DNA of 64,000 bases, taken from contig NZ_CP018099.1 of the NCBI RefSeq assembly GCF_001886815.1, forward strand, positions 310,001 to 374,000, in the 5' to 3' direction. This DNA comes from Caldithrix abyssi DSM 13497. Its GTDB lineage: Bacteria > Calditrichota > Calditrichia > Calditrichales > Calditrichaceae. A program made the position numbers and the translations under genes. Shown one piece after another: positions 1 to 64,000 of the stretch. Each line of letters opens with the position of its first letter. The first letter of the stretch is position 1. The notes under the pieces were generated by a model, which saw nothing but the letters and a program-made list of their open reading frames with translations, was not told the DNA's origin and did no database searches.

Positions 1-1
1 T

Positions 2-2686
2 ATGCCCATTACCAGCATTAACCAGGCGTTGGTGTTACAGGCCGGCATAGAGTCAAGCGCAGACGGCATTATTATCAGAGGTAGCAGCCCCCGCCAGGTA
101 TTGTACATGGTTGATGGCCTTTCGATGAATGACGAACGTTCCAACACTCCATATTCGTTTAACAGTATTACGGCTATCGAAGAAATTCAGGTGCAAACAG
201 GCGGCTTTAATGCAGAATATGGCGATCTGCGAGCAGGTCTGGTAAATGTGGTTACCAAAGAAGGCAGCACAGATCGCTACACTTTAAGTATTTTTAGCAA
301 TGTGCGCGATATCGCTTTTTTAGGACAGGCGAAAAAACATTTTGGCCCGTCTCTTTACAGCAGAGACTCTTATTTTAACAGACCGTATTTTGATCCGGAC
401 GTTATGTGGACCGGCACAAACAACGGCGCCTGGGATGATTATACCCAGAGACAGTATCCTAAATTTCAAGGATGGAATGCCATCTCATACGCTACGTTGC
501 AGGACAATGATCCGTCTAACGACTTAACCCCCGAGGGCGCTAAAAGATTGTTTGAATGGCAACGACGACGTCAGGGCGAAATACACGAGCCCGATTATGT
601 AATAGATATGTCCTTCAATGGGCCAGACCCGATTATGAGGCTGATCCCTGAATGGAAAAATAAATATAATCCCAGATTCCATTTGAGCTTTTATAAAACC
701 AAAGAGATGTTTGTATTTCCTCTTTCACGGAGTGGCTATAATGAACATCAGACGCAATTGAAATACACCTTTAACCCAACCAGCAGTATGAAGGTGATTT
801 TAACCGGTATGTATGGCGAAATTTTTTCGGTTTCGCCTTATCAATGGACTACCACGCCTACAGGCAGATTGTTACGTTCGCAATCAGAAGTGGCAAATCT
901 GTTAAGCAGCACCACAGGCGCCAGCATTTTGTACATGCCCGGCTATTACAGCCCGGGAGACATTTACCGCACCCTGGTTGGCGCAAAAATAAGCCATGCG
1001 CTTTCTTCGCGTACCTATTATGACGCCAGCTTCCAGTACAAAGTCAGCCGTTATAAAACGTTTCAGATGGCCGAGCGCGATACCAGCAAAAAATATGAGC
1101 CGGTACCGGGTTATTTTACCGATGAAGCGCCTTATGGTTACTGGGGATATGCCGTGGCGGGCATTGATGGCACCAGCATGGGAGGCTGGATGAATCTGGG
1201 ACGCGACCGGAGCGTTATTTCTACCTATTCATTCGATTTTAATCTTACCAGCCAGGTGAACAGTAAAAATCAAATAAAAACCGGTTTGCGTTTTGTTTAT
1301 AATATTTACGACATTAATTCCGGCACATACAGTCCAAGCATGAGCACCTGGACGCGTAGTATGGTTTACAAAGTAAAGCCGTACCGCATTGGTTTTTATG
1401 TGCAGGATAAACTGGAATACGAAGGGTTTATCGCCAATATCGGCGTTCGCCTGGATTATTCTGATCCGGACGTAGAATGGTATGACCTGTCCCCGTATGA
1501 TCCTTATTTAAAAGCCGGATATGGAAACTTGATAGAAGAAGAGGCCCCCAGAACAAAAGCAAAGCCACAATTTGCGGTCAGTCCCCGGTTGGGCGTATCG
1601 CATCCTATTTCAGAAAATGCTAAACTTTATTTTAACTATGGACATTTCAGAACAGAACCAGCCTCTTCTTATCGTTTTAGATTGCAAAGAGAGTCCAATG
1701 GCCTGGTAACCTATCTGGGCAATCCTGAGTTACGATACGAAAAGACCGTCGCATACGAATTGGGCTATGAACATAACTTATTCGATATGTTTTTGTTGAA
1801 AATAGCAGGGTATTACAAAGACATTAGTAACCAGCCCAGTTGGGTTTACTATCGCAATATTAACGGTTCGGTCAGTTATTATAAAATGTCCGATTTAAAT
1901 TACGAAGACATCCGCGGAATTGAGTTTACCCTGACCAAACGCTACGGTCGATGGGTTACCGGTTTTGTGAACTATACTTATGACGTGCAAACCTCTGGCT
2001 ATTTTGGATATTTAAGATATTACGAAGATCCTAATGAACAAAGGCAATATCTACGAGAAAATCCGTACCAATCTAAGCCAAGACCTCAGCCTTACGCGCG
2101 AGTCAATTTGAGCTTTCGGACGCCGTCGGATTTTGGACCCCAATTTGGCCCTATCGGATTGCTTTCCGATTTTGATTTGAACCTTCTGGCCGTTTATCGA
2201 GAAGGGAGCTATTACACCTTTAATCCTTTTAATAAGCCGGGCGTTTTGTACAATACACAGTGGCGCGACTATTACAACGTGGACTTGCGTTTCTCTAAAA
2301 AGTTCAGCATTAAAACCGCCAACCATAATTTTGACATTCAATTTTTTATGGATATTCGCAATCTATTCAACTTTAAATACATGAGCTATGCTGGTTTTTC
2401 TGATAATCATGACTTCATCGATTATATGAATTCATTACGTTTTTCATGGGAAACCGGCGATGAAAAAGGTAATGACCGTATTGGCGACTATCGTCCGGTT
2501 GGCGTGGCCTACGATCCACTTGAACCCAATCCGAACAACGATCCTGAAATTGCAGCGCGGAATAAAAAGAGAATAGAAAGTAAGTCATATATCGATATGC
2601 CAAACATTAAGGCTCTAACCTTTTTAAATCCAAGAGATATTTTTTGGGGTATTAGATTGAACTTTAACCTGGGAATTGTAAAATAA
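2..2686 (+). CDS. TonB-dependent outer-membrane receptor (5'-truncated)
   Basis: Outer-membrane active-transport receptor that would take up a substrate using TonB energy. The visible N-terminus is inside the plug domain: a RGSSPRQVLYMVDG-type segment near residues 26-40 and the GGFNAEYGDLRAGLVNVVTK segment near 67-86 are plug hallmarks. The remaining ~800 residues are aromatic-rich, alternating strands of a 22-stranded barrel, ending in a short strand (residues about 880-894). The frame is open to the first base of the window, so the signal peptide and probably a carboxypeptidase-regulatory-like domain lie upstream; the ATG at base 2 is unlikely to be the true start. The stop is followed after one base by the next gene, so the two are co-transcribed. 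The substrate cannot be told from sequence. Confidence 0.9.
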   Translation: MPITSINQALVLQAGIESSADGIIIRGSSPRQVLYMVDGLSMNDERSNTPYSFNSITAIEEIQVQTGGFNAEYGDLRAGLVNVVTKEGSTDRYTLSIFSNVRDIAFLGQAKKHFGPSLYSRDSYFNRPYFDPDVMWTGTNNGAWDDYTQRQYPKFQGWNAISYATLQDNDPSNDLTPEGAKRLFEWQRRRQGEIHEPDYVIDMSFNGPDPIMRLIPEWKNKYNPRFHLSFYKTKEMFVFPLSRSGYNEHQTQLKYTFNPTSSMKVILTGMYGEIFSVSPYQWTTTPTGRLLRSQSEVANLLSSTTGASILYMPGYYSPGDIYRTLVGAKISHALSSRTYYDASFQYKVSRYKTFQMAERDTSKKYEPVPGYFTDEAPYGYWGYAVAGIDGTSMGGWMNLGRDRSVISTYSFDFNLTSQVNSKNQIKTGLRFVYNIYDINSGTYSPSMSTWTRSMVYKVKPYRIGFYVQDKLEYEGFIANIGVRLDYSDPDVEWYDLSPYDPYLKAGYGNLIEEEAPRTKAKPQFAVSPRLGVSHPISENAKLYFNYGHFRTEPASSYRFRLQRESNGLVTYLGNPELRYEKTVAYELGYEHNLFDMFLLKIAGYYKDISNQPSWVYYRNINGSVSYYKMSDLNYEDIRGIEFTLTKRYGRWVTGFVNYTYDVQTSGYFGYLRYYEDPNEQRQYLRENPYQSKPRPQPYARVNLSFRTPSDFGPQFGPIGLLSDFDLNLLAVYREGSYYTFNPFNKPGVLYNTQWRDYYNVDLRFSKKFSIKTANHNFDIQFFMDIRNLFNFKYMSYAGFSDNHDFIDYMNSLRFSWETGDEKGNDRIGDYRPVGVAYDPLEPNPNNDPEIAARNKKRIESKSYIDMPNIKALTFLNPRDIFWGIRLNFNLGIVK

Positions 2687-2687
2687 A

Positions 2688-4865
2688 ATGAAAAAGCAAG
2701 GTATGTTTAAACAATCGATTATCGCTATCATCGCCATTCTGGCTTTAGGATTGAATCTGGTGAATGCTCAGGTTCAATCGACTGAAAAGAGATATATTCG
2801 TATCGGATCTTTGCAAAGCCATTTTTCTGCTTATGGTTCCGAACGCGCCTGGAATAATCGCTATTACGAAGGCCTGCGTTGGCCGGCTGAATACCCCATG
2901 CAGGATAATTCTGTAATTAAACGCTTCTGGATCGGTTGTGAAGATTTTAAGGATGAGCTGGGAAGTTCCTATGAAAAATATGTTATCTATTTTGCGGCAA
3001 GCTTTGTTGACGAAGCGCTCTTTCCTATGGAATTGAAGCAAATCGCAAAGTTTGAACCGCCTTATGTTTACGTGGATGGTAACAATATTACAGCGCCCTA
3101 TATGGATGATATCGACGAAATCAACCCCAATATCGTTCCTGATCGAATTATTAAGAATGTGGTTAATACAAGCATGGGGCTGACGCTAAAACGGACAATT
3201 TACGCCTTTAGTCAGCAATATCATGACAACTACTACATTAAAATTTTTACCTTTGTGAATACAGGAAACACAGACTACGATGATGAAATTGAGCTGCCCA
3301 ATCAAACGTTAAAAGGCGTGCGTATTGCCTGGGGCACGCGTTACAGTGTGTGCCGCGAAGGCGCAACCGTAATTGGCGGTCCGCAACAGTGGGGTAAATT
3401 TAGCTGGACGACGCGTCGCGGCGAAGACTATGCGGCTCATGCCACGGAACAGATCACCTTAAATAATCCGATTGTCGACTGGTTGCGTTGCGGTTTCCAG
3501 TGGGCGGGACAGGGCGACGTCAATACGGTGATCGATAATATCGGCGCGCCGGATTATACCGGGACAGGAAGGTTAAAAGCTCCGCATCATGCCGGTGTGG
3601 CTATTTTACATGTGGATAAAAGCCCTGACGATCACAGTGACGACCCCAATCAACCAGTAGTGCTGGGATGGCATGCCGGCGATAAACGACCGGATATTCA
3701 GGGAATTTCCAAGCCCAATGAACCGCAGATGATTCAAACCTACAACACCCTTTTGAGCGGCTCTCCATATATGGGTCTGGGAGGAAATGAACGTTTCGAT
3801 GAAAAATATATGGAGTCCAATCCCGTCCCATATACCGTGCATAATGACGCCGGCGGTACCAACATTTGGGTGGCTTATGGTCCATGGGATCTGGCGCCAG
3901 GCGATAGCATCACCATTGTAGAAGTGGAAGGCGTTAGCGGTTTAAGCAGGACGATGGCCGAATTGATTGGCAAACGCTGGAAAAAGGCGTATGATGATCC
4001 CAATGACAACGGGCCATTTGAATTACCCAATGGAACGACAACCGATGACAAAGACGTTTTTAAAAATGAATGGGTTTATACCGGAAAAGATTCAATATTG
4101 TTGACTTTCAGTCGCGCTAAACGTAATTACGACATGGGATTCCAGATACCCCAACCGCCATTGCCGCCGCCTGTTTTTCAGGTTGAATCGGGAGGCGATT
4201 TAATCAAGTTAAGTTGGGCGGCCAGTCCGTCGGAGGGCGATCCTGATTTTGGCGGTTATCGCATTTATCGCGCCGTGGGCAAGCCAGACACTGTTTTTAA
4301 TGAAATATTTGCCTGCGGTAAAGGGACTGATAATCCAGAAATCGTGCATAGTTATAATGATGTAAACGCGGTGCGAGGTTATTCGTATTATTACTACATT
4401 GTGGCCTTTAACGACGGCTCTAACAACCAGACGGATGCCAATCCACACGGAAGTTTACACAGCAGCAAATACTACACGCGCACCACCGAACCGGCCTATT
4501 TAAAACGAAAATCTGGCACTGCGCTCAACCAGATCCGTATTGTGCCCAATCCTTACTACATAAAGGCCAGCGCCAGGGAGATGCAGTTTCCAAAAGAATA
4601 TGATAAGATCATGTTTTACAACATTCCGGGCAAGTGTAAAATCAGTATTTATACGGAACGCGGCGATTTGATAGCCACCATCGATCATAACGACGGCAGC
4701 GGCGATGAGGCCTGGAACTCGATTACCGATTATCGCCAGGTGATTGTAAGTGGCATTTATCTGGTACATTTTGAAGTGACCGAAAATATTTACGATCCTG
4801 AAACGTCTGAATTGTTATTTAAAAAAGGTGATTCCATCACCAAAAAATTGATAGTCATTCGGTAA
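2688..4865 (+). CDS. Secreted Fn3-domain protein with sorting-type C-terminus
   Basis: Exported protein of 725 residues with a signal peptide (hydrophobic run at residues about 9-25, then NAQ). Most of the N-terminal two thirds is not a family I recognise. A fibronectin type III-like domain covers roughly residues 494-595 (GYRIYRA and a YYYYIVAFN strand). From about residue 614 there is a variant type IX-like sorting domain: IRIVPNPYY, then ISIYTERGDLIATI and a closing SGIYLVHFEV strand, ending KKLIVIR. It starts one base after the receptor stop and precedes a PorV-like gene by 15 bases, so it is an operon member, probably a surface partner of the receptor. An alternative ATG sits five codons in. 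Exact function is unknown. Confidence 0.75.
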   Translation: MKKQGMFKQSIIAIIAILALGLNLVNAQVQSTEKRYIRIGSLQSHFSAYGSERAWNNRYYEGLRWPAEYPMQDNSVIKRFWIGCEDFKDELGSSYEKYVIYFAASFVDEALFPMELKQIAKFEPPYVYVDGNNITAPYMDDIDEINPNIVPDRIIKNVVNTSMGLTLKRTIYAFSQQYHDNYYIKIFTFVNTGNTDYDDEIELPNQTLKGVRIAWGTRYSVCREGATVIGGPQQWGKFSWTTRRGEDYAAHATEQITLNNPIVDWLRCGFQWAGQGDVNTVIDNIGAPDYTGTGRLKAPHHAGVAILHVDKSPDDHSDDPNQPVVLGWHAGDKRPDIQGISKPNEPQMIQTYNTLLSGSPYMGLGGNERFDEKYMESNPVPYTVHNDAGGTNIWVAYGPWDLAPGDSITIVEVEGVSGLSRTMAELIGKRWKKAYDDPNDNGPFELPNGTTTDDKDVFKNEWVYTGKDSILLTFSRAKRNYDMGFQIPQPPLPPPVFQVESGGDLIKLSWAASPSEGDPDFGGYRIYRAVGKPDTVFNEIFACGKGTDNPEIVHSYNDVNAVRGYSYYYYIVAFNDGSNNQTDANPHGSLHSSKYYTRTTEPAYLKRKSGTALNQIRIVPNPYYIKASAREMQFPKEYDKIMFYNIPGKCKISIYTERGDLIATIDHNDGSGDEAWNSITDYRQVIVSGIYLVHFEVTENIYDPETSELLFKKGDSITKKLIVIR

Positions 4866-4880
4866 GGGTGTGAGGATAAA

Positions 4881-5882
4881 ATGAATTTAAAGAAAATAAC
4901 CTTCTTAATTTTACTTGTTTCTTTAATTCATCCGCTCTGGGCGCAGAAAAAATTAGCCCAGACCGGCTTTCAGTTTTTAAGCGTAGTTCCGGAGGCCAGG
5001 TCTGCAGCGCTGGCCAATGCCATGACCACAGTATCCAATAATTCATCGGCATTATGGGATAATCCGGCTATGTTGGCTGAAATGTCAGAAAGTTTTGATC
5101 TTATGATTACGCAGAATAAATGGATTGCGGATATTAAACACAATGCTCTGAGCATGGCATTCAAACCTTCTACAGGTCAGTATGGCGTTATTGGGATTAG
5201 CCTTTTAATAGTTGACTATGGCGATGTTGAGGGCACCATTGTCGCCAATAATGAACAGGGATTTCTCGAAACCGGAATGATCAAGCCCAGCGCATATTCT
5301 TTCGGGATTGGTTATGCCAAAGCCCTGACCAATAAATTTAGCGTTGGCGCGCAGATCAAATACGCTTCTCAATATCTGGGTCCTGTTATAGAAGGATATT
5401 CTACAAGTTCGGCTGAAGTCGGGACCTCAGAGCAGGAGACTTCTGTTTTAGCTTTTGATTTTGGCACGTTTTATCGGACTGGTTTTCGAAGCCTGGTTTT
5501 TGGAATGTCTGTCAGGAATTTTTCACAGGAGATTAAGTTTTCACAAGAAGAATTTCAACTCCCCCTGATCTTTAGTATCGGATTTTCGGCCAATGTGATG
5601 GAGTTGCTACCGGTAGGAGCCAGGATGGAGGCATTAAAGGACTTGATGGTTACAATGGATGCGGTACATCCTCGTTCGTATCCGGAATATATTAAAACCG
5701 GTTTCGAATACCATTTTCGTAAAATGCTTGCCCTGCGTTTTGGTTATTATTCCAGAGTGGATGAACGCAGTTTTACCTATGGCATCGGCATAAAATTATC
5801 CAGATTTACGTTTGATTATGCGTACGTACCGTTTGGCGTTTTTGATAACGTACAGCGTTTAACATTAAAGTTTTCCTGGTAA
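4881..5882 (+). CDS. PorV/PorQ family outer-membrane barrel protein
   Basis: Outer-membrane beta-barrel of 333 residues with a signal peptide (cleavage after LWAQ, about residue 21). The mature start, with FLSVVPEARSAALANAMTT followed by SALWDNPAMLAE, is the usual opening of the PorV/PorQ family: a stretch that says the protein is the 'A(M)G' type barrel related to FadL-like porins. PorV proteins act as shuttle or attachment factors for type IX secretion substrates; PorQ-like members are less well defined. The C-terminus ends in an aromatic residue (KFSW), as outer-membrane barrels do. It lies between two exported proteins in a receptor operon, which fits a role in delivering or anchoring the neighbours at the surface. 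Whether it is a true PorV cannot be decided here. Confidence 0.8.
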   Translation: MNLKKITFLILLVSLIHPLWAQKKLAQTGFQFLSVVPEARSAALANAMTTVSNNSSALWDNPAMLAEMSESFDLMITQNKWIADIKHNALSMAFKPSTGQYGVIGISLLIVDYGDVEGTIVANNEQGFLETGMIKPSAYSFGIGYAKALTNKFSVGAQIKYASQYLGPVIEGYSTSSAEVGTSEQETSVLAFDFGTFYRTGFRSLVFGMSVRNFSQEIKFSQEEFQLPLIFSIGFSANVMELLPVGARMEALKDLMVTMDAVHPRSYPEYIKTGFEYHFRKMLALRFGYYSRVDERSFTYGIGIKLSRFTFDYAYVPFGVFDNVQRLTLKFSW

Positions 5883-5916
5883 ATTAAGAAACAAATTTCA
5901 TAAAGGGAGTTTTAGG

Positions 5917-7191
5917 ATGAAAAATGTTTCAATAACTCTGCTTTTGTTGAGTGTGTTGATTCTCATAATGACGACCGGATGTAAAAAAGACCCGGAACCC
6001 AGTCTTTACGATCCTAATTATGTGAGCGGTCCTCAGCCGATCATAGAAAGAATGGATCCGCCTGATAGCAGTTATGCCGGCGTGGGGACGATAGATGTTT
6101 ACGGCAAATATTTTATACCCAAAGAGCCTTATGAAGAATACAACCAGTTGTATTTTAATGAAGTAATGGCCGATATTTTGCAGATGACCGACTCTAAAAT
6201 AACAATTGCCTCTCCGGCATATATCGGCGATTCGATTAAGGTGAAAATTGCCGTACGAGGTTCCGACAAATTTAGTGAGCCGGTTTATTACAAATTAAAG
6301 GCTGCGGTTGATACCACATTCGGTCGTCTGGACGATTTTAAACAAAAACGGATTGCATATGCCATTGCAACCGATAGTAAAGGCAATGTTTATGTTTCGA
6401 CAAGAGTTGAAACAACCCCGCCCTTTGGTCAAATATTGCGCATCAATAAACAGGGGGAACCGACGATTTGGGTGGATAATACGGTATATCTGAAGGCTAA
6501 TGCCATGAAGGTTGGGCCAAATAACAAGCTGTATGTGGCTTACGCGCTGGGACGTATTAAAGAAATTGCAACTATCGATCTGGCCGATAGCACATTACAG
6601 GAAACCTACACCAGGCTGGCAACCGTTCCTAATGACATTGACTTTGATCAGGATGGAAATTTGTGGGTGGCCGCGCAGACAGAATTGGTAAAGGTAAAAC
6701 CTGATCGGTCAAAAGAGACTCTGGCAACATTTTCTTTGTTTTTGCAATCCATACGCGTACACGAAGAAGGCGGAACAACGTATATTTATCTGACCGGCCA
6801 AAACCTGGAGCAGAACGAACAAAAAGTATGGCGCTATCCGCTCAATGACGATGGCAGTATTGGCGCCGAAGAGATTATCTTAGATGCTGCGACGGATAGT
6901 TGGCTGGTTAAAGAAGATGGAAATCTGGTCGACATTAAGGCCATTACCTTTTCGGCCGATGGCAAAATGTACCTTGCCACGGACATGAGTCCGGATGCGT
7001 TAGTCATTTATGATATGACAACCAGGACTTATGATTTTCAATATCCCGGTTTAATTAAGCCTAAATTGCTTGCCCTTTCATGGTTTGGCAATATTATTTA
7101 TGCGTCACAAACTAATTTTGGCGAAACCGATGCAAACGTATTACGGATTGACGTAGGAAAATCCGGGGCGCCATATTATGGAAGACAATAA
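5917..7191 (+). CDS. Lipoprotein with IPT/TIG domain and beta-propeller
   Basis: Lipoprotein of 424 residues: the lipobox MTTGC places the lipidated cysteine at residue 22. Residues about 41-125 look like an IPT/TIG immunoglobulin-like domain (IIERMDPPDSSYAGVGTIDVYGKYF-type pattern, broken here by description only). Residues about 135-424 form a propeller of NHL/SMP-30 style with repeated 'AIATDSKGNVYV', 'DIDFDQDGNLWVA' and 'AITFSADGKMYLA' blades. A Shine-Dalgarno AAGGGAG precedes the ATG. It is the last gene of the receptor operon. TIG plus propeller lipoproteins accompany TonB receptors in Bacteroidetes-like loci and usually bind the substrate or a surface partner; that role is inferred. 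Confidence 0.8.
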   Translation: MKNVSITLLLLSVLILIMTTGCKKDPEPSLYDPNYVSGPQPIIERMDPPDSSYAGVGTIDVYGKYFIPKEPYEEYNQLYFNEVMADILQMTDSKITIASPAYIGDSIKVKIAVRGSDKFSEPVYYKLKAAVDTTFGRLDDFKQKRIAYAIATDSKGNVYVSTRVETTPPFGQILRINKQGEPTIWVDNTVYLKANAMKVGPNNKLYVAYALGRIKEIATIDLADSTLQETYTRLATVPNDIDFDQDGNLWVAAQTELVKVKPDRSKETLATFSLFLQSIRVHEEGGTTYIYLTGQNLEQNEQKVWRYPLNDDGSIGAEEIILDAATDSWLVKEDGNLVDIKAITFSADGKMYLATDMSPDALVIYDMTTRTYDFQYPGLIKPKLLALSWFGNIIYASQTNFGETDANVLRIDVGKSGAPYYGRQ

Positions 7192-7297
7192 TTTTTAAGT
7201 GCTAATAACAACAGAAAGGGGGTGTTCTGTCGGAGTAATTTATTCACATATTTCAAGATATTTTACTAATGTTTAACCAAATTTTGAGGAGGGCTTT

Positions 7298-9913
7298 ATG
7301 AGTGGCAAGCTTACTAAAGTCGCATTTGTAGTGGTTTTTACAATGTTCATGATGATGGGCAACTTATTTGCTCAGGATTTCGCCCGTAATGCAAATAAAG
7401 AAATCCCTGTCCCTGATGCGGATCTGAATACGGGCGGTCTTGGAAACATGGTTACGGGTATGGATTTTGATGGGGATGGTCGTACAGACGTTTTTGTAGT
7501 TAACCACAACTGGAATGACGCAGACAACGAGATGTTGGTTCGTATTTACAAATACGAATTTAACGGCACGGCATGGGAAGTTGTCTGGAAAGCCACCTAT
7601 GATGTATGGAAACAAAATACCTGGCCGGCAATGACTTATGGCGACATTGACGGCGATGGCAAAGGCGAGATTTTTATAGGCCCTGTTAACTGGACAGACG
7701 CAACCAACAACCCCAATCCGCCGCGTTTGTTGGTCTATGAATCGGCCGGCGATGGTACGGATGTAATGGGTGTTCCTGATGGTAGCGGTAATTATCTGCC
7801 AAACTCCACTTCTACTATCACCACAGAAGACAATGTTAACTTACGTCCTTTCCGTTTTATCCTGAAAGATATTGATGAAGACGGCCAGCAAGAACTTATT
7901 TTTGCCGACCGTAGAGCGACTACCAGCGGTTGGTATTTTGGCGTGATGTCTGTAGATAATATTCCTGACAATGGCGACGGTTCCGAAACCTGGACGGTAG
8001 AAGTAAACGGTTTAGACCTTGGTTTAACCGGCGCAGAAAATAAATGGGACCTGGCTGTTTTAGGAAACACCATTTATCTGTTTGACGAAACGCGTTGCGA
8101 TCGCGTCCGCTGGAACAGCGAAACCTCGCAATGGGAGTTATTGGCACCGCAGACTTCCGTATTAAAAGGCGCAGGCTCCTGGAAAAGCGCACAGGTGGTG
8201 GATATTGATGGCAATGCCGAAGAAGAAATACTGGTAGGTACCTGGTACACCACCGTTGAAGGCGGACACGGCATCTGGGTTTATCAATATGATGCGACCG
8301 GAGACTCTCTGGTTGGCACCAAAGTCGTAGATCTTTCTCCATGGATGACCAGCTATGGCGTTTATGGCGGCGCAGTTGGCGATATTGATCTAAATGGTAA
8401 GCTGGACTATGTCTTTGGTTCGCGCGATGCTTCTCCCAATGCAGCTATTTTCCGTGTTGAATATCAGGGCGCTCAGGATCAGGTTAATGATCCGGCTAAC
8501 TGGACTGTAGAGGTAATCGATTCCAATTATGCTGATGGCGGTCGCTGGGGTATTCTTGGCCTGGCCAATGTGGACGACGAGCCCAGTTTAGAAGTGCTTT
8601 ACACTTCCAGTGTTCCTGCCGGCGGTCTGTTTGGCGAAAGCCCGATGCCGATCGTTGTTTTGGATTACAACGGCCCGGTAGAAGTTGGCCCATGGCAAAA
8701 AGTTGATATTAACTACACCTATGAGGGTATTTTTGGCGATACTCTGGGCGCCAATCATGGTATCGTTGTAGATAACAATGACAATGTATGGGTTGGAAGC
8801 TGGGGCGCTGATGCTGTGGTTGTTTACAATCCGGATGGCGTTGAGATGTTCCGTGTAGATTCTATTTTAATTCAGGCGCCTGCAGGCAATGATACCACCG
8901 TTTATCTGGCATGGTGCCGCGGTCTGGCAAAAGATCCGGATGGCAACATTCTTTATGCTCAAACCGGGATCGTTGTTAAGCTCAATCCGGCCGATGGCTC
9001 GGTATTGGATTATGTTTACATTCCACCAAATGCAGGTGGTTCTACCAGCCCATTGAAACCGGCTGTTGATAGCGATGGCTACATTTATGTTGGTTATGTT
9101 GTAGGCGTAACTCCGGTTAATGTTATCGATCCAACGACATTTACCTTTACGCAAAGCATTACGCTCGATCCGCTGGCAGGCGGCTTTGCGCGCGGTATGG
9201 AAGTAAGCTCTGACGGTACCAAGATGATTCCGGGCAACCTGGATGCCGGCGTGCATAAATTGTACGTTTACGGAACAACAGACTATGTAAACTATCCGGT
9301 TGTTGACAGTGTTTACAAAGACAACCAGGGCGCGCCGATGTTGACCACGCAATCTGTAACACTGGATCGCTTCGGCGGCGACGAAATTTTCTGGGTATCC
9401 CAGGATAACAGTTACGGCGGCGGCGGGGCAGATCAGTTAGATAACGCCCTTGTAATGCTCAATTTCCACAACATGACTTACGGTTATGTTTGGATGCCGG
9501 ATCCGGGCGCCAGCGGTTACACCGGCCCTCGTGGCGCGGCTCTGGCCAGCGATGGTCAAACATGTTACGTGGCTAACTGGAACGGCGGCGTGGTTTACAA
9601 ATATAATATTTCTATTCCGACTGCTATTGAAAGAGATCATAAAGTGGTATCTGGCTACCAGTTAGAACAAAACTACCCGAACCCCTTCAATCCAGTTACG
9701 AACATTAAATTTTACCTGCCAAAGGCAGAAAAAGTAGAATTGACTGTTTACAACATGCTGGGTCAAAAGGTGGCCACGCTGGTTAATGAAAACCTGAACG
9801 CAGGTTACAAAACCGTTACGTTCGATGCCTCTAACCTGGCTTCTGGCGTGTACGTTTATGTGCTGAAAGCTGGCGATGTGAAATTAAGCAAGAAGATGAC
9901 CTTGCTGAAATAA
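7298..9913 (+). CDS. Secreted FG-GAP/propeller protein with YPNPFNP sorting domain
   Basis: Surface or secreted protein of 871 residues. Signal peptide at residues 1-26 (ends NLFAQ). The N-terminal half has FG-GAP/VCBS-type blades with calcium-binding-like DFDGDGRTD, DIDGDGKGE and DIDEDGQQE motifs, suggesting an integrin-like propeller; a second propeller with NNDNVWVGSWG-type blades follows (about residues 490-770). Residues 786-871 are a classic type IX-like sorting domain: NYPNPFNPVT, VYNMLGQKVATLV, ASGVYVYVLKAG and final KKMTLLK. Preceded by a strong GAGGAGGG ribosome site 7 bases before ATG and followed by a hairpin terminator, so it forms its own unit. Ligand or activity is unknown. Confidence 0.8.
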   Translation: MSGKLTKVAFVVVFTMFMMMGNLFAQDFARNANKEIPVPDADLNTGGLGNMVTGMDFDGDGRTDVFVVNHNWNDADNEMLVRIYKYEFNGTAWEVVWKATYDVWKQNTWPAMTYGDIDGDGKGEIFIGPVNWTDATNNPNPPRLLVYESAGDGTDVMGVPDGSGNYLPNSTSTITTEDNVNLRPFRFILKDIDEDGQQELIFADRRATTSGWYFGVMSVDNIPDNGDGSETWTVEVNGLDLGLTGAENKWDLAVLGNTIYLFDETRCDRVRWNSETSQWELLAPQTSVLKGAGSWKSAQVVDIDGNAEEEILVGTWYTTVEGGHGIWVYQYDATGDSLVGTKVVDLSPWMTSYGVYGGAVGDIDLNGKLDYVFGSRDASPNAAIFRVEYQGAQDQVNDPANWTVEVIDSNYADGGRWGILGLANVDDEPSLEVLYTSSVPAGGLFGESPMPIVVLDYNGPVEVGPWQKVDINYTYEGIFGDTLGANHGIVVDNNDNVWVGSWGADAVVVYNPDGVEMFRVDSILIQAPAGNDTTVYLAWCRGLAKDPDGNILYAQTGIVVKLNPADGSVLDYVYIPPNAGGSTSPLKPAVDSDGYIYVGYVVGVTPVNVIDPTTFTFTQSITLDPLAGGFARGMEVSSDGTKMIPGNLDAGVHKLYVYGTTDYVNYPVVDSVYKDNQGAPMLTTQSVTLDRFGGDEIFWVSQDNSYGGGGADQLDNALVMLNFHNMTYGYVWMPDPGASGYTGPRGAALASDGQTCYVANWNGGVVYKYNISIPTAIERDHKVVSGYQLEQNYPNPFNPVTNIKFYLPKAEKVELTVYNMLGQKVATLVNENLNAGYKTVTFDASNLASGVYVYVLKAGDVKLSKKMTLLK

Positions 9914-9944
9914 TCAATCTCCTCTTACCGGCCTTAGTCATTCG

Positions 9945-9977
9945 GGCATCCAACCCTTTGTGGTTGGATGCCTTTTT
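9945..9977 (+). terminator. Rho-independent terminator after the FG-GAP gene
   Basis: Perfect 11-bp stem GGCATCCAACC / GGTTGGATGCC with a 6-base loop, directly followed by five T. It lies 32 bases after the stop codon and ends the transcription unit before the glycosidase gene. Confidence 0.9.
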
Positions 9978-10142
9978 AATAATAATGATTTCTTTTAAAA
10001 TTTATGAATATTTTCTTCTTTAATCGTCGTAAAATGATTGAAGAAGAAAATGTTTGTGAGCGCGTGCAAAGCAAATTTTTAAGAAAGACGTAAATTGTAT
10101 TTAAAAGAAATTCTAAAAAAACCAAGGAACAGGAGAGTTTTC

Positions 10143-12530
10143 TTGAAAGTTTTAACCGTTATTAGTTTGTCTGTTTTGATCTTTTATCAGTGTGTCATGG
10201 CCTTAAGCAATCCGCCCAAAAGAGAGTTCAGAGCGGCCTGGATTGCATCGGTGGCCAATATCGACTGGCCTAGCGGCGCGGGACAAAGTCCGGCCAAACA
10301 AAAAAATGACCTGATTGCCATGCTGGATGAATTGCAGGAAGCGGGATTAAATGCCGTACTGTTGCAAATTCGTCCCGAGTGCGACGCGCTTTACAACTCC
10401 AATTACGAGCCCTGGTCCTACTGGCTTACAGGAAGGCAAGGACGCGCCCCGGATCCGTACTATGATCCTTTACAATTTGCGATTGAAGAAGCGCATAAAA
10501 GAGGCATGGAGCTCCATGCCTGGTTTAATCCGTTTCGCGCAGAAAAAACCATTGGCGCTTATTCGTTGGCCTCGAATCATGTGGTGGTTCAACATCCGGA
10601 TTGGATTTTAAGTTTTACGGAAACCGATTCCAAATTACGCATTTTAAATCCCGGAATCCCTGCCGTTCGGCAGCATATTACCAATGTGATCATGGATGTG
10701 GTGAATCGCTATGACGTGGACGGCGTGCATTTTGACGATTATTTTTATCCCTATCCGCCCAATCAAATTTCAAATACCAATAAAGATTACCAGACCTTCC
10801 TCACTTACAAACACGGCGACGCCTCCGACAACAACATCAATGACTGGCGCAGGGAGAATATTAATCTTTTAATGAAGATGGTTCATGATAGCATTCAGGC
10901 CGTTAAACCCTGGGTTAAATTTGGCGTAAGCCCTTTTGGTATTTATAAGAATGGCGTTCCTTATGGCATCGTGGGAATGGACGCCTACAGCGTGATCTAT
11001 TGCGATCCGTTGGCCTGGTTAGATGACGGTTCCGTCGATTATTTGACCCCACAGCTCTACTGGAAAATTGGCGGAAGTCAGGACTTTAGCAAATTATTGA
11101 CCTGGTGGGCCGACCAAACTTACAGCCGGGGGCGGCACCTTTATCCGGGGCATATCTTCGGAAGCAGTTTTTCGGTAAACGAATTGCCCAACCAGCTGGG
11201 ATTGGTGCGCAACAATGGCAAGGCGCTGGGAGACATCTATTTTAGCGCCAAACACTTTGGTTACAATACGCTTGATTTTGCCAACAAAGTAAAAAATGAT
11301 TATTACCGCTTTCCGGCGCTTGTGCCACAGATGGATTGGAAAGATCTAACACCGCCGGAGCCCCCGGTCGCTTTTTATTTTACACAAGCGGAAGCGGACG
11401 AACCGTTTCGTTTTCAATGGCAGGCGCCGATTGCTTCAGGAATTGACAGCGTTATACGCTTTGCTGTTTATCGTTTTGAACAGCAGCCGTCTGGCCAGAC
11501 GCCGCCGACCGAAAGTTCCTACATCTACAAAATTGTTGGCGGGCAGGAGTTTTTTCCGGCTTACAGAGGTGAAAATTATCCTGAAGTCTTTTTTGCGCTT
11601 ACCGCAATCGACCGCAACGGCAACGAAAGCGCCCTTGGGCCGGTTTTGCGTATAACGCCGCCTGATATGCCGTTGTTGGCCTTTCCTGAGAACGGCAATA
11701 CATTTATGCCGGACACCATTGTGTTAAACTGGACGGTAAGTCCGGGCGCCTCTTCTTTTTATCTGGAAATTTCAGCCGACAGCGCTTTTGGTGAAGTTGA
11801 CTATGTGGCGGACGGAATCAAAGATGATTCGCTAACCATAACCAGTTTACTCGGCCAGACAACCTATTTCTGGCGAGTAGCGGCGCAGAATCCCGCAGGA
11901 CAAAGCGATTTTTCCACCATTTACCATTTTACCACCGCCTTTCCTCTGCCGCCTCTATTAGCTTCGCCCGCTGACGGCGAAAGCGAAGTACCCTTAGACA
12001 CGGTGTTGAGCTGGTACAAAAACGACGTGGCCACCAGCTATCGTATTCAGCTTTCGCAGGCTTCAACCTTTGTGCAGGAACTGATGACCCTGGATACGGT
12101 GGTTACTGATACCTTCCTTGTCGTTCACAACTTAGAGCCTTTTACCAGAAAATGGTATTACTGGCGCGTAAAGGCCTTTAATGAATTCGGCCAGAGCGAT
12201 TGGTCCGAAACCTTTATGTTCCGAACCGTTACTTCAACCTATCTGGCCGACCTGTTTGAAGGGCCGGTGGATTTTGAACTAAAACAAAATTACCCGAATC
12301 CATTTAACCCAACAACCAGCATCGAATATGTTCTGCCGCAGGCAGAAAAAGTTACTCTGAACATTTACAATGTGCTGGGACAAAAGGTTATAACTCTGGT
12401 GGATGCGGAACAACCTGCGGGTACGCACCGCGTTATATTTAATGGCCAGGGTCTGGCGGCTGGCGTCTATATTTATCGTTTACAGGCCGGAAGCTTTGTA
12501 CAAAACAGAAAAATGATTTTAATTAAATAA
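10143..12530 (+). CDS. GHL10-type (DUF187) glycoside hydrolase with Fn3 and sorting domain
   Basis: Exported glycosidase-like enzyme. After a signal peptide comes the GHL10/DUF187 domain (YngK-like): REFRAAWIASVANIDWPS, then LQIRPECDALY, ELHAWFNPFRA, and a VDGVHFDDYFYPYP strand with acidic residues that in this clan lie in the TIM-barrel active site. Two Fn3-like modules follow (about 'TIVLNWTVSPGASSFYLEIS' and 'DTVLSWYKNDVATSYRIQLS'), and the last ~85 residues are the NYPNPFNPTT sorting domain ending KKMILIK-like (RKMILIK). I chose the TTG at 10143 because AGGAG sits seven bases upstream and the peptide begins MKVLTVISLSV, a clean signal sequence; a longer frame starts at TTG 10095 but has no good ribosome site. 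Likely substrate is a cell-wall or complex glycan; unproven. Confidence 0.8.
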   Translation: MKVLTVISLSVLIFYQCVMALSNPPKREFRAAWIASVANIDWPSGAGQSPAKQKNDLIAMLDELQEAGLNAVLLQIRPECDALYNSNYEPWSYWLTGRQGRAPDPYYDPLQFAIEEAHKRGMELHAWFNPFRAEKTIGAYSLASNHVVVQHPDWILSFTETDSKLRILNPGIPAVRQHITNVIMDVVNRYDVDGVHFDDYFYPYPPNQISNTNKDYQTFLTYKHGDASDNNINDWRRENINLLMKMVHDSIQAVKPWVKFGVSPFGIYKNGVPYGIVGMDAYSVIYCDPLAWLDDGSVDYLTPQLYWKIGGSQDFSKLLTWWADQTYSRGRHLYPGHIFGSSFSVNELPNQLGLVRNNGKALGDIYFSAKHFGYNTLDFANKVKNDYYRFPALVPQMDWKDLTPPEPPVAFYFTQAEADEPFRFQWQAPIASGIDSVIRFAVYRFEQQPSGQTPPTESSYIYKIVGGQEFFPAYRGENYPEVFFALTAIDRNGNESALGPVLRITPPDMPLLAFPENGNTFMPDTIVLNWTVSPGASSFYLEISADSAFGEVDYVADGIKDDSLTITSLLGQTTYFWRVAAQNPAGQSDFSTIYHFTTAFPLPPLLASPADGESEVPLDTVLSWYKNDVATSYRIQLSQASTFVQELMTLDTVVTDTFLVVHNLEPFTRKWYYWRVKAFNEFGQSDWSETFMFRTVTSTYLADLFEGPVDFELKQNYPNPFNPTTSIEYVLPQAEKVTLNIYNVLGQKVITLVDAEQPAGTHRVIFNGQGLAAGVYIYRLQAGSFVQNRKMILIK

Positions 12531-12542
12531 TAAGGAATCACT

Positions 12543-13475
12543 ATGAAGAACATTGGATTGATTGTTTTTTTTATTTTAAGCTGGATGATTTCGCTTTTTG
12601 CGCAAAATACGTTGAAAGTTGAGAAAGTTGAGCGTTTGAACCTGCCAGAAAAAAGCGAGTTCTTTTTTCCCAAATTAACGCCCGATGGCGCAAGAGTTCT
12701 ATTTACAGGCCCTAAATTTGTGGGGTTATTTATGTTCGATCTTAAGTCGGCGCAGATGGAAACTCTGAACATGGATATTGGCGCCGGCTATGAATATCAG
12801 ATTTCCGGCGACGGGCAATTTGTGGTTTACCGACCGTTTGAATTTAAAAAGGGACGTAAATTCTACGAAATAAAAATTCAAAATTTAAGCGACAAATCAG
12901 TAACTGTTCTGGAAAAGGAAAAACGAGAACTGAGCCCGCCGCGGATTGTAAACGCGAAGGTGATCTACCTGAACGATAATCAACCGGTAGCCAGAGCGGT
13001 TACGCCCCATTTGAGTCAATCACAACCCCAAAACGAAAAAGCCGTTTTCATTCAAAACAGAACCATCGTTCTTGTTGAAGGTTCCACCAGGAAAGAATTA
13101 AAACCATTGGGAGAAGGCATCTATCTTTGGCCGCGTCTTTCGCCGGATGGAACGCGCTTGCTGTTTACCTACGCTGGCGACGGTACGTACATCTCTGATT
13201 TAAGCGGCGCCATTTTAACCAGGATCGGTTACGCCAACGCACCAACATGGTCGCCGGACGGTAAATGGATTGCCTACATGGTCGATCATGACGATGGGCA
13301 CCAGTTTACAGATTCCGAAATTTTTATTGCTTCGGCCGATGGAAAACAAAAAATACAGGTTACGGCTACAGACGACGTCATCGAAATGTACCCGAACTGG
13401 GACGGCGTGATGACAAAACTGGTTTTTTCTTCACTAAAAGGTCAGATTTTTATGGCTACTTTAAAGCAAGAGTAA
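12543..13475 (+). CDS. TolB/WD40-like beta-propeller protein
   Basis: Exported protein of 310 residues with a signal peptide (ends SLFAQ, about residue 21). It carries PD40/TolB-like blades: FFPKLTPDGARVLFTG, LWPRLSPDGTRLLFTYAG, APTWSPDGKWIAYMVD and a final YPNWDGVMTKLVFSS. There is no TolB N-terminal domain, so it is not the Tol-Pal TolB itself. It begins 12 bases after the glycosidase stop and ends 12 bases before the amidase, so the three form one operon. Such small propellers usually bind protein or glycan partners; the partner is unknown. Confidence 0.75.
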   Translation: MKNIGLIVFFILSWMISLFAQNTLKVEKVERLNLPEKSEFFFPKLTPDGARVLFTGPKFVGLFMFDLKSAQMETLNMDIGAGYEYQISGDGQFVVYRPFEFKKGRKFYEIKIQNLSDKSVTVLEKEKRELSPPRIVNAKVIYLNDNQPVARAVTPHLSQSQPQNEKAVFIQNRTIVLVEGSTRKELKPLGEGIYLWPRLSPDGTRLLFTYAGDGTYISDLSGAILTRIGYANAPTWSPDGKWIAYMVDHDDGHQFTDSEIFIASADGKQKIQVTATDDVIEMYPNWDGVMTKLVFSSLKGQIFMATLKQE

Positions 13476-13487
13476 CGGAGTACTAAA

Positions 13488-16214
13488 ATGATAAAACAGT
13501 TTTTCTTAATGCTTTTAACGGCAACAATTCTCTTTGCACAGGACTTTTCGGGTATTAAAATTTACATCAATCCGGGGCATGGCGGAAATGATCCGGCCAA
13601 TGATCGCTACATTCCTGAAACCGGTTTCTGGGAATCGGAGAGCAATTTGACCAAGGGTCTTTACTTGATGGAATTGTTACAAAAACACCATGCAACGGTT
13701 TACATCAGTCGGACGCAGAATCGAGAGGAAGACGACCTGCCTCTATCGCAAATTGACGAAGACGCCAATGCCCACAATGTGGATTATTTTCATTCCATCC
13801 ACAGCAATGCCCACAATGCCACGGTTAACTATCCGCTGCTCCTTTTTCGCGGTTACGATAACGACCCGGTTTTTCCGGACGCCAAACGGATGGGCAGTAT
13901 TATGTTCAATGAGATGAACAAGGCTGATCGCCAGTGGACTTACTGGCCCTATTCATGGGAAAACAACCGCGGCGATTGGAGTTTTTATTCGCAATGGGGC
14001 ACCAGTGGGCTGGGCGTACTGCGATATTTAACGATGCCGGGCACACTTTCGGAAGGTTCTTTCCACGACTATCTGCCCAATTCGTTTCGCCTGATGAGTA
14101 TTGATTACCGCAAACATGAATCGATTGCCATTCTACGTTCTTTTATTCAATATTTTGGTTTGCAAAGTTTGCCGGACGGCGTGGTGGCCGGAATTATCCG
14201 CTCTAAAACAGAAAATGTTTCTTACAGCTACAATTACAATTCCGGTTTGCCGAATGATAAAAAAAAGGCCTTGAATTTTGCGCGCGCCCGTTTAATACCA
14301 GGCGACCGTATTTACGTGACCGATGAACACAACAACGGCTTTTTTATGTTCGAAAACGTTGAGCCGGGCGTTTACTCGGTTATTATGGACGGCGGAGAGT
14401 ACGCGCCAGACACGGTGCAGGTTACCGTTTACGCCAATCGTACTTCTTATGCTAATGGTTTTTTGGAAAAGGTAACCAATAAAGCGCCGGAAGTTTACCG
14501 ATACGATCTAACGGCGAATGATAGTTTGGTTTTAACGCATTCGACGATTGAAATTCAATTTAGCCAGGCAATGGATCGCCAGAGCACGGAAAGCGCTTTT
14601 AAAATCCAACCGTCGGTTGATGGCTACTTTGAGTGGCAAAACAACGACTTGAAGATGGTTTACGCCCTGTACGATACCCTGCGTCGCAGTACAACCTATA
14701 CGGTTACTGTTGATACCAGCGCAAAAAACAAAAACGGACTGCCTTTAGCGCAGGCCTATTCTTTCTCGTTTGTCACGGCGTCGGAGCACGTTAGACCAAA
14801 TATCGTAAATTTTGGGCCGACCATTGACAGCGTACGCATTCAGAGTTCGATTTACATTCAATTCGATTTTCCCATGCGCAGGGAAAAAACCGAAGCCGCA
14901 TTTTCCATTGATCCGCCGGTAGCAGGGCATTTTGAATGGGAAGAAGATTTAACAGGCTTTAGCTTTGTGCCCGACAGCGCCTTGCAGCGCAAAACGATGT
15001 ACACCGTAAGGTTGAACGCGCAGGCCGAAAATTTTTACGGCGTGGCTCTCGATTCTGCCCTGCAATTTACGTTTATGACCAGATACCGCAACGAACTGTT
15101 GCCCCTTAAATTCTTCCCACAGGATGGGGAAACACATGTAAGCACTCTGCCGCAAATCTACATCATTTTCAACGGCGTGCCTAACAAGTACACAGTTTTT
15201 GGCAACGTTCAGCTTGCCGATTCCAGCGGAACGCCCATGGCCATGCGCGGCCTGGATGTGTTTGAGAAAGATGGAAGGGGCGTGCTGATTTTTGAACCAA
15301 GGTCGGAATTAGAAAAAAATATGCTTTATTATCTGCGCCTGTTCCCGGGCATGAAAGACCTGGACGGCCTGCCCGTGCCCGATACTCTACAATTCAGTTT
15401 CAGAACGGTTCCTAAAACCTACTACAACGGCCACCTTTTGGACGACTTTGAGACCAATTTCGGCTGGCTCGATCCGGACAACGTGCCAGGCACGATGGGC
15501 ACGGATGCTGATGCGACCCAATTTGAGATAACGCGCACCAAAAAGATAAATGGCATTTACAGCGGTAAGCTGGAATACAAGTTTAGCTCAGACTCCGGCG
15601 GCGTATGTCGTTTATTTAATGAAGAAGGGAGAACGATTCCTTCCACTGCCGATTCATTATTTGGCATCTGGGTGTATGGCGATTTTAGCCGAAACCTGCT
15701 GCAGTTGCTTTTTGATCGCGGAAGTGATAAAAATATGGTGGTCTGGCAGGATACCATTAACTGGGCTGGCTGGAAGATGCTTATGGTGCCATTGGATTCC
15801 ATCGGCGGCAGCGGCGATTACAATTTTCACAGCGTGGTGGTTAAACAATTAAACGGCGGATATACCGAAGGCGCCCTCTATCTGGATGACGCCCAGTACG
15901 ATATGATTATCACCGCGCTGGAAGATGAAAATCCAGCCAATTTATTGCCCGCTAAATTAGCGTTACATCAAAATTATCCCAACCCCTTCAATCCGCTAAC
16001 GACCATTGTGTATCAAATTCCGGAAAGCGGAGAAGTGCAACTGGCCCTGTTCAATGTGCTGGGGCAAAAAATAGCAGATGTGGTTAAAGCCAGGCAGCAG
16101 CCGGGCACGTACAAAATAACCATTCGCGCCGATAATCTGGCCAGCGGTGTTTACCTCTATCGCCTGAAGTTTAAAGATCAGGTGCGCGTGAAGAAACTAA
16201 TTGTATTGAAGTAG
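13488..16214 (+). CDS. N-acetylmuramoyl-L-alanine amidase with Ig-like domains and sorting domain
   Basis: Secreted peptidoglycan amidase (amidase_3 fold) of 908 residues; cleaves the bond between N-acetylmuramic acid and the stem peptide. Signal peptide ends LFAQ (residue 18). Zinc ligands are visible: His31 in INPGHGGND, a Glu in FWESESN (about 49-51) and His105 in HSIHSNA; the catalytic Glu lies in GTLSEGSFHD near residue 188. Two or three Big_5-type Ig-like modules follow (about 345-640, each with the 'IEIQFSQAMDR'/'IYIQFDFPMRR' pattern), then a CIA30-like or carbohydrate-binding module (about 650-800) and a YPNPFNPLT sorting domain to the end. The long C-terminal extension suggests surface display and action on external wall material or in cell separation rather than a housekeeping AmiC role. 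Confidence 0.85.
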   Translation: MIKQFFLMLLTATILFAQDFSGIKIYINPGHGGNDPANDRYIPETGFWESESNLTKGLYLMELLQKHHATVYISRTQNREEDDLPLSQIDEDANAHNVDYFHSIHSNAHNATVNYPLLLFRGYDNDPVFPDAKRMGSIMFNEMNKADRQWTYWPYSWENNRGDWSFYSQWGTSGLGVLRYLTMPGTLSEGSFHDYLPNSFRLMSIDYRKHESIAILRSFIQYFGLQSLPDGVVAGIIRSKTENVSYSYNYNSGLPNDKKKALNFARARLIPGDRIYVTDEHNNGFFMFENVEPGVYSVIMDGGEYAPDTVQVTVYANRTSYANGFLEKVTNKAPEVYRYDLTANDSLVLTHSTIEIQFSQAMDRQSTESAFKIQPSVDGYFEWQNNDLKMVYALYDTLRRSTTYTVTVDTSAKNKNGLPLAQAYSFSFVTASEHVRPNIVNFGPTIDSVRIQSSIYIQFDFPMRREKTEAAFSIDPPVAGHFEWEEDLTGFSFVPDSALQRKTMYTVRLNAQAENFYGVALDSALQFTFMTRYRNELLPLKFFPQDGETHVSTLPQIYIIFNGVPNKYTVFGNVQLADSSGTPMAMRGLDVFEKDGRGVLIFEPRSELEKNMLYYLRLFPGMKDLDGLPVPDTLQFSFRTVPKTYYNGHLLDDFETNFGWLDPDNVPGTMGTDADATQFEITRTKKINGIYSGKLEYKFSSDSGGVCRLFNEEGRTIPSTADSLFGIWVYGDFSRNLLQLLFDRGSDKNMVVWQDTINWAGWKMLMVPLDSIGGSGDYNFHSVVVKQLNGGYTEGALYLDDAQYDMIITALEDENPANLLPAKLALHQNYPNPFNPLTTIVYQIPESGEVQLALFNVLGQKIADVVKARQQPGTYKITIRADNLASGVYLYRLKFKDQVRVKKLIVLK

Positions 16215-16237
16215 AAAGTAGAAGATAAAAATCATCT

Positions 16238-16276
16238 AAGCCCGAATGGTTTGTGTTAAGCGATTCGGGCTTTTTT
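16238..16276 (+). terminator. Terminator after the amidase operon
   Basis: Stem AAGCCCGAAT / ATTCGGGCTT around a 13-base loop, followed by six T (16271-16276). It separates the secreted-protein operon from the recQ-type gene. Confidence 0.9.
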
Positions 16277-16391
16277 CTTTTGCAGTGAACAAAATTACAG
16301 CTTACTTTTAAATAAAATGCGTTAATCATCGAAATTTCATATCGAAGATGAGATAGAAGAAACTACGTTTTGCCGAAAAAGGGCCAGGGTT

Positions 16392-18488
16392 ATGGATCAA
16401 AACACGGCCGAACGGCTTTTAAAAATCGCCGTTGGCAACGCCGCTGCCCGTTTCAGGGAAGGTCAGTGGGAAGCCATCGATGCGCTGGTCAATCAGCGTC
16501 GTAAGCTGTTAGTTGTTCAACGAACGGGCTGGGGAAAAAGCCTGGTTTATTTTATCAGTACGCGTATTTTGCGTGACCGGGGAGGCGGACCCACCATCAT
16601 TATCTCTCCTCTATTGGCTCTGATGCGCAATCAAATTGAAGCGGCCGAGCGCATTGGCATTCGGGCGCAAACCATTAATTCCACCAACACGAAAGAATGG
16701 AAGGAAATTACAGAGCAGGTTCTTGACGATCAAATCGACGCCATTCTCATTTCACCTGAAAGGCTGGCCAACGAATCATTTTTGGAAACGTTGCTATTGC
16801 CCATAGCCGAAAGAGTGGGCCTGTTGGTGGTGGATGAAGCGCATTGTATTTCTGACTGGGGGCATGATTTCCGCCCTGATTATAAACGGCTGGTCAATGT
16901 ACTGCGTCACCTGCCTCCCAATTTGCCCTTGCTGGGAACGACCGCCACAGCCAACGACCGTGTGATTGAGGATGTACGTCGCCAGCTGGGAGATATTGAT
17001 GTGATACGGGGGCCCTTGATGCGCAAGAGTCTGGCGCTGCAAACCGGCAGATTAACCGATCAGGCCGAACGCCTGGCCTGGCTGGCCGAGCAGCTGCCGC
17101 AGTTGCCCGGAACGGGGATTGTTTATGTACTGACCATTCGGGATGCGGAACGCGTGGCCAACTGGTTGAAGCAGCAGGGAATAAAGGCTGCGGCTTATTA
17201 CAGCGGCGTGGAAGATGAGAATTTTGAGGACAGCCATTCGTACCGCTTATTTCTGGAAGAACAATTTTTATCAAACCGCATCAAAGCGTTGGTGGCAACC
17301 TCCGCCCTTGGCATGGGATACGACAAACCGGATGTCAGTTTTGTCATTCATTATCAGGCGCCGGCTTCGGTTATCAGTTATTATCAACAGGTGGGACGCG
17401 CCGGGCGCGCCATTCCCCTTGCCCATGGCGTGTTGCTTTCCGGGCGGGAAGATGAAGAAATCCATGAATATTTTCGGCAAACGGCCTTTCCGCCGGCGCA
17501 TCATGTGCATGCCATTCTCAATGCCCTGGAACAGAGCGACGGATTGTCCATTCGCCAGCTTGAGGCGCAAATTAACTTGCGTAGCTCGCAGATCGAAAAG
17601 GCGCTCAAAGTGCTCAGCGTTGAAAATCCCTCACCGGTATTTAAGGACGGCAGTAAGTGGAAACGTACGGCTGTGGACTACAGGATGAATCATGAAATGA
17701 TCGCCCGCTTAACAGCGCAACGCGAACGGGAATGGCGGGAAATTCAGCAGTACATCGATAGCGATAGGTGTCTGATGGTTCATCTGGCAAGGGCGCTGGA
17801 CGATCCGTACGCCGAAGAGTGCGGCCGCTGCGCCAATTGTGTCGGAAAGCCTGTGGTGGAAATGAAAACCAGCGAGCCGCTAATTATTAAGGCAAAACGC
17901 TTTTTACGACATTCCGAAATTATTTTTAAGCCCCGGCGGCAGGTGGCCAAGGGCGCTTTTGTGCAATATGGATTCCGCGGGAATTTTCCGGAAGAATTGC
18001 GGGCTGAAGAAGGCCGAATTCTCTCGCGCTGGGGAGACGCGGGCTGGGGAAGAATAGTTGCAGAAAATAAACATAATGGCTATTTTAATGATGAATTGGT
18101 GGAAGCGGTTAAAGAAATGATTGAACAACGCTGGAGACCCGATCCACAGCCGCAGTGGGTTGCCTGTATCCCTTCTCAAAGGCATCCTGAACTGGTGCCC
18201 GACTTTGCCAGACGGCTGGCCAGAAGCCTGAAGCTCCCTTTTGTGGAATGTATTATAAAAGTAGCGGAGAATGAGCCGCAAAAATTGCAGCAAAACCGTT
18301 TTTATCAATGTCGGAATCTTGACGGTGTTTTTGAGATTAACGACCAGGTTTTGGATACGCCGGTGTTACTGGTTGACGACATAATCGATTCCGGATGGAC
18401 GATGACGGTAGCCGCCGCTCTGTTGCGTCAAGCCGGTAGCGGATTGGTCTATCCGCTGGCGTTAGCTTCCACCAGCGCCAATGATTAA
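16392..18488 (+). CDS. RecQ-family DNA helicase fused to a phosphoribosyltransferase domain
   Basis: 698-residue fusion. Residues 1-350 are a RecQ superfamily 2 helicase core: motif 0 FREGQWEAI (21-29), Walker A GWGKS (46-50), DEAH box 148-151 followed by CISDWGHDFRP, the TAT motif (GTTATAND) near 182-189, and QQVGRAGR (332-339). A RecQ zinc module is intact, with Cys460, Cys477, Cys480 and Cys483 (C-x16-C-x2-C-x2-C). Instead of an RQC/HRDC tail, residues about 560-698 are a type I PRTase-like domain with the PRPP-binding loop VLLVDDIIDSGWT (658-670). The next gene, 36 bases on, is a DprA-like protein, so the pair is probably one operon. RecQ-PRTase fusions exist in other bacteria; the pairing recalls ShosT/ShosA (PRTase toxin, DprA-type antitoxin), but a repair or DNA-uptake role is equally open. 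Confidence 0.85.
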   Translation: MDQNTAERLLKIAVGNAAARFREGQWEAIDALVNQRRKLLVVQRTGWGKSLVYFISTRILRDRGGGPTIIISPLLALMRNQIEAAERIGIRAQTINSTNTKEWKEITEQVLDDQIDAILISPERLANESFLETLLLPIAERVGLLVVDEAHCISDWGHDFRPDYKRLVNVLRHLPPNLPLLGTTATANDRVIEDVRRQLGDIDVIRGPLMRKSLALQTGRLTDQAERLAWLAEQLPQLPGTGIVYVLTIRDAERVANWLKQQGIKAAAYYSGVEDENFEDSHSYRLFLEEQFLSNRIKALVATSALGMGYDKPDVSFVIHYQAPASVISYYQQVGRAGRAIPLAHGVLLSGREDEEIHEYFRQTAFPPAHHVHAILNALEQSDGLSIRQLEAQINLRSSQIEKALKVLSVENPSPVFKDGSKWKRTAVDYRMNHEMIARLTAQREREWREIQQYIDSDRCLMVHLARALDDPYAEECGRCANCVGKPVVEMKTSEPLIIKAKRFLRHSEIIFKPRRQVAKGAFVQYGFRGNFPEELRAEEGRILSRWGDAGWGRIVAENKHNGYFNDELVEAVKEMIEQRWRPDPQPQWVACIPSQRHPELVPDFARRLARSLKLPFVECIIKVAENEPQKLQQNRFYQCRNLDGVFEINDQVLDTPVLLVDDIIDSGWTMTVAAALLRQAGSGLVYPLALASTSAND

Positions 18489-18524
18489 TTTTGCAGTGGA
18501 TAATAACTAAAGAGCGTGGATAAG

Positions 18525-19841
18525 ATGATTTCTAACCTGACGCAGGCTATCCTGCTTTTGACCACCCATTTAAAGAAGAATGAAGAAAACGATGTGCGGC
18601 CGTTGACCCCAACCGAGTGGGGACGATTTGCAGCCTGGCTGAAAGAACAGGGGTTAACGCCCGATCGTTTACTGTTTGCTTTGCCCGCCGAGGTTTTAAA
18701 AGACTGGCGGGACGCTAAAATAACCGTCGAACGCATTGAAGCCCTTTTAGATCGGGGCTCTGCGCTGGCGCTGGCCGTTGAAAAATGGGAACGCAGCGGT
18801 CTGTGGATCATCACGCGCGCCGATGCCGATTATCCTTTAAAATTAAAAGAAAAGCTGGGCCCTCTGGCGCCCCCGGTTCTTTTTGGCTGTGGAAATCGAA
18901 ATTTGATTAACCAGCGGGGCGTGGCTGTTGTGGGTTCCAGAAATGTCAATGACACAGATCTGCGGTATAGCCGGGAGCTGGGCGCTTTTCTGGCAAACTG
19001 CGGTTTTTCTGTTATTTCTGGGGGGGCCAGAGGCGTTGACGAGGCGGCCATGGCAGGGGCTCTGGAAATAGAAGGCACGGCGGTGGGCGTGCTGGCCAAT
19101 GGTTTGCTGCAGGCCAGTTTAAGTCAAAAATACCGCGAGTATTTAAGACAAAAATCGCTCGCCTTAATTTCTCCTTTTAATCCGGAAGCAGGCTTTGATG
19201 TGGGCAACGCCATGCAACGCAATAAATACATCTATTGTCTTTCAGATGCGGCGGTGGCGGTCCATTCCGGCACAAAGGGCGGCACCTGGTCAGGAGCGCT
19301 GGAGAATCTTAAAAAAAAGTGGGCGCCTCTCTGGGTAAAACGAATAGATGATCCGCAGGCGGGAAATCGCCTGCTGGTTCAGAAAGGGGCCCGATGGCTC
19401 CCTGAAAAGGTGGATGAAATCCAGTGTGAATGGTTCTTAAATAAAGAAGTCCAGCAGGATTTATTTAGCTTTAACGCGCAAAAAAAGGAGCGCCAGACGG
19501 GCGAAATATCCTCAACAAAAATTTACGAAGGAACGAAAGACAAAGAAAAACAAATCAAAGAATCAGCGGAAAATAAATCGGCGATAGCAAAAAATATCGG
19601 AGATGCTGAAGATTCAGGTAAAACGCTTACACTGTACGATTTTTTTCTGACTCAATTGAAAAAGCTGTGCAGCGGTAAAGCGCGTTCGATTGAAGAGATA
19701 GCGAATGAACTGGAGCTTCAAAAATCGCAGGCTAACGTCTGGATAAAAAAGGCGCTTGCCGACGGAGTTATTAAAAAGTTAAACAAACCGGCGCGTTATT
19801 ACTGGAATAAAGACAAACAAAAATCATTGCCGCTGGATTAA
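18525..19841 (+). CDS. DprA/SMF-like Rossmann-fold protein with C-terminal winged helix
   Basis: DNA-processing-type protein of about 438 residues. A helical N-terminal part leads to a DprA Rossmann domain (about residues 95-300): TRADADYPLKLKEKL, VAVVGSRNV, the SGGARGVDEAAM loop, and NAMQRNKYIYCLSDAAVAVH. The last signature differs from standard DprA: KGGTWSGALENLKKK replaces the usual SGSLITA-type segment and looks more LOG-like. A charged linker (about 315-370) leads to a winged-helix-like C-terminus (SIEEIANELELQKSQANVW). ATG 18525 is preferred to GTG 18516, since the AAAGAG ribosome site lies about 10 bases from the ATG but overlaps the GTG's spacing. Known DprA loads RecA on single-stranded DNA; here the gene probably works with, or restrains, the upstream RecQ-PRTase protein. 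That functional link is inferred. Confidence 0.8.
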   Translation: MISNLTQAILLLTTHLKKNEENDVRPLTPTEWGRFAAWLKEQGLTPDRLLFALPAEVLKDWRDAKITVERIEALLDRGSALALAVEKWERSGLWIITRADADYPLKLKEKLGPLAPPVLFGCGNRNLINQRGVAVVGSRNVNDTDLRYSRELGAFLANCGFSVISGGARGVDEAAMAGALEIEGTAVGVLANGLLQASLSQKYREYLRQKSLALISPFNPEAGFDVGNAMQRNKYIYCLSDAAVAVHSGTKGGTWSGALENLKKKWAPLWVKRIDDPQAGNRLLVQKGARWLPEKVDEIQCEWFLNKEVQQDLFSFNAQKKERQTGEISSTKIYEGTKDKEKQIKESAENKSAIAKNIGDAEDSGKTLTLYDFFLTQLKKLCSGKARSIEEIANELELQKSQANVWIKKALADGVIKKLNKPARYYWNKDKQKSLPLD

Positions 19842-19901
19842 GCGGTTCAGGCGCTGCTTTTAAGCCCCGCCTGTGTTAGGCATCCGATGGAGTGATGGGG
19901 T

Positions 19902-19932
19902 AAAGGCCCCGCTGCTGGGCAGCGGGGCCTTT
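19902..19932. terminator. Strong GC-rich hairpin downstream of the dprA-like gene
   Basis: Perfect 14-bp stem AAAGGCCCCGCTGC / GCAGCGGGGCCTTT with a TGG loop. Three T end the stem and then GG follows, so the T-tract is short; it may act as a terminator in either direction, or be part of the neighbouring repeat. Confidence 0.6.
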
Positions 19933-19989
19933 GGTGTTTGCCGTGTTGAAGCCAACGCGGTTAGCCGGGCCAGGGGGGGGGGAAATAGA

Positions 19990-20055
19990 GGCCCGGGGCG
20001 TTGCCCCGGGCCGCGCACCCCGCCGCACAAACGGAGCGCTCTGTCAGAGCGCTCC
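19990..20055 (-). repeat. Two-hairpin dispersed repeat, copy 1 (inverted relative to copy 2)
   Basis: Hairpin A: GGCCCGGGGC, loop GTT, GCCCCGGGCC (19990-20012). Hairpin B: arms GGAGCGCTCTG and CAGAGCGCTCC around a single T (20033-20055). A 20-base GC-rich spacer separates them. The reverse complement of the whole unit matches 41782-41847 in order, arms and most of the spacer, so this is one repeat family, not two chance palindromes. Confidence 0.85.
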
Positions 20056-20181
20056 TTCCCCCCCCACCGAAACACCGCAATCGTTTTCCAGTTAAAAAGC
20101 GTCACTTTTCTCTCCTTCTAAAAATGACAATTACTGAAAAATTCCTTACATTTCTAAAAATCAATTTCTGATGAGGAAACC

Positions 20182-21471
20182 ATGAAGCATCTGGTAATTG
20201 TTGACGGTGTGCGAACGCCATTCATCAAATTTAATACGCTGTTTAAAGACCTGCCCGCCCAGCGCCTGGGAGCGTTTGCCCTGCAGGCCTTGATTGAACG
20301 AAACCATTTGAAAGGGCACGAAATTGACGAGGTGATCGTCGGCAATGTAGCCCAGCCGCCCGAAGCCGCCAACATTGCGCGCAACATTGCCCTGTTTGCC
20401 GGGCTGGACGAACGAGTGCCCGCCTTTTCCGTGCAGCGCAATTGCGCCAGCGGCATGCAGGCCGTGGCCGATGCCTGGTATCGTGTGCAGGTCGGACACG
20501 GCCGCACTTACCTGGCAGGCGGCGTGGAAAGTATGTCGCAAATCCCACTTTTGTTCAATCGCCCGGCTCAGGATTGGTTCAACGATTTATTCAAAGCGCG
20601 CCGTACTGGGCAAAAATTAAAAACACTTTTGCGCATTCGGCCTTCCTACTTTAAACCGATCATCGGGTTGCAGCTGGGGCTTACGGACGGTTTTTGCGGG
20701 AAAAACATGGGGCAGGTAACCGAAGCGCTGGCAAAAGAATTTAGCATTGATCGTCAGGCGCAGGATGCCTTTGCCTTACAAAGTCACCAGAAGGCCGAGC
20801 AGGCGGTCAAAAAAAATATTTTTCAGCAGGAAATCGTTCCGGTCAGCGCGCCGGGAAGCAATCAACCGGTTAAAACGGACAACGGCATTCGTTTCGGTCA
20901 GACCATGGAGGCCCTGTCCCGCTTGAAACCGGTTTTTGATTCCAGAGAGGGAACCATCACGGCGGGCAACGCCAGCCAGATTACCGACGGGGCGGCCATG
21001 CTTTTGTTGATGGAAGAAGCCTACGCCCTCTCTTGCGGCTACCGGCCGTTGGCGCGTGTTAAAGCCTTTGCCTTTGCGGCGCTAAATCCGGAAAAGATGG
21101 GGCTGGGACCGGTTTACAGCATGCGGCGCCTTTTTGAAAAAAGCGGAATTACGCTTAAGGATATCGACCTGATAGAAATAAACGAAGCCTTTGCCGCCCA
21201 GGTCATCGCCAATCTGCAACTGGCCGAATCAAAAACGCTGTGTGAAAAATACCTGGGCTTAAACCGCCCGCTGGGAGCGATCGATCTCCAAAAATTGAAC
21301 GTGAACGGCGGGGCCATTGCCCTGGGCCATCCGGTGGGCGCTTCCGGCGCTCGATTGCTGCTCACTCTGGCCAGGGAAATGAAACGCCGCCAGGCACAGC
21401 TTGGTCTGGCCGCTTTGTGCGTGGGCGGCGGTCAGGGAGCGGCCTTTTTGCTGGAAAATGTTCAGGCGTAG
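20182..21471 (+). CDS. Thiolase (acetyl-CoA acyltransferase)
   Basis: Thiolase of 429 residues, the last step of beta-oxidation (3-ketoacyl-CoA + CoA to acetyl-CoA + shortened acyl-CoA) or, in reverse, acetoacetyl-CoA formation. The nucleophilic cysteine is Cys88 in QRNCASGMQ; the NEAFAAQ segment (about 334-340), [14 protein letters not shown] (about 375-388, catalytic His) and CVGGGQGA (about 413, second Cys) are all intact. ATG follows GATGAGGAAACC, with a GAGGAAA ribosome site. It lies 51 bases before the multifunctional hydratase gene and near EtfBA, so it belongs to a fatty-acid degradation cluster; its length and order resemble FadI/FadA of bacterial complexes. Confidence 0.9.
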
Positions 21472-21522
21472 GGCGCAGAACACAGCGCGCCGTTTAGAGC
21501 GACTGAAAAAAGAGGAGTTTTT

Positions 21523-23532
21523 ATGCAATCTGCGTTCCAATTACACATCGACGATCAAAATATCGCCCTGCTCTATTTTGATCTGCCAGACGAAAAAGTC
21601 AACCTGTTCAATGAGCGCGTGTTTGATGAATTAGATGAGATTCTGGACAGGCTGGAAAAAGCCCAACCGGCGGCGCTCTTAATTCTAAGCAAAAAAGAAG
21701 GCATTTACATTGCCGGAGCCGATGTTAACGCCTTTCAAAAAATCGACACCCTGGAGATGGGCTGGCAGGCGGCGCGCAGGGGGCAATTGGTGTTTCATCG
21801 TTTAAGCAAATTGCCGTTTGCGACCATTGCCGTCATTCACGGCGCCTGCATGGGCGGCGGCACAGAGATGAGCCTGGCCTGCGATTATCGCCTGGCTACT
21901 GATCACCCTAAAACGCGCATCGGGTTGCCAGAAGTTCGTCTGGGCATTTTACCGGGATGGGGCGGCACGCAGCGCCTGCCTGCAGTAACGGGACTTTCCG
22001 CCGCATTAAGCGTCATTTTGACCGGAAAGGCCGTTTCTGCAAAAAAAGCGCGCGCCATCGGATTGGTGGAGCGCCTTCTTGATCCTCATAAGGCGGTAGA
22101 AGAACAGGCGTTGAGCTTTGCCAGAGAGGCGATCCAAAAGGGCTCGAAAATTAAAAAGAGAAAAATATTCCGTGTGGAGCGAATTGGCTTCATTCGCCGC
22201 TTGATCTTCTCTCAGGCTCGTAAGCGCGTTTTAAAGCAAACGCAAGGTTTTTACCCGGCGCCATTAAAGGCGATTGAAGTCATCGAAAAAACATGGAATA
22301 TGCCCATTGAACAGGGACTGGAAGTAGAAGCCCGTGCGCTGGCCGAACTGATCATTACGCCGCAGTCTAAAAATCTGGTGCGTTTGTTCATCTGGTCGGA
22401 AGAGCTCAAAAAAGAGGCTCGCAATATGCTTTCCGGCTACCAAGCTGGTCAGACGCAACGTATCTTCTTTTTCAATGTGGATTCAACATTTTCTGCATTG
22501 TTCCCTGTACTGCTGCGCAAGGGAATGAAAGTGGCTGTGATCGATTTTGACAAAGAGAGGTTGTCGGCCGTCCGGCAAAGTTTTCTCCGTCAGTTAAAAC
22601 GGCAGCGGCAAAAAAAGAAAATAACCGCGGTTGAATTTGATCGCCTTTTGCAGGACATTTCTTTTTTAGACACGTTGCCTGCCATTGAACAGAGCGACTT
22701 GCTCTTTACCGGCCCGTGTAATGAATCCCTGTGGCGGCAAATTCAACAAAAGGCGCCGGAAACCGTGCGGCCGATTCCGGTTGCCCCTCCATTCATCAGT
22801 AAATCCTCAAACTGCGCAGCGGCCTTGAATTTTTGTACCTGGCAAAAAAATCCCTTTGCGGCGGAAGTTATTCTTTCTGATAATGAAGCGCAGGAAAGCT
22901 TCAGACCCCTTCTGGACTTGCTTTTGCGCATAAACAGGCTGCCGGTTATGACGCGCGATTATTCTATTGGTCTGGCAACGCGACTGTTTTTAACGTTGGT
23001 TGGAGAAGCGGCGCGCATGTTCAACGAGGAATACGCCGAAAAGCAAATCGATGAGGCTTTAACCCGTTTTGGCTGGACCCAGGGCCCCTTTGAAATGGCG
23101 CGTAAAATGGGGCTAAAAAATCTCCGTTTGTGGCTGCAACAGGTAGACCCGCAGAAAGACGATACCTTGCGCCTGGATGTAAAAGCTGTTTTAGAGTGGA
23201 GCGGCAATACTCGCTTCAGGCGTGGAGCGGTAAAGGCCACGGAAGCGGATGCGCAAAACATTCAGAACAGAGTTCATTTGCTATTGATCAACCGTGCGGC
23301 CTTTTTACTTGAAAAAGGTCTGGCGCAGAGGGCCAGAGATGTGGACTTTTTGATGGTCGGAGCCCTGGGTTTTCCACCTTTTGCGGGCGGTATTTTGAAA
23401 TATGGCGACCATATTGGAATAAATGCGGTAATAAATCAATTAAAACAGTTAAGTCAAAGATTAGGTGAACGCTTCGAGACGAGCGCATTGCTGAAACAGA
23501 TGAGCAGGGAGCGTCAATTATTTTATCCATAA
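21523..23532 (+). CDS. Enoyl-CoA hydratase fused to a degenerate 3-hydroxyacyl-CoA dehydrogenase
   Basis: 669 residues, arranged like FadJ/FadB. The crotonase half (1-190) looks active: IAGADVNAF oxyanion region, GGGTEMSLACDYRLAT and IGLPEVRLGILPGWGGTQRLP, with catalytic Glu115 and Glu137 22 residues apart. The dehydrogenase half is in the right place but has lost its key motifs: where the NAD-binding GxGxxG should be (about 312-335) the sequence reads RIFFFNVDSTFSALFPVLL, and the usual HFFNPVH catalytic His segment is replaced by ALNFCTWQKNPFAAEVI. The C-terminal helical region (GWTQGPFEMARKMGL) is still recognisable. So the protein probably hydrates enoyl-CoA while another enzyme supplies the dehydrogenase step. 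ATG has an AGAGGAG ribosome site seven bases upstream. Confidence 0.85.
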   Translation: MQSAFQLHIDDQNIALLYFDLPDEKVNLFNERVFDELDEILDRLEKAQPAALLILSKKEGIYIAGADVNAFQKIDTLEMGWQAARRGQLVFHRLSKLPFATIAVIHGACMGGGTEMSLACDYRLATDHPKTRIGLPEVRLGILPGWGGTQRLPAVTGLSAALSVILTGKAVSAKKARAIGLVERLLDPHKAVEEQALSFAREAIQKGSKIKKRKIFRVERIGFIRRLIFSQARKRVLKQTQGFYPAPLKAIEVIEKTWNMPIEQGLEVEARALAELIITPQSKNLVRLFIWSEELKKEARNMLSGYQAGQTQRIFFFNVDSTFSALFPVLLRKGMKVAVIDFDKERLSAVRQSFLRQLKRQRQKKKITAVEFDRLLQDISFLDTLPAIEQSDLLFTGPCNESLWRQIQQKAPETVRPIPVAPPFISKSSNCAAALNFCTWQKNPFAAEVILSDNEAQESFRPLLDLLLRINRLPVMTRDYSIGLATRLFLTLVGEAARMFNEEYAEKQIDEALTRFGWTQGPFEMARKMGLKNLRLWLQQVDPQKDDTLRLDVKAVLEWSGNTRFRRGAVKATEADAQNIQNRVHLLLINRAAFLLEKGLAQRARDVDFLMVGALGFPPFAGGILKYGDHIGINAVINQLKQLSQRLGERFETSALLKQMSRERQLFYP

Positions 23533-23535
23533 AAG

Positions 23536-23580
23536 ATTGACATTTTGAACACATTGTAATTATTTTTTTTGTAAATTAGC
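23536..23580 (+). promoter_or_regulatory. Putative promoter of the etfBA operon
   Basis: AT-rich gap after the hydratase stop. TTGACA at 23537-23542 resembles a -35 box; a T-run leads to TTTGTAAATTAGC at 23568-23580. A similar TTTGTAAATTAGC occurs upstream of tsaC (minus strand) and a related CTGTAAATTGC upstream of rlmN. Spacing between TTGACA and TAAATT is too long for a standard pair, so the exact -10 is uncertain. Confidence 0.35.
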
Positions 23581-23615
23581 CCTGTAAAAAAGTTGGTAAA
23601 ATTTAGGAGGTTGCT

Positions 23616-24365
23616 GTGAATATTGCGGTTTGTATTAAACAAACGCCAGATACCGAAGCCCGGATTAAATTAACGGAGGACCGGCGTCGGGTAGATGAAA
23701 GCGATATTAATTTCATTCTGAATCCGTACGATGAGTTTGCGGTAGAAGAAGCCGTAAAATTGAAGGAAAGCAACGGGGGGGAAGTCACCGTCATTTCTTT
23801 AGGGCCAGATCGTGTAACCAGCGCCATGCGCACGGCGCTGGCCATGGGCGCGGATAAGGCCATCCATCTCAAAACCGATCGCCATCCGGACGATCCGCTG
23901 GTCACGGCAAAGGCTCTGGCCGAAGTTTTACGCGTCGGCAATTACGACCTGATATTTTTAGGCAAGCAGGCAATTGACGACGACCACAACCAGATGCCCT
24001 CGTTGTTGGGTTCCCTGCTGGATATGCCGGCCGCCACGGTGGTTATTAAACTGGAGATCGACGGCGACAGAGTCGTGGCCGAGCGCGAGGTCGACGGCGG
24101 CCATGAAGTTCTGGAATTCAATTTGCCGGCCATTATCGGCGCTCAGCGCGGGCTTAACGAGCCGCGTTATCCTTCCCTGAAAGGCATTATGCGCGCTAAA
24201 AAGATTCAGATCGAAGAACGATCCGTAGCGCTGGAAGCGGAGCAGCTGCAGGTGGAATCTTACGACTACCCGCCGCCTAAAGAAGCGGGTAAAATTGTGG
24301 GCGACAGCGCGGACGCTGTGCCGGAGTTACTGCGTTTGCTTCGTGAAGAAGCCAAGGTGCTTTAA
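23616..24365 (+). CDS. etfB: Electron transfer flavoprotein, beta subunit
   Basis: Beta subunit (249 residues) of ETF, which accepts electrons from acyl-CoA dehydrogenases and passes them towards the quinone pool. Typical start MNIAVCIKQTPDTEARIKL, the ILNPYDEFAVEEAVKLKE segment, and the signature region DDDHNQMPSLLGSLLDMP with VVAEREVDGGHEVLEFNLPAII. Start codon is GTG with a strong AGGAGGT ribosome site seven bases upstream. It is followed 30 bases later by etfA. Being in a beta-oxidation cluster, it likely serves an acyl-CoA dehydrogenase coded elsewhere, as none is seen in this window. Confidence 0.95.
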   Translation: MNIAVCIKQTPDTEARIKLTEDRRRVDESDINFILNPYDEFAVEEAVKLKESNGGEVTVISLGPDRVTSAMRTALAMGADKAIHLKTDRHPDDPLVTAKALAEVLRVGNYDLIFLGKQAIDDDHNQMPSLLGSLLDMPAATVVIKLEIDGDRVVAEREVDGGHEVLEFNLPAIIGAQRGLNEPRYPSLKGIMRAKKIQIEERSVALEAEQLQVESYDYPPPKEAGKIVGDSADAVPELLRLLREEAKVL

Positions 24366-24395
24366 GGGTTCAAATGAAAAGGCAGGAGAGATAAA

Positions 24396-25349
24396 ATGAA
24401 AATGTTGATATATGGCGAGCATCGCGATGGACAAATTCGTAAAATTACTTTTGAAAACATTACACTGGCGCGTCAATTAGGCGCCGAGTTTGAAGTGGTG
24501 TTCATCGGTCAGGTCAACGACAACTTTAAAGAACAGGCTGCAAAATACGGCGCCTCAAAGGTTCTGTTTGTTAAAAATGAAAAGCTGAATACCTACAGCC
24601 CGGACGGCTACGCTAAAGTTTTGATGCGCATTATTAAGGATCGCACGCCCGACGTACTGTTGATGGGCGCCACGGCAACAGGCAAAGACCTTGCGCCGCG
24701 CGTTTCCGCTCTTTTAAATGCGCCCATGGCCACCGATTGTATTAAAGTGGAATTGGAAAACGGGCAGTTGAAATTAGTGCGCCCCATGTACGCCGGTAAG
24801 GTGCGGGCCAATATTCAATTGAACGGCGATTTGCAAATCGTTACGGTGCGTCCTAACGTGTATCAGGCCTCCGAGCAGGCAGTGGATGCCGGCAGCGAAG
24901 AGATTTCGGTTGAAGCGCCGGATTTTAAAGCCATCGTTAAAGAAATCGTAAGCGGGGCAAAAGAAAAGCTCGATGTTACTGAAGCGGATATTATTGTCTC
25001 CGGCGGTCGGGGCATGAAGGGCCCGGAAAACTGGCATTTAATTGAAGAATTGGCCTCCTTGCTGGGCGCGGCCACCGGCGCTTCGCGTGCGGCGGTGGAT
25101 GCCGGCTGGCGTCCCCATGACGAGCAGGTCGGCCAAACCGGGAAAACTGTTTCGCCTACCCTTTATATTGCGGTGGGCATTAGCGGCGCCATCCAGCACC
25201 TGGCCGGTATGTCCTCTTCCAAATACATTGTGGCCATCAATAAAGACCCTGAAGCGCCGATCTTTAAGATTGCGGATTATGGCATCGTCGCCGACCTCTT
25301 TGAAGTACTGCCGCGCATGATCGAAGAGTTAAAAAAAATGAAAAATTAG
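24396..25349 (+). CDS. etfA: Electron transfer flavoprotein, alpha subunit
   Basis: Alpha subunit (317 residues) binding FAD with EtfB. The C-terminal FAD-domain signature is intact: [55 protein letters not shown] and [21 protein letters not shown]. The N-terminal domain follows the ETF fold ([20 protein letters not shown]). Ribosome site AGGAGAG precedes ATG. A hairpin terminator follows 31 bases after the stop, so the cluster ends here. Confidence 0.95.
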
Positions 25350-25380
25350 TTTCTGAAGAAGAATTTTCTTTTTTTTAGAG

Positions 25381-25409
25381 ATGGCCGGACGCCCTGTCCG
25401 GCCATTTTA
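25381..25409 (+). terminator. Terminator after etfA
   Basis: Perfect 10-bp stem ATGGCCGGAC / GTCCGGCCAT with a 5-base loop GCCCT, then TTTTAT. It closes the beta-oxidation cluster. Confidence 0.85.
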
Positions 25410-25693
25410 TAAAAAGGTAGAGCGGGTTGTAAAAATAACCATGCTTGTTGACGTTCAGGATATCCAACGGCAAAAGTTGAACATTGAAATCAGCCCGATC
25501 TCTGCCGCTGCCAGCCCGCGCTTATGACTAATTGAAATGGAAAGGTGGAAACATACGAATGCCGGGACTCTACTGGTCTGGGGAATGATTTCGCCATGAA
25601 AACGCGGTCGGGTGCGCAGCGACAAAGCAAACGGCCCAACGATTCCGTTTCTACTTTTTCACTCCAATGGGTCAGTATGTTGCGAAAAAAAAG
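25410..25693. other. Convergent gene-free stretch
   Basis: Between the etfA terminator and the stop of a minus-strand gene. No supported coding frame; a 63-codon plus-strand frame here has no recognisable content. An AAAAAAAGT/ACTTTTTTT palindrome (about 25685-25703) spans the stop of the minus-strand gene and may help end it. Confidence 0.6.
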
Positions 25694-26680
25694 TCACTTT
25701 TTTTGCAGGTGTTTCTTAATTTTCTCTTCCAGATAGCGTCGGTTCAGGGCTTCAATTTTTTTAATGGTTTCGGCAATCTCTTCTTTACTCATGCCCGCGG
25801 TCCAGTCTTCCATCAAATACTTATCGGGATGCTCCAGGGCCAGCTCCACAATATTGGAAAGCGGAATCATGTAGTAGCGGTACAATTGATCGATTTTTGC
25901 GCACTGTACGTCAAAGTTGATGGTCGATTCGTGCTGAACGTTGGTTTTGACCACAAAATCTTTATCCAGCCGTCCTTTGTTACGAATGACTTGAATGGCC
26001 ATGTGCAGGTTGCCGATCCAGCTTCCCACATTGTCAAAGTTTAAAATTTTATTAGCGGCGCGCGTGGTAATGCTCAAACCGGATTGAAAATCTGGTTTGC
26101 TGTTCAGCACTTTTAGATCCGACAGAAAGTAGATGTACATGTTTTCCAGGTCTTCCATGGCCCAGCGGTTGATGGGATATTTTTCCGTGTCCAGACTGCG
26201 CGGCTGACGGCGGGGATAGGTGATAACGATTTCGTCAGGGTCTGCATTGGCAATGTGGTGGTCGTACACGCGGCGAATTTCAGAATAGCTCAATTGAAAA
26301 TCGGAATCGCTGACGGCCAGATGTTCGGCGTTCAGGGCATTGGCGATTTGCACCAACAATTCCAGAGGATAGGTCAGACCTAACGGCCGTTCATTGTAAT
26401 GAATGATCTGTACACGCTGCGGTTTGTGGATGCTTCTGGCAAATACGCCGGCCACTCTTTTGGCGCTTTCTTCCCATGGCGCGTAGTCATAAAAAGCCAC
26501 GGAAGAGCGCAACCCTTCGTCTTCCAGAAAGTCGCGGGGATTGTCGCCGCAAACCGCGACAATGGTTAAAAAGCCTTCCTCGGGGGAAAAATATTTTTTC
26601 TGGCCGTGAATGATCTGTTTCAAATCTTCGTAAGACTTTGGGGAATGTAAATATTGCCGGAATCCAAGAATGTATTTCAT
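25694..26680 (-). CDS. Unrecognised protein, possibly GT-A-like glycosyltransferase
   Basis: Cytoplasmic protein of about 328 residues with no signal peptide or membrane segment. I do not recognise the family. The pattern is suggestive of a nucleotide-sugar transferase of GT-A fold: a first strand FLTIVAVCGDN, a later LAVSDSDFQLSY strand with an acidic DSD triplet where a DxD metal motif would be, and helices then a IVITYPRRQPRSLD strand. ATG 26680 is chosen because GGAGACAG lies just upstream; a longer frame to 26794 adds 38 unlikely residues. Its last codons lie in a poly-A/poly-T palindrome. It is next to an ABC exporter gene in the same direction but separated by 220 bases. Confidence 0.55.
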   Translation of the reverse strand: MKYILGFRQYLHSPKSYEDLKQIIHGQKKYFSPEEGFLTIVAVCGDNPRDFLEDEGLRSSVAFYDYAPWEESAKRVAGVFARSIHKPQRVQIIHYNERPLGLTYPLELLVQIANALNAEHLAVSDSDFQLSYSEIRRVYDHHIANADPDEIVITYPRRQPRSLDTEKYPINRWAMEDLENMYIYFLSDLKVLNSKPDFQSGLSITTRAANKILNFDNVGSWIGNLHMAIQVIRNKGRLDKDFVVKTNVQHESTINFDVQCAKIDQLYRYYMIPLSNIVELALEHPDKYLMEDWTAGMSKEEIAETIKKIEALNRRYLEEKIKKHLQKK

Positions 26681-26793
26681 CTGACTGTCTCCGTTTAGCA
26701 AAGCATGATTCAATTTTACACCGTTTTTGATTACTTTGTGGTTTGACGTTGGGCGCCGTGCGACTACCACAAGGCGCCTTACATAGGCGACCA

Positions 26794-26818
26794 CTCTGGC
26801 CCCTTAACCCGGCCAGAG
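26794..26818. repeat. Short inverted repeat between the GT-like gene and the ABC exporter
   Basis: CTCTGGCC / GGCCAGAG with a 9-base loop, in the 220-base gap after the exporter stop. No T-tract on either side, so calling it a terminator would be weak; it may be a structured leader or end of transcript. Confidence 0.4.
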
Positions 26819-26900
26819 CGTCGCTTCGTTTACGATGAGCGCGTTTCCGCTAAAAATAAGTAATCGAAGATAAAAAGCAATTCTTTAATGAAAGGATGGA

Positions 26901-28685
26901 TTAGCTTTTGTTGATGGCCAGCGCCTGGTCTTTGTACTGAAGCTGGTACAAATGGTAGTAAATACCGCGCTGGCTCAGTAGCTGCTGATGTGTGCCTTCT
27001 TCACGCAGGCGGCCTTTATGAAAAACCAGGATGCGATCCACGTGTTGAATGGTTGAAAGCCGATGGGCAATAATTAAGGCCGTTCGTTTTTCCATCAGGC
27101 GCTGTACCGCTTGCTGAATCAAAATCTCGGTTTCGGTGTCGATATTAGAAGTGGCTTCGTCCAGAATTAAAATGGGCGGATTGACCACCAGCGCGCGCGC
27201 AAAGGAGAGTAGCTGCCGTTCTCCCATGGAGAGGATGGTTCCCCGTTCGTTCAGAACGGTATGGTAGCCGTTGGGCAATTTTTCGATAAAAGAATGGGCG
27301 TTGACCTGTTTGCAGGCCTCCACCACCTGATTTTCGGAAATGGTCTGGTCGTGCAGCCTCACATTTTCCAGGATGCTGCCGGAGAACAAAAACACATCCT
27401 GTAACACCACGGCCATGCTCTTACGCAGGCGCTGCAAGTCCCACTGCCGTACCTCAATATCATCAATCCATATTTCGCCTTTCTGAATATCGTAGTGTCT
27501 GGCCAGCAGATTAATCAGGCTGGTTTTTCCGGCGCCGGTGTGACCCACAATGGCGATCTTTTCGCCGGGCATGATCTGAAAGCTGACATCTTTTAAAACG
27601 TAATCCGGCTCGTTATAGGCGAACCACACGTTTTTGAAGGCAATTTTTCCCCGAACGGGATCGGCCCACTTTCCATGGGCGGGGCTGGCGATGTCCGGGC
27701 GCGTGTCCAGCAAATTAAAAATACGCTCGGCTGAGGCCATGGCCGATTGCAAGATATTGTACTTTTCGGAAAGATCACTGATGGGCATAAAAAACATCTG
27801 CGCGTACTGAATGAAGGCGACCAGCGCTCCATAGGTGGTTAAACCCTCGCTTTTTAAAATGCCGCCCTGCCATAATACAATGCCCAGCGCAATGGCGCTG
27901 ACCAATTCGATGGCCGGATAAAAAATCGCGTAGTAAAAAATCATTTTGAGATAGGCTTCTGTGTGTTTCCAGTTGATCTGTTTAAAAGCCTCAAAGTTCT
28001 TTTCTTCGCGATTAAAGACCTGAACTACGCTCATGCCGGTAATGTTTTCCTGAACGTAGGTGTTGATCTGCGCCAGCCATTTTCGCACATTTCGGAAGAC
28101 GACGCGCACCTTGCGTTTAAAAATCATGGTGATTACAAACAGCACAGGAATCACCGTAAAAGTTAGCAAAGCCAATCGCCAGTTCATGTACATCATGATG
28201 ATTACAATGCCGGTCAGCAAAAATAGATCGCCGAAAATGCTGATCACGCCCTGGGTAAACATGTCATTTAAGGCCTGAACATCCGATGTAACGCGCGTCA
28301 TTAACCGTCCCACCGGGTTGCGGTCAAAAAAGCGGAAAGAAAGTTTTTGCAGGTGACCGAAAATATCAGACCGTAGATCGTACATCACCTTTTGACCCAG
28401 TAATTGCGTAATGTAGGCCTGAGCGTAGCTTACCATAAAGTTAACGGCCAAAACACCTACATAAAGCGCGGCCAGTATCTTCAGTTTACTAAAATTGCCG
28501 CTGGCGATGTAATCGTCAATGGCCAGCTTGGTGAGATAGGGCCCCACAATACGCAGCAAGGAGGCTACAATAATTAACAATATACCGGCCAGGATCAACT
28601 GCTTGTAAGGCAGGCCGTATTTTAGCAAACGGCCAAATAATTTCCGGTCGTAAATCTTCCCTTTTATTTCGTCGCTCTGAATCAT
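26901..28685 (-). CDS. ABC exporter, fused permease and ATPase (MsbA/MdlB type)
   Basis: 594-residue half-transporter of the ABC exporter class. Six membrane segments fill roughly residues 30-310 (first: LILAGILLIIVASLLRIVGPYL). The nucleotide-binding domain has Walker A GHTGAGKTS (about 381-389), signature LSMGERQLLSFARAL, Walker B ILILDEATSNID, and the H-loop IIAHRLSTIQ. In this class the protein acts as a homo- or heterodimer and exports lipids, peptides or drugs; no partner half-transporter is in the window, so a homodimer is likely. The substrate is unknown. Confidence 0.9.
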   Translation of the reverse strand: MIQSDEIKGKIYDRKLFGRLLKYGLPYKQLILAGILLIIVASLLRIVGPYLTKLAIDDYIASGNFSKLKILAALYVGVLAVNFMVSYAQAYITQLLGQKVMYDLRSDIFGHLQKLSFRFFDRNPVGRLMTRVTSDVQALNDMFTQGVISIFGDLFLLTGIVIIMMYMNWRLALLTFTVIPVLFVITMIFKRKVRVVFRNVRKWLAQINTYVQENITGMSVVQVFNREEKNFEAFKQINWKHTEAYLKMIFYYAIFYPAIELVSAIALGIVLWQGGILKSEGLTTYGALVAFIQYAQMFFMPISDLSEKYNILQSAMASAERIFNLLDTRPDIASPAHGKWADPVRGKIAFKNVWFAYNEPDYVLKDVSFQIMPGEKIAIVGHTGAGKTSLINLLARHYDIQKGEIWIDDIEVRQWDLQRLRKSMAVVLQDVFLFSGSILENVRLHDQTISENQVVEACKQVNAHSFIEKLPNGYHTVLNERGTILSMGERQLLSFARALVVNPPILILDEATSNIDTETEILIQQAVQRLMEKRTALIIAHRLSTIQHVDRILVFHKGRLREEGTHQQLLSQRGIYYHLYQLQYKDQALAINKS

Positions 28686-28840
28686 TGCCTTCCTGATTTC
28701 TTTTTAATCAATATCGCGCTACAGAAGAAAGTAAAAAGATTTAATCCAGCTTACGGTATCTGAAGCGCGGCTCATCAGAACACTTCTCTCTTTTTCAACC
28801 TCATTACAACATGCCCGGCAGGCCGGTTTATTCCGCTAAA

Positions 28841-30112
28841 TTATTCGTAACGCAGGGCTTCGATGGGGTTGAGCTCTGCGGCTTTGCGCGCCGGGAAAAA
28901 GCCAAAAGCAATGCCCACGCCCGCGCTCACGCCAACAGCCAGCGCCACCGACCACCAGCTTACGTAGGTCTCCCAATCCGAAAGTAAGGTAATTCCGTAG
29001 CTGAGTACATAACCGGTAAAAATTCCTGCCAGTCCGCCGATTAAACTGAGCAGAACGGCTTCCAGCAAAAACTGGCTTAAGATATCTTTGCGTGTGGCGC
29101 CTAACGAGCGGCGAATGCCAATTTCCCGCGTTCGTTCCAGTACCGAGGCCAGCATGATGTTCATGATGCCGATGCCCCCGACCAAAAGTGAAATTCCGGC
29201 AATGGTGCCCATTACAATGTTAAACAGCCGTTGGGTTTCCGCGCTTTGTCTCAGCAGTTGTTCGGGCACAATCATCTTAAAATCTTTCTGGTTTTGATGG
29301 CGGCGCGTTAAAACCGATTCCGTAATGCGGGCGGTGGCTACAATTTTGTTTTCATCCGGCACATGGAGCACCAGTTGCTGAAGCTGGCTGTCTCTGGCGG
29401 GGCGGTCAAAACGCACGTACAGCGTTTGCAGGGGGGCAAAGATCTGCCTGTTAAAATTCACTTCGCTGGCGCCCACCGTGCTCACTGGCTGGTGCGCCAG
29501 AACGCCAATGACTCTGAACCACAGTCTGCCCAGTTTTACCAGTTTGCCCAGTGGATTTTCCGCTAAAAACAGATCGCGGGCAACTTCCGCTCCCAGCACG
29601 CAAACTTTCTGAAAATGTTCATCATCCCATTCATTAAAAAGGCCGCCCTGTTCTACTTTCAGGTTCATCAACTTAAAAAAGCGGGCGTTGGTGCCCGTAA
29701 GCTTTACGGCTTTACTGCGCGTTTTGTAAAAGGCCTCTGTTTCGTAACGGATAACGGGCGCCAGCGCGTCGATGGTAGAAAGAATTTGTTGTAAGGCTTC
29801 TGCATCGCTGAACAAGATGTTGCCTTTCTCGCCGGGTTTGCCTTCGCCGTCGCTGCTCTGGATGATAATGTTGTTCAATCCCAGGGCCCGGATTTGCGAA
29901 AGCGTCTGGCGGCGGGCGCCTTCTCCAATAGCCAGCATGGCAATAACCGCCGCAACGCCGAATATAATGCCCAGCATGGTTAAAAAGGAGCGTAATTTAT
30001 GTTCCACAATGCCCTGAAGGCCAATGCGCAGCAGTTCTTCATCGATGCGGAAGAAACGAAGAAGAACTTTGTTTTCAAGAATGTTATTTTCCAGCCAATT
30101 TTTCCAGCGCAC
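28841..30112 (-). CDS. MacB-type permease without its own ATPase domain
   Basis: Inner-membrane permease of 423 residues with MacB_PCD/FtsX architecture: membrane helix 1 with FLTMLGIIFGVAAVIAML (about 40-60), a large periplasmic domain, then three C-terminal helices with TIAGISLLVGGIGIMNIMLASV and EIGIRRSLGATRKDI. MacB of E. coli has an N-terminal ATPase; here it is missing, so a separate ABC ATPase, not in this window, must drive it. The upstream gene, 10 bases away, is a periplasmic adaptor; the order adaptor-adaptor-permease is an export operon of MacAB type. The natural substrate is unknown. Confidence 0.85.
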   Translation of the reverse strand: MRWKNWLENNILENKVLLRFFRIDEELLRIGLQGIVEHKLRSFLTMLGIIFGVAAVIAMLAIGEGARRQTLSQIRALGLNNIIIQSSDGEGKPGEKGNILFSDAEALQQILSTIDALAPVIRYETEAFYKTRSKAVKLTGTNARFFKLMNLKVEQGGLFNEWDDEHFQKVCVLGAEVARDLFLAENPLGKLVKLGRLWFRVIGVLAHQPVSTVGASEVNFNRQIFAPLQTLYVRFDRPARDSQLQQLVLHVPDENKIVATARITESVLTRRHQNQKDFKMIVPEQLLRQSAETQRLFNIVMGTIAGISLLVGGIGIMNIMLASVLERTREIGIRRSLGATRKDILSQFLLEAVLLSLIGGLAGIFTGYVLSYGITLLSDWETYVSWWSVALAVGVSAGVGIAFGFFPARKAAELNPIEALRYE

Positions 30113-30122
30113 GTTTTTCCCT

Positions 30123-31406
30123 TTATCTTAAAATAATGACGCGCCTTGAAACGCTTTTTGGTTTTTTCTTTTTGGGCTTCACTTTATTCTGTGCGGGCGT
30201 ATCGGATGCGGACGCACGCAATTGGATGCGATCGCCCTCTTTTAAACCTTCGGTAACCACCACAAAATCATCGTTGCTTTGGCCGGTTTTAATGGCGATG
30301 GGATCGCCGTCTTCATCAAGCACAAACGATTTGCCTTCTTTAATCTGAACCGCCTCGATGGGCACCTGTAAAACATTTTCAATTTTTTGCACCAGAATAT
30401 TACAATGGGCGGTCATACCCGGCTTTAAACGGGGATCCGCTTCGTTTATTAAAATCTCGATATCAAACACGTTTTTTTCTTTCTCATCATCCTGGCGGGC
30501 CAGGGTGGCAATGTCGGTTACCGTGCCGCTAAACAGCGTATCTTTGATGGCATCCAGCCGCACTTCCACTTGCTGTCCTTTTTTCACGCGTGAAATTTCA
30601 TTTTCGTTAATAGAAGCCATGACCTTCATCTTGCTATGACTTGGAATTTCGATTAAAGCCTGCGACCGCCATGGCGTGTAGCCGACCTTTAGTTTAGTCA
30701 TGCCGCCGCTTTCCCAGACCTTTTTATAAACCACCAGCCCGTCGGCCGGCGAGTAAATGGTTAAACGCTTCAAATCTTCCTGGCGTTGTTTTACTTCCAG
30801 TCGAGCCTGTTCCACTTCTAATTCGGCCTGGCGTAAACGCGCTTGGTGGATTTTTTGTAGCGATTCTTTTTTTCTGAGAAGCTGGGCGTATCTTAATTCA
30901 GCCTTTTTCAGATTGAGCTCGATTTCGCGGCGTTTATTTTCTGCTTCGTAGATGGCGTTTTTAGCTTGCAGACGCGCCTGTTCCAGAGAGTAGGTTTCCA
31001 TTTTAATGTCGTTTTCCAGTTCGGCCATTTCATTCTGGATATCGGCTTTGGTGCTGGCCAGATTGGCCAGCGCCGTTTCCAGTTTATTTTGCGCCTCCTG
31101 CAGACGTTGCATTTGTTCGGAAGTATCGAATTGAATGAGAAAATCGCCTTTTTTTACAATGGAGCCTTCGGGCGCCAGTTTCACAATCCGGATGTTGCCC
31201 CACACATTGGAAGGCGCTTTGACGATAAAAGATTCTACGGCCTGCAACTCGCCATCGACGGGAATGCGGATTAGTAAATCCCCACGCTTAACCGTGAACA
31301 GCAGAGCCTGATCTTTTTCCGGCAAAAACAGAAAGACGATCAGTAAAACAACAATCGCCGTCAGTGTAATCCGGAACCTTCTGGATTTAAACCATGACTT
31401 ACTCAT
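30123..31406 (-). CDS. MacA/HlyD-type periplasmic adaptor, first of a pair with the permease
   Basis: 427-residue membrane-fusion protein with an N-terminal anchor (about 8-28, ITLTAIVVLLIVFLFL), a lipoyl half-motif region, a long coiled coil (about 85-215, rich in KAELRYAQLLRKKESL and QARLEVKQRQEDLKRL), then IYSPADGLVVYK that completes the lipoyl domain, and a beta-barrel domain with VMASINENEISRVKKGQQVEV. Adaptors of this kind connect the inner-membrane permease with an outer-membrane channel. It is coded 10 bases before the MacB-type permease and its start overlaps the stop of the second adaptor by 8 bases, indicating a single mRNA. No outer-membrane factor is in the window. Confidence 0.88.
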   Translation of the reverse strand: MSKSWFKSRRFRITLTAIVVLLIVFLFLPEKDQALLFTVKRGDLLIRIPVDGELQAVESFIVKAPSNVWGNIRIVKLAPEGSIVKKGDFLIQFDTSEQMQRLQEAQNKLETALANLASTKADIQNEMAELENDIKMETYSLEQARLQAKNAIYEAENKRREIELNLKKAELRYAQLLRKKESLQKIHQARLRQAELEVEQARLEVKQRQEDLKRLTIYSPADGLVVYKKVWESGGMTKLKVGYTPWRSQALIEIPSHSKMKVMASINENEISRVKKGQQVEVRLDAIKDTLFSGTVTDIATLARQDDEKEKNVFDIEILINEADPRLKPGMTAHCNILVQKIENVLQVPIEAVQIKEGKSFVLDEDGDPIAIKTGQSNDDFVVVTEGLKEGDRIQLRASASDTPAQNKVKPKKKKPKSVSRRVIILR

Positions 31407-32622
31407 AGATCATCCTGTTCGATTTTAAAACCATGCCGTCACGCAACGCGCCGCGCACATACGAAAAACCGTCCATGCGAAAAATCAGTTCCACCGGAAT
31501 TTTCTTCTGGCCGAGCGGTTCAATCCATGTTTGATTGGTCTTTTGAAACAGACACCAGTTTGGAACGCGAAACGTATTTTTAAGTGTATCCAGAATAATC
31601 CCCGCCCGCACAGAGAGACCTGGCTTTAACCGGTAGTTGGCGCCGGAATCCAGATAAACATCGACGGGGTAAACTTTAACAGTGCTTCCCTTTCGTTCTT
31701 CGGTGGCAACCCGGGCGATGTTAACGACTTCGCCGCTGAATACCGTATCCGGATAGGCCACGACCGTTATTTTTACTTTTTGCCCTTCTTTGATAAACGA
31801 GCGGTCCACTTCATTGATGGTTACCACGGCCTTCATGCGTTTCAAATTAGCCACCTGAATCACCGTGCTGCCAGGGAACAAAACCTCGCCCTCTTTAATT
31901 TTTACTTTTCTGCCGGAAGATCGGTAATAGGGATAAATGACAATCCCGGCATGATCGGAGATCAACTTCATTTCATCTTTCATTAATAGAATGCGATCGA
32001 GTTTAATGCGCGCCTGTTCTATTTTAATTCGCTTCAACCGTTCTTTGGCGGCGTTAATAATTTTTTGCGCTTCGAGATTTTGAAAGGCCCTTTGCAATTG
32101 CAAACGCGTCTTTTCCAGCTCCAACGCAAACTGTTCGCGAGTCGTTTTCGATTCGTAACGGGCGTTGGCCAGGCGTGTGCTGTCAATCTGGTACTGCATT
32201 TTTAACCGTTCAATCGTTTTGTATTGCGTTTCCAGCGCCAGCGCATTCTGTTCCAGAACCTGCTTCAATTCCTGCCGAACTTTTTGCAATTCCTTTTTGG
32301 CCTGGGATAAACGATCCTGTAAGGGCTGCATATCAAAATGGACTACGGTATCTCCGGGCTGAACAAAACTTCCTTCGGGCGCCAACCTGACAATTCTGTA
32401 CTCCATATTCCAGCGCATGGGAACATTGATGTTAAATGTTTCGATCGATTCCAGCTGACCCGTTTCGTGAAGCATGGGCAGAGAATCGGACACGACCGTA
32501 TTTACTTGCAAAAAGCTACTATCATTTTTAAGCGGGTTGCAAGTGAAAAAAATACCAACTTGCATTAATAATAGCATTGTTTTATAATATTTTCGGAAGT
32601 AACGCATGAACCGGTTCGCCAT
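31399..32622 (-). CDS. Second HlyD/MacA-type adaptor
   Basis: 407 residues with an N-terminal hydrophobic segment (KTMLLLMQVGIFFTCNPL); the Cys in FFTCN could be a lipobox, but it is not a clean one. The HlyD layout is visible: RLAPEGSFVQPGDTVVHFD (lipoyl half), a long coiled coil (about 95-210), then SDHAGIVIYPYY and a barrel domain, with KAVVTINEVDRSFIKEGQKVKI. It overlaps the next adaptor by 8 bases. Two adaptors in tandem are less usual than one; they may form a hetero-hexamer. Upstream 278 bases hold the divergent promoters of this operon and acetyl-CoA synthetase. Confidence 0.85.
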   Translation of the reverse strand: MANRFMRYFRKYYKTMLLLMQVGIFFTCNPLKNDSSFLQVNTVVSDSLPMLHETGQLESIETFNINVPMRWNMEYRIVRLAPEGSFVQPGDTVVHFDMQPLQDRLSQAKKELQKVRQELKQVLEQNALALETQYKTIERLKMQYQIDSTRLANARYESKTTREQFALELEKTRLQLQRAFQNLEAQKIINAAKERLKRIKIEQARIKLDRILLMKDEMKLISDHAGIVIYPYYRSSGRKVKIKEGEVLFPGSTVIQVANLKRMKAVVTINEVDRSFIKEGQKVKITVVAYPDTVFSGEVVNIARVATEERKGSTVKVYPVDVYLDSGANYRLKPGLSVRAGIILDTLKNTFRVPNWCLFQKTNQTWIEPLGQKKIPVELIFRMDGFSYVRGALRDGMVLKSNRMIYE

Positions 32623-32705
32623 GATTTTGAAATTTAAAAATTACAAAATTTGTTATAAACATTCTAAACGGTTAACAATGCCAGATTAATCCAATGGGAG
32701 GAAAC

Positions 32706-32816
32706 ATGCCATTTAGCCGCCCAAAAGATTTTGTGCAAAGCGCCAATGTTTTTTTGATATCTCACGTTAAAGTTACTAACCACACGCTCAAATGTATTGC
32801 TTTAAGGTTAATGTAA
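32706..32816 (+). CDS. Possible 36-residue small protein or leader peptide upstream of acsA
   Basis: ATG 32706 has a near-ideal Shine-Dalgarno GGGAGG four bases upstream, the strongest one in this gap, and an open frame of 36 codons ending TAA 32814-32816. The peptide starts MPFSRPKDF and is not recognised. It lies 84 bases before the acetyl-CoA synthetase start. It may be a real small protein, a leader peptide or chance; conservation in related genomes would decide. Confidence 0.3.
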   Translation: MPFSRPKDFVQSANVFLISHVKVTNHTLKCIALRLM

Positions 32817-32899
32817 TAAATTTTTACGAAAAAATCAGCTGTTAAGATTCAAAAATTTGTCATGAACATTAAATCAACTAAAAAGGAGGAGGCACCAAG

Positions 32900-34801
32900 A
32901 TGAGTAAACTGGAAGGCGAAGTGTACTATCCATCCAAAGAAGTAGTGGCCCGGGCCAATGTAAAGGATTACGATTCTCTTTACGAACGATCCATTAAAGA
33001 TCGTGAAGGTTTTTGGGCGGAGGAAGCGGAAAAGCTGGAATGGTTCAAAAAATGGGACAAAGTGCTGGATGACAGTCAAAAACCTTTTTACAAATGGTTT
33101 GTGGGCGGAAAGTTCAACATTGTGCACAACGCCATTGACCGCCATTTAAAAACCTGGCGGCGCAATAAACTGGCGTTGATCTGGGAAGGCGAGCCGGGAG
33201 ATTTGCGTACCTTCTCTTACCACGCTCTGAACCGGGAGGTGTCATCCTTTGCTCGCATTTTGCACAGCATGGGTGTGCGCAAAGGCGACACGGTTACCAT
33301 TTACATGCCGCAAATTCCGGAGCTGGCTTTTGCCATGCTGGCCTGCGCAAAGATAGGCGCGGTTCATAGCGTGGTTTACGGCGGCTTTAGCGTGGAAGCG
33401 CTGGCCGAGCGCATTGCCGACGCCCGCAGCCGCGTGGTTGTGACCGCAGACGGCGGATTCCGGCGCGGAAAAATCACCGATTTGAAAAAGACCGTGGACG
33501 AAGCGATTAAACGTTCGCCAACGGTGGAAAGTTGTATTGTGGTGCGGCGTACCGGCCATGAGGTGTACATGGAAAGCGGGCGCGACTTCTGGTACCACGA
33601 TCTGCAACAACTGCCCATTGCCTGCCCCGACGGCCAGGAATGTAAAACAGAAGTTATGGATGCCGAAGACCCGCTGTTCATCCTTTACACATCGGGCACA
33701 ACAGGCAAACCCAAAGGGCAGGTGCACACCCATGGCGGCTATGCTGTTTACACCTCCACCACGCATCGTTATGTTTTTGATATAAAAGAAGAAGATCGCT
33801 GGTGGTGCGCAGCCGATCCGGGCTGGATTACCGGCCACAGTTATATTGTTTACGGTCCTTTAATTAACGGCGCAACGGTAATGATGTACGAGGGGGCCCC
33901 CAACTATCCGTACCCAAACCGCTGGTGGAAGATGATTGAAAAATACGGTATTACCATATTGTACACCTCGCCCACGGCCATTCGCGGTCTGATGCGCTTT
34001 GGCGACGACTGGCCCAAGCGTTACGATTTAAGTTCTCTGCGCTTGTTAGGCAGCGTAGGCGAGCCCATCAATCCCGAAGCATGGCGCTGGTATTACGAGG
34101 TAATCGGCCAGAAGCGCTGCCCGATTATGGACACCTGGTGGCAAACCGAGACCGGCGGATTCATGATTACGCCTCTGCCCATTACGCCTTTAAAACCGGG
34201 TTCGGCCACCAAGCCGTTTTTTGGCAATGAAGTGGCGGTTGTCGATGACGAGGGGAACGAAGTTCTTGTGGGCGAAGAGGGCAAACTGGTGATCAAAAAT
34301 CCCTGGCCCGGCATGGCCCGAACCATTTACGGCGATCCCGATCGGTATGTTCAAACTTACTGGAAAGATTACGAGAAGCAGGGTTGGTACAAAACCGGCG
34401 ATTCGGCGCGCATCGATAAGGACGGTTACGTGTGGATTATCGGTCGCATCGACGATGTGATTAAGGTTAGCGGTTATCGACTGGGAACAGCGGAAATTGA
34501 GAGCGCGCTGGTCAGCCATCCGGCGGTTGCCGAGGCAGCGGCCATTGGATTGCCTCATGAGCTCAAAGGTAATGCCATTCACGCCTACGTAATTCTGAAA
34601 CAGGGATTCACCCCATCGCCCCGGCTGGAACAGGAATTAAAAGATCATGTGGCCAGCGAAGTGGGCCCCATCGCCCGGCCGGAAGACATCCAGTTTGTGG
34701 AGAGCCTACCCAAAACGCGCAGCGGCAAAATCATGCGCCGCGTTCTAAAGGCCAAAGCTCTTGGAAAAGATGTGGGCGATTTGAGCACTCTGGAAGATTG
34801 A
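32900..34801 (+). CDS. acsA: Acetyl-CoA synthetase (AMP-forming)
   Basis: Converts acetate, ATP and CoA into acetyl-CoA via acetyl-AMP. 633 residues, the typical length. ANL-superfamily motifs are intact: [11 protein letters not shown] (about 263-273), the acetate-pocket region [31 protein letters not shown], the hinge [23 protein letters not shown] and the catalytic/regulated Lys near 609 in [10 protein letters not shown]. Ribosome site AGGAGGAGG, very strong, lies nine bases before ATG. It is monocistronic: a hairpin terminator follows. Its role is acetate assimilation or recycling of acetyl units from the beta-oxidation genes upstream. Confidence 0.95.
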
Positions 34802-34830
34802 GAACAAAGAAGTAATTCAGATTTGATTCC

Positions 34831-34871
34831 ATCTCGTTCCGCATTTTGGCTGCGGAGCGAGATTTTCTTTT
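34831..34871 (+). terminator. Terminator after acsA
   Basis: Stem ATCTCGTTCCGCA / TGCGGAGCGAGAT (one mismatch in 13), loop TTTTGGC, then TTTCTTT. It lies 30 bases after the stop. Confidence 0.85.
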
Positions 34872-34895
34872 GTGAAAAAAAATGCCCGGTTTGAC

Positions 34896-35025
34896 GAGGT
34901 AGGTCTCGTTCTGAGTCCCGATTTAGCGGGGCGAAGAATCCCTTTTATTCAATCAGGGGATTCTTCACTCCGTCCCGATTTCTCGAGACTGAAGCTGGCG
35001 CTTCGTTCAGAATGACAGGCTGGCG
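34896..35025. repeat. Dispersed intergenic repeat with GAAGAATCCC hairpin
   Basis: Non-coding stretch with stem GAAGAATCCC / GGGATTCTTC (34933-34966, loop 14) and the tail GCTTCGTTCAGAATGACAG. The phrase 'GATTCTTC...CTTCG TTCAGAATGACA' is a familiar dispersed repeat in many bacterial genomes; only one copy is seen in this window, so its repeat status is from recognition, not from comparison. Confidence 0.5.
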
Positions 35026-35096
35026 ATCAGTCCACTCTTACACTCTTAACTCATTGCTGCGCTATATTCAACCAATTCGCCGCCTGGCCATTCGTC

Positions 35097-36080
35097 TTAC
35101 GCTTCCATTTTTTGTAAAAGGTAATCGATAATTTCTCTGGCGCCGACTCCTTCCGCCTCCGCGCTGTAAGAGGTGACCAGACGATGGCGCAAAACAGGCA
35201 GGGCCAGCTTGCGGATATCTTCAATTTCTGGCGTAAAGCGGTTGTGCAAAAGCGCGCGTACCTTGGCTCCTAAAATTAAATTTTGCGAAGCGCGCGGCCC
35301 CGCTCCCCAGCGGATCCACTCGTTGATCTTTTCGTCGGAATCGGCTCCCGGGCGCGTTAAATTGACCAGCTTAACCGTAAATTCCACCACATTGTCGGCA
35401 ACCGGAACCTTGCGTACCAGCTTTTGAAATTCCAGAATATCCTGCTTGCGCACCACGGGGGTAAGCGATTGCACGTCTTCAATGGTTGTACGTTTAACGA
35501 TTTCCACTTCCTGTTCAAACGTGGGGTAGTCGAGCCACAGACTGAACATAAAGCGATCGAGCTGCGCCTCGGGCAGGGGATAGGTCCCCTCCTGTTCGAT
35601 GGGGTTTTGCGTGGCCAGCACAAAAAAGGGCAAATCGAGCTCGAAGGTGTGGCCGGCTGCAGTTACGCGATATTCCTGCATGGCTTCCAGTAAAGCCGAC
35701 TGCGTTTTTGGGGGCGTACGATTGATTTCGTCCGCCAGAACAATATTGGCAAAAACCGGCCCCTTGATAAAGCGAAAGGCCTTTTGACCGGTGGTCTTAT
35801 CTTCTTCCAGAATTTCTGTGCCTGTTATGTCTGAGGGCATTAAATCGGGCGTGAATTGAATGCGCGAAAATTTTAAGTCGAGCACTTCGCCCAGGGTTTT
35901 AATAAGCAGAGTTTTGGCCAGTCCCGGCACGCCGATCAGTAAACAATGGCCGCGCGCAAAGAGGGCGATCAGCAATTGTTCGATGATGTCTTGCTGCCCG
36001 ACAATGATGCGCCCCAATTCTTTTTGAATGGTCTGAAAAGCATTGGCTATGGCTTCTGCTTTTTGAATATCTTTTCCCAT
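35097..36080 (-). CDS. MoxR-family AAA+ ATPase
   Basis: MoxR ATPase of 327 residues, a chaperone-like factor that usually acts with von Willebrand A-type and DUF58 proteins in maturation or stress response. Walker A is GVPGLAKTLL, Walker B with VLADEINRTPPKTQSALLEAMQE, sensor 1 ATQNPIEQEGTYPLPEAQLDRF, and the C-terminal lid region HNRFTPEIEDIRKLALPVLRHRL. Unlike most MoxR operons, no DUF58 or VWA gene follows; it ends next to the dispersed repeat. ATG is preceded by CAACAGGGAAAACC, a moderate ribosome site. Confidence 0.9.
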   Translation of the reverse strand: MGKDIQKAEAIANAFQTIQKELGRIIVGQQDIIEQLLIALFARGHCLLIGVPGLAKTLLIKTLGEVLDLKFSRIQFTPDLMPSDITGTEILEEDKTTGQKAFRFIKGPVFANIVLADEINRTPPKTQSALLEAMQEYRVTAAGHTFELDLPFFVLATQNPIEQEGTYPLPEAQLDRFMFSLWLDYPTFEQEVEIVKRTTIEDVQSLTPVVRKQDILEFQKLVRKVPVADNVVEFTVKLVNLTRPGADSDEKINEWIRWGAGPRASQNLILGAKVRALLHNRFTPEIEDIRKLALPVLRHRLVTSYSAEAEGVGAREIIDYLLQKMEA

Positions 36081-36099
36081 GGTTTTCCCTGTTGTTATT

Positions 36100-36135
36100 C
36101 CATCTGTATTTCTGTAAATTGCAAACGATCTTTGA
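36100..36135 (+). promoter_or_regulatory. Putative promoter box of rlmN
   Basis: TATTTCTGTAAATTGCAAAC in the divergent gap between the moxR and rlmN genes. It resembles TTTGTAAATTAGC upstream of etfB and tsaC. Weak evidence: only the shared box is seen. Confidence 0.3.
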
Positions 36136-36273
36136 GTTTACTGAACTGGCTGATTAAAATCAAGAATCAATGACTCAAACGGAAGTTTGATTTACATTGT
36201 GCGGGCAATCGAACTGAAATTCGATTGCGGAGGCAGTAAGTGGAAAAGAGAGGTTCAATACCACAAGGTACCC

Positions 36274-37350
36274 ATGGAGTCAATGAAAAATATTCTGGAT
36301 TTAAAGATAGATGAGTTGCAAGACTATTTTGCCAGGCTTGGCGAGCCGGCCTTTCGTGTAAAGCAGGTTTATCAGGGCCTTTACCAGAAAGGTTACGAAC
36401 GTTTTGACGAGTTTACCACGCTTTCCAGATCGCTGCGTCAACGGCTGGCAGAAGACTTTGTTCTGCGTTCTTTTAAGGAACTGGATCGCATTACCTCGCC
36501 GCTGGACGGCACCACCAAGTTGCTCTGGCAGCTATCGGACGGCATGAAGATCGAAAGCGTGATTATTTACGAGAAGAAACGCGTGACCTTTTGCATTTCG
36601 TCTCAAATCGGTTGCGCGTTAGATTGTAAATTTTGTGCAACGGGTAAAATGGGCTGGCTGCGTGATCTGACGGTGGGCGAAATTGTGGAGCAGGTGCTGC
36701 AGATGAAAAAACTGGCCGAACGTCCTCCGACCAACATCGTTTTTATGGGTATGGGCGAGCCCATGCTCAATTACGATAACGTGATGCGCGCCGCAGAAAT
36801 TCTGGCCGACGAAGGCGGTTTGAATTTTAGCCGTAAAAAAATCACCATTTCCACCAGCGGCATCATTCCGGGCATCAAACGCATGGCCGACGAGGGACGG
36901 CCCTTTCGCCTGGCCATCTCGTTAAACGCCGCCGATCAGCAAAAGCGGCTGCAAACGATGCCCATTGCCAAAAAGTACCCGCTTGAGCAGCTTTTAAAGG
37001 CGGCGCAATATTATTACCAGAAAACACGGAAACGAATCACCTTTGAATACGTACTCATTGCCGGCTTTAATGATTCTATTGAAGACGCTAAGAAATTGGT
37101 AAAAATCTCCAGACAGGTGCCCTGTAAAATCAATGTGATTCCGGTGAATTCCATTGATGACCATTTTCCGGCCCCTTCCCAAGAATCTCTGGAACGTTTT
37201 GAAGAAGCCATTCAGGAAAGCGTGTACGCCGTTACTGTTCGCAACCGAAAAGGCTGGGATATTCAGGCGGCCTGCGGCATGTTGTACGCCGCCAACGAAA
37301 AGCAAAAAATTAAACCGGAAAAACTGTCGCTAACCGACCAGGCGCATTAA
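36274..37350 (+). CDS. rlmN: 23S rRNA (adenine-2503-C2)-methyltransferase
   Basis: Radical SAM methyltransferase that methylates A2503 of 23S rRNA and A37 of some tRNAs. The radical SAM cluster motif is CALDCKFC (Cys114, Cys118, Cys121 from the start chosen), followed by ATGKMGWLRDLTVGEIVEQV, VFMGMGEPMLNYDNV, SLNAADQQKR and the second catalytic Cys334 in AACGML. The frame begins at TTG 36187, but that adds an unlikely 29-residue tail; ATG 36274 after AAGGT, or ATG 36283 after GGAG, fits the family's usual start near KNILDLKIDELQDYF. Single gene; next gene follows 55 bases on. Confidence 0.95.
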   Translation: MESMKNILDLKIDELQDYFARLGEPAFRVKQVYQGLYQKGYERFDEFTTLSRSLRQRLAEDFVLRSFKELDRITSPLDGTTKLLWQLSDGMKIESVIIYEKKRVTFCISSQIGCALDCKFCATGKMGWLRDLTVGEIVEQVLQMKKLAERPPTNIVFMGMGEPMLNYDNVMRAAEILADEGGLNFSRKKITISTSGIIPGIKRMADEGRPFRLAISLNAADQQKRLQTMPIAKKYPLEQLLKAAQYYYQKTRKRITFEYVLIAGFNDSIEDAKKLVKISRQVPCKINVIPVNSIDDHFPAPSQESLERFEEAIQESVYAVTVRNRKGWDIQAACGMLYAANEKQKIKPEKLSLTDQAH

Positions 37351-37404
37351 AGGAACGGTTACGAAAATGTCTTTTCAAGTTACGGGTTAACACGGATTAT
37401 TCAG

Positions 37405-38502
37405 ATGGATGGATTACTCTTACTTTTTCTGCTCATCGCCCTTATTTATTTTACCATTCTGCACTTTACTTTTTGGGGGCTTAAAAAACTGCCGCTTAAA
37501 GAACAAAGCGCCTTTCCGCAGGTGTCGGTGGTCATTGCCGCGCACAACGAAGCGCAGCGCATCCGGCCCACGTTAAGATCGCTGGAAAAGCTGGCCTATC
37601 CCGCCGATCGCTACGAAATCATTCTGGTGGACGACGCTTCCGACGATGACACGGCTTCTGTAATCGAGGCCTTTTGCCAGAAGCATGAAAACTGGAAATT
37701 GATCCGTCTGAATTCCAGAGACGATTTTTTAAGCGGAAAAAAACGCGCGCTTAAGGAAGGTATTGCCCGTTCCAGAGGCGAAATCATTTTTACCACCGAT
37801 GCCGATTGTACGGTTCCGCCGCAGTGGCTTACCTTTATGACCGCATACTTTGAGCGCGATGTGGATATGGTGCTTGGCTACTCGCCGCTTAAACGATTTA
37901 AAGGATGGATGAATCGCATTTTGCAGTTCGACAATCTCTTTTCGGCGATTGTGGCCGCGGCGCCGACCACCTGGGGGCTGGCTTTAACCAGCGTGGGGCG
38001 CAACCTGGCTTACCGCAAGGAAACCTACCGTGCGCTGGGCGGTTTTGACGCCTTAAAGAAACACCGCAGCGGCGACGATGTTTACCTGACCGAGCGCTTT
38101 AGCAAACAGGCGAAGGGCAGGATTGTTTTTTGCCCCCATCCCGAAACGTTTGTGGAAACTCTGCCCGTCACCGATTTTAAAACCTTCTGGCATCAGCAAA
38201 TCCGCAAAAATAGTAAAACCCTGCGCAAAAGCTTTTTGAACACGGTTTTTTCGGTTGGCGTTTTTTTAGTGTACGCCTATTTGTGGATTTTTCCCCTCTT
38301 TCGCCCGGCCTTTGTTGAACTCTGGATGGCGGTCATTGGCCTTAAACTGCTACTGGAGTTTATCACGTTAACGCTGGCGGCGCGGCTCTTTCAACGTCGG
38401 TGGCTTGTGCCCTGGCTACCGTTGTTTCAGCTTTTCTATCCGCTTTACATTACCTTTTTCACCATTCTGGGCGCATTCCAGATTTATCAATGGAAAAAAT
38501 GA
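37405..38502 (+). CDS. Family 2 glycosyltransferase, membrane-anchored
   Basis: GT2 enzyme of 365 residues. An N-terminal membrane helix (about 3-22) precedes the GT-A domain: VSVVIAAHNEAQRI, EIILVDDASDDDTA and a FTTDADC metal-binding DxD near residue 130. A later RSGDDVYLTERF segment is the usual acceptor-side ED-type motif. Three C-terminal membrane helices (about 280-360) end the protein. It probably adds a sugar to a lipid carrier for a surface glycan. Next to it is a flippase-like membrane protein, which supports a joint glycolipid role; both are coded in the same direction, 93 bases apart. Confidence 0.85.
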   Translation: MDGLLLLFLLIALIYFTILHFTFWGLKKLPLKEQSAFPQVSVVIAAHNEAQRIRPTLRSLEKLAYPADRYEIILVDDASDDDTASVIEAFCQKHENWKLIRLNSRDDFLSGKKRALKEGIARSRGEIIFTTDADCTVPPQWLTFMTAYFERDVDMVLGYSPLKRFKGWMNRILQFDNLFSAIVAAAPTTWGLALTSVGRNLAYRKETYRALGGFDALKKHRSGDDVYLTERFSKQAKGRIVFCPHPETFVETLPVTDFKTFWHQQIRKNSKTLRKSFLNTVFSVGVFLVYAYLWIFPLFRPAFVELWMAVIGLKLLLEFITLTLAARLFQRRWLVPWLPLFQLFYPLYITFFTILGAFQIYQWKK

Positions 38503-38595
38503 ATAGAATTCTTTAAATTGGGCCTGCAAGTTGGAGGATTCGCATAACGCCATTTCTGAACAGGAAACACGGCTTTAAAAGGCGAAGGATTTTTA

Positions 38596-39552
38596 ATGAA
38601 AGAACAGATCAAGCAAAAACTAACCTTTGTGTTCAAGTATTTTATCGGCCTGGCTTTATTGATCTGGATTCTGGCGCGCGTCGATCGTCAGCAAATGATC
38701 CAGACGCTTTTAGAAATCAGGCCCGCCACCTTTGCTCTGATCTTTGTTCTGGTTTTTTTGAATTTATGGATTCAATTTCGACGCTGGAGATATTTAATCG
38801 AACAACAATCCAGCGATTTCAGTCATAAAGATTTAATTCCTTCTTTTTTCGCCGGATTTACTTTCCGTCTAATCTTGCCCGGCGGCCATGCCGAAATCAG
38901 TAAAATTTTTCTTTTGCCTGGCAAAAAACGAGGCAAGGTAATGGCCTTTGCCATTGAAAAGTTTTTTCAGACGTACGTTAAAACCATTCTTGTGCTGGCC
39001 GGTTTGCCGTTTTTGTTTGCCCAATTTAAGTGGCTGTTCTGGTCGGCGGCGATTTTGTTAATTGTTGCTTACCCTTTTTTCCCGCTTCTTTTGAAAACGC
39101 GCTGGCTGCAAAAATTTCAGGAAAAGGAGGTTCATTACCATAAAATTTTTTTACGGGCGCTTATTTTTTCGGTGGGCGTTTTTTTGTGCCTGATGTTGCA
39201 ATATTTTATTTTGTTAAATGATGCGCATCAGATCGACTTTAACGCCACTTTCTTGACGGTCATTTACATCTGGGGCGCGGGACTTATTCCGGTTTCTGTT
39301 TCTGGCCTGGGCGTGCGCGAAAATATTGCGGCTTTTGTTCTGCAAAAGTACGGAATTCCTGCTTCGACCGCCGTGGGGATTTCTCTTTTGATCTTCATCA
39401 TCAATGCCATTATTCCGGCTCTAATTGGCGTCTTTTTCATTTACCGTCGCCAGCACCACTTTAAAGATGCCCGGGAGACCTTTAAAGTGGTTTCCAGTCA
39501 AATTTATAACCATGGCAAAAAACGTTTTGCGAAAAATAAAGACACCGATTAA
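38596..39552 (+). CDS. LPG synthase TM-domain-like (UPF0104/AglD type) membrane protein
   Basis: Integral membrane protein of 318 residues with about eight hydrophobic segments, beginning YFIGLALLIWILARVD. Residues WIQFRRWRYLIEQQ, FFAGFTFRLILPGGHAEISKIFLL and a closing IWGAGLIPVSVSGLGVRENIAAFVL pattern match the lysylphosphatidylglycerol synthase transmembrane/flippase-like family. Stand-alone members act with glycosyltransferases in lipid or glycan transfer. It has no C-terminal aminoacyl transferase domain, so it is not an MprF. It sits after a GT2 gene, with which it likely works. Confidence 0.78.
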   Translation: MKEQIKQKLTFVFKYFIGLALLIWILARVDRQQMIQTLLEIRPATFALIFVLVFLNLWIQFRRWRYLIEQQSSDFSHKDLIPSFFAGFTFRLILPGGHAEISKIFLLPGKKRGKVMAFAIEKFFQTYVKTILVLAGLPFLFAQFKWLFWSAAILLIVAYPFFPLLLKTRWLQKFQEKEVHYHKIFLRALIFSVGVFLCLMLQYFILLNDAHQIDFNATFLTVIYIWGAGLIPVSVSGLGVRENIAAFVLQKYGIPASTAVGISLLIFIINAIIPALIGVFFIYRRQHHFKDARETFKVVSSQIYNHGKKRFAKNKDTD

Positions 39553-39575
39553 TTTATGTTTTTAAAGGAAACGCC

Positions 39576-40523
39576 ATGAGGCTTGCCATATTTGCTCTGG
39601 CGGTGCTGTTTGGATTTGGCGGCATGCAGGCTCGCTATGCGCAGGTTTGCTATGCGCAGGTTCGCAATGCGCCGCAAAAAAGCCTGAAAATCAAAAAGGT
39701 TATAGACGCCAACCTCTTTTTATCAAGCCAGGGCGACACCGTGCAATTAGCCGGTATCTCGACGCCTTCTCTTTATTCGAAGGATGTGCGCCTGCAGTCG
39801 CTGGCCGCTGAAATTACAGAATACGCCCGAAAAATCTTTAATGACGCGCGTACTTATTTTGAAGCGGTGGACACCAGCCAGAACGGCCGCATCATGGCCC
39901 TTGCTTACCGGCAATTTCTATTAAGAAAAGAATGCATTAACCTGGAATATTTACGCCGCGGGTTTGCGGAATTTGTGCCCCATCCTGCCATTACAGACAG
40001 CGCCGCTTATCTTGAAGCGCAACAATACGCCCGGCAGCAGGGGCGCGGCATCTGGAATCTTAAAAAATATCGCCTAAAAACACAAAATGCTTTTCATTAT
40101 TTTCGAATGGCTGGCGGCATTTTGGCTGTGCATTTCCCGAATAAATATCACAATGATTTAATTGTCCCTATGGTTTCTTTAGGATACCATTACGGTGATT
40201 TGCTCAAATTTTCTCCCGGCGCAAAAACGCACCTGACTTTGGCGGCGCAGGTTTACACGTTCTGGAATATTTTTTTACCAATGCTTCAGTTTGGCCCTGA
40301 ATTGTACTGGAAAAATTTTAGAATTGGGGTTTATGGGGGAAACATTTATCCCGTGTTGCTGCCTAATGTTTTTGGAACCGGAGGGCGGCCGATTAAAATT
40401 GGCTCCATGGAAGTGGGCGTGCGTCGCGTAAAAGCCAACGGCGAATGGTATGAAGTACTTTTTACGGCCTACTGGCCCTCGAACTTTGTTTTTAAAATTG
40501 AATTGAATTTCCCCGGGCTTTAA
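39576..40523 (+). CDS. Exported SNase-like protein with lost catalytic residues
   Basis: 315 residues with a signal peptide. Residues about 35-165 follow the staphylococcal nuclease fold (KIKKVIDANLFL..., VQLAGISTPS, NGRIMALAYRQF, INLEYLRRGFAEFV). But the catalytic set is largely gone: compared with the family's DGDT / VRL.GIDTPE / GR pattern, Arg35 is Gln57, Asp40 is Ser62 and Glu43 is Ser65 here, with only Asp44 and Arg105 retained. The C-terminal ~150 residues (from about FHYFRMAGGIL) are an unrecognised beta-rich domain. The signal-peptide end is odd: a 15-base tandem repeat (39633-39677) gives RYAQVCYAQVRNAP. Probably a binding rather than nuclease protein. Confidence 0.7.
   Translation: MRLAIFALAVLFGFGGMQARYAQVCYAQVRNAPQKSLKIKKVIDANLFLSSQGDTVQLAGISTPSLYSKDVRLQSLAAEITEYARKIFNDARTYFEAVDTSQNGRIMALAYRQFLLRKECINLEYLRRGFAEFVPHPAITDSAAYLEAQQYARQQGRGIWNLKKYRLKTQNAFHYFRMAGGILAVHFPNKYHNDLIVPMVSLGYHYGDLLKFSPGAKTHLTLAAQVYTFWNIFLPMLQFGPELYWKNFRIGVYGGNIYPVLLPNVFGTGGRPIKIGSMEVGVRRVKANGEWYEVLFTAYWPSNFVFKIELNFPGL
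39633..39677 (+). repeat. Three 15-base tandem repeats in the SNase-like gene
   Basis: Units 39633-39647, 39648-39662 and 39663-39677: the first two differ by one base (CGCTATGCGCAGGTT, TGCTATGCGCAGGTT) and the third is more diverged (CGCAATGCGCCGCAA). They code YAQV-type repeats next to the signal-peptide cleavage region. An in-frame slippage site; copy number may vary between strains. Confidence 0.8.
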
Positions 40524-40551
40524 GTTTCATTTTTAAACAGGGAATGATCAG

Positions 40552-41712
40552 ATGAATTTTTTAGATAGATTAACGCTAAGCGTGGTGCCCTTGAAAGCCG
40601 CGCTCCGATCGTTGTTCGTTTTTAAGGTGAGCCATACGCCGCGTCGTCTGTGGAACGTGCTAAAAATTTTGTTTTCCATGGGACTGAGCAGGCTGTTAAA
40701 AAGGCCGATTGTGTGGGGCATTCCGCCGATTGTGATGGTTGAACCGACCAATATTTGCAATTTAAAGTGTCCCATGTGCCCTTCGGGCAATGGGGACATG
40801 GCGCGACCTCGTGGACGGCTGGACATGGAGAACTTTAAACGGTTGATGAAAGATATCGGCCCTGATGTGTACCAGATTCAATTCTGGAATCAGGGCGAAC
40901 CGTTTTTGAACCGCCAATTTTTAGATATGGTGGCCCTGGCCAAAACGTTTGGCGTGATGACCCAGACTTCGACCAACGGGCATTTCATCCGCTCTGTGGA
41001 CGACGCCAGGGCCGTTGTGGAATCTGGCCTGGATCTAATTATTTTTTCGCTGGATGGCACGGATGCGGAGACCTACGCCAGGTATCGCGTGGGCGGCGAT
41101 TTCCACCTGGTTATGCGCGCGCTGGAGTATCTTTCTGAGGCCAAACGGCGGCTGAAGTCCAAGCGTCCGCTGATCGAGCTGCAATTTTTGATTTTTAAAC
41201 ATAACTTGAATGAACTAACGGAAATCATTGAAATTGCCCGTCGCAATCAGGTGGAACGCATTTCTTTTAAAACGGCGCAGATTTACGATGATCAACAGGG
41301 TTTTGAATTTTTGCCGGAAAATGAAAAACTAAGCCGCTATCAATACGACGGCCAGCATTTTTCGCTGAAGAGCGATCTGCCGAACTGGTGTAAGCGTTTG
41401 TGGATGAATACCACCATTAACTGGGACGGTTCGGTAAGTCCCTGCTGTTTTGACAAGGACGCTGACTACGCCATGGCGTACATTTTTGATCGGCCGCTTA
41501 CTTTTAAGCAGGTTTTTAAGAACGAAAAATACACGGCCTTTCGTCGGCAGGTTTTGAGCAACCGTAAAGCAATCGAAATGTGCCGCAACTGTACGGAAGG
41601 GATGAAGGAGCCTTACGCGCGCATTGTGGAGATGCGCGACCGGGTTTCTATTGAGCGTTTTTTGCGGGAAGCGTTACAATTGCAGGACAAAGACGCAGTA
41701 AAAAGCGAGTGA
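40552..41712 (+). CDS. Radical SAM protein with SPASM domain
   Basis: 386 residues. N-terminal helix, then a radical SAM core with Cys69, Cys73 and Cys76 in TNICNLKCPMCPSG, followed by DMENFKRLM, IQFWNQGEPFLN and FSLDGTDAETYARYRVG. The C-terminal half holds a SPASM-type iron-sulfur region with SVSPCCFDKDA and EMCRNCTEGM. SPASM enzymes modify peptides or lipids; the substrate is not evident. It is 28 bases after the SNase-like gene and is followed by the second repeat copy. No precursor peptide gene is visible next to it. Confidence 0.85.
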   Translation: MNFLDRLTLSVVPLKAALRSLFVFKVSHTPRRLWNVLKILFSMGLSRLLKRPIVWGIPPIVMVEPTNICNLKCPMCPSGNGDMARPRGRLDMENFKRLMKDIGPDVYQIQFWNQGEPFLNRQFLDMVALAKTFGVMTQTSTNGHFIRSVDDARAVVESGLDLIIFSLDGTDAETYARYRVGGDFHLVMRALEYLSEAKRRLKSKRPLIELQFLIFKHNLNELTEIIEIARRNQVERISFKTAQIYDDQQGFEFLPENEKLSRYQYDGQHFSLKSDLPNWCKRLWMNTTINWDGSVSPCCFDKDADYAMAYIFDRPLTFKQVFKNEKYTAFRRQVLSNRKAIEMCRNCTEGMKEPYARIVEMRDRVSIERFLREALQLQDKDAVKSE

Positions 41713-41966
41713 GTGGGCGCTGGCGCGAGTAGGGCTGGGCAGAATAACGTGGGGATGTGGGAATTTGGGGAATGGGGAGGTGGAGCGCTCTGTCAGAGCG
41801 CTCCGTTTGGCCGGCGGAGGTCATGGCCCGGGGCAACGCCCCGGGCCTCCTCTTCCCACATCCGTTGATCCCACCACTCCGCTGCCATTTTGCCCGCTCA
41901 ACAATTGGGTGCGGTTATGCTGCCCTGTATGTAAAGAAATGCCGGCTTTTCGAACAAACTTTAAAT
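41713..41966. other. Gene-free stretch carrying a repeat
   Basis: Between the radical SAM gene and the minus-strand DUF1893-like gene. Open frames in it follow the GC-rich palindromes of the repeat at 41782-41847 and have no recognisable protein content. Confidence 0.6.
41782..41847 (+). repeat. Two-hairpin dispersed repeat, copy 2
   Basis: Hairpin B: arms GGAGCGCTCTG and CAGAGCGCTCC around T (41782-41804), then a 20-base spacer starting GTTTGGCCGGCGG, then hairpin A: GGCCCGGGGC, loop AAC, GCCCCGGGCC (41825-41847). It is the reverse complement of the unit at 19990-20055 with near-identical arms and a diverged spacer. Confidence 0.85.
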
Positions 41967-42341
41967 TCAGGTCTGCCTGGATTCAATCCGCCTTTTGATC
42001 AGTTGATAGGCCGTTTTGCCTTCCCATTCTGTGCGCAAAAGTTCTTCGGTCTGGCAGGCCACGCGTTCAATCAACCGCTCAAATGTGTAATCTATTTTAT
42101 AGTAATCCAGCACCTCCCGGGCCAAAAGGCTCATGGTCTGACCCTGCATCTTTTTAAAACCGAAATAGACCAGAATCAACGCCGCCGCCCGTCCGATGAT
42201 CTTGTCTTTTACCAATAATTCCGCTGTTTGATACGAATTGGCGTTTAGAAATCGTTCGAGTTCAAACAATGGATGAAGCCAGTGCCTGTCCGAAGCAAAA
42301 ATCAGTTCATTCCCCTTATAAACTTCCAGCGAATGGATCAT
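41967..42341 (-). CDS. DUF1893-like (TM1506-type) small protein
   Basis: 124 residues, cytoplasmic. The pattern SLEVYKGNELIFASD, KIIGRAAALILVYFGF and YKIDYTFERLIERV matches my memory of the DUF1893 family (TM1506 of Thermotoga has a cytidine-deaminase-like fold without a clear active site). Function in this family is not known. The gene overlaps no other; the start has only a short ACGGA directly before ATG. It is transcribed towards the repeat, and no neighbour suggests a partner. Confidence 0.6.
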   Translation of the reverse strand: MIHSLEVYKGNELIFASDRHWLHPLFELERFLNANSYQTAELLVKDKIIGRAAALILVYFGFKKMQGQTMSLLAREVLDYYKIDYTFERLIERVACQTEELLRTEWEGKTAYQLIKRRIESRQT

Positions 42342-42468
42342 TCCGTAAAAACTCTCTTTTAGAAAAAACCAACATAAAATTTAATAATCAGCAGCGCATT
42401 CAAAATTACGTTGCCTGAGAGAATCAGACAAGTTTAAATTTGTATGACCTGTCGGTTGGATGAGTTAA

Positions 42469-43491
42469 TCAAGCCGACACCTTAAATTTTTCTTTGATTT
42501 TTTGCCAGACGGTTTGCGGCTTAATCTCTAACATGCAGCGGAAATGATCTTCCGGACATTCATGGTGGCCATGCTTGCCGCACGGGCGACAGTAGAGATC
42601 CGGCACCTCAAAAACCCAATCCTCATCTCTAAAAGGGAAAAAACCAAATCGCCGAACAGTAGGACCGAAAAAAGCAAACACATCGGTTTGCACGGCGTTG
42701 GCAATGTGCATGGCGCCGCTGTCGTTACAAATCATCAAATCACATTTTTCGATGACCGCCGCCGACTGCAAAATGCTTAGTCGGCCCGCGAGATTCAATG
42801 CCTGTTGCGCTTCAGCCTGATCGATAATTTGCTGGCAAAGGTCACGCTCATCGCCGCTGCCGATGAAAATCAGGTTGAACCTCTTCTTTAAGAGCGCAAC
42901 CAACTGCGCATAATACTCCGCCGGCCAGCGCTTGGTTGGCCACACCGAACCGGGAGCCAGGGCAATGGTAGGACGCTGCGCATCCACCTGCCGCCACAGG
43001 CGATCGGCCTTTTCCCGATCTTCTTCAGAAGGGAATAGTTGCGTTTGGATGGAAAATGTTTGATCGCTAAAAAAAGAAAGGAGCTTCAGATATTTTTCTA
43101 TGGTCAAACCGTCTGATGGCACGGGCGCTTTGTGCGTTAAAAAAAAGCGAATGGGATTTCTGTTAAAGCCCACGCGTGTGGGAATGCCCGCCAGACGAAT
43201 CAAAAGCCCGGTGGTCAATGAACTGTGCGGGCTGAAAGCCAGCTCATGCCGGCGCGCTTTTAAAATTTGCAACACATTTTTAAAAGCCGTGCGTTTTTGA
43301 CCGCGTTTATCGAACAAAATGGTTTGATCGATGTGCGGATTGTTGGCCAGCGCGCCCGCTGTTTGCGGAATGACCAGCACATCCAGTTGCGAATCGGGGA
43401 AAACCTGCTTAATGGCTCGAATTAAGGGCGTGGTTAAAATGACATCGCCCAGATAAGCTGTTTGAACCAGTAAAATCTTTTGAAAACTCAT
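42469..43491 (-). CDS. Family 9 glycosyltransferase (lipopolysaccharide heptosyltransferase-like)
   Basis: GT9 enzyme of 340 residues, using an ADP-heptose-like donor for core oligosaccharide. N-terminal KILLVQTAYLGDVILTTPLIRAIK, ALANNPHIDQTILFD, and the C-terminal donor-site region IALAPGSVWPTKRWPAEYYAQLV and CDLMICNDSGAMHIANAV are all characteristic. It resembles the heptosyltransferase II group, but the acceptor cannot be told. C-terminal cysteines (YCRPCGKHGHHECPEDHFRC) form an extra metal-binding-like tail seen in some members. Codes for outer-membrane glycan assembly, consistent with a Gram-negative cell. Confidence 0.85.
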   Translation of the reverse strand: MSFQKILLVQTAYLGDVILTTPLIRAIKQVFPDSQLDVLVIPQTAGALANNPHIDQTILFDKRGQKRTAFKNVLQILKARRHELAFSPHSSLTTGLLIRLAGIPTRVGFNRNPIRFFLTHKAPVPSDGLTIEKYLKLLSFFSDQTFSIQTQLFPSEEDREKADRLWRQVDAQRPTIALAPGSVWPTKRWPAEYYAQLVALLKKRFNLIFIGSGDERDLCQQIIDQAEAQQALNLAGRLSILQSAAVIEKCDLMICNDSGAMHIANAVQTDVFAFFGPTVRRFGFFPFRDEDWVFEVPDLYCRPCGKHGHHECPEDHFRCMLEIKPQTVWQKIKEKFKVSA

Positions 43492-43710
43492 CGGCTCTTC
43501 CTGTTTTAATAAACGGCAAGTTAAGAAAAAGGAACGGTTGAAGTCAAAAGGAAGAATTTAAAAAGACGTTCTGAAAAAGATAAGCGGTTTAGGTTGTTTA
43601 AAACGTACACACGGTAAAAACCGCACCGTGGCCGGGTGAGCATGACGCATCCGTTAAGATGCGCTCGTTATCACTGCATGGCCGCGTTTGAAAGTAGAGT
43701 GTTCCAAATA

Positions 43711-45738
43711 TTAAGCTTTTACAGCATGCAATTGAGCATTACTAACCATATTTTGTGCCATGTTTTTAATCTTGAGGGCAAATTCATCGTCTCTTTCAAG
43801 AGCATCGGCCAGGGCCTGTAACGTTTGATAATAACGGTTCCATGAACGTTTCTCTTTTTCAAACTGTTTTTGCAATGGCGATGGATTGCCTTCGGTGAAT
43901 TCCATGGCCGCTTTTAAACGTTTAGCGCCAGTCTGGATAAATTCCATGATCTGATCCGCCGACTCTTTATGAGCCTTTTCCAGCCCTTTTAAGATAAAAC
44001 GCAACGTTACAATCGTCGCAGGAATGGCAGAAATAAAGCTACCGGTAAAGGGCGCCAGCTCTTCTTTTACGGCCGAAAGATCAGGATCAACCATTCGGGC
44101 GTAGGCGCTAAAATAGAGTATGCGCACGTAATCGCCGATTATTTTTCCGTTTTCGGCCGCTTTAATGGCCTTTTGGGCAAACAGATGTTTATCGTGGCGC
44201 ATGATCAGGCCTGGCTGATGCACGTAGCGCAGCAGGGGCTCTTTGCTGTTAAACACGCTCAGGATAAAAGCCTGGTCTTCCGCGCGGCCCATGAAGGTGG
44301 GCGTAAAAGGATGATGCGCAAACAGGCTTTTAACCAGGATGCCGTTGGTGCCCCCGGTTACGTGAATGCGCTGCAGACATTGCTTCCGGCCGTCCAGCGG
44401 CCCATGACCATAACGTGTCATCATTTCGACAGAGGTGGATAAAGCCTGCGGCAAGCGACTGAAAAAGACGAATTCTTCGGGGTGTTCAGGCCCATTAGGA
44501 AAGGGAACATCCGGCGTAAAAAGCGATTTTTCGATGTCGCTGGCGTTGACCAGAGCGCCGGCGATCATTCCCAGTTGAACGTCCCTTTGTTTGAAATCCC
44601 GTCCATAAGCGCCCCATAGCGGGGTTCTAAACAATTCCAGCGCCGAATGCCCTGTTTCGCGCACCAGGATTTCCTGCGGAAAGACCTGATCCAGATCGAT
44701 CTTAAAGGTGGCTTTAATCTGCGGATCAATGAGTACCTGCCACAGGGCGGAAATGGCCTTAAGAAAGGTGTAGTGTCGGCCGTACTCGCCATCCACGCCA
44801 AACACAGGGAATTCCTCATCTGTAATCTTTAAATAGCGCTCGGCTGCTGGCTTTAAAATTTTGCTGATTATTTTGCGGCAATCGGTTTCCGTAAATAAAT
44901 ATAAATCCAGATTTTCAAACGCTCCGTGTCGGGCCATTAAATATTGCACATAGGATTTTGCCACTTGATGTAAATAGGAATGAGTAACCGAGCAGGAAAG
45001 CACGCAAGTCAATCGCTGGCCGCTGCCAACAGCGCCGTGTTGCTTTTCGAACGCCATCATTTTTTCCAGGCCGTTCAGCCCGTAAAGAATTTCGTTGTTC
45101 TCGGCAGGAGCGTCCAGAGGGATGGGGTGATCGTACCAGAACTGCTGGGCGGCGTTGCGATGGCGGTCAACCACTTTTTGAATATTTTTCGGCAGCTCGG
45201 AATGGTTGTCCAGTGGAGGACGTAACAGCACATTGGAGGTGAAAAGAATTTCCCTGGCGGGATTTTCAAGGGGCGCCGGATTTGGCTTACGAAGCGTTAC
45301 CTTTCTTTTGCGCAGTAAATCCTGTTCCGCTTTCTTTTTGTTCAATAAGATTTCACGGCCTTCGGGAAACAGAACTTTCCAGGCCGCCATGTACAGCGAT
45401 TCGGCAGACTCTCCGGCCTCTTTGAGGTCGGGCAGGGAAGAAAGGGCGGCGTTTTCGATTTCTTGCTTTAGTTTTCCTTTAAGCTGCAGGATAAAATGGA
45501 CAGGTTCCTGCCAGAATCTGGCGTCCTCCAGCAGCAAATCATTAAACAGATTAGACGCAAAACGAAGCAGTTGATGATCAGATTCAAAAAGGTAAATGAA
45601 GCTTGCTCGAAAAAAGCCTTCATATTTTTCGAGCTCTGCCTGGCGTGATTTAGAGGAAGGCGCGGCATGGTTGCCAGCCGGTAGCCTGGAAAATAAAGTG
45701 GATATCCATGTTTGAAATTCTGGCCATGTGATGCGCAT
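43711..45738 (-). CDS. Large unrecognised protein with a GT-A-like core
   Basis: 675 residues, no signal peptide or membrane helices. I do not recognise a family. The middle has a possible nucleotide-sugar transferase pattern: SCSVTHSYLHQVAKSYVQ helix, a TFKIDLDQVFPQ strand with an acidic DLD motif and, about 130 residues later, MGRAEDQAFIL resembling the ED motif of GT-A enzymes. N- and C-terminal parts are helical and charged. It starts 57 bases after tsaC's stop on the same strand. One reading is a glycosyltransferase acting on a large cytoplasmic or lipid substrate; confidence in that is low. Confidence 0.5.
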   Translation of the reverse strand: MRITWPEFQTWISTLFSRLPAGNHAAPSSKSRQAELEKYEGFFRASFIYLFESDHQLLRFASNLFNDLLLEDARFWQEPVHFILQLKGKLKQEIENAALSSLPDLKEAGESAESLYMAAWKVLFPEGREILLNKKKAEQDLLRKRKVTLRKPNPAPLENPAREILFTSNVLLRPPLDNHSELPKNIQKVVDRHRNAAQQFWYDHPIPLDAPAENNEILYGLNGLEKMMAFEKQHGAVGSGQRLTCVLSCSVTHSYLHQVAKSYVQYLMARHGAFENLDLYLFTETDCRKIISKILKPAAERYLKITDEEFPVFGVDGEYGRHYTFLKAISALWQVLIDPQIKATFKIDLDQVFPQEILVRETGHSALELFRTPLWGAYGRDFKQRDVQLGMIAGALVNASDIEKSLFTPDVPFPNGPEHPEEFVFFSRLPQALSTSVEMMTRYGHGPLDGRKQCLQRIHVTGGTNGILVKSLFAHHPFTPTFMGRAEDQAFILSVFNSKEPLLRYVHQPGLIMRHDKHLFAQKAIKAAENGKIIGDYVRILYFSAYARMVDPDLSAVKEELAPFTGSFISAIPATIVTLRFILKGLEKAHKESADQIMEFIQTGAKRLKAAMEFTEGNPSPLQKQFEKEKRSWNRYYQTLQALADALERDDEFALKIKNMAQNMVSNAQLHAVKA

Positions 45739-45794
45739 TGTTTTTTCCGTTTATTTTAATTTTGGAAAAAAGACAGGTACGGTGCAAGAAAATT

Positions 45795-46415
45795 TCAATA
45801 ATAAAGCGCTTCGATATCCCCCGAGCCTTCGCGCAGAATTTCCGGCTCAGGCCCGGAAAAATCCACAATGGTTGAAGGTTTGTTAACCATCACGCCGGCG
45901 TCCAGAATAAGGTCGATTTCATGCTGGTAACACCTGGCAATTTCCAGCGGATCGGTGTAAAAGCCGTCTGAGCCCTGCGGGACGCTGGTGCTTAGAATGG
46001 GGCGCCCCAGTTCCTGCACCAGGGCCTGCGCTACAATAGAATCGGGGATGCGAATGCCCACCGTTTTTTGATTGCTAAGCAGTAATTTGGGCACTTTTTT
46101 GGTGGCTTTAAGAATGAATGTGTAAGGCCCTGGCACAACGCGCCGCATGATTTTATAAGCGTAATCCGGAACCAGCGCCCACTCGGCAATATTTTTTAAA
46201 TCGGGCAGAATGAAACTGAGCATTTTGTGTTTGGATTCTTTTTTAATGCGCAACACGCGCTCTATGGCTTTTTTATTAAACAGATCGATTCCCAGTCCGT
46301 AAATGGTATCGGTGGGATAAACGACGATCCCTCCCTGACTTAAAATTTCCGCGGCTCGCTTGATCAGCCTTTTTTGCGGATGATCCAGATAGACATGTTG
46401 AATTTCTACTGCCAT
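45795..46415 (-). CDS. tsaC: L-threonylcarbamoyladenylate synthase (YrdC/TsaC family)
   Basis: Makes threonylcarbamoyl-AMP from Thr, bicarbonate and ATP for the t6A37 modification of tRNA. 206 residues with the YrdC signature: EILSQGGIVVYPTDTIYGLGIDL, the KKESKHKMLSFILPD substrate loop and GPYTFILKATKKVPKLL. C-terminal PSTIVDFSGPEPEILREGSGDIE is typical. There is no Sua5 C-terminal domain, so it is the short form. Start ATG with TAAGGGAATGAA; the box TTTTGTAAATTAGC lies about 25-40 bases upstream. Confidence 0.93.
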   Translation of the reverse strand: MAVEIQHVYLDHPQKRLIKRAAEILSQGGIVVYPTDTIYGLGIDLFNKKAIERVLRIKKESKHKMLSFILPDLKNIAEWALVPDYAYKIMRRVVPGPYTFILKATKKVPKLLLSNQKTVGIRIPDSIVAQALVQELGRPILSTSVPQGSDGFYTDPLEIARCYQHEIDLILDAGVMVNKPSTIVDFSGPEPEILREGSGDIEALYY

Positions 46416-46434
46416 GTTTCATTCCCTTAAATTT

Positions 46435-46460
46435 TGAGTGCTAATTTACAAAATTTTTGA
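46435..46460 (-). promoter_or_regulatory. Putative promoter box of tsaC
   Basis: On the minus strand AAAAATTTTGTAAATTAGCAC, nearly the same as the box upstream of etfB. It lies 23-43 bases before the tsaC start. Tentative. Confidence 0.35.
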
Positions 46461-46548
46461 TCCGAATTCGAATTACAATTTGCCGTATAAGAAGTAATCC
46501 TTTAAATTTTGCTACTTTAACGCTCAAAAATGAACAGGAAGTGACTGA

Positions 46549-47424
46549 ATGACACGATTGAAAGCAGACCTGGGGTTGTTGTCGGTGACGGTTTTCTGGG
46601 GGACAACCTTCATTGTTTCCAAATTGCTGTTAAGTGAAATGTCGCTTGCGGTTTACATGTTTTACCGTATGGCAGTTGCCGCGCTGGCCATGACCTTAAT
46701 CGCTTTGAAATTTAAAAAAGCGTGGAACAAACAGGTTCTGCGACACGGTCTGATTCTTGGTGTTTTGCTTTACGCCTCTTATTTTTTTCAGATGTGGGGG
46801 ATTACGCAAACCAGCGCATCGAATGCCGGCTTCATCACGGGGCTTTCTGTTGTGCTGGTGCCCGTTCTGGGTTTTTTGTTTTATAAAGAGGAAACGCCTC
46901 TGCAGGTGTGGGGCAGCGTCATTCTGGCCGTAACGGGTCTGCTGCTGCTTTCCGGCGCCAATCCTTTTAAATGGAGCGTGGGCGATCTTAAAGTTTTGAT
47001 TTGCGCCATTATTTTTGCCTTTCACATCATTTACACCGGCAGGTTTTCACGCGTGAACAATGTTTATCTGTTAACGGCCGTGCAACTGGTGGCGATCGCC
47101 GCCTTCTCCTTTTTAGCCTTTCTGCCGGAAGTGCAAACGCTTTCGACAATATCGTTGAAAAATGTGATTTTACTGATCTACCTTGCGCTGTTCGGAACGG
47201 TGTTTACCTTTTTAATGCAGACCTCCATGCAAAGGTTTACCACGGTGGCGCGTACGGCCATTATTTTTTCCATGGAACCTGTCTTTGCCGCTCTTTTTGC
47301 CTTTTTAATCGCCGGAGAAAAACTGACCGCAGAAGGATGGCTGGGCGGCCTGTTCATTGTTCTGGCCATGGTCAATGCCGAATTTCCGTATCAGAGTTTG
47401 CGCCGTCAAAAACAAAAATCGTAA
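46549..47424 (+). CDS. EamA/DMT-family transporter
   Basis: Inner-membrane protein of 291 residues with ten predicted helices in two EamA halves. The first half has LLSVTVFWGTTFIVSKLLL and QTSASNAGFITGLSVVLVPVLGF; the second has FAFHIIYTGRF, ALFGTVFTFLMQTSMQRFT and MEPVFAALFAFLIAGEKLTAEGWLGG. The family exports metabolites or amino acids; the substrate cannot be predicted. Divergent from tsaC, 133 bases apart; ribosome site AGGAAGTG before ATG. Confidence 0.88.
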   Translation: MTRLKADLGLLSVTVFWGTTFIVSKLLLSEMSLAVYMFYRMAVAALAMTLIALKFKKAWNKQVLRHGLILGVLLYASYFFQMWGITQTSASNAGFITGLSVVLVPVLGFLFYKEETPLQVWGSVILAVTGLLLLSGANPFKWSVGDLKVLICAIIFAFHIIYTGRFSRVNNVYLLTAVQLVAIAAFSFLAFLPEVQTLSTISLKNVILLIYLALFGTVFTFLMQTSMQRFTTVARTAIIFSMEPVFAALFAFLIAGEKLTAEGWLGGLFIVLAMVNAEFPYQSLRRQKQKS

Positions 47425-47482
47425 CAATGAAATATTCTGTTCATGCGTTCCGTTTTGTAATACAGTAAAACATGGAAGCAAA

Positions 47483-48382
47483 ATGAAAGAGATTTTAAAA
47501 GGACTTGCCTTAATCAATCTGGATCAGCCGGTGGAAGGATTCCGAGATTTTATCAGCTGCTGGTTGTTGCAAAAGAACGGTTTAAACATTCTGATCGATC
47601 CGGGACCGGCTTCGACCATTTTGCATTTAACTTCGGCGCTAAACAAGGCCGGCGTTGAAAAGATCGATTTGATTTTATTGACGCACATTCACATCGACCA
47701 TGCGGGCGGCACAGGGCTTTTATTAAAGAAATTTCCCGAAGCCAGGGTCGTTTGTCATCCCAAAGCCATAAAGCATCTGATCAATCCTGAAAAACTGTGG
47801 GCCGGCTCGTTGCAGGTGCTGGGCAGCCTGGCCGAGGTGTACGGCCCGGTTGCGCCTGTTCCCCAGGCAAATCTGGGCTTTGCGCATTTGATTGAACAAA
47901 ACGGCCTGACCATCGAAGCGGTGGAAACGCCCGGGCACGCTTCGCACCATCTGGTGTACAAAATCGACGATTTGCTCTTTTTAGGCGAAGTTGCCGGCGT
48001 CAATGTTCCCCTGCAAGGTAGTTCGTATTTGCGCATTGCCACGCCGCCGGTTTTTAAATATGAGATTTATCGCGCTTCACTGCAAAAAGCGGCTCAATTA
48101 AAGGCCCAGCACTTTTGCTTTGGACATTATGGCCATCGAACCGACGGCGAACAAATTTTTACGCAGGCCTTAAATCAATTGGAATTGTGGTTATCTGTAA
48201 TTCAAAAAAATATTGAAAAAGGCGTTTTAGAAGAGGACGTTATTCTTGAACAATTGCTTCAGAAGGATGCGCAATTACAATCATTTCATTTGCTTCCTGC
48301 CGATATCCAGACTCGCGAGCGCTATTTTTGTAAAAACAGTATTAAGGGCATGATGGGCTACTTGCTGGAAGAGGATGATTAG
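47483..48382 (+). CDS. Metallo-beta-lactamase-fold hydrolase
   Basis: 299-residue MBL-fold metal hydrolase. The zinc motif is LTHIHIDHAGG (HxHxDH), followed by VETPGHASHHLVYK with the next His and later FGHYGHRTDG with the distal His. GLALINLDQPVEGFRDFISCWLLQKNGLNILIDPGP is a standard start. The reading frame is open upstream to 47357 but inside the previous gene; ATG 47483 after GAAGCAAA is the natural start. Substrate unknown; such enzymes are often thioesterases or lactonases. Confidence 0.88.
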   Translation: MKEILKGLALINLDQPVEGFRDFISCWLLQKNGLNILIDPGPASTILHLTSALNKAGVEKIDLILLTHIHIDHAGGTGLLLKKFPEARVVCHPKAIKHLINPEKLWAGSLQVLGSLAEVYGPVAPVPQANLGFAHLIEQNGLTIEAVETPGHASHHLVYKIDDLLFLGEVAGVNVPLQGSSYLRIATPPVFKYEIYRASLQKAAQLKAQHFCFGHYGHRTDGEQIFTQALNQLELWLSVIQKNIEKGVLEEDVILEQLLQKDAQLQSFHLLPADIQTRERYFCKNSIKGMMGYLLEEDD

Positions 48383-48776
48383 CTCGTAGGCTTTCAAGCT
48401 TTGCAGGGTAGCGAGGTTCATCATGTGTCAAAAAAAGCATGTAACGTAAAAACGTTAGAAAATGCCCTTTAAATGATTTAACTAACTGTTTACTGTTTTT
48501 AAAAAAAGTAGATGTTCATTTGCATTGAAATAAGTGCATACGCGAAACGCCCTTTGCCTTTTTAATGAAACTTGTGGATGATTGGCTTCAAAATTTTTTT
48601 CAAGGCACAAACGGTAAAACGCTGGGCCCTTAAAATCCTGTGGATTAGTCTTCGCGAGGCGCCGGAAGCTTCCGCATTAGCAACATCTATCGTTTCACAA
48701 TCCTTCAGAATAGCATTGACCAATACAGCGCAAAAGAGAGCGGCTGGTTGAACTCCCCTGTCTGTGAAAGCGCGCT
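48383..48776. other. Gene-free stretch between convergent genes
   Basis: Between the MBL gene (plus) and acyl-CoA ligase (minus), both ending here. I see no RNA gene, repeat or convincing terminator; base composition is AT-rich in the first part. No supported frame. Confidence 0.6.
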
Positions 48777-50333
48777 CTACTGTTTTTGCTTTTCCTCTTC
48801 CACCAACTTCAGCTTCTGAATTTTGCCCGATTTATTCTTGGGCAAATTTTCTCTGAATTCAAAATATTTGGGGATTTTATAACTGGCCAGACGCTTTGCC
48901 AGAAAATTGCGCAAGGTTTCTTCCATGTTGGAAGATTCTCGATCTTTTAAAACAACAAAAGCCTTCGGCGCTTCGCCCAGAGTGTCATCAGCCACGCCGA
49001 TCACCGCCGCATCGGCAACCTGAGGGTGCTCATATAGCGCGTCTTCAATCTCTTTGGCGCTGGCCCGATTCCCGCCAATTTTAATCATATCCTTGCTGCG
49101 TCCCACCACATAAATAAACCCCTCTTCATCCATTACGCCCAGATCGCCCGTATAATACAATCCGTGCTTTAACACCTTACGCGTTTCTTCCGGATGATTC
49201 CAGTAACCGAGCATAATATTGGCGCCACGGGCTACAATTTCGCCCTGGGTTTCGGGAGGCAAGCGGTTACCATTAGCATCGGCAATGAACAAATCCACAT
49301 TGGGGATGCCCTTGCCAATCGAGCCCCATTTGCGGGGTAACTCTTCAGGGTCCAGATACGACAGGCGCGCCGACGCTTCGGTTGCGCCATACATTATAAA
49401 CAATTTAGCCGGCGCAAAGACCTGCGCCACCTCTTTTTGCACCGCCGGGGCCATGGCGCCGCCGGCCTGGGTAACATAGCGCAATGAATCAAACTGCATT
49501 TTGCGCACATTGGAACGGTGCAGTAAAATGGTAAACGTGGAGGGCACGCCGGAAAATCCGGTTACCTTTTGTTCCTGCATGGTCTTTAAAACCACATTAG
49601 GAAACATAAAGCGATTGTCAACGACTACCGATCCGCCTACAAAAAAGTGCGTGTTAAGTAAAGATTTACCATAAATATAATAAAAAGGCAAAACCACCAT
49701 AATTCGGTCGTCCGCCGTCAACTCAAGATAATCGACAATGGAGCGCGTATTGGTAACTATATTTAAATGCGTTAAGGTGGCGCCGCGCGGTTGCCCCGTA
49801 CTGCCCGAGGTATAAACAATAGAGGCCACATCCAGGTCGATGATTCGCCGGTGAATAAGTTCGGAAGGAAAACTTTGACACGCTTCCGGTAAAGATTTGA
49901 TTTTGGGATTAGAACTCTCATTTTTAAGTTTACCGGAATTCCAGACAATAAAATGAGTTAAATAATCTTTTTCGATTAAAGACTGCAAACGTTTATAAAA
50001 TTTTTGTCCCACAATTAAATTCTGCACATCGCAATCCTGAAGAATATAATCGACATTCATTGCCGTGGCCTCGGTATTTAAGGCCACCGTAATGGCTCCG
50101 ATTTTAAGAATGGCGTAATAGGTAATCACATATTCTACCGAATTCTCAATGTAAAAGGCAACACGATCGCCTTTTCGTACGCCAAGATCGATTAAGAAAC
50201 GGGCCAGCTGATTGGCATGGCGCTCGATGTAAGCGAAGGTGTACCACCGATTGTTAACAAAAAAGGCGTCTTTGTCCGGATAGCGTTGCGCGCTGTCTTC
50301 GAGAAACGAGTGTACAAACTTTGTATGTGCCAT
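48777..50333 (-). CDS. Acyl-CoA synthetase/AMP-dependent ligase
   Basis: ANL-superfamily ligase of about 518 residues, activating a fatty or other organic acid to its CoA ester. Motifs: the P-loop IVYTSGSTGQPRGATLTH, the A5-like MYGATEASARLSYL, the hinge LYYTGDLGVMDEEGFIYVVGRSKDMIKIGG and the catalytic Lys near the end in PKNKSGKIQKLKL. ATG 50333 (AAGGACAGACC before it) is preferred to ATG 50366, which has only AGGA directly adjacent. It is 50 bases downstream of the sensor kinase. It may supply substrate for the beta-oxidation genes or be a pathway-specific ligase. Confidence 0.85.
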   Translation of the reverse strand: MAHTKFVHSFLEDSAQRYPDKDAFFVNNRWYTFAYIERHANQLARFLIDLGVRKGDRVAFYIENSVEYVITYYAILKIGAITVALNTEATAMNVDYILQDCDVQNLIVGQKFYKRLQSLIEKDYLTHFIVWNSGKLKNESSNPKIKSLPEACQSFPSELIHRRIIDLDVASIVYTSGSTGQPRGATLTHLNIVTNTRSIVDYLELTADDRIMVVLPFYYIYGKSLLNTHFFVGGSVVVDNRFMFPNVVLKTMQEQKVTGFSGVPSTFTILLHRSNVRKMQFDSLRYVTQAGGAMAPAVQKEVAQVFAPAKLFIMYGATEASARLSYLDPEELPRKWGSIGKGIPNVDLFIADANGNRLPPETQGEIVARGANIMLGYWNHPEETRKVLKHGLYYTGDLGVMDEEGFIYVVGRSKDMIKIGGNRASAKEIEDALYEHPQVADAAVIGVADDTLGEAPKAFVVLKDRESSNMEETLRNFLAKRLASYKIPKYFEFRENLPKNKSGKIQKLKLVEEEKQKQ

Positions 50334-50383
50334 GGTCTGTCCTTTTTTTAGAAGCTTACGTTTCATTCCTGAAGTTAAGGGAT

Positions 50384-53300
50384 TTAACTATTTTTTGCAT
50401 TTTTTAAATAGTGGTTAATTTTCTCTTCCAGCATTTTCATGTTAATCGGCTTGGAAAGGTAATCGTCCATTCCCGCTTCCAGACAGCGATCGCGGTCTTC
50501 TTTCTGGGCGTGTGCGGTCATGGCAATAATCGGGATGTGTTCTTCGGTATTTAACTCTTTAACGCGAATTTTTTGTGCGGTTCGTAAACCATCCAGCACC
50601 GGCATCTGCACGTCCAGCAAAACCAGGTCATATTTTTTATTCTTCATCATATCAAGCGCTTCCTGCCCATGGTTGGCCACTTCTACCTTGTAGCCCATAT
50701 TTTCAACCATGCGCTTGGCCACACGTTGATTGATAACGTTGTCTTCTACCAATAAAATCGTTACTTCGTCCTCTTTCGTCTCCTTTTGCGGTTCGGATTC
50801 TTTGATCATCATTTCAGAACTTAAGCGCGGTTGCTCATGAGTAAGAAACAACGAAAAATCGGGCAGCTCCTCAACTTTTTGATCCTTGACCTTGGGAAAC
50901 GTCAGCTCAAATTCAAAAGTCGTTCCCACATCTGGCTGGCTGGCCACCTTAATTTTGCTTCCCATCATCTCGATTAATCTGGAGGTAATGGTAAGCCCCA
51001 ATCCCGTACCGCCAAATTTACGCGTTAATGATGAATCTACCTGTTCAAAAGAGTTAAAGATTTTATCAATCTTATCTTGAGGAATTCCGATGCCCGTATC
51101 CTGAACCACAAAGAGAAAATCTATTTCATTTTCGCTTTCATTTTTCTTGATTACTTTAAGCGTCACGCTTCCTTTTTCTGTAAATTTTATGGCATTGCCG
51201 ATCAGATTAATCAATACCTGCCCCAAGCGCGTGGGATCGCCTTTTACATGTTTGGGGTTATTTTTATCCCATTCCAGTTTAAACGTCAGGCCTTTTTGCC
51301 GGGCCATTATGGAAAAAGCATTGGCGATGTGCGTTACCAGTTGTTCCAGATCAAAAGGAATGAACTCCAATTCCAGCTTTCCGGATTCAATTTTGCTGAA
51401 ATCCAGAATCTGATTGATGATTTTCAAAAGTTCCCTGGCCGAAAATTTTACCGTTTGTAAAAACTCTTTTTGCGTTTCGTTAAGGTTTGACTGATCCATT
51501 AGATCGATCAGCCCGATAATGGCGTTGAGCGGAGTCCGCAATTCATGACTCATATTAGCGATAAATTCCGATTTGGCTTTATTCGATGCTTCGGCCTGAA
51601 TAATGGCATGGCGCAAACGAGATTCGGTTTCCTTTAACTCTGTAATATCAATGGCCACGCCTAAAGCCCCTTCGATCTTATTCTTTCCATCCTTAATAGG
51701 GGAAAACCAGAAGCGGTAATATTTTTTGCCCAATTTCCGGATGCTTTCAAAGGACTCTCCATTAAGCGCTCTTCTACAGTCTTCTTCTAATCCGCTTCCG
51801 CTATGAGATTGACGACAGATATTTTGACCGACAAGCGGCTTAAATTCTTCCTCCAGTTCATTTAATCCCCGCCCCTGGGCAAAAGTTACCGTGCCTTTGG
51901 TATCAATCAAAAATAAAATGATGGGTGTGTTACTTATAATGGTTTTTAGCTGAAATTCACTTTTTTCCAGGTGCCCGGCTATTTTTTTTCGGGCGCGACG
52001 TTCATAATACAATTGAGTGGAAATTAAGATCATCAATACAAACAAAGAAGCCAGCAGAATGATCAGCCATTTTGAGAGATACCAGGGAGCGTTTATGCGC
52101 AACGGCAGGCTAAAAACAGGGCTCCAGGCTTTTCCTATTTGCCTTGCCCGTATCTGAAGTTCAAAATTGCCTATGGGTAAATTACTTACTAAAATTTCTG
52201 AGCGAGCGTCTGGCGCCGACCAGGTATTGTTAACGCCCGGAATCCGCCATTGATACTCAACCTTGTGCGCAGGGAACATCAAAGCGGCAACCAATACCCT
52301 TAATGTCGTTTTATATTCCAGCCCTTGTTTTAAGTCTTTTAGAGAAAGATGGTGCGCTTCGTTAATAATCAGATCAACGATTTGAGGGGAAGAGGTTTTT
52401 TTGATTGTAAAAGAATCCATTTGTTGCCGATATATTCCGTCGTAAGTTCCAAAATAGATTTTATCCTGAGTATCCAGGGCGACGGAGCGGAAGGCAAACG
52501 TCTGATTTTCGAATCCAGCCAGATCGTCAAAATATATTTTAACGGTGTCCATGATGCAGTAGGCGCCGTGATCCGTGCCCACCCAAAGGCGATTTTGCCG
52601 ATCAACCAGCACCGAACGCGCCGCCCGCTTTCTGTCCAGTCGTAAAATGCTTGCTGTTGTGTTTTTGATTTTGATGATTCCAAGGTTTGAGGCCAGAAAA
52701 ATGGTAGAATCCTGAGCCGAAAGCGCAATGTCGTAAACCACAGGCGTAATATTTTCCAATTTGTTTAAGGGTAAACTAAGATTCACCAACTTTTTTTGGT
52801 TTAAACGGTATTCATAAAGATAGGTTGAATCGCCGCTACCTCCGATGTATAATTTATTTGAGAAGGCCTTTACCACAACAGGAAATCCCTGCAACCCCGA
52901 TCGTTCGTCCACAACTTCAATGTTTTTGGGCGGACGTAAGCGTGTTAAACCCTTAAAATCGCCCTGGGTAATCCAGATGGTATTGTCACGATCAGTTGCC
53001 AGAGAAAAAACCGTATGATTTGTAACAAGCGGAATGTTGCGCCTAAGTCCTTTTCTGAGCAACGTGATATTTCCGTTAAAATTTCCCAGAACAATTTCTC
53101 TTGAATTCACTCCGATGGTTGAGAATAAGGCGTCTGAGCTTTTGAGACGTAATTTTAATTGATAACGTCCGGGATGTTCCGATAGTTGATAGACTTCCTG
53201 GCCGTTTGTTGCAACAATGTGTTTTTGCCCGTCATACGCCAGGTTTTGAATGGCGTAATTCGAAAATCCAACAATTTTTTCAAAAAACGGCTTATAAATT

Positions 53301-54259
53301 AAGGCCACGCCGTTATCGCTGCCTGCCCAGATTTCCCCGCCCTTTGAAACATACAGATCATTAATCACCTTGAATTTCAATTTATCAAAAGATATTACAG
53401 CGGAGCTTTTTTGCCAGTCGGGCGAGTAATATAAACCGGAACCGGACGTTCCCATCCACAGATATCCTGCCCGATCTATGGTCAGCGACAGCACATTTTT
53501 TATTTTAAAACGCAGTCGAGCCCGGAGCGCTGTAGGGTCGCTAAAAGAAAGCTCGTAAACGCCCTGCGAAGTGGCTAAAAAGCAACGATCGTTTTCAAGT
53601 TTATACACATCGTTTATGGCGTAGAAGGGGGAACGCGATTTTATGCTAACCTGAATAAAACTATCCGATTTGCTGTCGTAAAAAAAAGCAAAACCGGATT
53701 GTGAAAGAAGCAGTAAATCCTGTCGTTCATTTTCCAGGAAGAAAAAAGAGTTTAAATAACTTTTTGATTCAACGTAGTCCGGAAAACGGTAGCGTTTAAT
53801 TTTATTGCCTGGTAAAATGCGCGCTACAGAATTCGGCTCGCTGATCCATAAATTATTTTTATGGTCGCGGTAAATCGATTTTGGATAATATAAAGCGCTG
53901 TCGCTCAAGTCAGGCGATGTTTTGAATATGGGCGTAATGTCAACCTTAATGGAGCGTTCTTTCACTAAAACAAGGCCCTGGTCGGTGCAAACCATTAAGG
54001 TATCCTTTTTTAAAGGGAAGATGCTTTTTACATACCTGCTGGGCAGTTGTCTGTCAAACACTTTAAATCTTAAGCCGTCAAAGCGCGCCAGTCCTCCGTC
54101 GGTTGCAAACCAGACAAACCCTAAGTTGTCCTGGATGGTTTGCTTGATCAGGTCCGAAGGCAGCCCGTCTTCATAATTGTAGTATTCAACAGAAAATTTT
54201 TGGGCAAACAAAGTACTGCTTAAAACTAACAGCCAGACAAAAATTTGATTTTTTTTCAT
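50384..54259 (-). CDS. Hybrid sensor histidine kinase with periplasmic two-propeller sensor and receiver
   Basis: Membrane sensor of 1291 residues of the hybrid two-component type. Signal peptide ends LFAQ; two 7-bladed Reg_prop propellers (about 25-640; blades such as GYLWMGTSGSGLYY and RLWVGTDHGAYCI), a Y_Y_Y Ig-like domain (about 640-710), one membrane helix (about 712-735), a PAS domain (about 755-860), HisKA with His905 in HELRTPLN, HATPase (about 950-1080, DTGIGIPQDKIDKIF and GGTGLGLTI) and a receiver with Asp1216 in LLDVQMPVLDG. Unlike Bacteroides HTCS there is no AraC output domain, so a separate regulator must act. Ligand unknown; a glycan or breakdown product is usual for this layout. 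Confidence 0.9.
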   Translation of the reverse strand: MKKNQIFVWLLVLSSTLFAQKFSVEYYNYEDGLPSDLIKQTIQDNLGFVWFATDGGLARFDGLRFKVFDRQLPSRYVKSIFPLKKDTLMVCTDQGLVLVKERSIKVDITPIFKTSPDLSDSALYYPKSIYRDHKNNLWISEPNSVARILPGNKIKRYRFPDYVESKSYLNSFFFLENERQDLLLLSQSGFAFFYDSKSDSFIQVSIKSRSPFYAINDVYKLENDRCFLATSQGVYELSFSDPTALRARLRFKIKNVLSLTIDRAGYLWMGTSGSGLYYSPDWQKSSAVISFDKLKFKVINDLYVSKGGEIWAGSDNGVALIYKPFFEKIVGFSNYAIQNLAYDGQKHIVATNGQEVYQLSEHPGRYQLKLRLKSSDALFSTIGVNSREIVLGNFNGNITLLRKGLRRNIPLVTNHTVFSLATDRDNTIWITQGDFKGLTRLRPPKNIEVVDERSGLQGFPVVVKAFSNKLYIGGSGDSTYLYEYRLNQKKLVNLSLPLNKLENITPVVYDIALSAQDSTIFLASNLGIIKIKNTTASILRLDRKRAARSVLVDRQNRLWVGTDHGAYCIMDTVKIYFDDLAGFENQTFAFRSVALDTQDKIYFGTYDGIYRQQMDSFTIKKTSSPQIVDLIINEAHHLSLKDLKQGLEYKTTLRVLVAALMFPAHKVEYQWRIPGVNNTWSAPDARSEILVSNLPIGNFELQIRARQIGKAWSPVFSLPLRINAPWYLSKWLIILLASLFVLMILISTQLYYERRARKKIAGHLEKSEFQLKTIISNTPIILFLIDTKGTVTFAQGRGLNELEEEFKPLVGQNICRQSHSGSGLEEDCRRALNGESFESIRKLGKKYYRFWFSPIKDGKNKIEGALGVAIDITELKETESRLRHAIIQAEASNKAKSEFIANMSHELRTPLNAIIGLIDLMDQSNLNETQKEFLQTVKFSARELLKIINQILDFSKIESGKLELEFIPFDLEQLVTHIANAFSIMARQKGLTFKLEWDKNNPKHVKGDPTRLGQVLINLIGNAIKFTEKGSVTLKVIKKNESENEIDFLFVVQDTGIGIPQDKIDKIFNSFEQVDSSLTRKFGGTGLGLTITSRLIEMMGSKIKVASQPDVGTTFEFELTFPKVKDQKVEELPDFSLFLTHEQPRLSSEMMIKESEPQKETKEDEVTILLVEDNVINQRVAKRMVENMGYKVEVANHGQEALDMMKNKKYDLVLLDVQMPVLDGLRTAQKIRVKELNTEEHIPIIAMTAHAQKEDRDRCLEAGMDDYLSKPINMKMLEEKINHYLKNAKNS

Positions 54260-54466
54260 ATAAATTGATTCCAGCGTTTTAGTTCGTTTAAAAACGTTAT
54301 CGACCTGCTTTATGGTTTATTTAACATTTTCAGGAATGATAGAAAAAATCTTTACCATCATTTTTTTCGATTTAAAAACGAGATAACGCGCCATAAAAGA
54401 TTTGAATTGCAATAGCGAAACGAGTAAGTTTAACGTTTTAAAATTAAAGAAATAGAAAGGTGGATC

Positions 54467-55300
54467 ATGCAAAGAATTCGCATTGCACACAGTCCTGACT
54501 CTGATGATGCGTTTATGTTTTATGCCCTGGCCAAAGAAAAGATTGATACCGGGGGTTTTGTTTTTGAACATATCTTAAAAGATATTCAGACGCTAAACGA
54601 AGAGGCATTAAGAGGCGTTTATGAAGTTTCGGCCATTTCCATCCATGCCTATCCCAAAGTTGCGGATAAATACATGCTACTGCCGACCGGTAGTTCCATG
54701 GGAGATCAATACGGCCCGATGATTATAGCCAAACAGAACTTAACTAAAGAGGACCTGAAGCAAAAAGTCATTGCCGTTCCTGGCGAAATGACAACGGCTT
54801 TTCTGGCTTTAAAGCTCTTTCTTCCTGAGGCCCAATACAAAGTTGTGCCGTTTGATCAGATCATGCCTGCCGTTCTGGAAGATCAATTTGAGGCGGGATT
54901 AATCATCCATGAGGGGCAGCTAACCTATTCCGAAAAAGGACTGGTTAAAATTGTTGATCTGGGGGAATGGTGGTATGAAGATACCGGCCTGCCGCTGCCG
55001 CTGGGCGGTAATGTAATCCGTAAAGATCTGGGGCTGGAGACGATGAAAAAAGTTTCCCGTTTAATCCGTCAAAGCATCCAATATTCGCTGGATCACCGTG
55101 AAGAAGCGCTGGAATATGCGCTGCAGTTTGCCGGCGATATGGCCTCTGATCTGGCAGACCGTTTTGTGGGTATGTACGTAAACCACTGGACGCTCGATTA
55201 CGGCGACATTGGGCGAAAAGCTGTGAGAACTCTGCTGCAAAGAGGATTTGAAGCCGGGATCATCAAAAACAGGCCGCAGGTGGAGTTTCTGGAAGATTAG
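54467..55300 (+). CDS. MqnA/MqnD-family protein (menaquinone futalosine pathway type)
   Basis: 277 residues with a periplasmic-binding-protein-like fold used as an enzyme in this family. Start RIRIAHSPDSDDAFMFYAL corresponds to the SPCPNDTF region of MqnD (1,4-dihydroxy-6-naphthoate synthase), with Cys-Pro replaced by Asp-Ser; the following DIQTLNEEALRGVYEVSAIS, GDQYGPMIIAK and PGEMTTAFLALKLF fit the family. A YYEDTGLPLPLGG-type substrate pocket segment is present. It has no signal peptide, so it is not a transport protein. It may take part in menaquinone synthesis, the quinone for anaerobic chains, or be a paralogue. AGAAAGGTGG precedes ATG. Confidence 0.75.
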   Translation: MQRIRIAHSPDSDDAFMFYALAKEKIDTGGFVFEHILKDIQTLNEEALRGVYEVSAISIHAYPKVADKYMLLPTGSSMGDQYGPMIIAKQNLTKEDLKQKVIAVPGEMTTAFLALKLFLPEAQYKVVPFDQIMPAVLEDQFEAGLIIHEGQLTYSEKGLVKIVDLGEWWYEDTGLPLPLGGNVIRKDLGLETMKKVSRLIRQSIQYSLDHREEALEYALQFAGDMASDLADRFVGMYVNHWTLDYGDIGRKAVRTLLQRGFEAGIIKNRPQVEFLED

Positions 55301-55373
55301 AATACTTCCTTCGAAAAATGTAATGCCTTAGCGTGCGAAAATTTTTGTGCTGTTTTAAAAACTCATCCCCCAA

Positions 55374-55555
55374 CCCGGGGCTGTCCCAAAAGTCAAAGAC
55401 AATGTATTTTTATAAAGTTTTTTCTTTCCCTCACCCCCTTTAGTTCCCCCTCTCCCGAAAATCGGGAGAGGGGGAAAGGGGGTGAGGGCTATTGTAAACT
55501 TTTACCTATATTTGCATAAAAATACATTTAATGTCGCTTTTGAGACACCCTCGGG
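55374..55555. mobile_element. MITE-like element with terminal inverted repeats
   Basis: 182 bp. Left end CCCGGGGCTGTCCCAAAAG and, reading the other strand, right end CCCGAGGGTGTCTCAAAAG match at 16 of 19 bases; the similarity runs on into AATGTATTTTTAT on both sides (about 55401-55413 and 55516-55529). In the centre is an almost perfect 61-base palindrome (55428-55488) of the CCCTCACCCCC...GGGGGTGAGGG type. No coding capacity. The GGGGCTGTCCCAAAA ends resemble those of IS families, so it would be moved by a transposase coded elsewhere. Confidence 0.7.
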
Positions 55556-55716
55556 CGTAAATAGCGCCGATTTGCTTGGCTCTTTAGTCTCAGAATTGTT
55601 TGTTTAATCATTTTCTGCGATTATTGGCGTAATCTACGAGAAAATTACTTTGCGCACGTTGCGGTTGATTTTGGTTGCGGCTTCGCTGCCTTAGTTAGCT
55701 GCCAGGCAAATATCCA

Positions 55717-55770
55717 TAAAAAATTTGCCCTTTCCCCGAAGCGCATCGACTTTGCGGAAAGGGCTTTTTT
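55717..55770 (-). terminator. Bidirectional terminator below the 19-heme cytochrome gene
   Basis: Stem GCCCTTTCC / GGAAAGGGC around a GC-rich loop, with A-rich sequence at 55717-55726 and TTTTTTT at 55764-55770, so it can end transcripts from either side. Lies 3 bases past the cytochrome stop. Confidence 0.8.
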
Positions 55771-55772
55771 TA

Positions 55773-58535
55773 TTATTTATAGCCAAACAACACAGAATAA
55801 ATAATCAAGACAATAATCGTAATACCAATGGTTAAAAAGGTCATACCCATAAAAAAGATAAAACGTTCTTTTCTCTTATCGATTGAAGTTTTGACGACGA
55901 CCTTTTTTAATTTGTCCTGAGACTTTAAGTATTCATATTCAGCCGGCCGATCTTCCTTATATTCATCCACCGGAACCAGGCCGGTAAAGATCACTTTATC
56001 CATCGGAAAAGATTCTGGCCGTAAATGGGTGTTAAAAAAATGGATGGTGAAAATGAAGCCCACCGCTAATAAGGCTTCGTCGCTATGGATAATTCCGGCC
56101 ACGTTAATAAACCATCCCGGCAGAAAATGGGTAAAAAATTCAGGAAACCACAGCATCAACCCCGAAAGGCCAATGACCGCCACGCCCCAGAAAACAGCGA
56201 AATAATCAAATTTTTCCCAGTATGTCCAGCGCCCGTATTTTGGTCTTGGGCCCAGCCAGAGGAACCATTTAATGGTTGCAATAAAATCCTGCACATCTTT
56301 TTTGTTGAACATCATGGAATGAGGGCCGGTAATAAATTGCCAGAAATTTTTACCGCTGGCTTTCATCCGTTTGTAAATCAGGTACAAATGAACCAGGAAA
56401 TAGCCAAACGTAATAACGGCGCCGATTCTGTGTATTGTGCCGGCAACTTCAACGCCGCCGATTAAATCCGCCAAAAATTTAGCCCATGGCATTCCGGAAA
56501 ATTTGAGCATCATGCCGGTAACGGCCAGCGACAAAAAGCTTATAATAACAAACAGATGGGTAATGCGGTGCGAAAGGTCGAAACGTTTAATGTAATAATT
56601 TACCTTTTTATCCTGGTGCGCTTTTTTACGGCGTCGATAGTTTTCAATGGAGCGGGGGAGCCATAACAGCGTGTGCAAGCCAAAAAAGGAAAACACGCCG
56701 ATTAAAAGAAAGGTCATTGCCTTGTAAGTGTAATACAAATATGGGTATTTCGTGCGATCGTGGTGCGTGGCGTGCGTTAAATAACCGGTAAACCTTGCCG
56801 ACGCGTCTTCGTGACATTTCATGCAGGTTTTGGTAATATTATGGATGCTTAAACTCGAACGAGGATCGTCCGGCGGCAAAATATTATGCGCGGTATGGCA
56901 ATCGGAACACTTGGCCGCTTTTAAATAGCCCAGTTTATATGTTTTGCCATGCATGGTCTCCAGATAGGTCTCTGCAAGCTCTTTGTGGCAGGAGCCGCAT
57001 TGAGCGGTTACTTCTGTCATAAATTTATCTTTTCCCACAAACTGAATGGTATGTGAAGAGTGACAGGTTGTGCAGCTTGGCAAATTTTTGTTTTTATCAT
57101 TGCTTTTACCATGAATACTATTGGTAAATTCTTTGTAAATTCCCAGATGGCACTGGGAACAGGTGGCCGGAATATTGCGCGGGTTTACAGACGACTCTGG
57201 GTGTTTATGATTTAATATGTTGTGCGAGGTGTGGCAATCCGAACAAATGGCCGCCGGCAGTAAACCCTGTTTTTCCAGACGCTGCCCGTGGATACTTTTA
57301 GAATAGTCGGTCAGTACATTGTGTTGACTCAAAGTATCCATGGCCGCAATATTGCTGCCTGCGCGGTGGCAATCGCCGCACAGCCTGGGAATATTGGAGC
57401 GAAAGATCGGAGAATTTTCATCATTAGCGGAAAGAACCAGATGTGTGCCGTGGCAGGTTTTGCAATCGGGCGCTTCTTCCAGGCCCTTTTGTCTGGAAAT
57501 TCCGTGACCGCTGTGTTTATATTGTTCGCCCAGGTCAATATGGCAGCTGGCGCAATCTACCTTACCGGCCGTTTTACATGGGCGTTGTAAGCTTGCGTCC
57601 ACATCCGAATGGCATTTAACGCAGGGCACTTCCCGATGAACGGATTGTTTGATTTTCTCTTTATTAACATAGAGCGATACCTGCTGGCCATCCTCCTCTT
57701 TATGGATTTCTTTATTGCCGTGACAAAGCAGACAGGAGCGATCGGATAAACTTAATAGCAAAGATTCCTTTCGCGCTTTGTGCGGAATATGACAATCGGT
57801 ACAGGTTGGAATGGAAGAAGGATCATTGCGCCATTTTTCGCCCTTTATGACCTTAACATGAACATCTTCTATGCGGCTGTGACATTGGGTGCATGTTTTA
57901 GCGATGTTCTCCGGAGCAATGGACGAGCGCGGATCGGTATGAGGTAGGATTTGATGGGCATCGTGGCAGTCGGCGCAGGCCGCCGTTACAATCAGCCCCT
58001 TTTTAAACAAACCTTCGCCATGAATACTCTGGCTGTAATTTTCAAGGATATTGTGTTCGGGTATTTTGTAGATTCTGGCGACCGGCGCTCCTTCACGATG
58101 GCAACGTCCGCACAAAAGGGGAATATTCATTTTAAAAACCCTGGAACGCACATCCGTTTCAGGGTATATGTCATGTGTTCCATGGCACTCCCAGCAGGAG
58201 GGGGCATAACGATCACCCCGGGCAAATGCCTTGCCATGAAACCCGATGTCATATTTTTCCTGCTCGGTATCGTGGCAATCTCCGCAATGGGGCGAAGACA
58301 ACCTTTCTGGATGCGGAAATTCTTCAACATCGGCATCGGCATGACAACTAACACATTCCAGGTCGCCGTGTACTGACGTTGCAAAAATATTTTCATTTAC
58401 AAATAACGATACTTCTTCTCCGCCTCTTTCGGTGGTTAATTCCGGATCGGAATGACACTCAAGGCAAACGTCATTTTCTGCCAAAAGAGGATAGATAAAA
58501 AAGATAACAACTAAAAACAATATGTGTTTTTTCAC
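55773..58535 (-). CDS. 19-heme cytochrome c fused to a b-type membrane domain
   Basis: 920 residues. Signal peptide (ends PLLAEN), then 19 CXXCH heme sites I counted, the first CLECH, the last CMKCH; none is CXXCK, so there is no NrfA-type site. The sites fall in a duplicated pattern: hemes 1-8 and 9-16 repeat the same spacing and segments (VSLFVNENIF/VSLYVNKEKIK; PRSSIAPENIAKTC/ESSVNPRNIPATC), with three more after. Then four or five membrane helices (about residues 610-900) with His residues LSHRITH, TIHRIGAVITFG and IHFFNTH fit a cytochrome b561-like domain. Such a protein likely links the quinol pool to periplasmic electron carriers. Start GTG with CAGGGAA before it. Confidence 0.9.
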   Translation of the reverse strand: MKKHILFLVVIFFIYPLLAENDVCLECHSDPELTTERGGEEVSLFVNENIFATSVHGDLECVSCHADADVEEFPHPERLSSPHCGDCHDTEQEKYDIGFHGKAFARGDRYAPSCWECHGTHDIYPETDVRSRVFKMNIPLLCGRCHREGAPVARIYKIPEHNILENYSQSIHGEGLFKKGLIVTAACADCHDAHQILPHTDPRSSIAPENIAKTCTQCHSRIEDVHVKVIKGEKWRNDPSSIPTCTDCHIPHKARKESLLLSLSDRSCLLCHGNKEIHKEEDGQQVSLYVNKEKIKQSVHREVPCVKCHSDVDASLQRPCKTAGKVDCASCHIDLGEQYKHSGHGISRQKGLEEAPDCKTCHGTHLVLSANDENSPIFRSNIPRLCGDCHRAGSNIAAMDTLSQHNVLTDYSKSIHGQRLEKQGLLPAAICSDCHTSHNILNHKHPESSVNPRNIPATCSQCHLGIYKEFTNSIHGKSNDKNKNLPSCTTCHSSHTIQFVGKDKFMTEVTAQCGSCHKELAETYLETMHGKTYKLGYLKAAKCSDCHTAHNILPPDDPRSSLSIHNITKTCMKCHEDASARFTGYLTHATHHDRTKYPYLYYTYKAMTFLLIGVFSFFGLHTLLWLPRSIENYRRRKKAHQDKKVNYYIKRFDLSHRITHLFVIISFLSLAVTGMMLKFSGMPWAKFLADLIGGVEVAGTIHRIGAVITFGYFLVHLYLIYKRMKASGKNFWQFITGPHSMMFNKKDVQDFIATIKWFLWLGPRPKYGRWTYWEKFDYFAVFWGVAVIGLSGLMLWFPEFFTHFLPGWFINVAGIIHSDEALLAVGFIFTIHFFNTHLRPESFPMDKVIFTGLVPVDEYKEDRPAEYEYLKSQDKLKKVVVKTSIDKRKERFIFFMGMTFLTIGITIIVLIIYSVLFGYK

Positions 58536-58644
58536 TTCCCTGATACCCTTAAAATTTACTGCCCCTTATTTAGTTTAACAATCTGTGCATAAAATAACAA
58601 TATGATTTTGTGAATATGAAATAATTTTCATATTTCCCCTTCCC
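58536..58644. promoter_or_regulatory. Leader/promoter region of the 19-heme cytochrome gene
   Basis: About 109 bases, AT-rich, bounded by the terminator of the upstream gene. It must carry the promoter for the 19-heme gene, but I cannot pick a -10/-35 pair with confidence. No FNR or CRP box seen. Confidence 0.4.
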
Positions 58645-58683
58645 ATAAAAACAAACGCCTGCCAGATTCGCGTCTGACAGGCG
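58645..58683 (-). terminator. Terminator after the 11-heme cytochrome gene
   Basis: On the minus strand, stem CGCCTGTCAGA / TCTGGCAGGCG (one mismatch in 11) with a CGCGAA loop, followed by TTTGTTTTT. It separates the 11-heme from the 19-heme unit, so the two genes are probably transcribed separately. Confidence 0.85.
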
Positions 58684-58746
58684 CCTGTTATTGTTTTGCA
58701 AAAGTTGTCGGTTAAACTGTTTCTTGCTCTTTACTTGACGAGCTGG

Positions 58747-60696
58747 TTAAGAATCATTCTTTTTGATCGCCTTTTTATTATACTTTTCTTTTCTTTCTTT
58801 TATTATTCTTTCGTATTCAAGCGGATGGTGATGTTTTAATTCTTCCAGCGATATTTTACCGTCAACCCAGGTTACGTTCATGGGATAAACATCTGGATGA
58901 TAGATCACGAAAAACCAGTGCCAGACTAAAATAGCCAGCGACGCCAGCCAGGCTTCGTAATAATGCACGATTTCTGCGGCTTCGAAAAACCAGTTTGGTA
59001 AAAAGCGGGCGAAAAACTCCGGGAACCACAGCATAAATCCGGTGGCGCCCATAATGATCACACCCCAGATCAGGGCAAGGTATTCGGCTTTTTCTGTGTA
59101 GTCGAAGCGGTCATATTTCGGCTTTTCTTTGCTCAGGCCCAGATAGAATTTCATATTTTGCCAGAAATCTGTCAGATCTTTTCTGGTTGGCATCAGGGCC
59201 ATGATTTCTTCTCTGCCCTTTCTGGAAAAGATAAAATATCCAGCCTGAATTAAAGAAATAACCAGCATGATTATCGCTGCAATGCGGTGCAGGGTGCTTC
59301 GTATGACCTCATCCATGCCCATCCCGTAGAGCGCCCGCACCCAATAGGCATCGGGGAACTTGAGGGCAAAGCCGGTAACCACAAGAGTACCAAAGCTTAA
59401 AATCAGCAGCAGATGTTGATACACTTCAAAGGTCTGAAAACGGGGCACCAGTTCGCTGTACTTTTTGGCGCGACGTTTTTGGCGGATATGATACACGACT
59501 ATCAGTAGATTATGTAAGATCATTCCACCGATCACAATGAAAATCATCCATTTGTAAAATGCTCTTAAAAGATAAGCGATGTAGTTTCTATCTTTTAGAC
59601 CGATCGGATGGACTTCTATTTGGGCGAATTCCGGAGTTACATTGCTGTGGCATTGGCTGCAGGTGTTTACCAGATTTTTTGGATTGGTGGTGGCCAGAGT
59701 ATCATGCGAATCACGGATGGAATGGGTTTCGTGGCAGCTGGTGCAGGTTGCCGCCCGGGGCGATCCTTTTAAAACAGCCAGGCCGTGATAGGTGCGAAAA
59801 TAAGACTCGAACCGCCGGTAATCCAGGCCAAAACGTTCCATTAGTCGCTCGGAAGAATGGCAGCCGGCGCAAACTTTTGTGGCCTCCAATTCCGGATGTT
59901 CAAAGGGGCTGCCGTTCGTATAGCTCTGAATATTATGCTCTCCGTGGCAATCGGTGCAATTGGGCGATTCATGATGACCGCGTTTTAATGAAATCCAGTG
60001 TATGCTCTGCGTGTATTCTTCAGCTTCAGCATCGTGACACGTGCCGCAAGTTTCAGGAATGTTCAGCTCGCTTAAGTTGGAATTGGGATCTATGGCTGGT
60101 TTGATATCATGGCTGCCATGACAGGTAATACAGCTGGCCACATTGGCCTCAGGGTCTTCGGCAAAAATTCGGCCGTGAACACTTTCGGCATAAAGTTCCA
60201 CGGGGTCCATTCTCTTGTGCCCAAACTGGCGCATGACCTCTGTATTGGAATGGCAGCTTGCACATGTTTTTAACAGGTTTTTTCCATAGACTTTGGAGCT
60301 GGAATCTACAGCCGAGCGTATGTTGTGCGTTCCATGGCAGTCCCAACAGGTGGCGGCAATTTGAATTCCCTGTTTTCTGCCCAGGCCATGGATACTCTGT
60401 TCATATTCTTCATAAACATCCTCATGGCAGTTTGCGCAGGTGGGCTCGCCCAGCGGCACATCATCCGGATGGTCTTCGCCCACGGCGTGGCAGTCCGTAC
60501 ATTGAAAATCTGCATGAACAGAGCCCTGAAGATGTGCCGAATCGACGAAAAGTGAGACCTCAACCGTGTCGTTAACAACCCTGGTTAATTCAGGATCAGA
60601 ATGACACTCCATGCAGGTTTCATTATCCATCTGCGCATAAAGCAATCCGCAAAAGGTCAACAAAATCCATAACCATAAAACTTTTTTGACGTTCAT
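58747..60696 (-). CDS. 11-heme cytochrome c fused to a b-type membrane domain
   Basis: About 649 residues, a shorter paralogue of the 19-heme protein. Signal peptide ends LLYAQ; 11 CXXCH sites (first CMECH, last CSQCH). The opening CHSDPEL..EVSLFVDS..SVHADFQCTDCH matches that of the 19-heme protein, so both share an ancestral module. Then membrane helices with STLHRIAAIIMLVI and IWGVIIMGATGFMLWFPEFF and a HYYEAWLASLAILVWHWFFVIYH segment with His ligands. ATG 60696, with AGGAG ten bases upstream, is preferred to the TTG at 60702. Probably a quinol-linked electron carrier, reducing or oxidising the periplasmic cytochromes nearby. Confidence 0.9.
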   Translation of the reverse strand: MNVKKVLWLWILLTFCGLLYAQMDNETCMECHSDPELTRVVNDTVEVSLFVDSAHLQGSVHADFQCTDCHAVGEDHPDDVPLGEPTCANCHEDVYEEYEQSIHGLGRKQGIQIAATCWDCHGTHNIRSAVDSSSKVYGKNLLKTCASCHSNTEVMRQFGHKRMDPVELYAESVHGRIFAEDPEANVASCITCHGSHDIKPAIDPNSNLSELNIPETCGTCHDAEAEEYTQSIHWISLKRGHHESPNCTDCHGEHNIQSYTNGSPFEHPELEATKVCAGCHSSERLMERFGLDYRRFESYFRTYHGLAVLKGSPRAATCTSCHETHSIRDSHDTLATTNPKNLVNTCSQCHSNVTPEFAQIEVHPIGLKDRNYIAYLLRAFYKWMIFIVIGGMILHNLLIVVYHIRQKRRAKKYSELVPRFQTFEVYQHLLLILSFGTLVVTGFALKFPDAYWVRALYGMGMDEVIRSTLHRIAAIIMLVISLIQAGYFIFSRKGREEIMALMPTRKDLTDFWQNMKFYLGLSKEKPKYDRFDYTEKAEYLALIWGVIIMGATGFMLWFPEFFARFLPNWFFEAAEIVHYYEAWLASLAILVWHWFFVIYHPDVYPMNVTWVDGKISLEELKHHHPLEYERIIKERKEKYNKKAIKKNDS

Positions 60697-60702
60697 TAAC
60701 AA

Positions 60703-61405
60703 ATCTCTCCTATGTTTTAATCACCTACCCTGAGCGATTGATAATTGGAATGGTGCGCCATTGGACGCATAACATATAGTTTATACGAGGGATACGAAAA
60801 ATACATAACGAACACCTTTTTTACCCGAGACCTTAGGTATAATATTCACAAAAATATAGTTCAAAGCAAGCCAAAATTTCTAAATTAAATATACTCTTCT
60901 CTTCCAGCTCTGGTTACAATGTTTGTGTTGGCAATTATACTAACCTGTTTTTCTCCATTATGTCTGTTTTAATTCACTCGATTAAATTTTGCTCGTTTTA
61001 AACCAGTGCTGCGCACGCTTTACATATTTTAGAAAAAAACGCCTCTCGATTTACCAGCCGTTCATGCAACTTTTTCAGAAGTTTTGTTGACGTAAAAAAT
61101 AACCGGAACCTTCAGGGAAATGATTGTGGCTTTTGAAGCCCGGGCAGCCTCAACATCTCATTAATCTTCACCGAATCGCGATTAATCTTTTTTGCTGAAA
61201 TTCTGAGCCGCCAACGTCAAATTAAAGACAAAAAATCTATTAAGAGTATTTTATAAACTGCAGAATGATTGCCAGGCCTCACGCAAAAAAATACAGACCT
61301 TTTGTAAAACAGGGCAAAACCAAATCGAAAATTTGATCTAAACCCTGCCCGGATGTAATGAAATCTAAAACGATTCAGATTTTAATACATTTTTTCGATG
61401 AAAAA
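60703..61405. other. Long gene-free stretch with a terminator and upstream region
   Basis: About 700 bases. The right part (61304-61347) holds a terminator for the 4-heme gene. The left part, next to the 11-heme start, should contain its promoter; AGGAGAG is the only clear signal. No small ORF with a good ribosome site, RNA gene or repeat was found. The length is unusual for this otherwise compact region and leaves room for a small RNA. Confidence 0.6.
61304..61347 (-). terminator. Terminator after the 4-heme lipoprotein gene
   Basis: On the minus strand, outer stem CAGGG / CCCTG and an inner stem ATCAAAT / ATTTGG-like, around TTTC, then TTTTAC. Less perfect than the others but placed 60 bases after the stop. 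Confidence 0.55.
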
Positions 61406-61804
61406 TCAGTTCCCTCCAATATGACAATTGGCGCAAGGCGTGGCCTGGTCGTTTTGACCATCATGACAGTTGTTGCAGGTTAACAGGCCTTCGTTTTGTT
61501 TTACAAAGGCGCCGTGGTTTTCGGCGCTTTTAAAATCGAGCCAGTAAGCGGGGTGTGGATAGCTGATCGGCCGGTCTTGTTTGTTGTGGCAGTCAATGCA
61601 AAAGCTTTGATTGGCGGACAAATCCTGACCGTGGCAGGAAATACAGCTAACTGCGCCTGCGGCAACCACTTTAAAAGCATGAAACTCTTCGGCCTGTGGA
61701 TTTGCCCAATCCGCAGGGTGCGCTTTATTTTCTATCGGGGTTTCCATTTTGGCGCAAGCCAGGAAAAATAATCCCACACTGGCTATGAGTAATATTTTTT
61801 TCAT
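61406..61804 (-). CDS. Small 4-heme cytochrome c lipoprotein
   Basis: 132 residues. Signal with lipobox FFLACAK, so the cysteine at about residue 17 would be lipidated and tether the protein to a membrane. Four CXXCH heme sites: CISCH, CIDCH, CNNCH and CANCH. It is 28 bases after the 12-heme gene on the same strand, so both are likely co-transcribed with the barrel gene. Possible role: outer- or inner-membrane-tethered relay between large cytochromes. ATG follows GGTAGGGA. Confidence 0.85.
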   Translation of the reverse strand: MKKILLIASVGLFFLACAKMETPIENKAHPADWANPQAEEFHAFKVVAAGAVSCISCHGQDLSANQSFCIDCHNKQDRPISYPHPAYWLDFKSAENHGAFVKQNEGLLTCNNCHDGQNDQATPCANCHIGGN

Positions 61805-61832
61805 CAGTCGGTCCCTACCTTTTTCTCACCCA

Positions 61833-62729
61833 TTAATTTCCATGACAGGTCATACACACCACGTCGGCATAAGCGTCGTTGTGGCAGCTCATACACGCAT
61901 CAAAATCGATCTGCGCCTCGCGAACATGTTCGCCCCCATCGCCGGCAATGCGATTGGCCCAAGTAGGCAGGGCATGGTTTTGGGGCATTACCCGTTCCGA
62001 GCGATGGCAGTCAACACAAAAGGCCTGCTCCTGATGACAGGTCAGGCAGTTTTCTTTATTGCCTTTGGCCATCAGCCCGTGCGTGTAGCGGTAGTTCAGG
62101 GGATGCGCCTGCCGATTAAGATTGTCGCCTTCATGACAGTCGCTGCAGTAGGTTGGTTGATGGCAGTGTTCGCATGAATTTTCGTCCATTTGCTGAACCA
62201 GGCCATGATCTTTACGCCAGTTGAGCTGGTGAGTGGCCGGCAAAAAGTTTAGCGATGGTTCGTGGCAGGTAAAACATTTCGATTGGCTTTCCACCACATC
62301 GGCTCCCACATGACAGGCATTGCATTTTTCCTTTGTCGGAAGATGAAAGTCCTGCGTGGTTTTCGCTGTTTCCACGCCTTTATGGCAGGTTAAACAATTG
62401 TTTCCTTCTTTATCCACGTGCAGTTTGTGCGGAAAGCGACTGTTAAATCCTTCCAGACGTCTGGCGATAGCAGGCTCGTCGGCATTGGTATGGCAGGCGG
62501 AGCAGGGAGTTTCTTCTTCATCGTGGCAGCTGTAACAGGTTTGCATCTCCGGCATTAGCACGTCCTGCCAGTTTTCACTTTCTATCGCTTTGCCATGGCA
62601 ATCCAGACAAGCAATCTCCTGTTGCTGCACATGAAGCTGATGCGAAAAAATAATCTGATCTTCCTGTGCCAGGGCTGAAGAAACAAGCAGAAAAAAACAA
62701 ACAACTAAAAATGGTTTCAACTTTTGCAT
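61833..62729 (-). CDS. 12-heme periplasmic or surface cytochrome c
   Basis: About 298 residues with a signal peptide (ends SSALAQ) and 12 CXXCH sites, roughly one heme per 25 residues, as in the MtrA/DmsE and cytochrome c7-like groups. Class III-type His pairs accompany the sites (SHQLHVQQQEIACLDCH, PHKLHVDKEGNNCLTCH). No membrane anchor. The GTG at 62738 starts a frame, but ATG 62729 is more likely since AAAGGTGA is five bases upstream. It follows the barrel gene, whose stop is 14 bases away, so it is well placed as a heme wire inside or next to a porin. The porin-cytochrome reading is inferred. Confidence 0.88.
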   Translation of the reverse strand: MQKLKPFLVVCFFLLVSSALAQEDQIIFSHQLHVQQQEIACLDCHGKAIESENWQDVLMPEMQTCYSCHDEEETPCSACHTNADEPAIARRLEGFNSRFPHKLHVDKEGNNCLTCHKGVETAKTTQDFHLPTKEKCNACHVGADVVESQSKCFTCHEPSLNFLPATHQLNWRKDHGLVQQMDENSCEHCHQPTYCSDCHEGDNLNRQAHPLNYRYTHGLMAKGNKENCLTCHQEQAFCVDCHRSERVMPQNHALPTWANRIAGDGGEHVREAQIDFDACMSCHNDAYADVVCMTCHGN

Positions 62730-62743
62730 GATATTCACCTTTT

Positions 62744-63958
62744 TTACCAGACAAAACTAATATGGTTTAAGACGCGTTGATCCGATTTGAAATCTGCATT
62801 TTGCAGCCACTGGTATTCCAGTTGAATGTTCCAGTGTTTTAAAAAGCGGTAGCTCAGGCCCACCGCATTGGCCAGTTGATTTTCGTAATCGTAGCGTTTT
62901 TCGAATCGATAGCGCGTGTAATCAATGCTCAAATTAAGCGTTAACTCCCGCATTATCCGATAGCGGTAATTAAACAGCGCTCCCATCTGGTCGCCCAGAT
63001 CGCCCGTTTCGTAAACCAGTCCAAAGCTGCCGTGACGATCCGAAAGCATGGCAATAAAACGATTTCCATAGCCTTCTTTTAGCTGCACGCCCTGCATCAT
63101 GCCGGTAATGGCATATTGATCAGTAAGTTGATAAACCACATTGAAGCCGCTTAACAAATAGCGATCAACCTCAAAGATCTGAAAATAAGAAGTATTGTAA
63201 ATTTGCGGATATTGTTGTTTAACATAAGCGTTGATTAACAATTTTGGGCTAAACTGGTAGCGGGCCGAAAGGTACAAACGGTGCAGGCGGCTGTTTACCA
63301 GGTCGTAGTGCGCCTGGGTTAACACCAACAAATGTTTAATGCTGTAGTTGCTGAAATTAATTCCGGCCAGTTGCCATTGGGTTTCGCTTTGCGCGTTTTT
63401 TTGCAGGTACACCAGGCTGATATTGCTTTTAAACATTCTTTTAAACTTTAACTGCGTGCCAAAAACGGCGGCTTCATCCACGGCATAAACTTTAGCCGCG
63501 CGCAGCAAGTGCGTTTCCACCCCGCCGTAAACCTGCCATTCGAACCACTTTAAGGGTTTAATATTCAGATTTAATCCGTCCAGGCTGCCCAGGGTAACTC
63601 CTGGATGTAAAAATTGACGACCGATTTCAAGATCAATCATGTTAAATAAATTTTTCTTGGAAACGGACAGGCGATAGGCTCTAAATCGTTTAACGTTGTC
63701 CAGCTCGCTGTCGGCCAGGTCGGTCAGGGCGCGGCCGGCCAGATGTAATTGCCAGCCTCCCAGTTGATTAAAGATCACATTGGCGCTCAGCGTTTGATAA
63801 AGTCGCGTGTGCAGTTCGGTTTTGTCGGAGCCAATCTCTTCTGGCGCGCTGTAGGCATAAACCGAGTTTCGCATATAGCCATTGAACTCCACGCCCTGAG
63901 CAATGGTACAGCTGATTCCCGCTAACAAAAGGCTAATTCCCAGCATACACTTTTTCAT
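62744..63958 (-). CDS. Outer-membrane beta-barrel protein, first gene of the cytochrome operon
   Basis: 404 residues. Signal peptide (about 1-20, ends TIAQ), then alternating-residue barrel strands with many aromatic girdle residues (FNGYMRNSVYAYS, DLEIGRQFLHPG, LSARYQFSPKLLINAYVKQ) and a C-terminal aromatic end (HISFVW). I do not see an MtrB/PioB N-terminal CXXC motif. It heads an operon with the 12-heme and 4-heme cytochromes, 14 and 28 bases apart. Porin and multiheme cytochromes coded together are typical of outer-membrane electron conduits; another view is a plain porin for an anion used in respiration. Upstream 42 bases hold GAGAG and the window end. Confidence 0.75.
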   Translation of the reverse strand: MKKCMLGISLLLAGISCTIAQGVEFNGYMRNSVYAYSAPEEIGSDKTELHTRLYQTLSANVIFNQLGGWQLHLAGRALTDLADSELDNVKRFRAYRLSVSKKNLFNMIDLEIGRQFLHPGVTLGSLDGLNLNIKPLKWFEWQVYGGVETHLLRAAKVYAVDEAAVFGTQLKFKRMFKSNISLVYLQKNAQSETQWQLAGINFSNYSIKHLLVLTQAHYDLVNSRLHRLYLSARYQFSPKLLINAYVKQQYPQIYNTSYFQIFEVDRYLLSGFNVVYQLTDQYAITGMMQGVQLKEGYGNRFIAMLSDRHGSFGLVYETGDLGDQMGALFNYRYRIMRELTLNLSIDYTRYRFEKRYDYENQLANAVGLSYRFLKHWNIQLEYQWLQNADFKSDQRVLNHISFVW

Positions 63959-64000
63959 GGCAATCTCTCGCTTTGTTCATTCATTAAGAAAAAAGCGAAT

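Follow-up and report, generated by a model that had tools for sequence, protein, structure and literature searches.

A PsyrTA (RqlHI)-type pair of RecQ-PRTase and DprA-like genes in Caldithrix abyssi

Organization of the locus

Within the window, i.e., the whole 64,000-nucleotide stretch of the Caldithrix abyssi DSM 13497 genome analyzed here, two adjacent genes encode a RecQ-type helicase with a C-terminal PRTase domain and a DprA-like protein. The genes and the repeats that flank them are the following:

16238..16272, plus strand: terminator-like hairpin and T-run, located between psyrT and the amidase gene upstream of it (inverted repeat, 15-nt arms, 87% complementary, T-rich 3' side)
16392..18488, plus strand: PsyrT/RqlH toxin gene, ATG start, 698 aa; RecQ ~1-490, PRTase ~537-698 (Pfam, PADLOC, identity to E. 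coli, AlphaFold2)
18516..19841, plus strand: PsyrA/RqlI antitoxin gene, 441 aa from GTG, 438 aa if ATG 18525 is the start (PADLOC, Pfam, identity to E. coli, model)
19902..19932, plus strand: perfect 14-bp inverted repeat directly after psyrA (100% complementary, loop of 3)

The repeat following psyrA is the probable end of the two-gene unit and, taken together with the hairpin upstream of psyrT, suggests that the pair forms a separate transcription unit. The two genes lie 27 bases apart when the second is counted from its GTG and 36 bases apart if ATG 18525 is the true start, and the gap of 36 bases given in a first-pass annotation of this DNA therefore holds for the ATG and not for the GTG. 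By alignment the ATG is the likelier start, since the protein then opens MISNLTQAILLLT, matching MNLSANAQATLLLT inside the E. coli homolog. No Rfam match was found in the region 16000-20300, so no regulatory RNA was detected at the locus, and a search of the genome with an HNH family returned nothing relevant.

The pair stands alone among genes for secreted proteins, transport and metabolic genes and fatty-acid (beta-oxidation) genes. None of 10 other window proteins scanned matches a defense profile at E<=1e-20, and with neighbors that are metabolic, transport-related or secreted, the presence of a defense island in the window was rejected. The G+C content of the pair (~0.50-0.53) is not distinct from that of the downstream genes, so that composition gives no evidence of transfer.

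Beyond the pair lies an intergenic repeat (19960-20075, plus strand; second copy at 41774-41857, minus strand) whose two strong hairpins, GGCCCGGGGCGTTGCCCCGGGCC and GGAGCGCTCTGTCAGAGCGCTCC, give it a two-armed fold (z = -4.8). About 15 longer copies are present in the genome and none was found in three congeneric genomes. This repeat resembles a REP/BIME-type element, and the genome that carries it also encodes three Y1-transposase-like proteins.

The RecQ-PRTase protein

The first protein matches the Pfam families DEAD (E=5e-25) and Helicase_C, and the intact zinc module that the first-pass annotation ascribed to its RecQ core is indeed present: Walker A (GWGKS, residues 46-50) and the DEAH motif (148-151) are accompanied by all four zinc cysteines (C460, C477, C480 and C483), each of which is kept in only ~80% of relatives. 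A search with the model of the whole protein retrieved RecQ catalytic cores, with RecQ-type helicases only among the best 50 matches listed. Identification as a canonical RecQ was rejected, the TIGR01389 score of 284.8 bits falling below the equivalog cut-off of 640.2. A second RecQ-like helicase is encoded in the genome (L002, positions 61450-62883 of the genome contig, ~478 aa); it has no PRTase domain and is 30% identical to the window protein.

The C-terminal part had been proposed to hold a PRTase domain at residues 560-698 with a type I PRPP loop at 658-670. The loop, VLLVDDIIDSGWTMT, spans residues ~658-672 and contains the acidic pair D662/D663, kept in 80/80 aligned sequences and also invariant in 34 relatives. 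The domain is confirmed by a PF00156 match at residues 605-682 (27.9 bits, above the Pfam cut-off of 26.3) and by a confident AlphaFold2 model (input alignment of 34 sequences; mean pLDDT 90), in which strands and helices alternate from residue 540 on, the blocks of this part mostly score 89-97 and the C-terminal 150 residues are among the best-scored parts. In a sequence search of solved structures the PRTase segment matched PRPP synthetases and hypoxanthine PRTases only weakly (E 0.03-1); the assignment is thus based on Pfam, the PRPP motif, the PsyrT profile (see below) and the confidence of the model rather than on a fold match. Two PADLOC models labeled DpdF, PDLC02866 and PDLC02869, also match this segment (18000-18485; 53.5 and 108.1 bits, respectively), which suggests that PsyrT-like sequences are mixed into the PADLOC DpdF models.

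The DprA-like protein

The DprA-like nature of the second protein, likewise noted at first pass, is borne out by Pfam DNA_processg_A (PF02481, E=1.2e-40). An N-terminal helical region is followed by the DprA/SMF LOG domain (91-295), a disordered linker (312-368) and a winged-helix-like C-terminal segment (~373-430), and the model has a mean pLDDT of 86.7. The solved chain 9vzo, a ShosA, matches the DprA-like domain, and no structure named PsyrT or PsyrA was among the best matches listed in the sequence search of solved structures.

A KGGTWSGA segment begins at residue 254. It had been read as a changed form (KGGTWSGAL) that would make the protein an atypical DprA, a reading that does not hold, because the segment is the norm of the PsyrA family: GGT(W/L)xGA or a close form occurs in nearly all of ~80 linked relatives, and G255, G256, T257, G260 and A261 are invariant in an alignment of 24 sequences. 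The genome's other, more canonical DprA (L010) has KSGALLTA instead. Given this difference and a TIGR00732 score of 98.0 bits, below the equivalog cut-off of 191.15, identification of the window protein as a canonical DprA was rejected.

Assignment to PsyrTA

The PADLOC PsyrT profile matches the first protein with 1020.7 bits (residues 3-698 on profile positions 5-688/689), and the PsyrA profile matches the second with 514.7 bits (residues 5-430 on positions 3-396/398). Besides these full-length matches, the pair has the gene order and both protein architectures of PsyrTA; it differs from the described system in the phylum of its host and in the absence of defense-island neighbors. Specifically, the features shared with PsyrTA/RqlHI are a RecQ core with Walker A and DEAH, a C-terminal type I PRTase with the acidic PRPP-loop pair, and a DprA-like partner directly downstream on the same strand.

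Comparison with E. coli points in the same direction. Relative to a chromosomal rqlHI-type pair, the first protein is 59% identical without gaps, both proteins being 698 aa long, and the second is 43% identical; the strain compared is not F11, and these values apply to that strain's pair and not to F11 RqlH. The E. coli genes are annotated as overlapping, whereas those in the window are 27-36 nt apart. K49, D148 and D663, with the same position numbers in the window protein and the E. coli homolog, correspond to the residues that Russell and Mulvey mutated and tested in RqlH of extraintestinal E. coli (PMC4670107), and all three are intact in the window protein. RqlI comprises a DprA region and a C-terminal HTH (PMC4670107), as does the second window protein.

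Two further systems bear comparison. ShosTA also joins a PRTase toxin to a DprA-like antitoxin and is related in logic to the window pair, but RecQ has no counterpart in the ShosT profile (237 positions), whereas the window PRTase is fused to RecQ. The PRTase segment by itself scores 222.6 bits against PsyrT and 24.9 bits against ShosT, and the best ShosA model gives the second protein 92.7 bits, far below its PsyrA score; membership in ShosTA was therefore rejected. Thus, the fused ShosTA-like module suggested at first pass stands insofar as a DprA-like antitoxin accompanies a helicase-PRTase toxin, but the system is not an unnamed one, the PADLOC scores identifying it as PsyrTA/RqlHI. The other comparison is with RqlH of Mycobacterium smegmatis, which we take to be the protein named SftH. 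By its description, this is a RecQ-type helicase with a C-terminal PRTase, as is the window protein, but it has no DprA-like partner (PMC4670107), in contrast to the window copy.

The PADLOC profiles are unambiguous, and by its sequence the pair is a complete copy of the described PsyrTA (RqlH-RqlI in E. coli). It adds an occurrence to a known toxin-antitoxin and candidate anti-phage system and is not a new type of machine. The reading frames of both genes are conserved across many phyla and are not due to chance.

Distribution and neighborhoods of relatives

Among 80 relatives from many bacterial phyla, a DprA-like gene lies just downstream of the helicase gene in 76, so that the DprA-like neighbor pointed out at first pass is nearly always there. 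Of the four exceptions, one is on a contig that ends 87 bases on, two have ~1.1 and 1.4 kb left, and only the Actinomycetota copy has ample sequence. Two PsyrT relatives, L079 (Actinomycetota, 50% identical) and L020 (haloarchaeal plasmid, 46%), have no DprA-like gene detected downstream despite sufficient sequence, and they are perhaps candidates for a lone PsyrT form that is non-toxic or differently restrained.

In the phylum of the window, the same 4 of 40 genomes hold both genes, and hold them adjacent. In a congener (G002), the genes for the amidase-like secreted protein and the thiolase that flank the pair here are separated by only 0.8 kb, which holds not the pair but a 222-aa ORF that looks, by eye, like a TetR-type regulator. 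The congener's own PsyrT, 30% identical, is on another contig, which also carries cell-division genes. It belongs to a divergent PsyrTA subfamily (L013/L016 of G002 and L017 of G020) within the same taxonomic order, in which PsyrT is ~30% identical to that of the window, the zinc cysteines are partly lost and the DprA-like partner retains KGGTW.

In a phylogenetic tree, the window protein has as its sister a single copy from a different family of the phylum (support 1.0); the next branch out is Thiohalocapsa (0.99), followed by other gammaproteobacterial copies (0.65). The patchy distribution in the phylum, the absence from the congener's site and the closeness to gammaproteobacterial copies suggest horizontal acquisition of the pair or its replacement at the site, probably the simplest account of these sequences. 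An origin from phages was rejected, given that no record of the phage collection covered 80% of the first protein and that a scan of viral contigs with the second found no relative.

Many relatives keep company that the window copy does not. One E. coli plasmid relative sits between HsdS and HsdR in a type I restriction locus, and an Acinetobacter plasmid relative is flanked by pglX and pglZ in a BREX operon. For the 63 immediate neighbors of closer relatives, matches at E<=1e-20 number at least 7 to type I restriction enzymes, 4 to specificity subunits and 3 to Hma proteins, counts that are descriptive, and near more distant relatives the defense matches are fewer but varied (e.g., GajB, BrxL, ZorD). 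Relatives often lie next to restriction, BREX or Hma genes, in line with the defense-island neighborhood that the first-pass annotation proposed to look for, but the window copy does not.

Function and alternative explanations

When RqlI is absent, RqlH of E. coli slows growth, induces the SOS response and causes filamentation, and these effects require the PRTase active site; the helicase domain helps to hold the PRTase in check, and RqlI, encoded in an operon with RqlH, binds RqlH and relieves its toxicity (PMC4670107). The K-12 strain MG1655 has no rqlHI (PMC4670107). Rousset and colleagues treat shosTA, syrTA and rqlHI as one group of toxin-antitoxin pairs, the antitoxins being of the DprA type (PMC9122126). 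PsyrTA was first validated as a toxin-antitoxin pair by Sberro et al. 2013, as the latter work is cited in PMC8790059 and PMC9122126, and it is listed among phage-defense or phage-protecting toxin-antitoxin systems (PMC10855318). However, PsyrTA of one E. coli strain gave no detectable phage protection when expressed (PMC12409345), so PsyrTA does not protect against phage in every case.

For this locus, the analysis establishes membership in the family, intactness of the motifs, linkage and patchy distribution. The most likely and best-supported account is a pair resembling type II systems, whose DprA-like protein would hold the helicase-PRTase inactive. The toxin would be the RecQ-PRTase protein, whose PRTase site (PRPP loop, D662/D663) would act on a nucleotide or on DNA, so that DNA is damaged and growth stops. 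The helicase part, which may sense DNA, would bring the toxin to DNA and share in its control, and the DprA-like partner, made from the same transcript, would bind the toxin and keep it inactive. Infection or DNA damage by which the DprA-like protein is removed or occupied could then free the toxin and halt the cell, a protection of the abortive-infection type. Activity of the window copy, the phage as trigger and the substrate are all inferred in this scheme. As a whole, we consider it highly probable that the locus is a complete PsyrTA (RqlHI) toxin-antitoxin operon, apparently intact and of horizontal origin, in which the DprA-like partner restrains a genotoxic helicase-PRTase.

Among the alternatives, the one that survives best, though we regard it as unlikely, is a housekeeping pair for repair or replication restart, in which RecQ-PRTase and DprA jointly process DNA and the toxicity of the former alone reflects an imbalance of the repair complex. 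This is the model favored by Russell and Mulvey, who report that RqlH interacts with RqlI and proposed for the two a joint but undefined beneficial function on DNA; they also noted that many Gram-positive bacteria have RqlH, usually without RqlI (PMC4670107), which implies that toxicity is not universal. The surroundings of the window copy, not being a defense island, would fit as well. However, a housekeeping gene would not be expected in so few genomes of the phylum or to be missing at the congener's site, the genome has a canonical DprA and another RecQ-like helicase without PRTase, and some plasmid copies lie inside restriction and BREX clusters.

It is very improbable that the pair is a decayed or inactive acquired copy without present function: although it is isolated outside a defense island and its activity is presumed, neither frame is truncated and every tested catalytic residue is retained. 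The least probable reading is a natural-transformation factor, raised at first pass and discussed in PMC4670107, in which the DprA-like protein would load RecA on incoming DNA processed by the helicase-PRTase (cf. ComFA/ComFC); the Pfam DprA homology and the PRTase nature of ComF agree with it, but the more canonical DprA L010 (KSGALLTA) and a PRTase-like ORF (258-aa frame, 1347955-1348296) are encoded separately in the genome, the KGGTW segment is specific to the PsyrA family and no competence genes adjoin the pair.

Implications for the PsyrTA family

Taking the locus as a PsyrTA toxin-antitoxin operon, a speculative and rather doubtful extension is that the PRTase of the family modifies the DNA itself where RecQ has opened the strands, and that the DprA-like LOG domain reverses or gates this modification. 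Such a scheme has already been put forward in outline for RqlHI (PMC4670107). If true, a DNA-targeting toxin would have a chemistry not known so far, and the whole family would be concerned, not the window copy alone.

As a finding, the pair is a routine new occurrence with two modest uses. The host seems to be a thermophile, and its proteins, although they may have little activity at 37 C, may therefore withstand heat and lend themselves to structural and biochemical study of the PsyrTA family. Additionally, the KGGTWxGA signature offers a simple mark that separates PsyrA antitoxins from canonical DprA, two groups to which public annotation gives one name.
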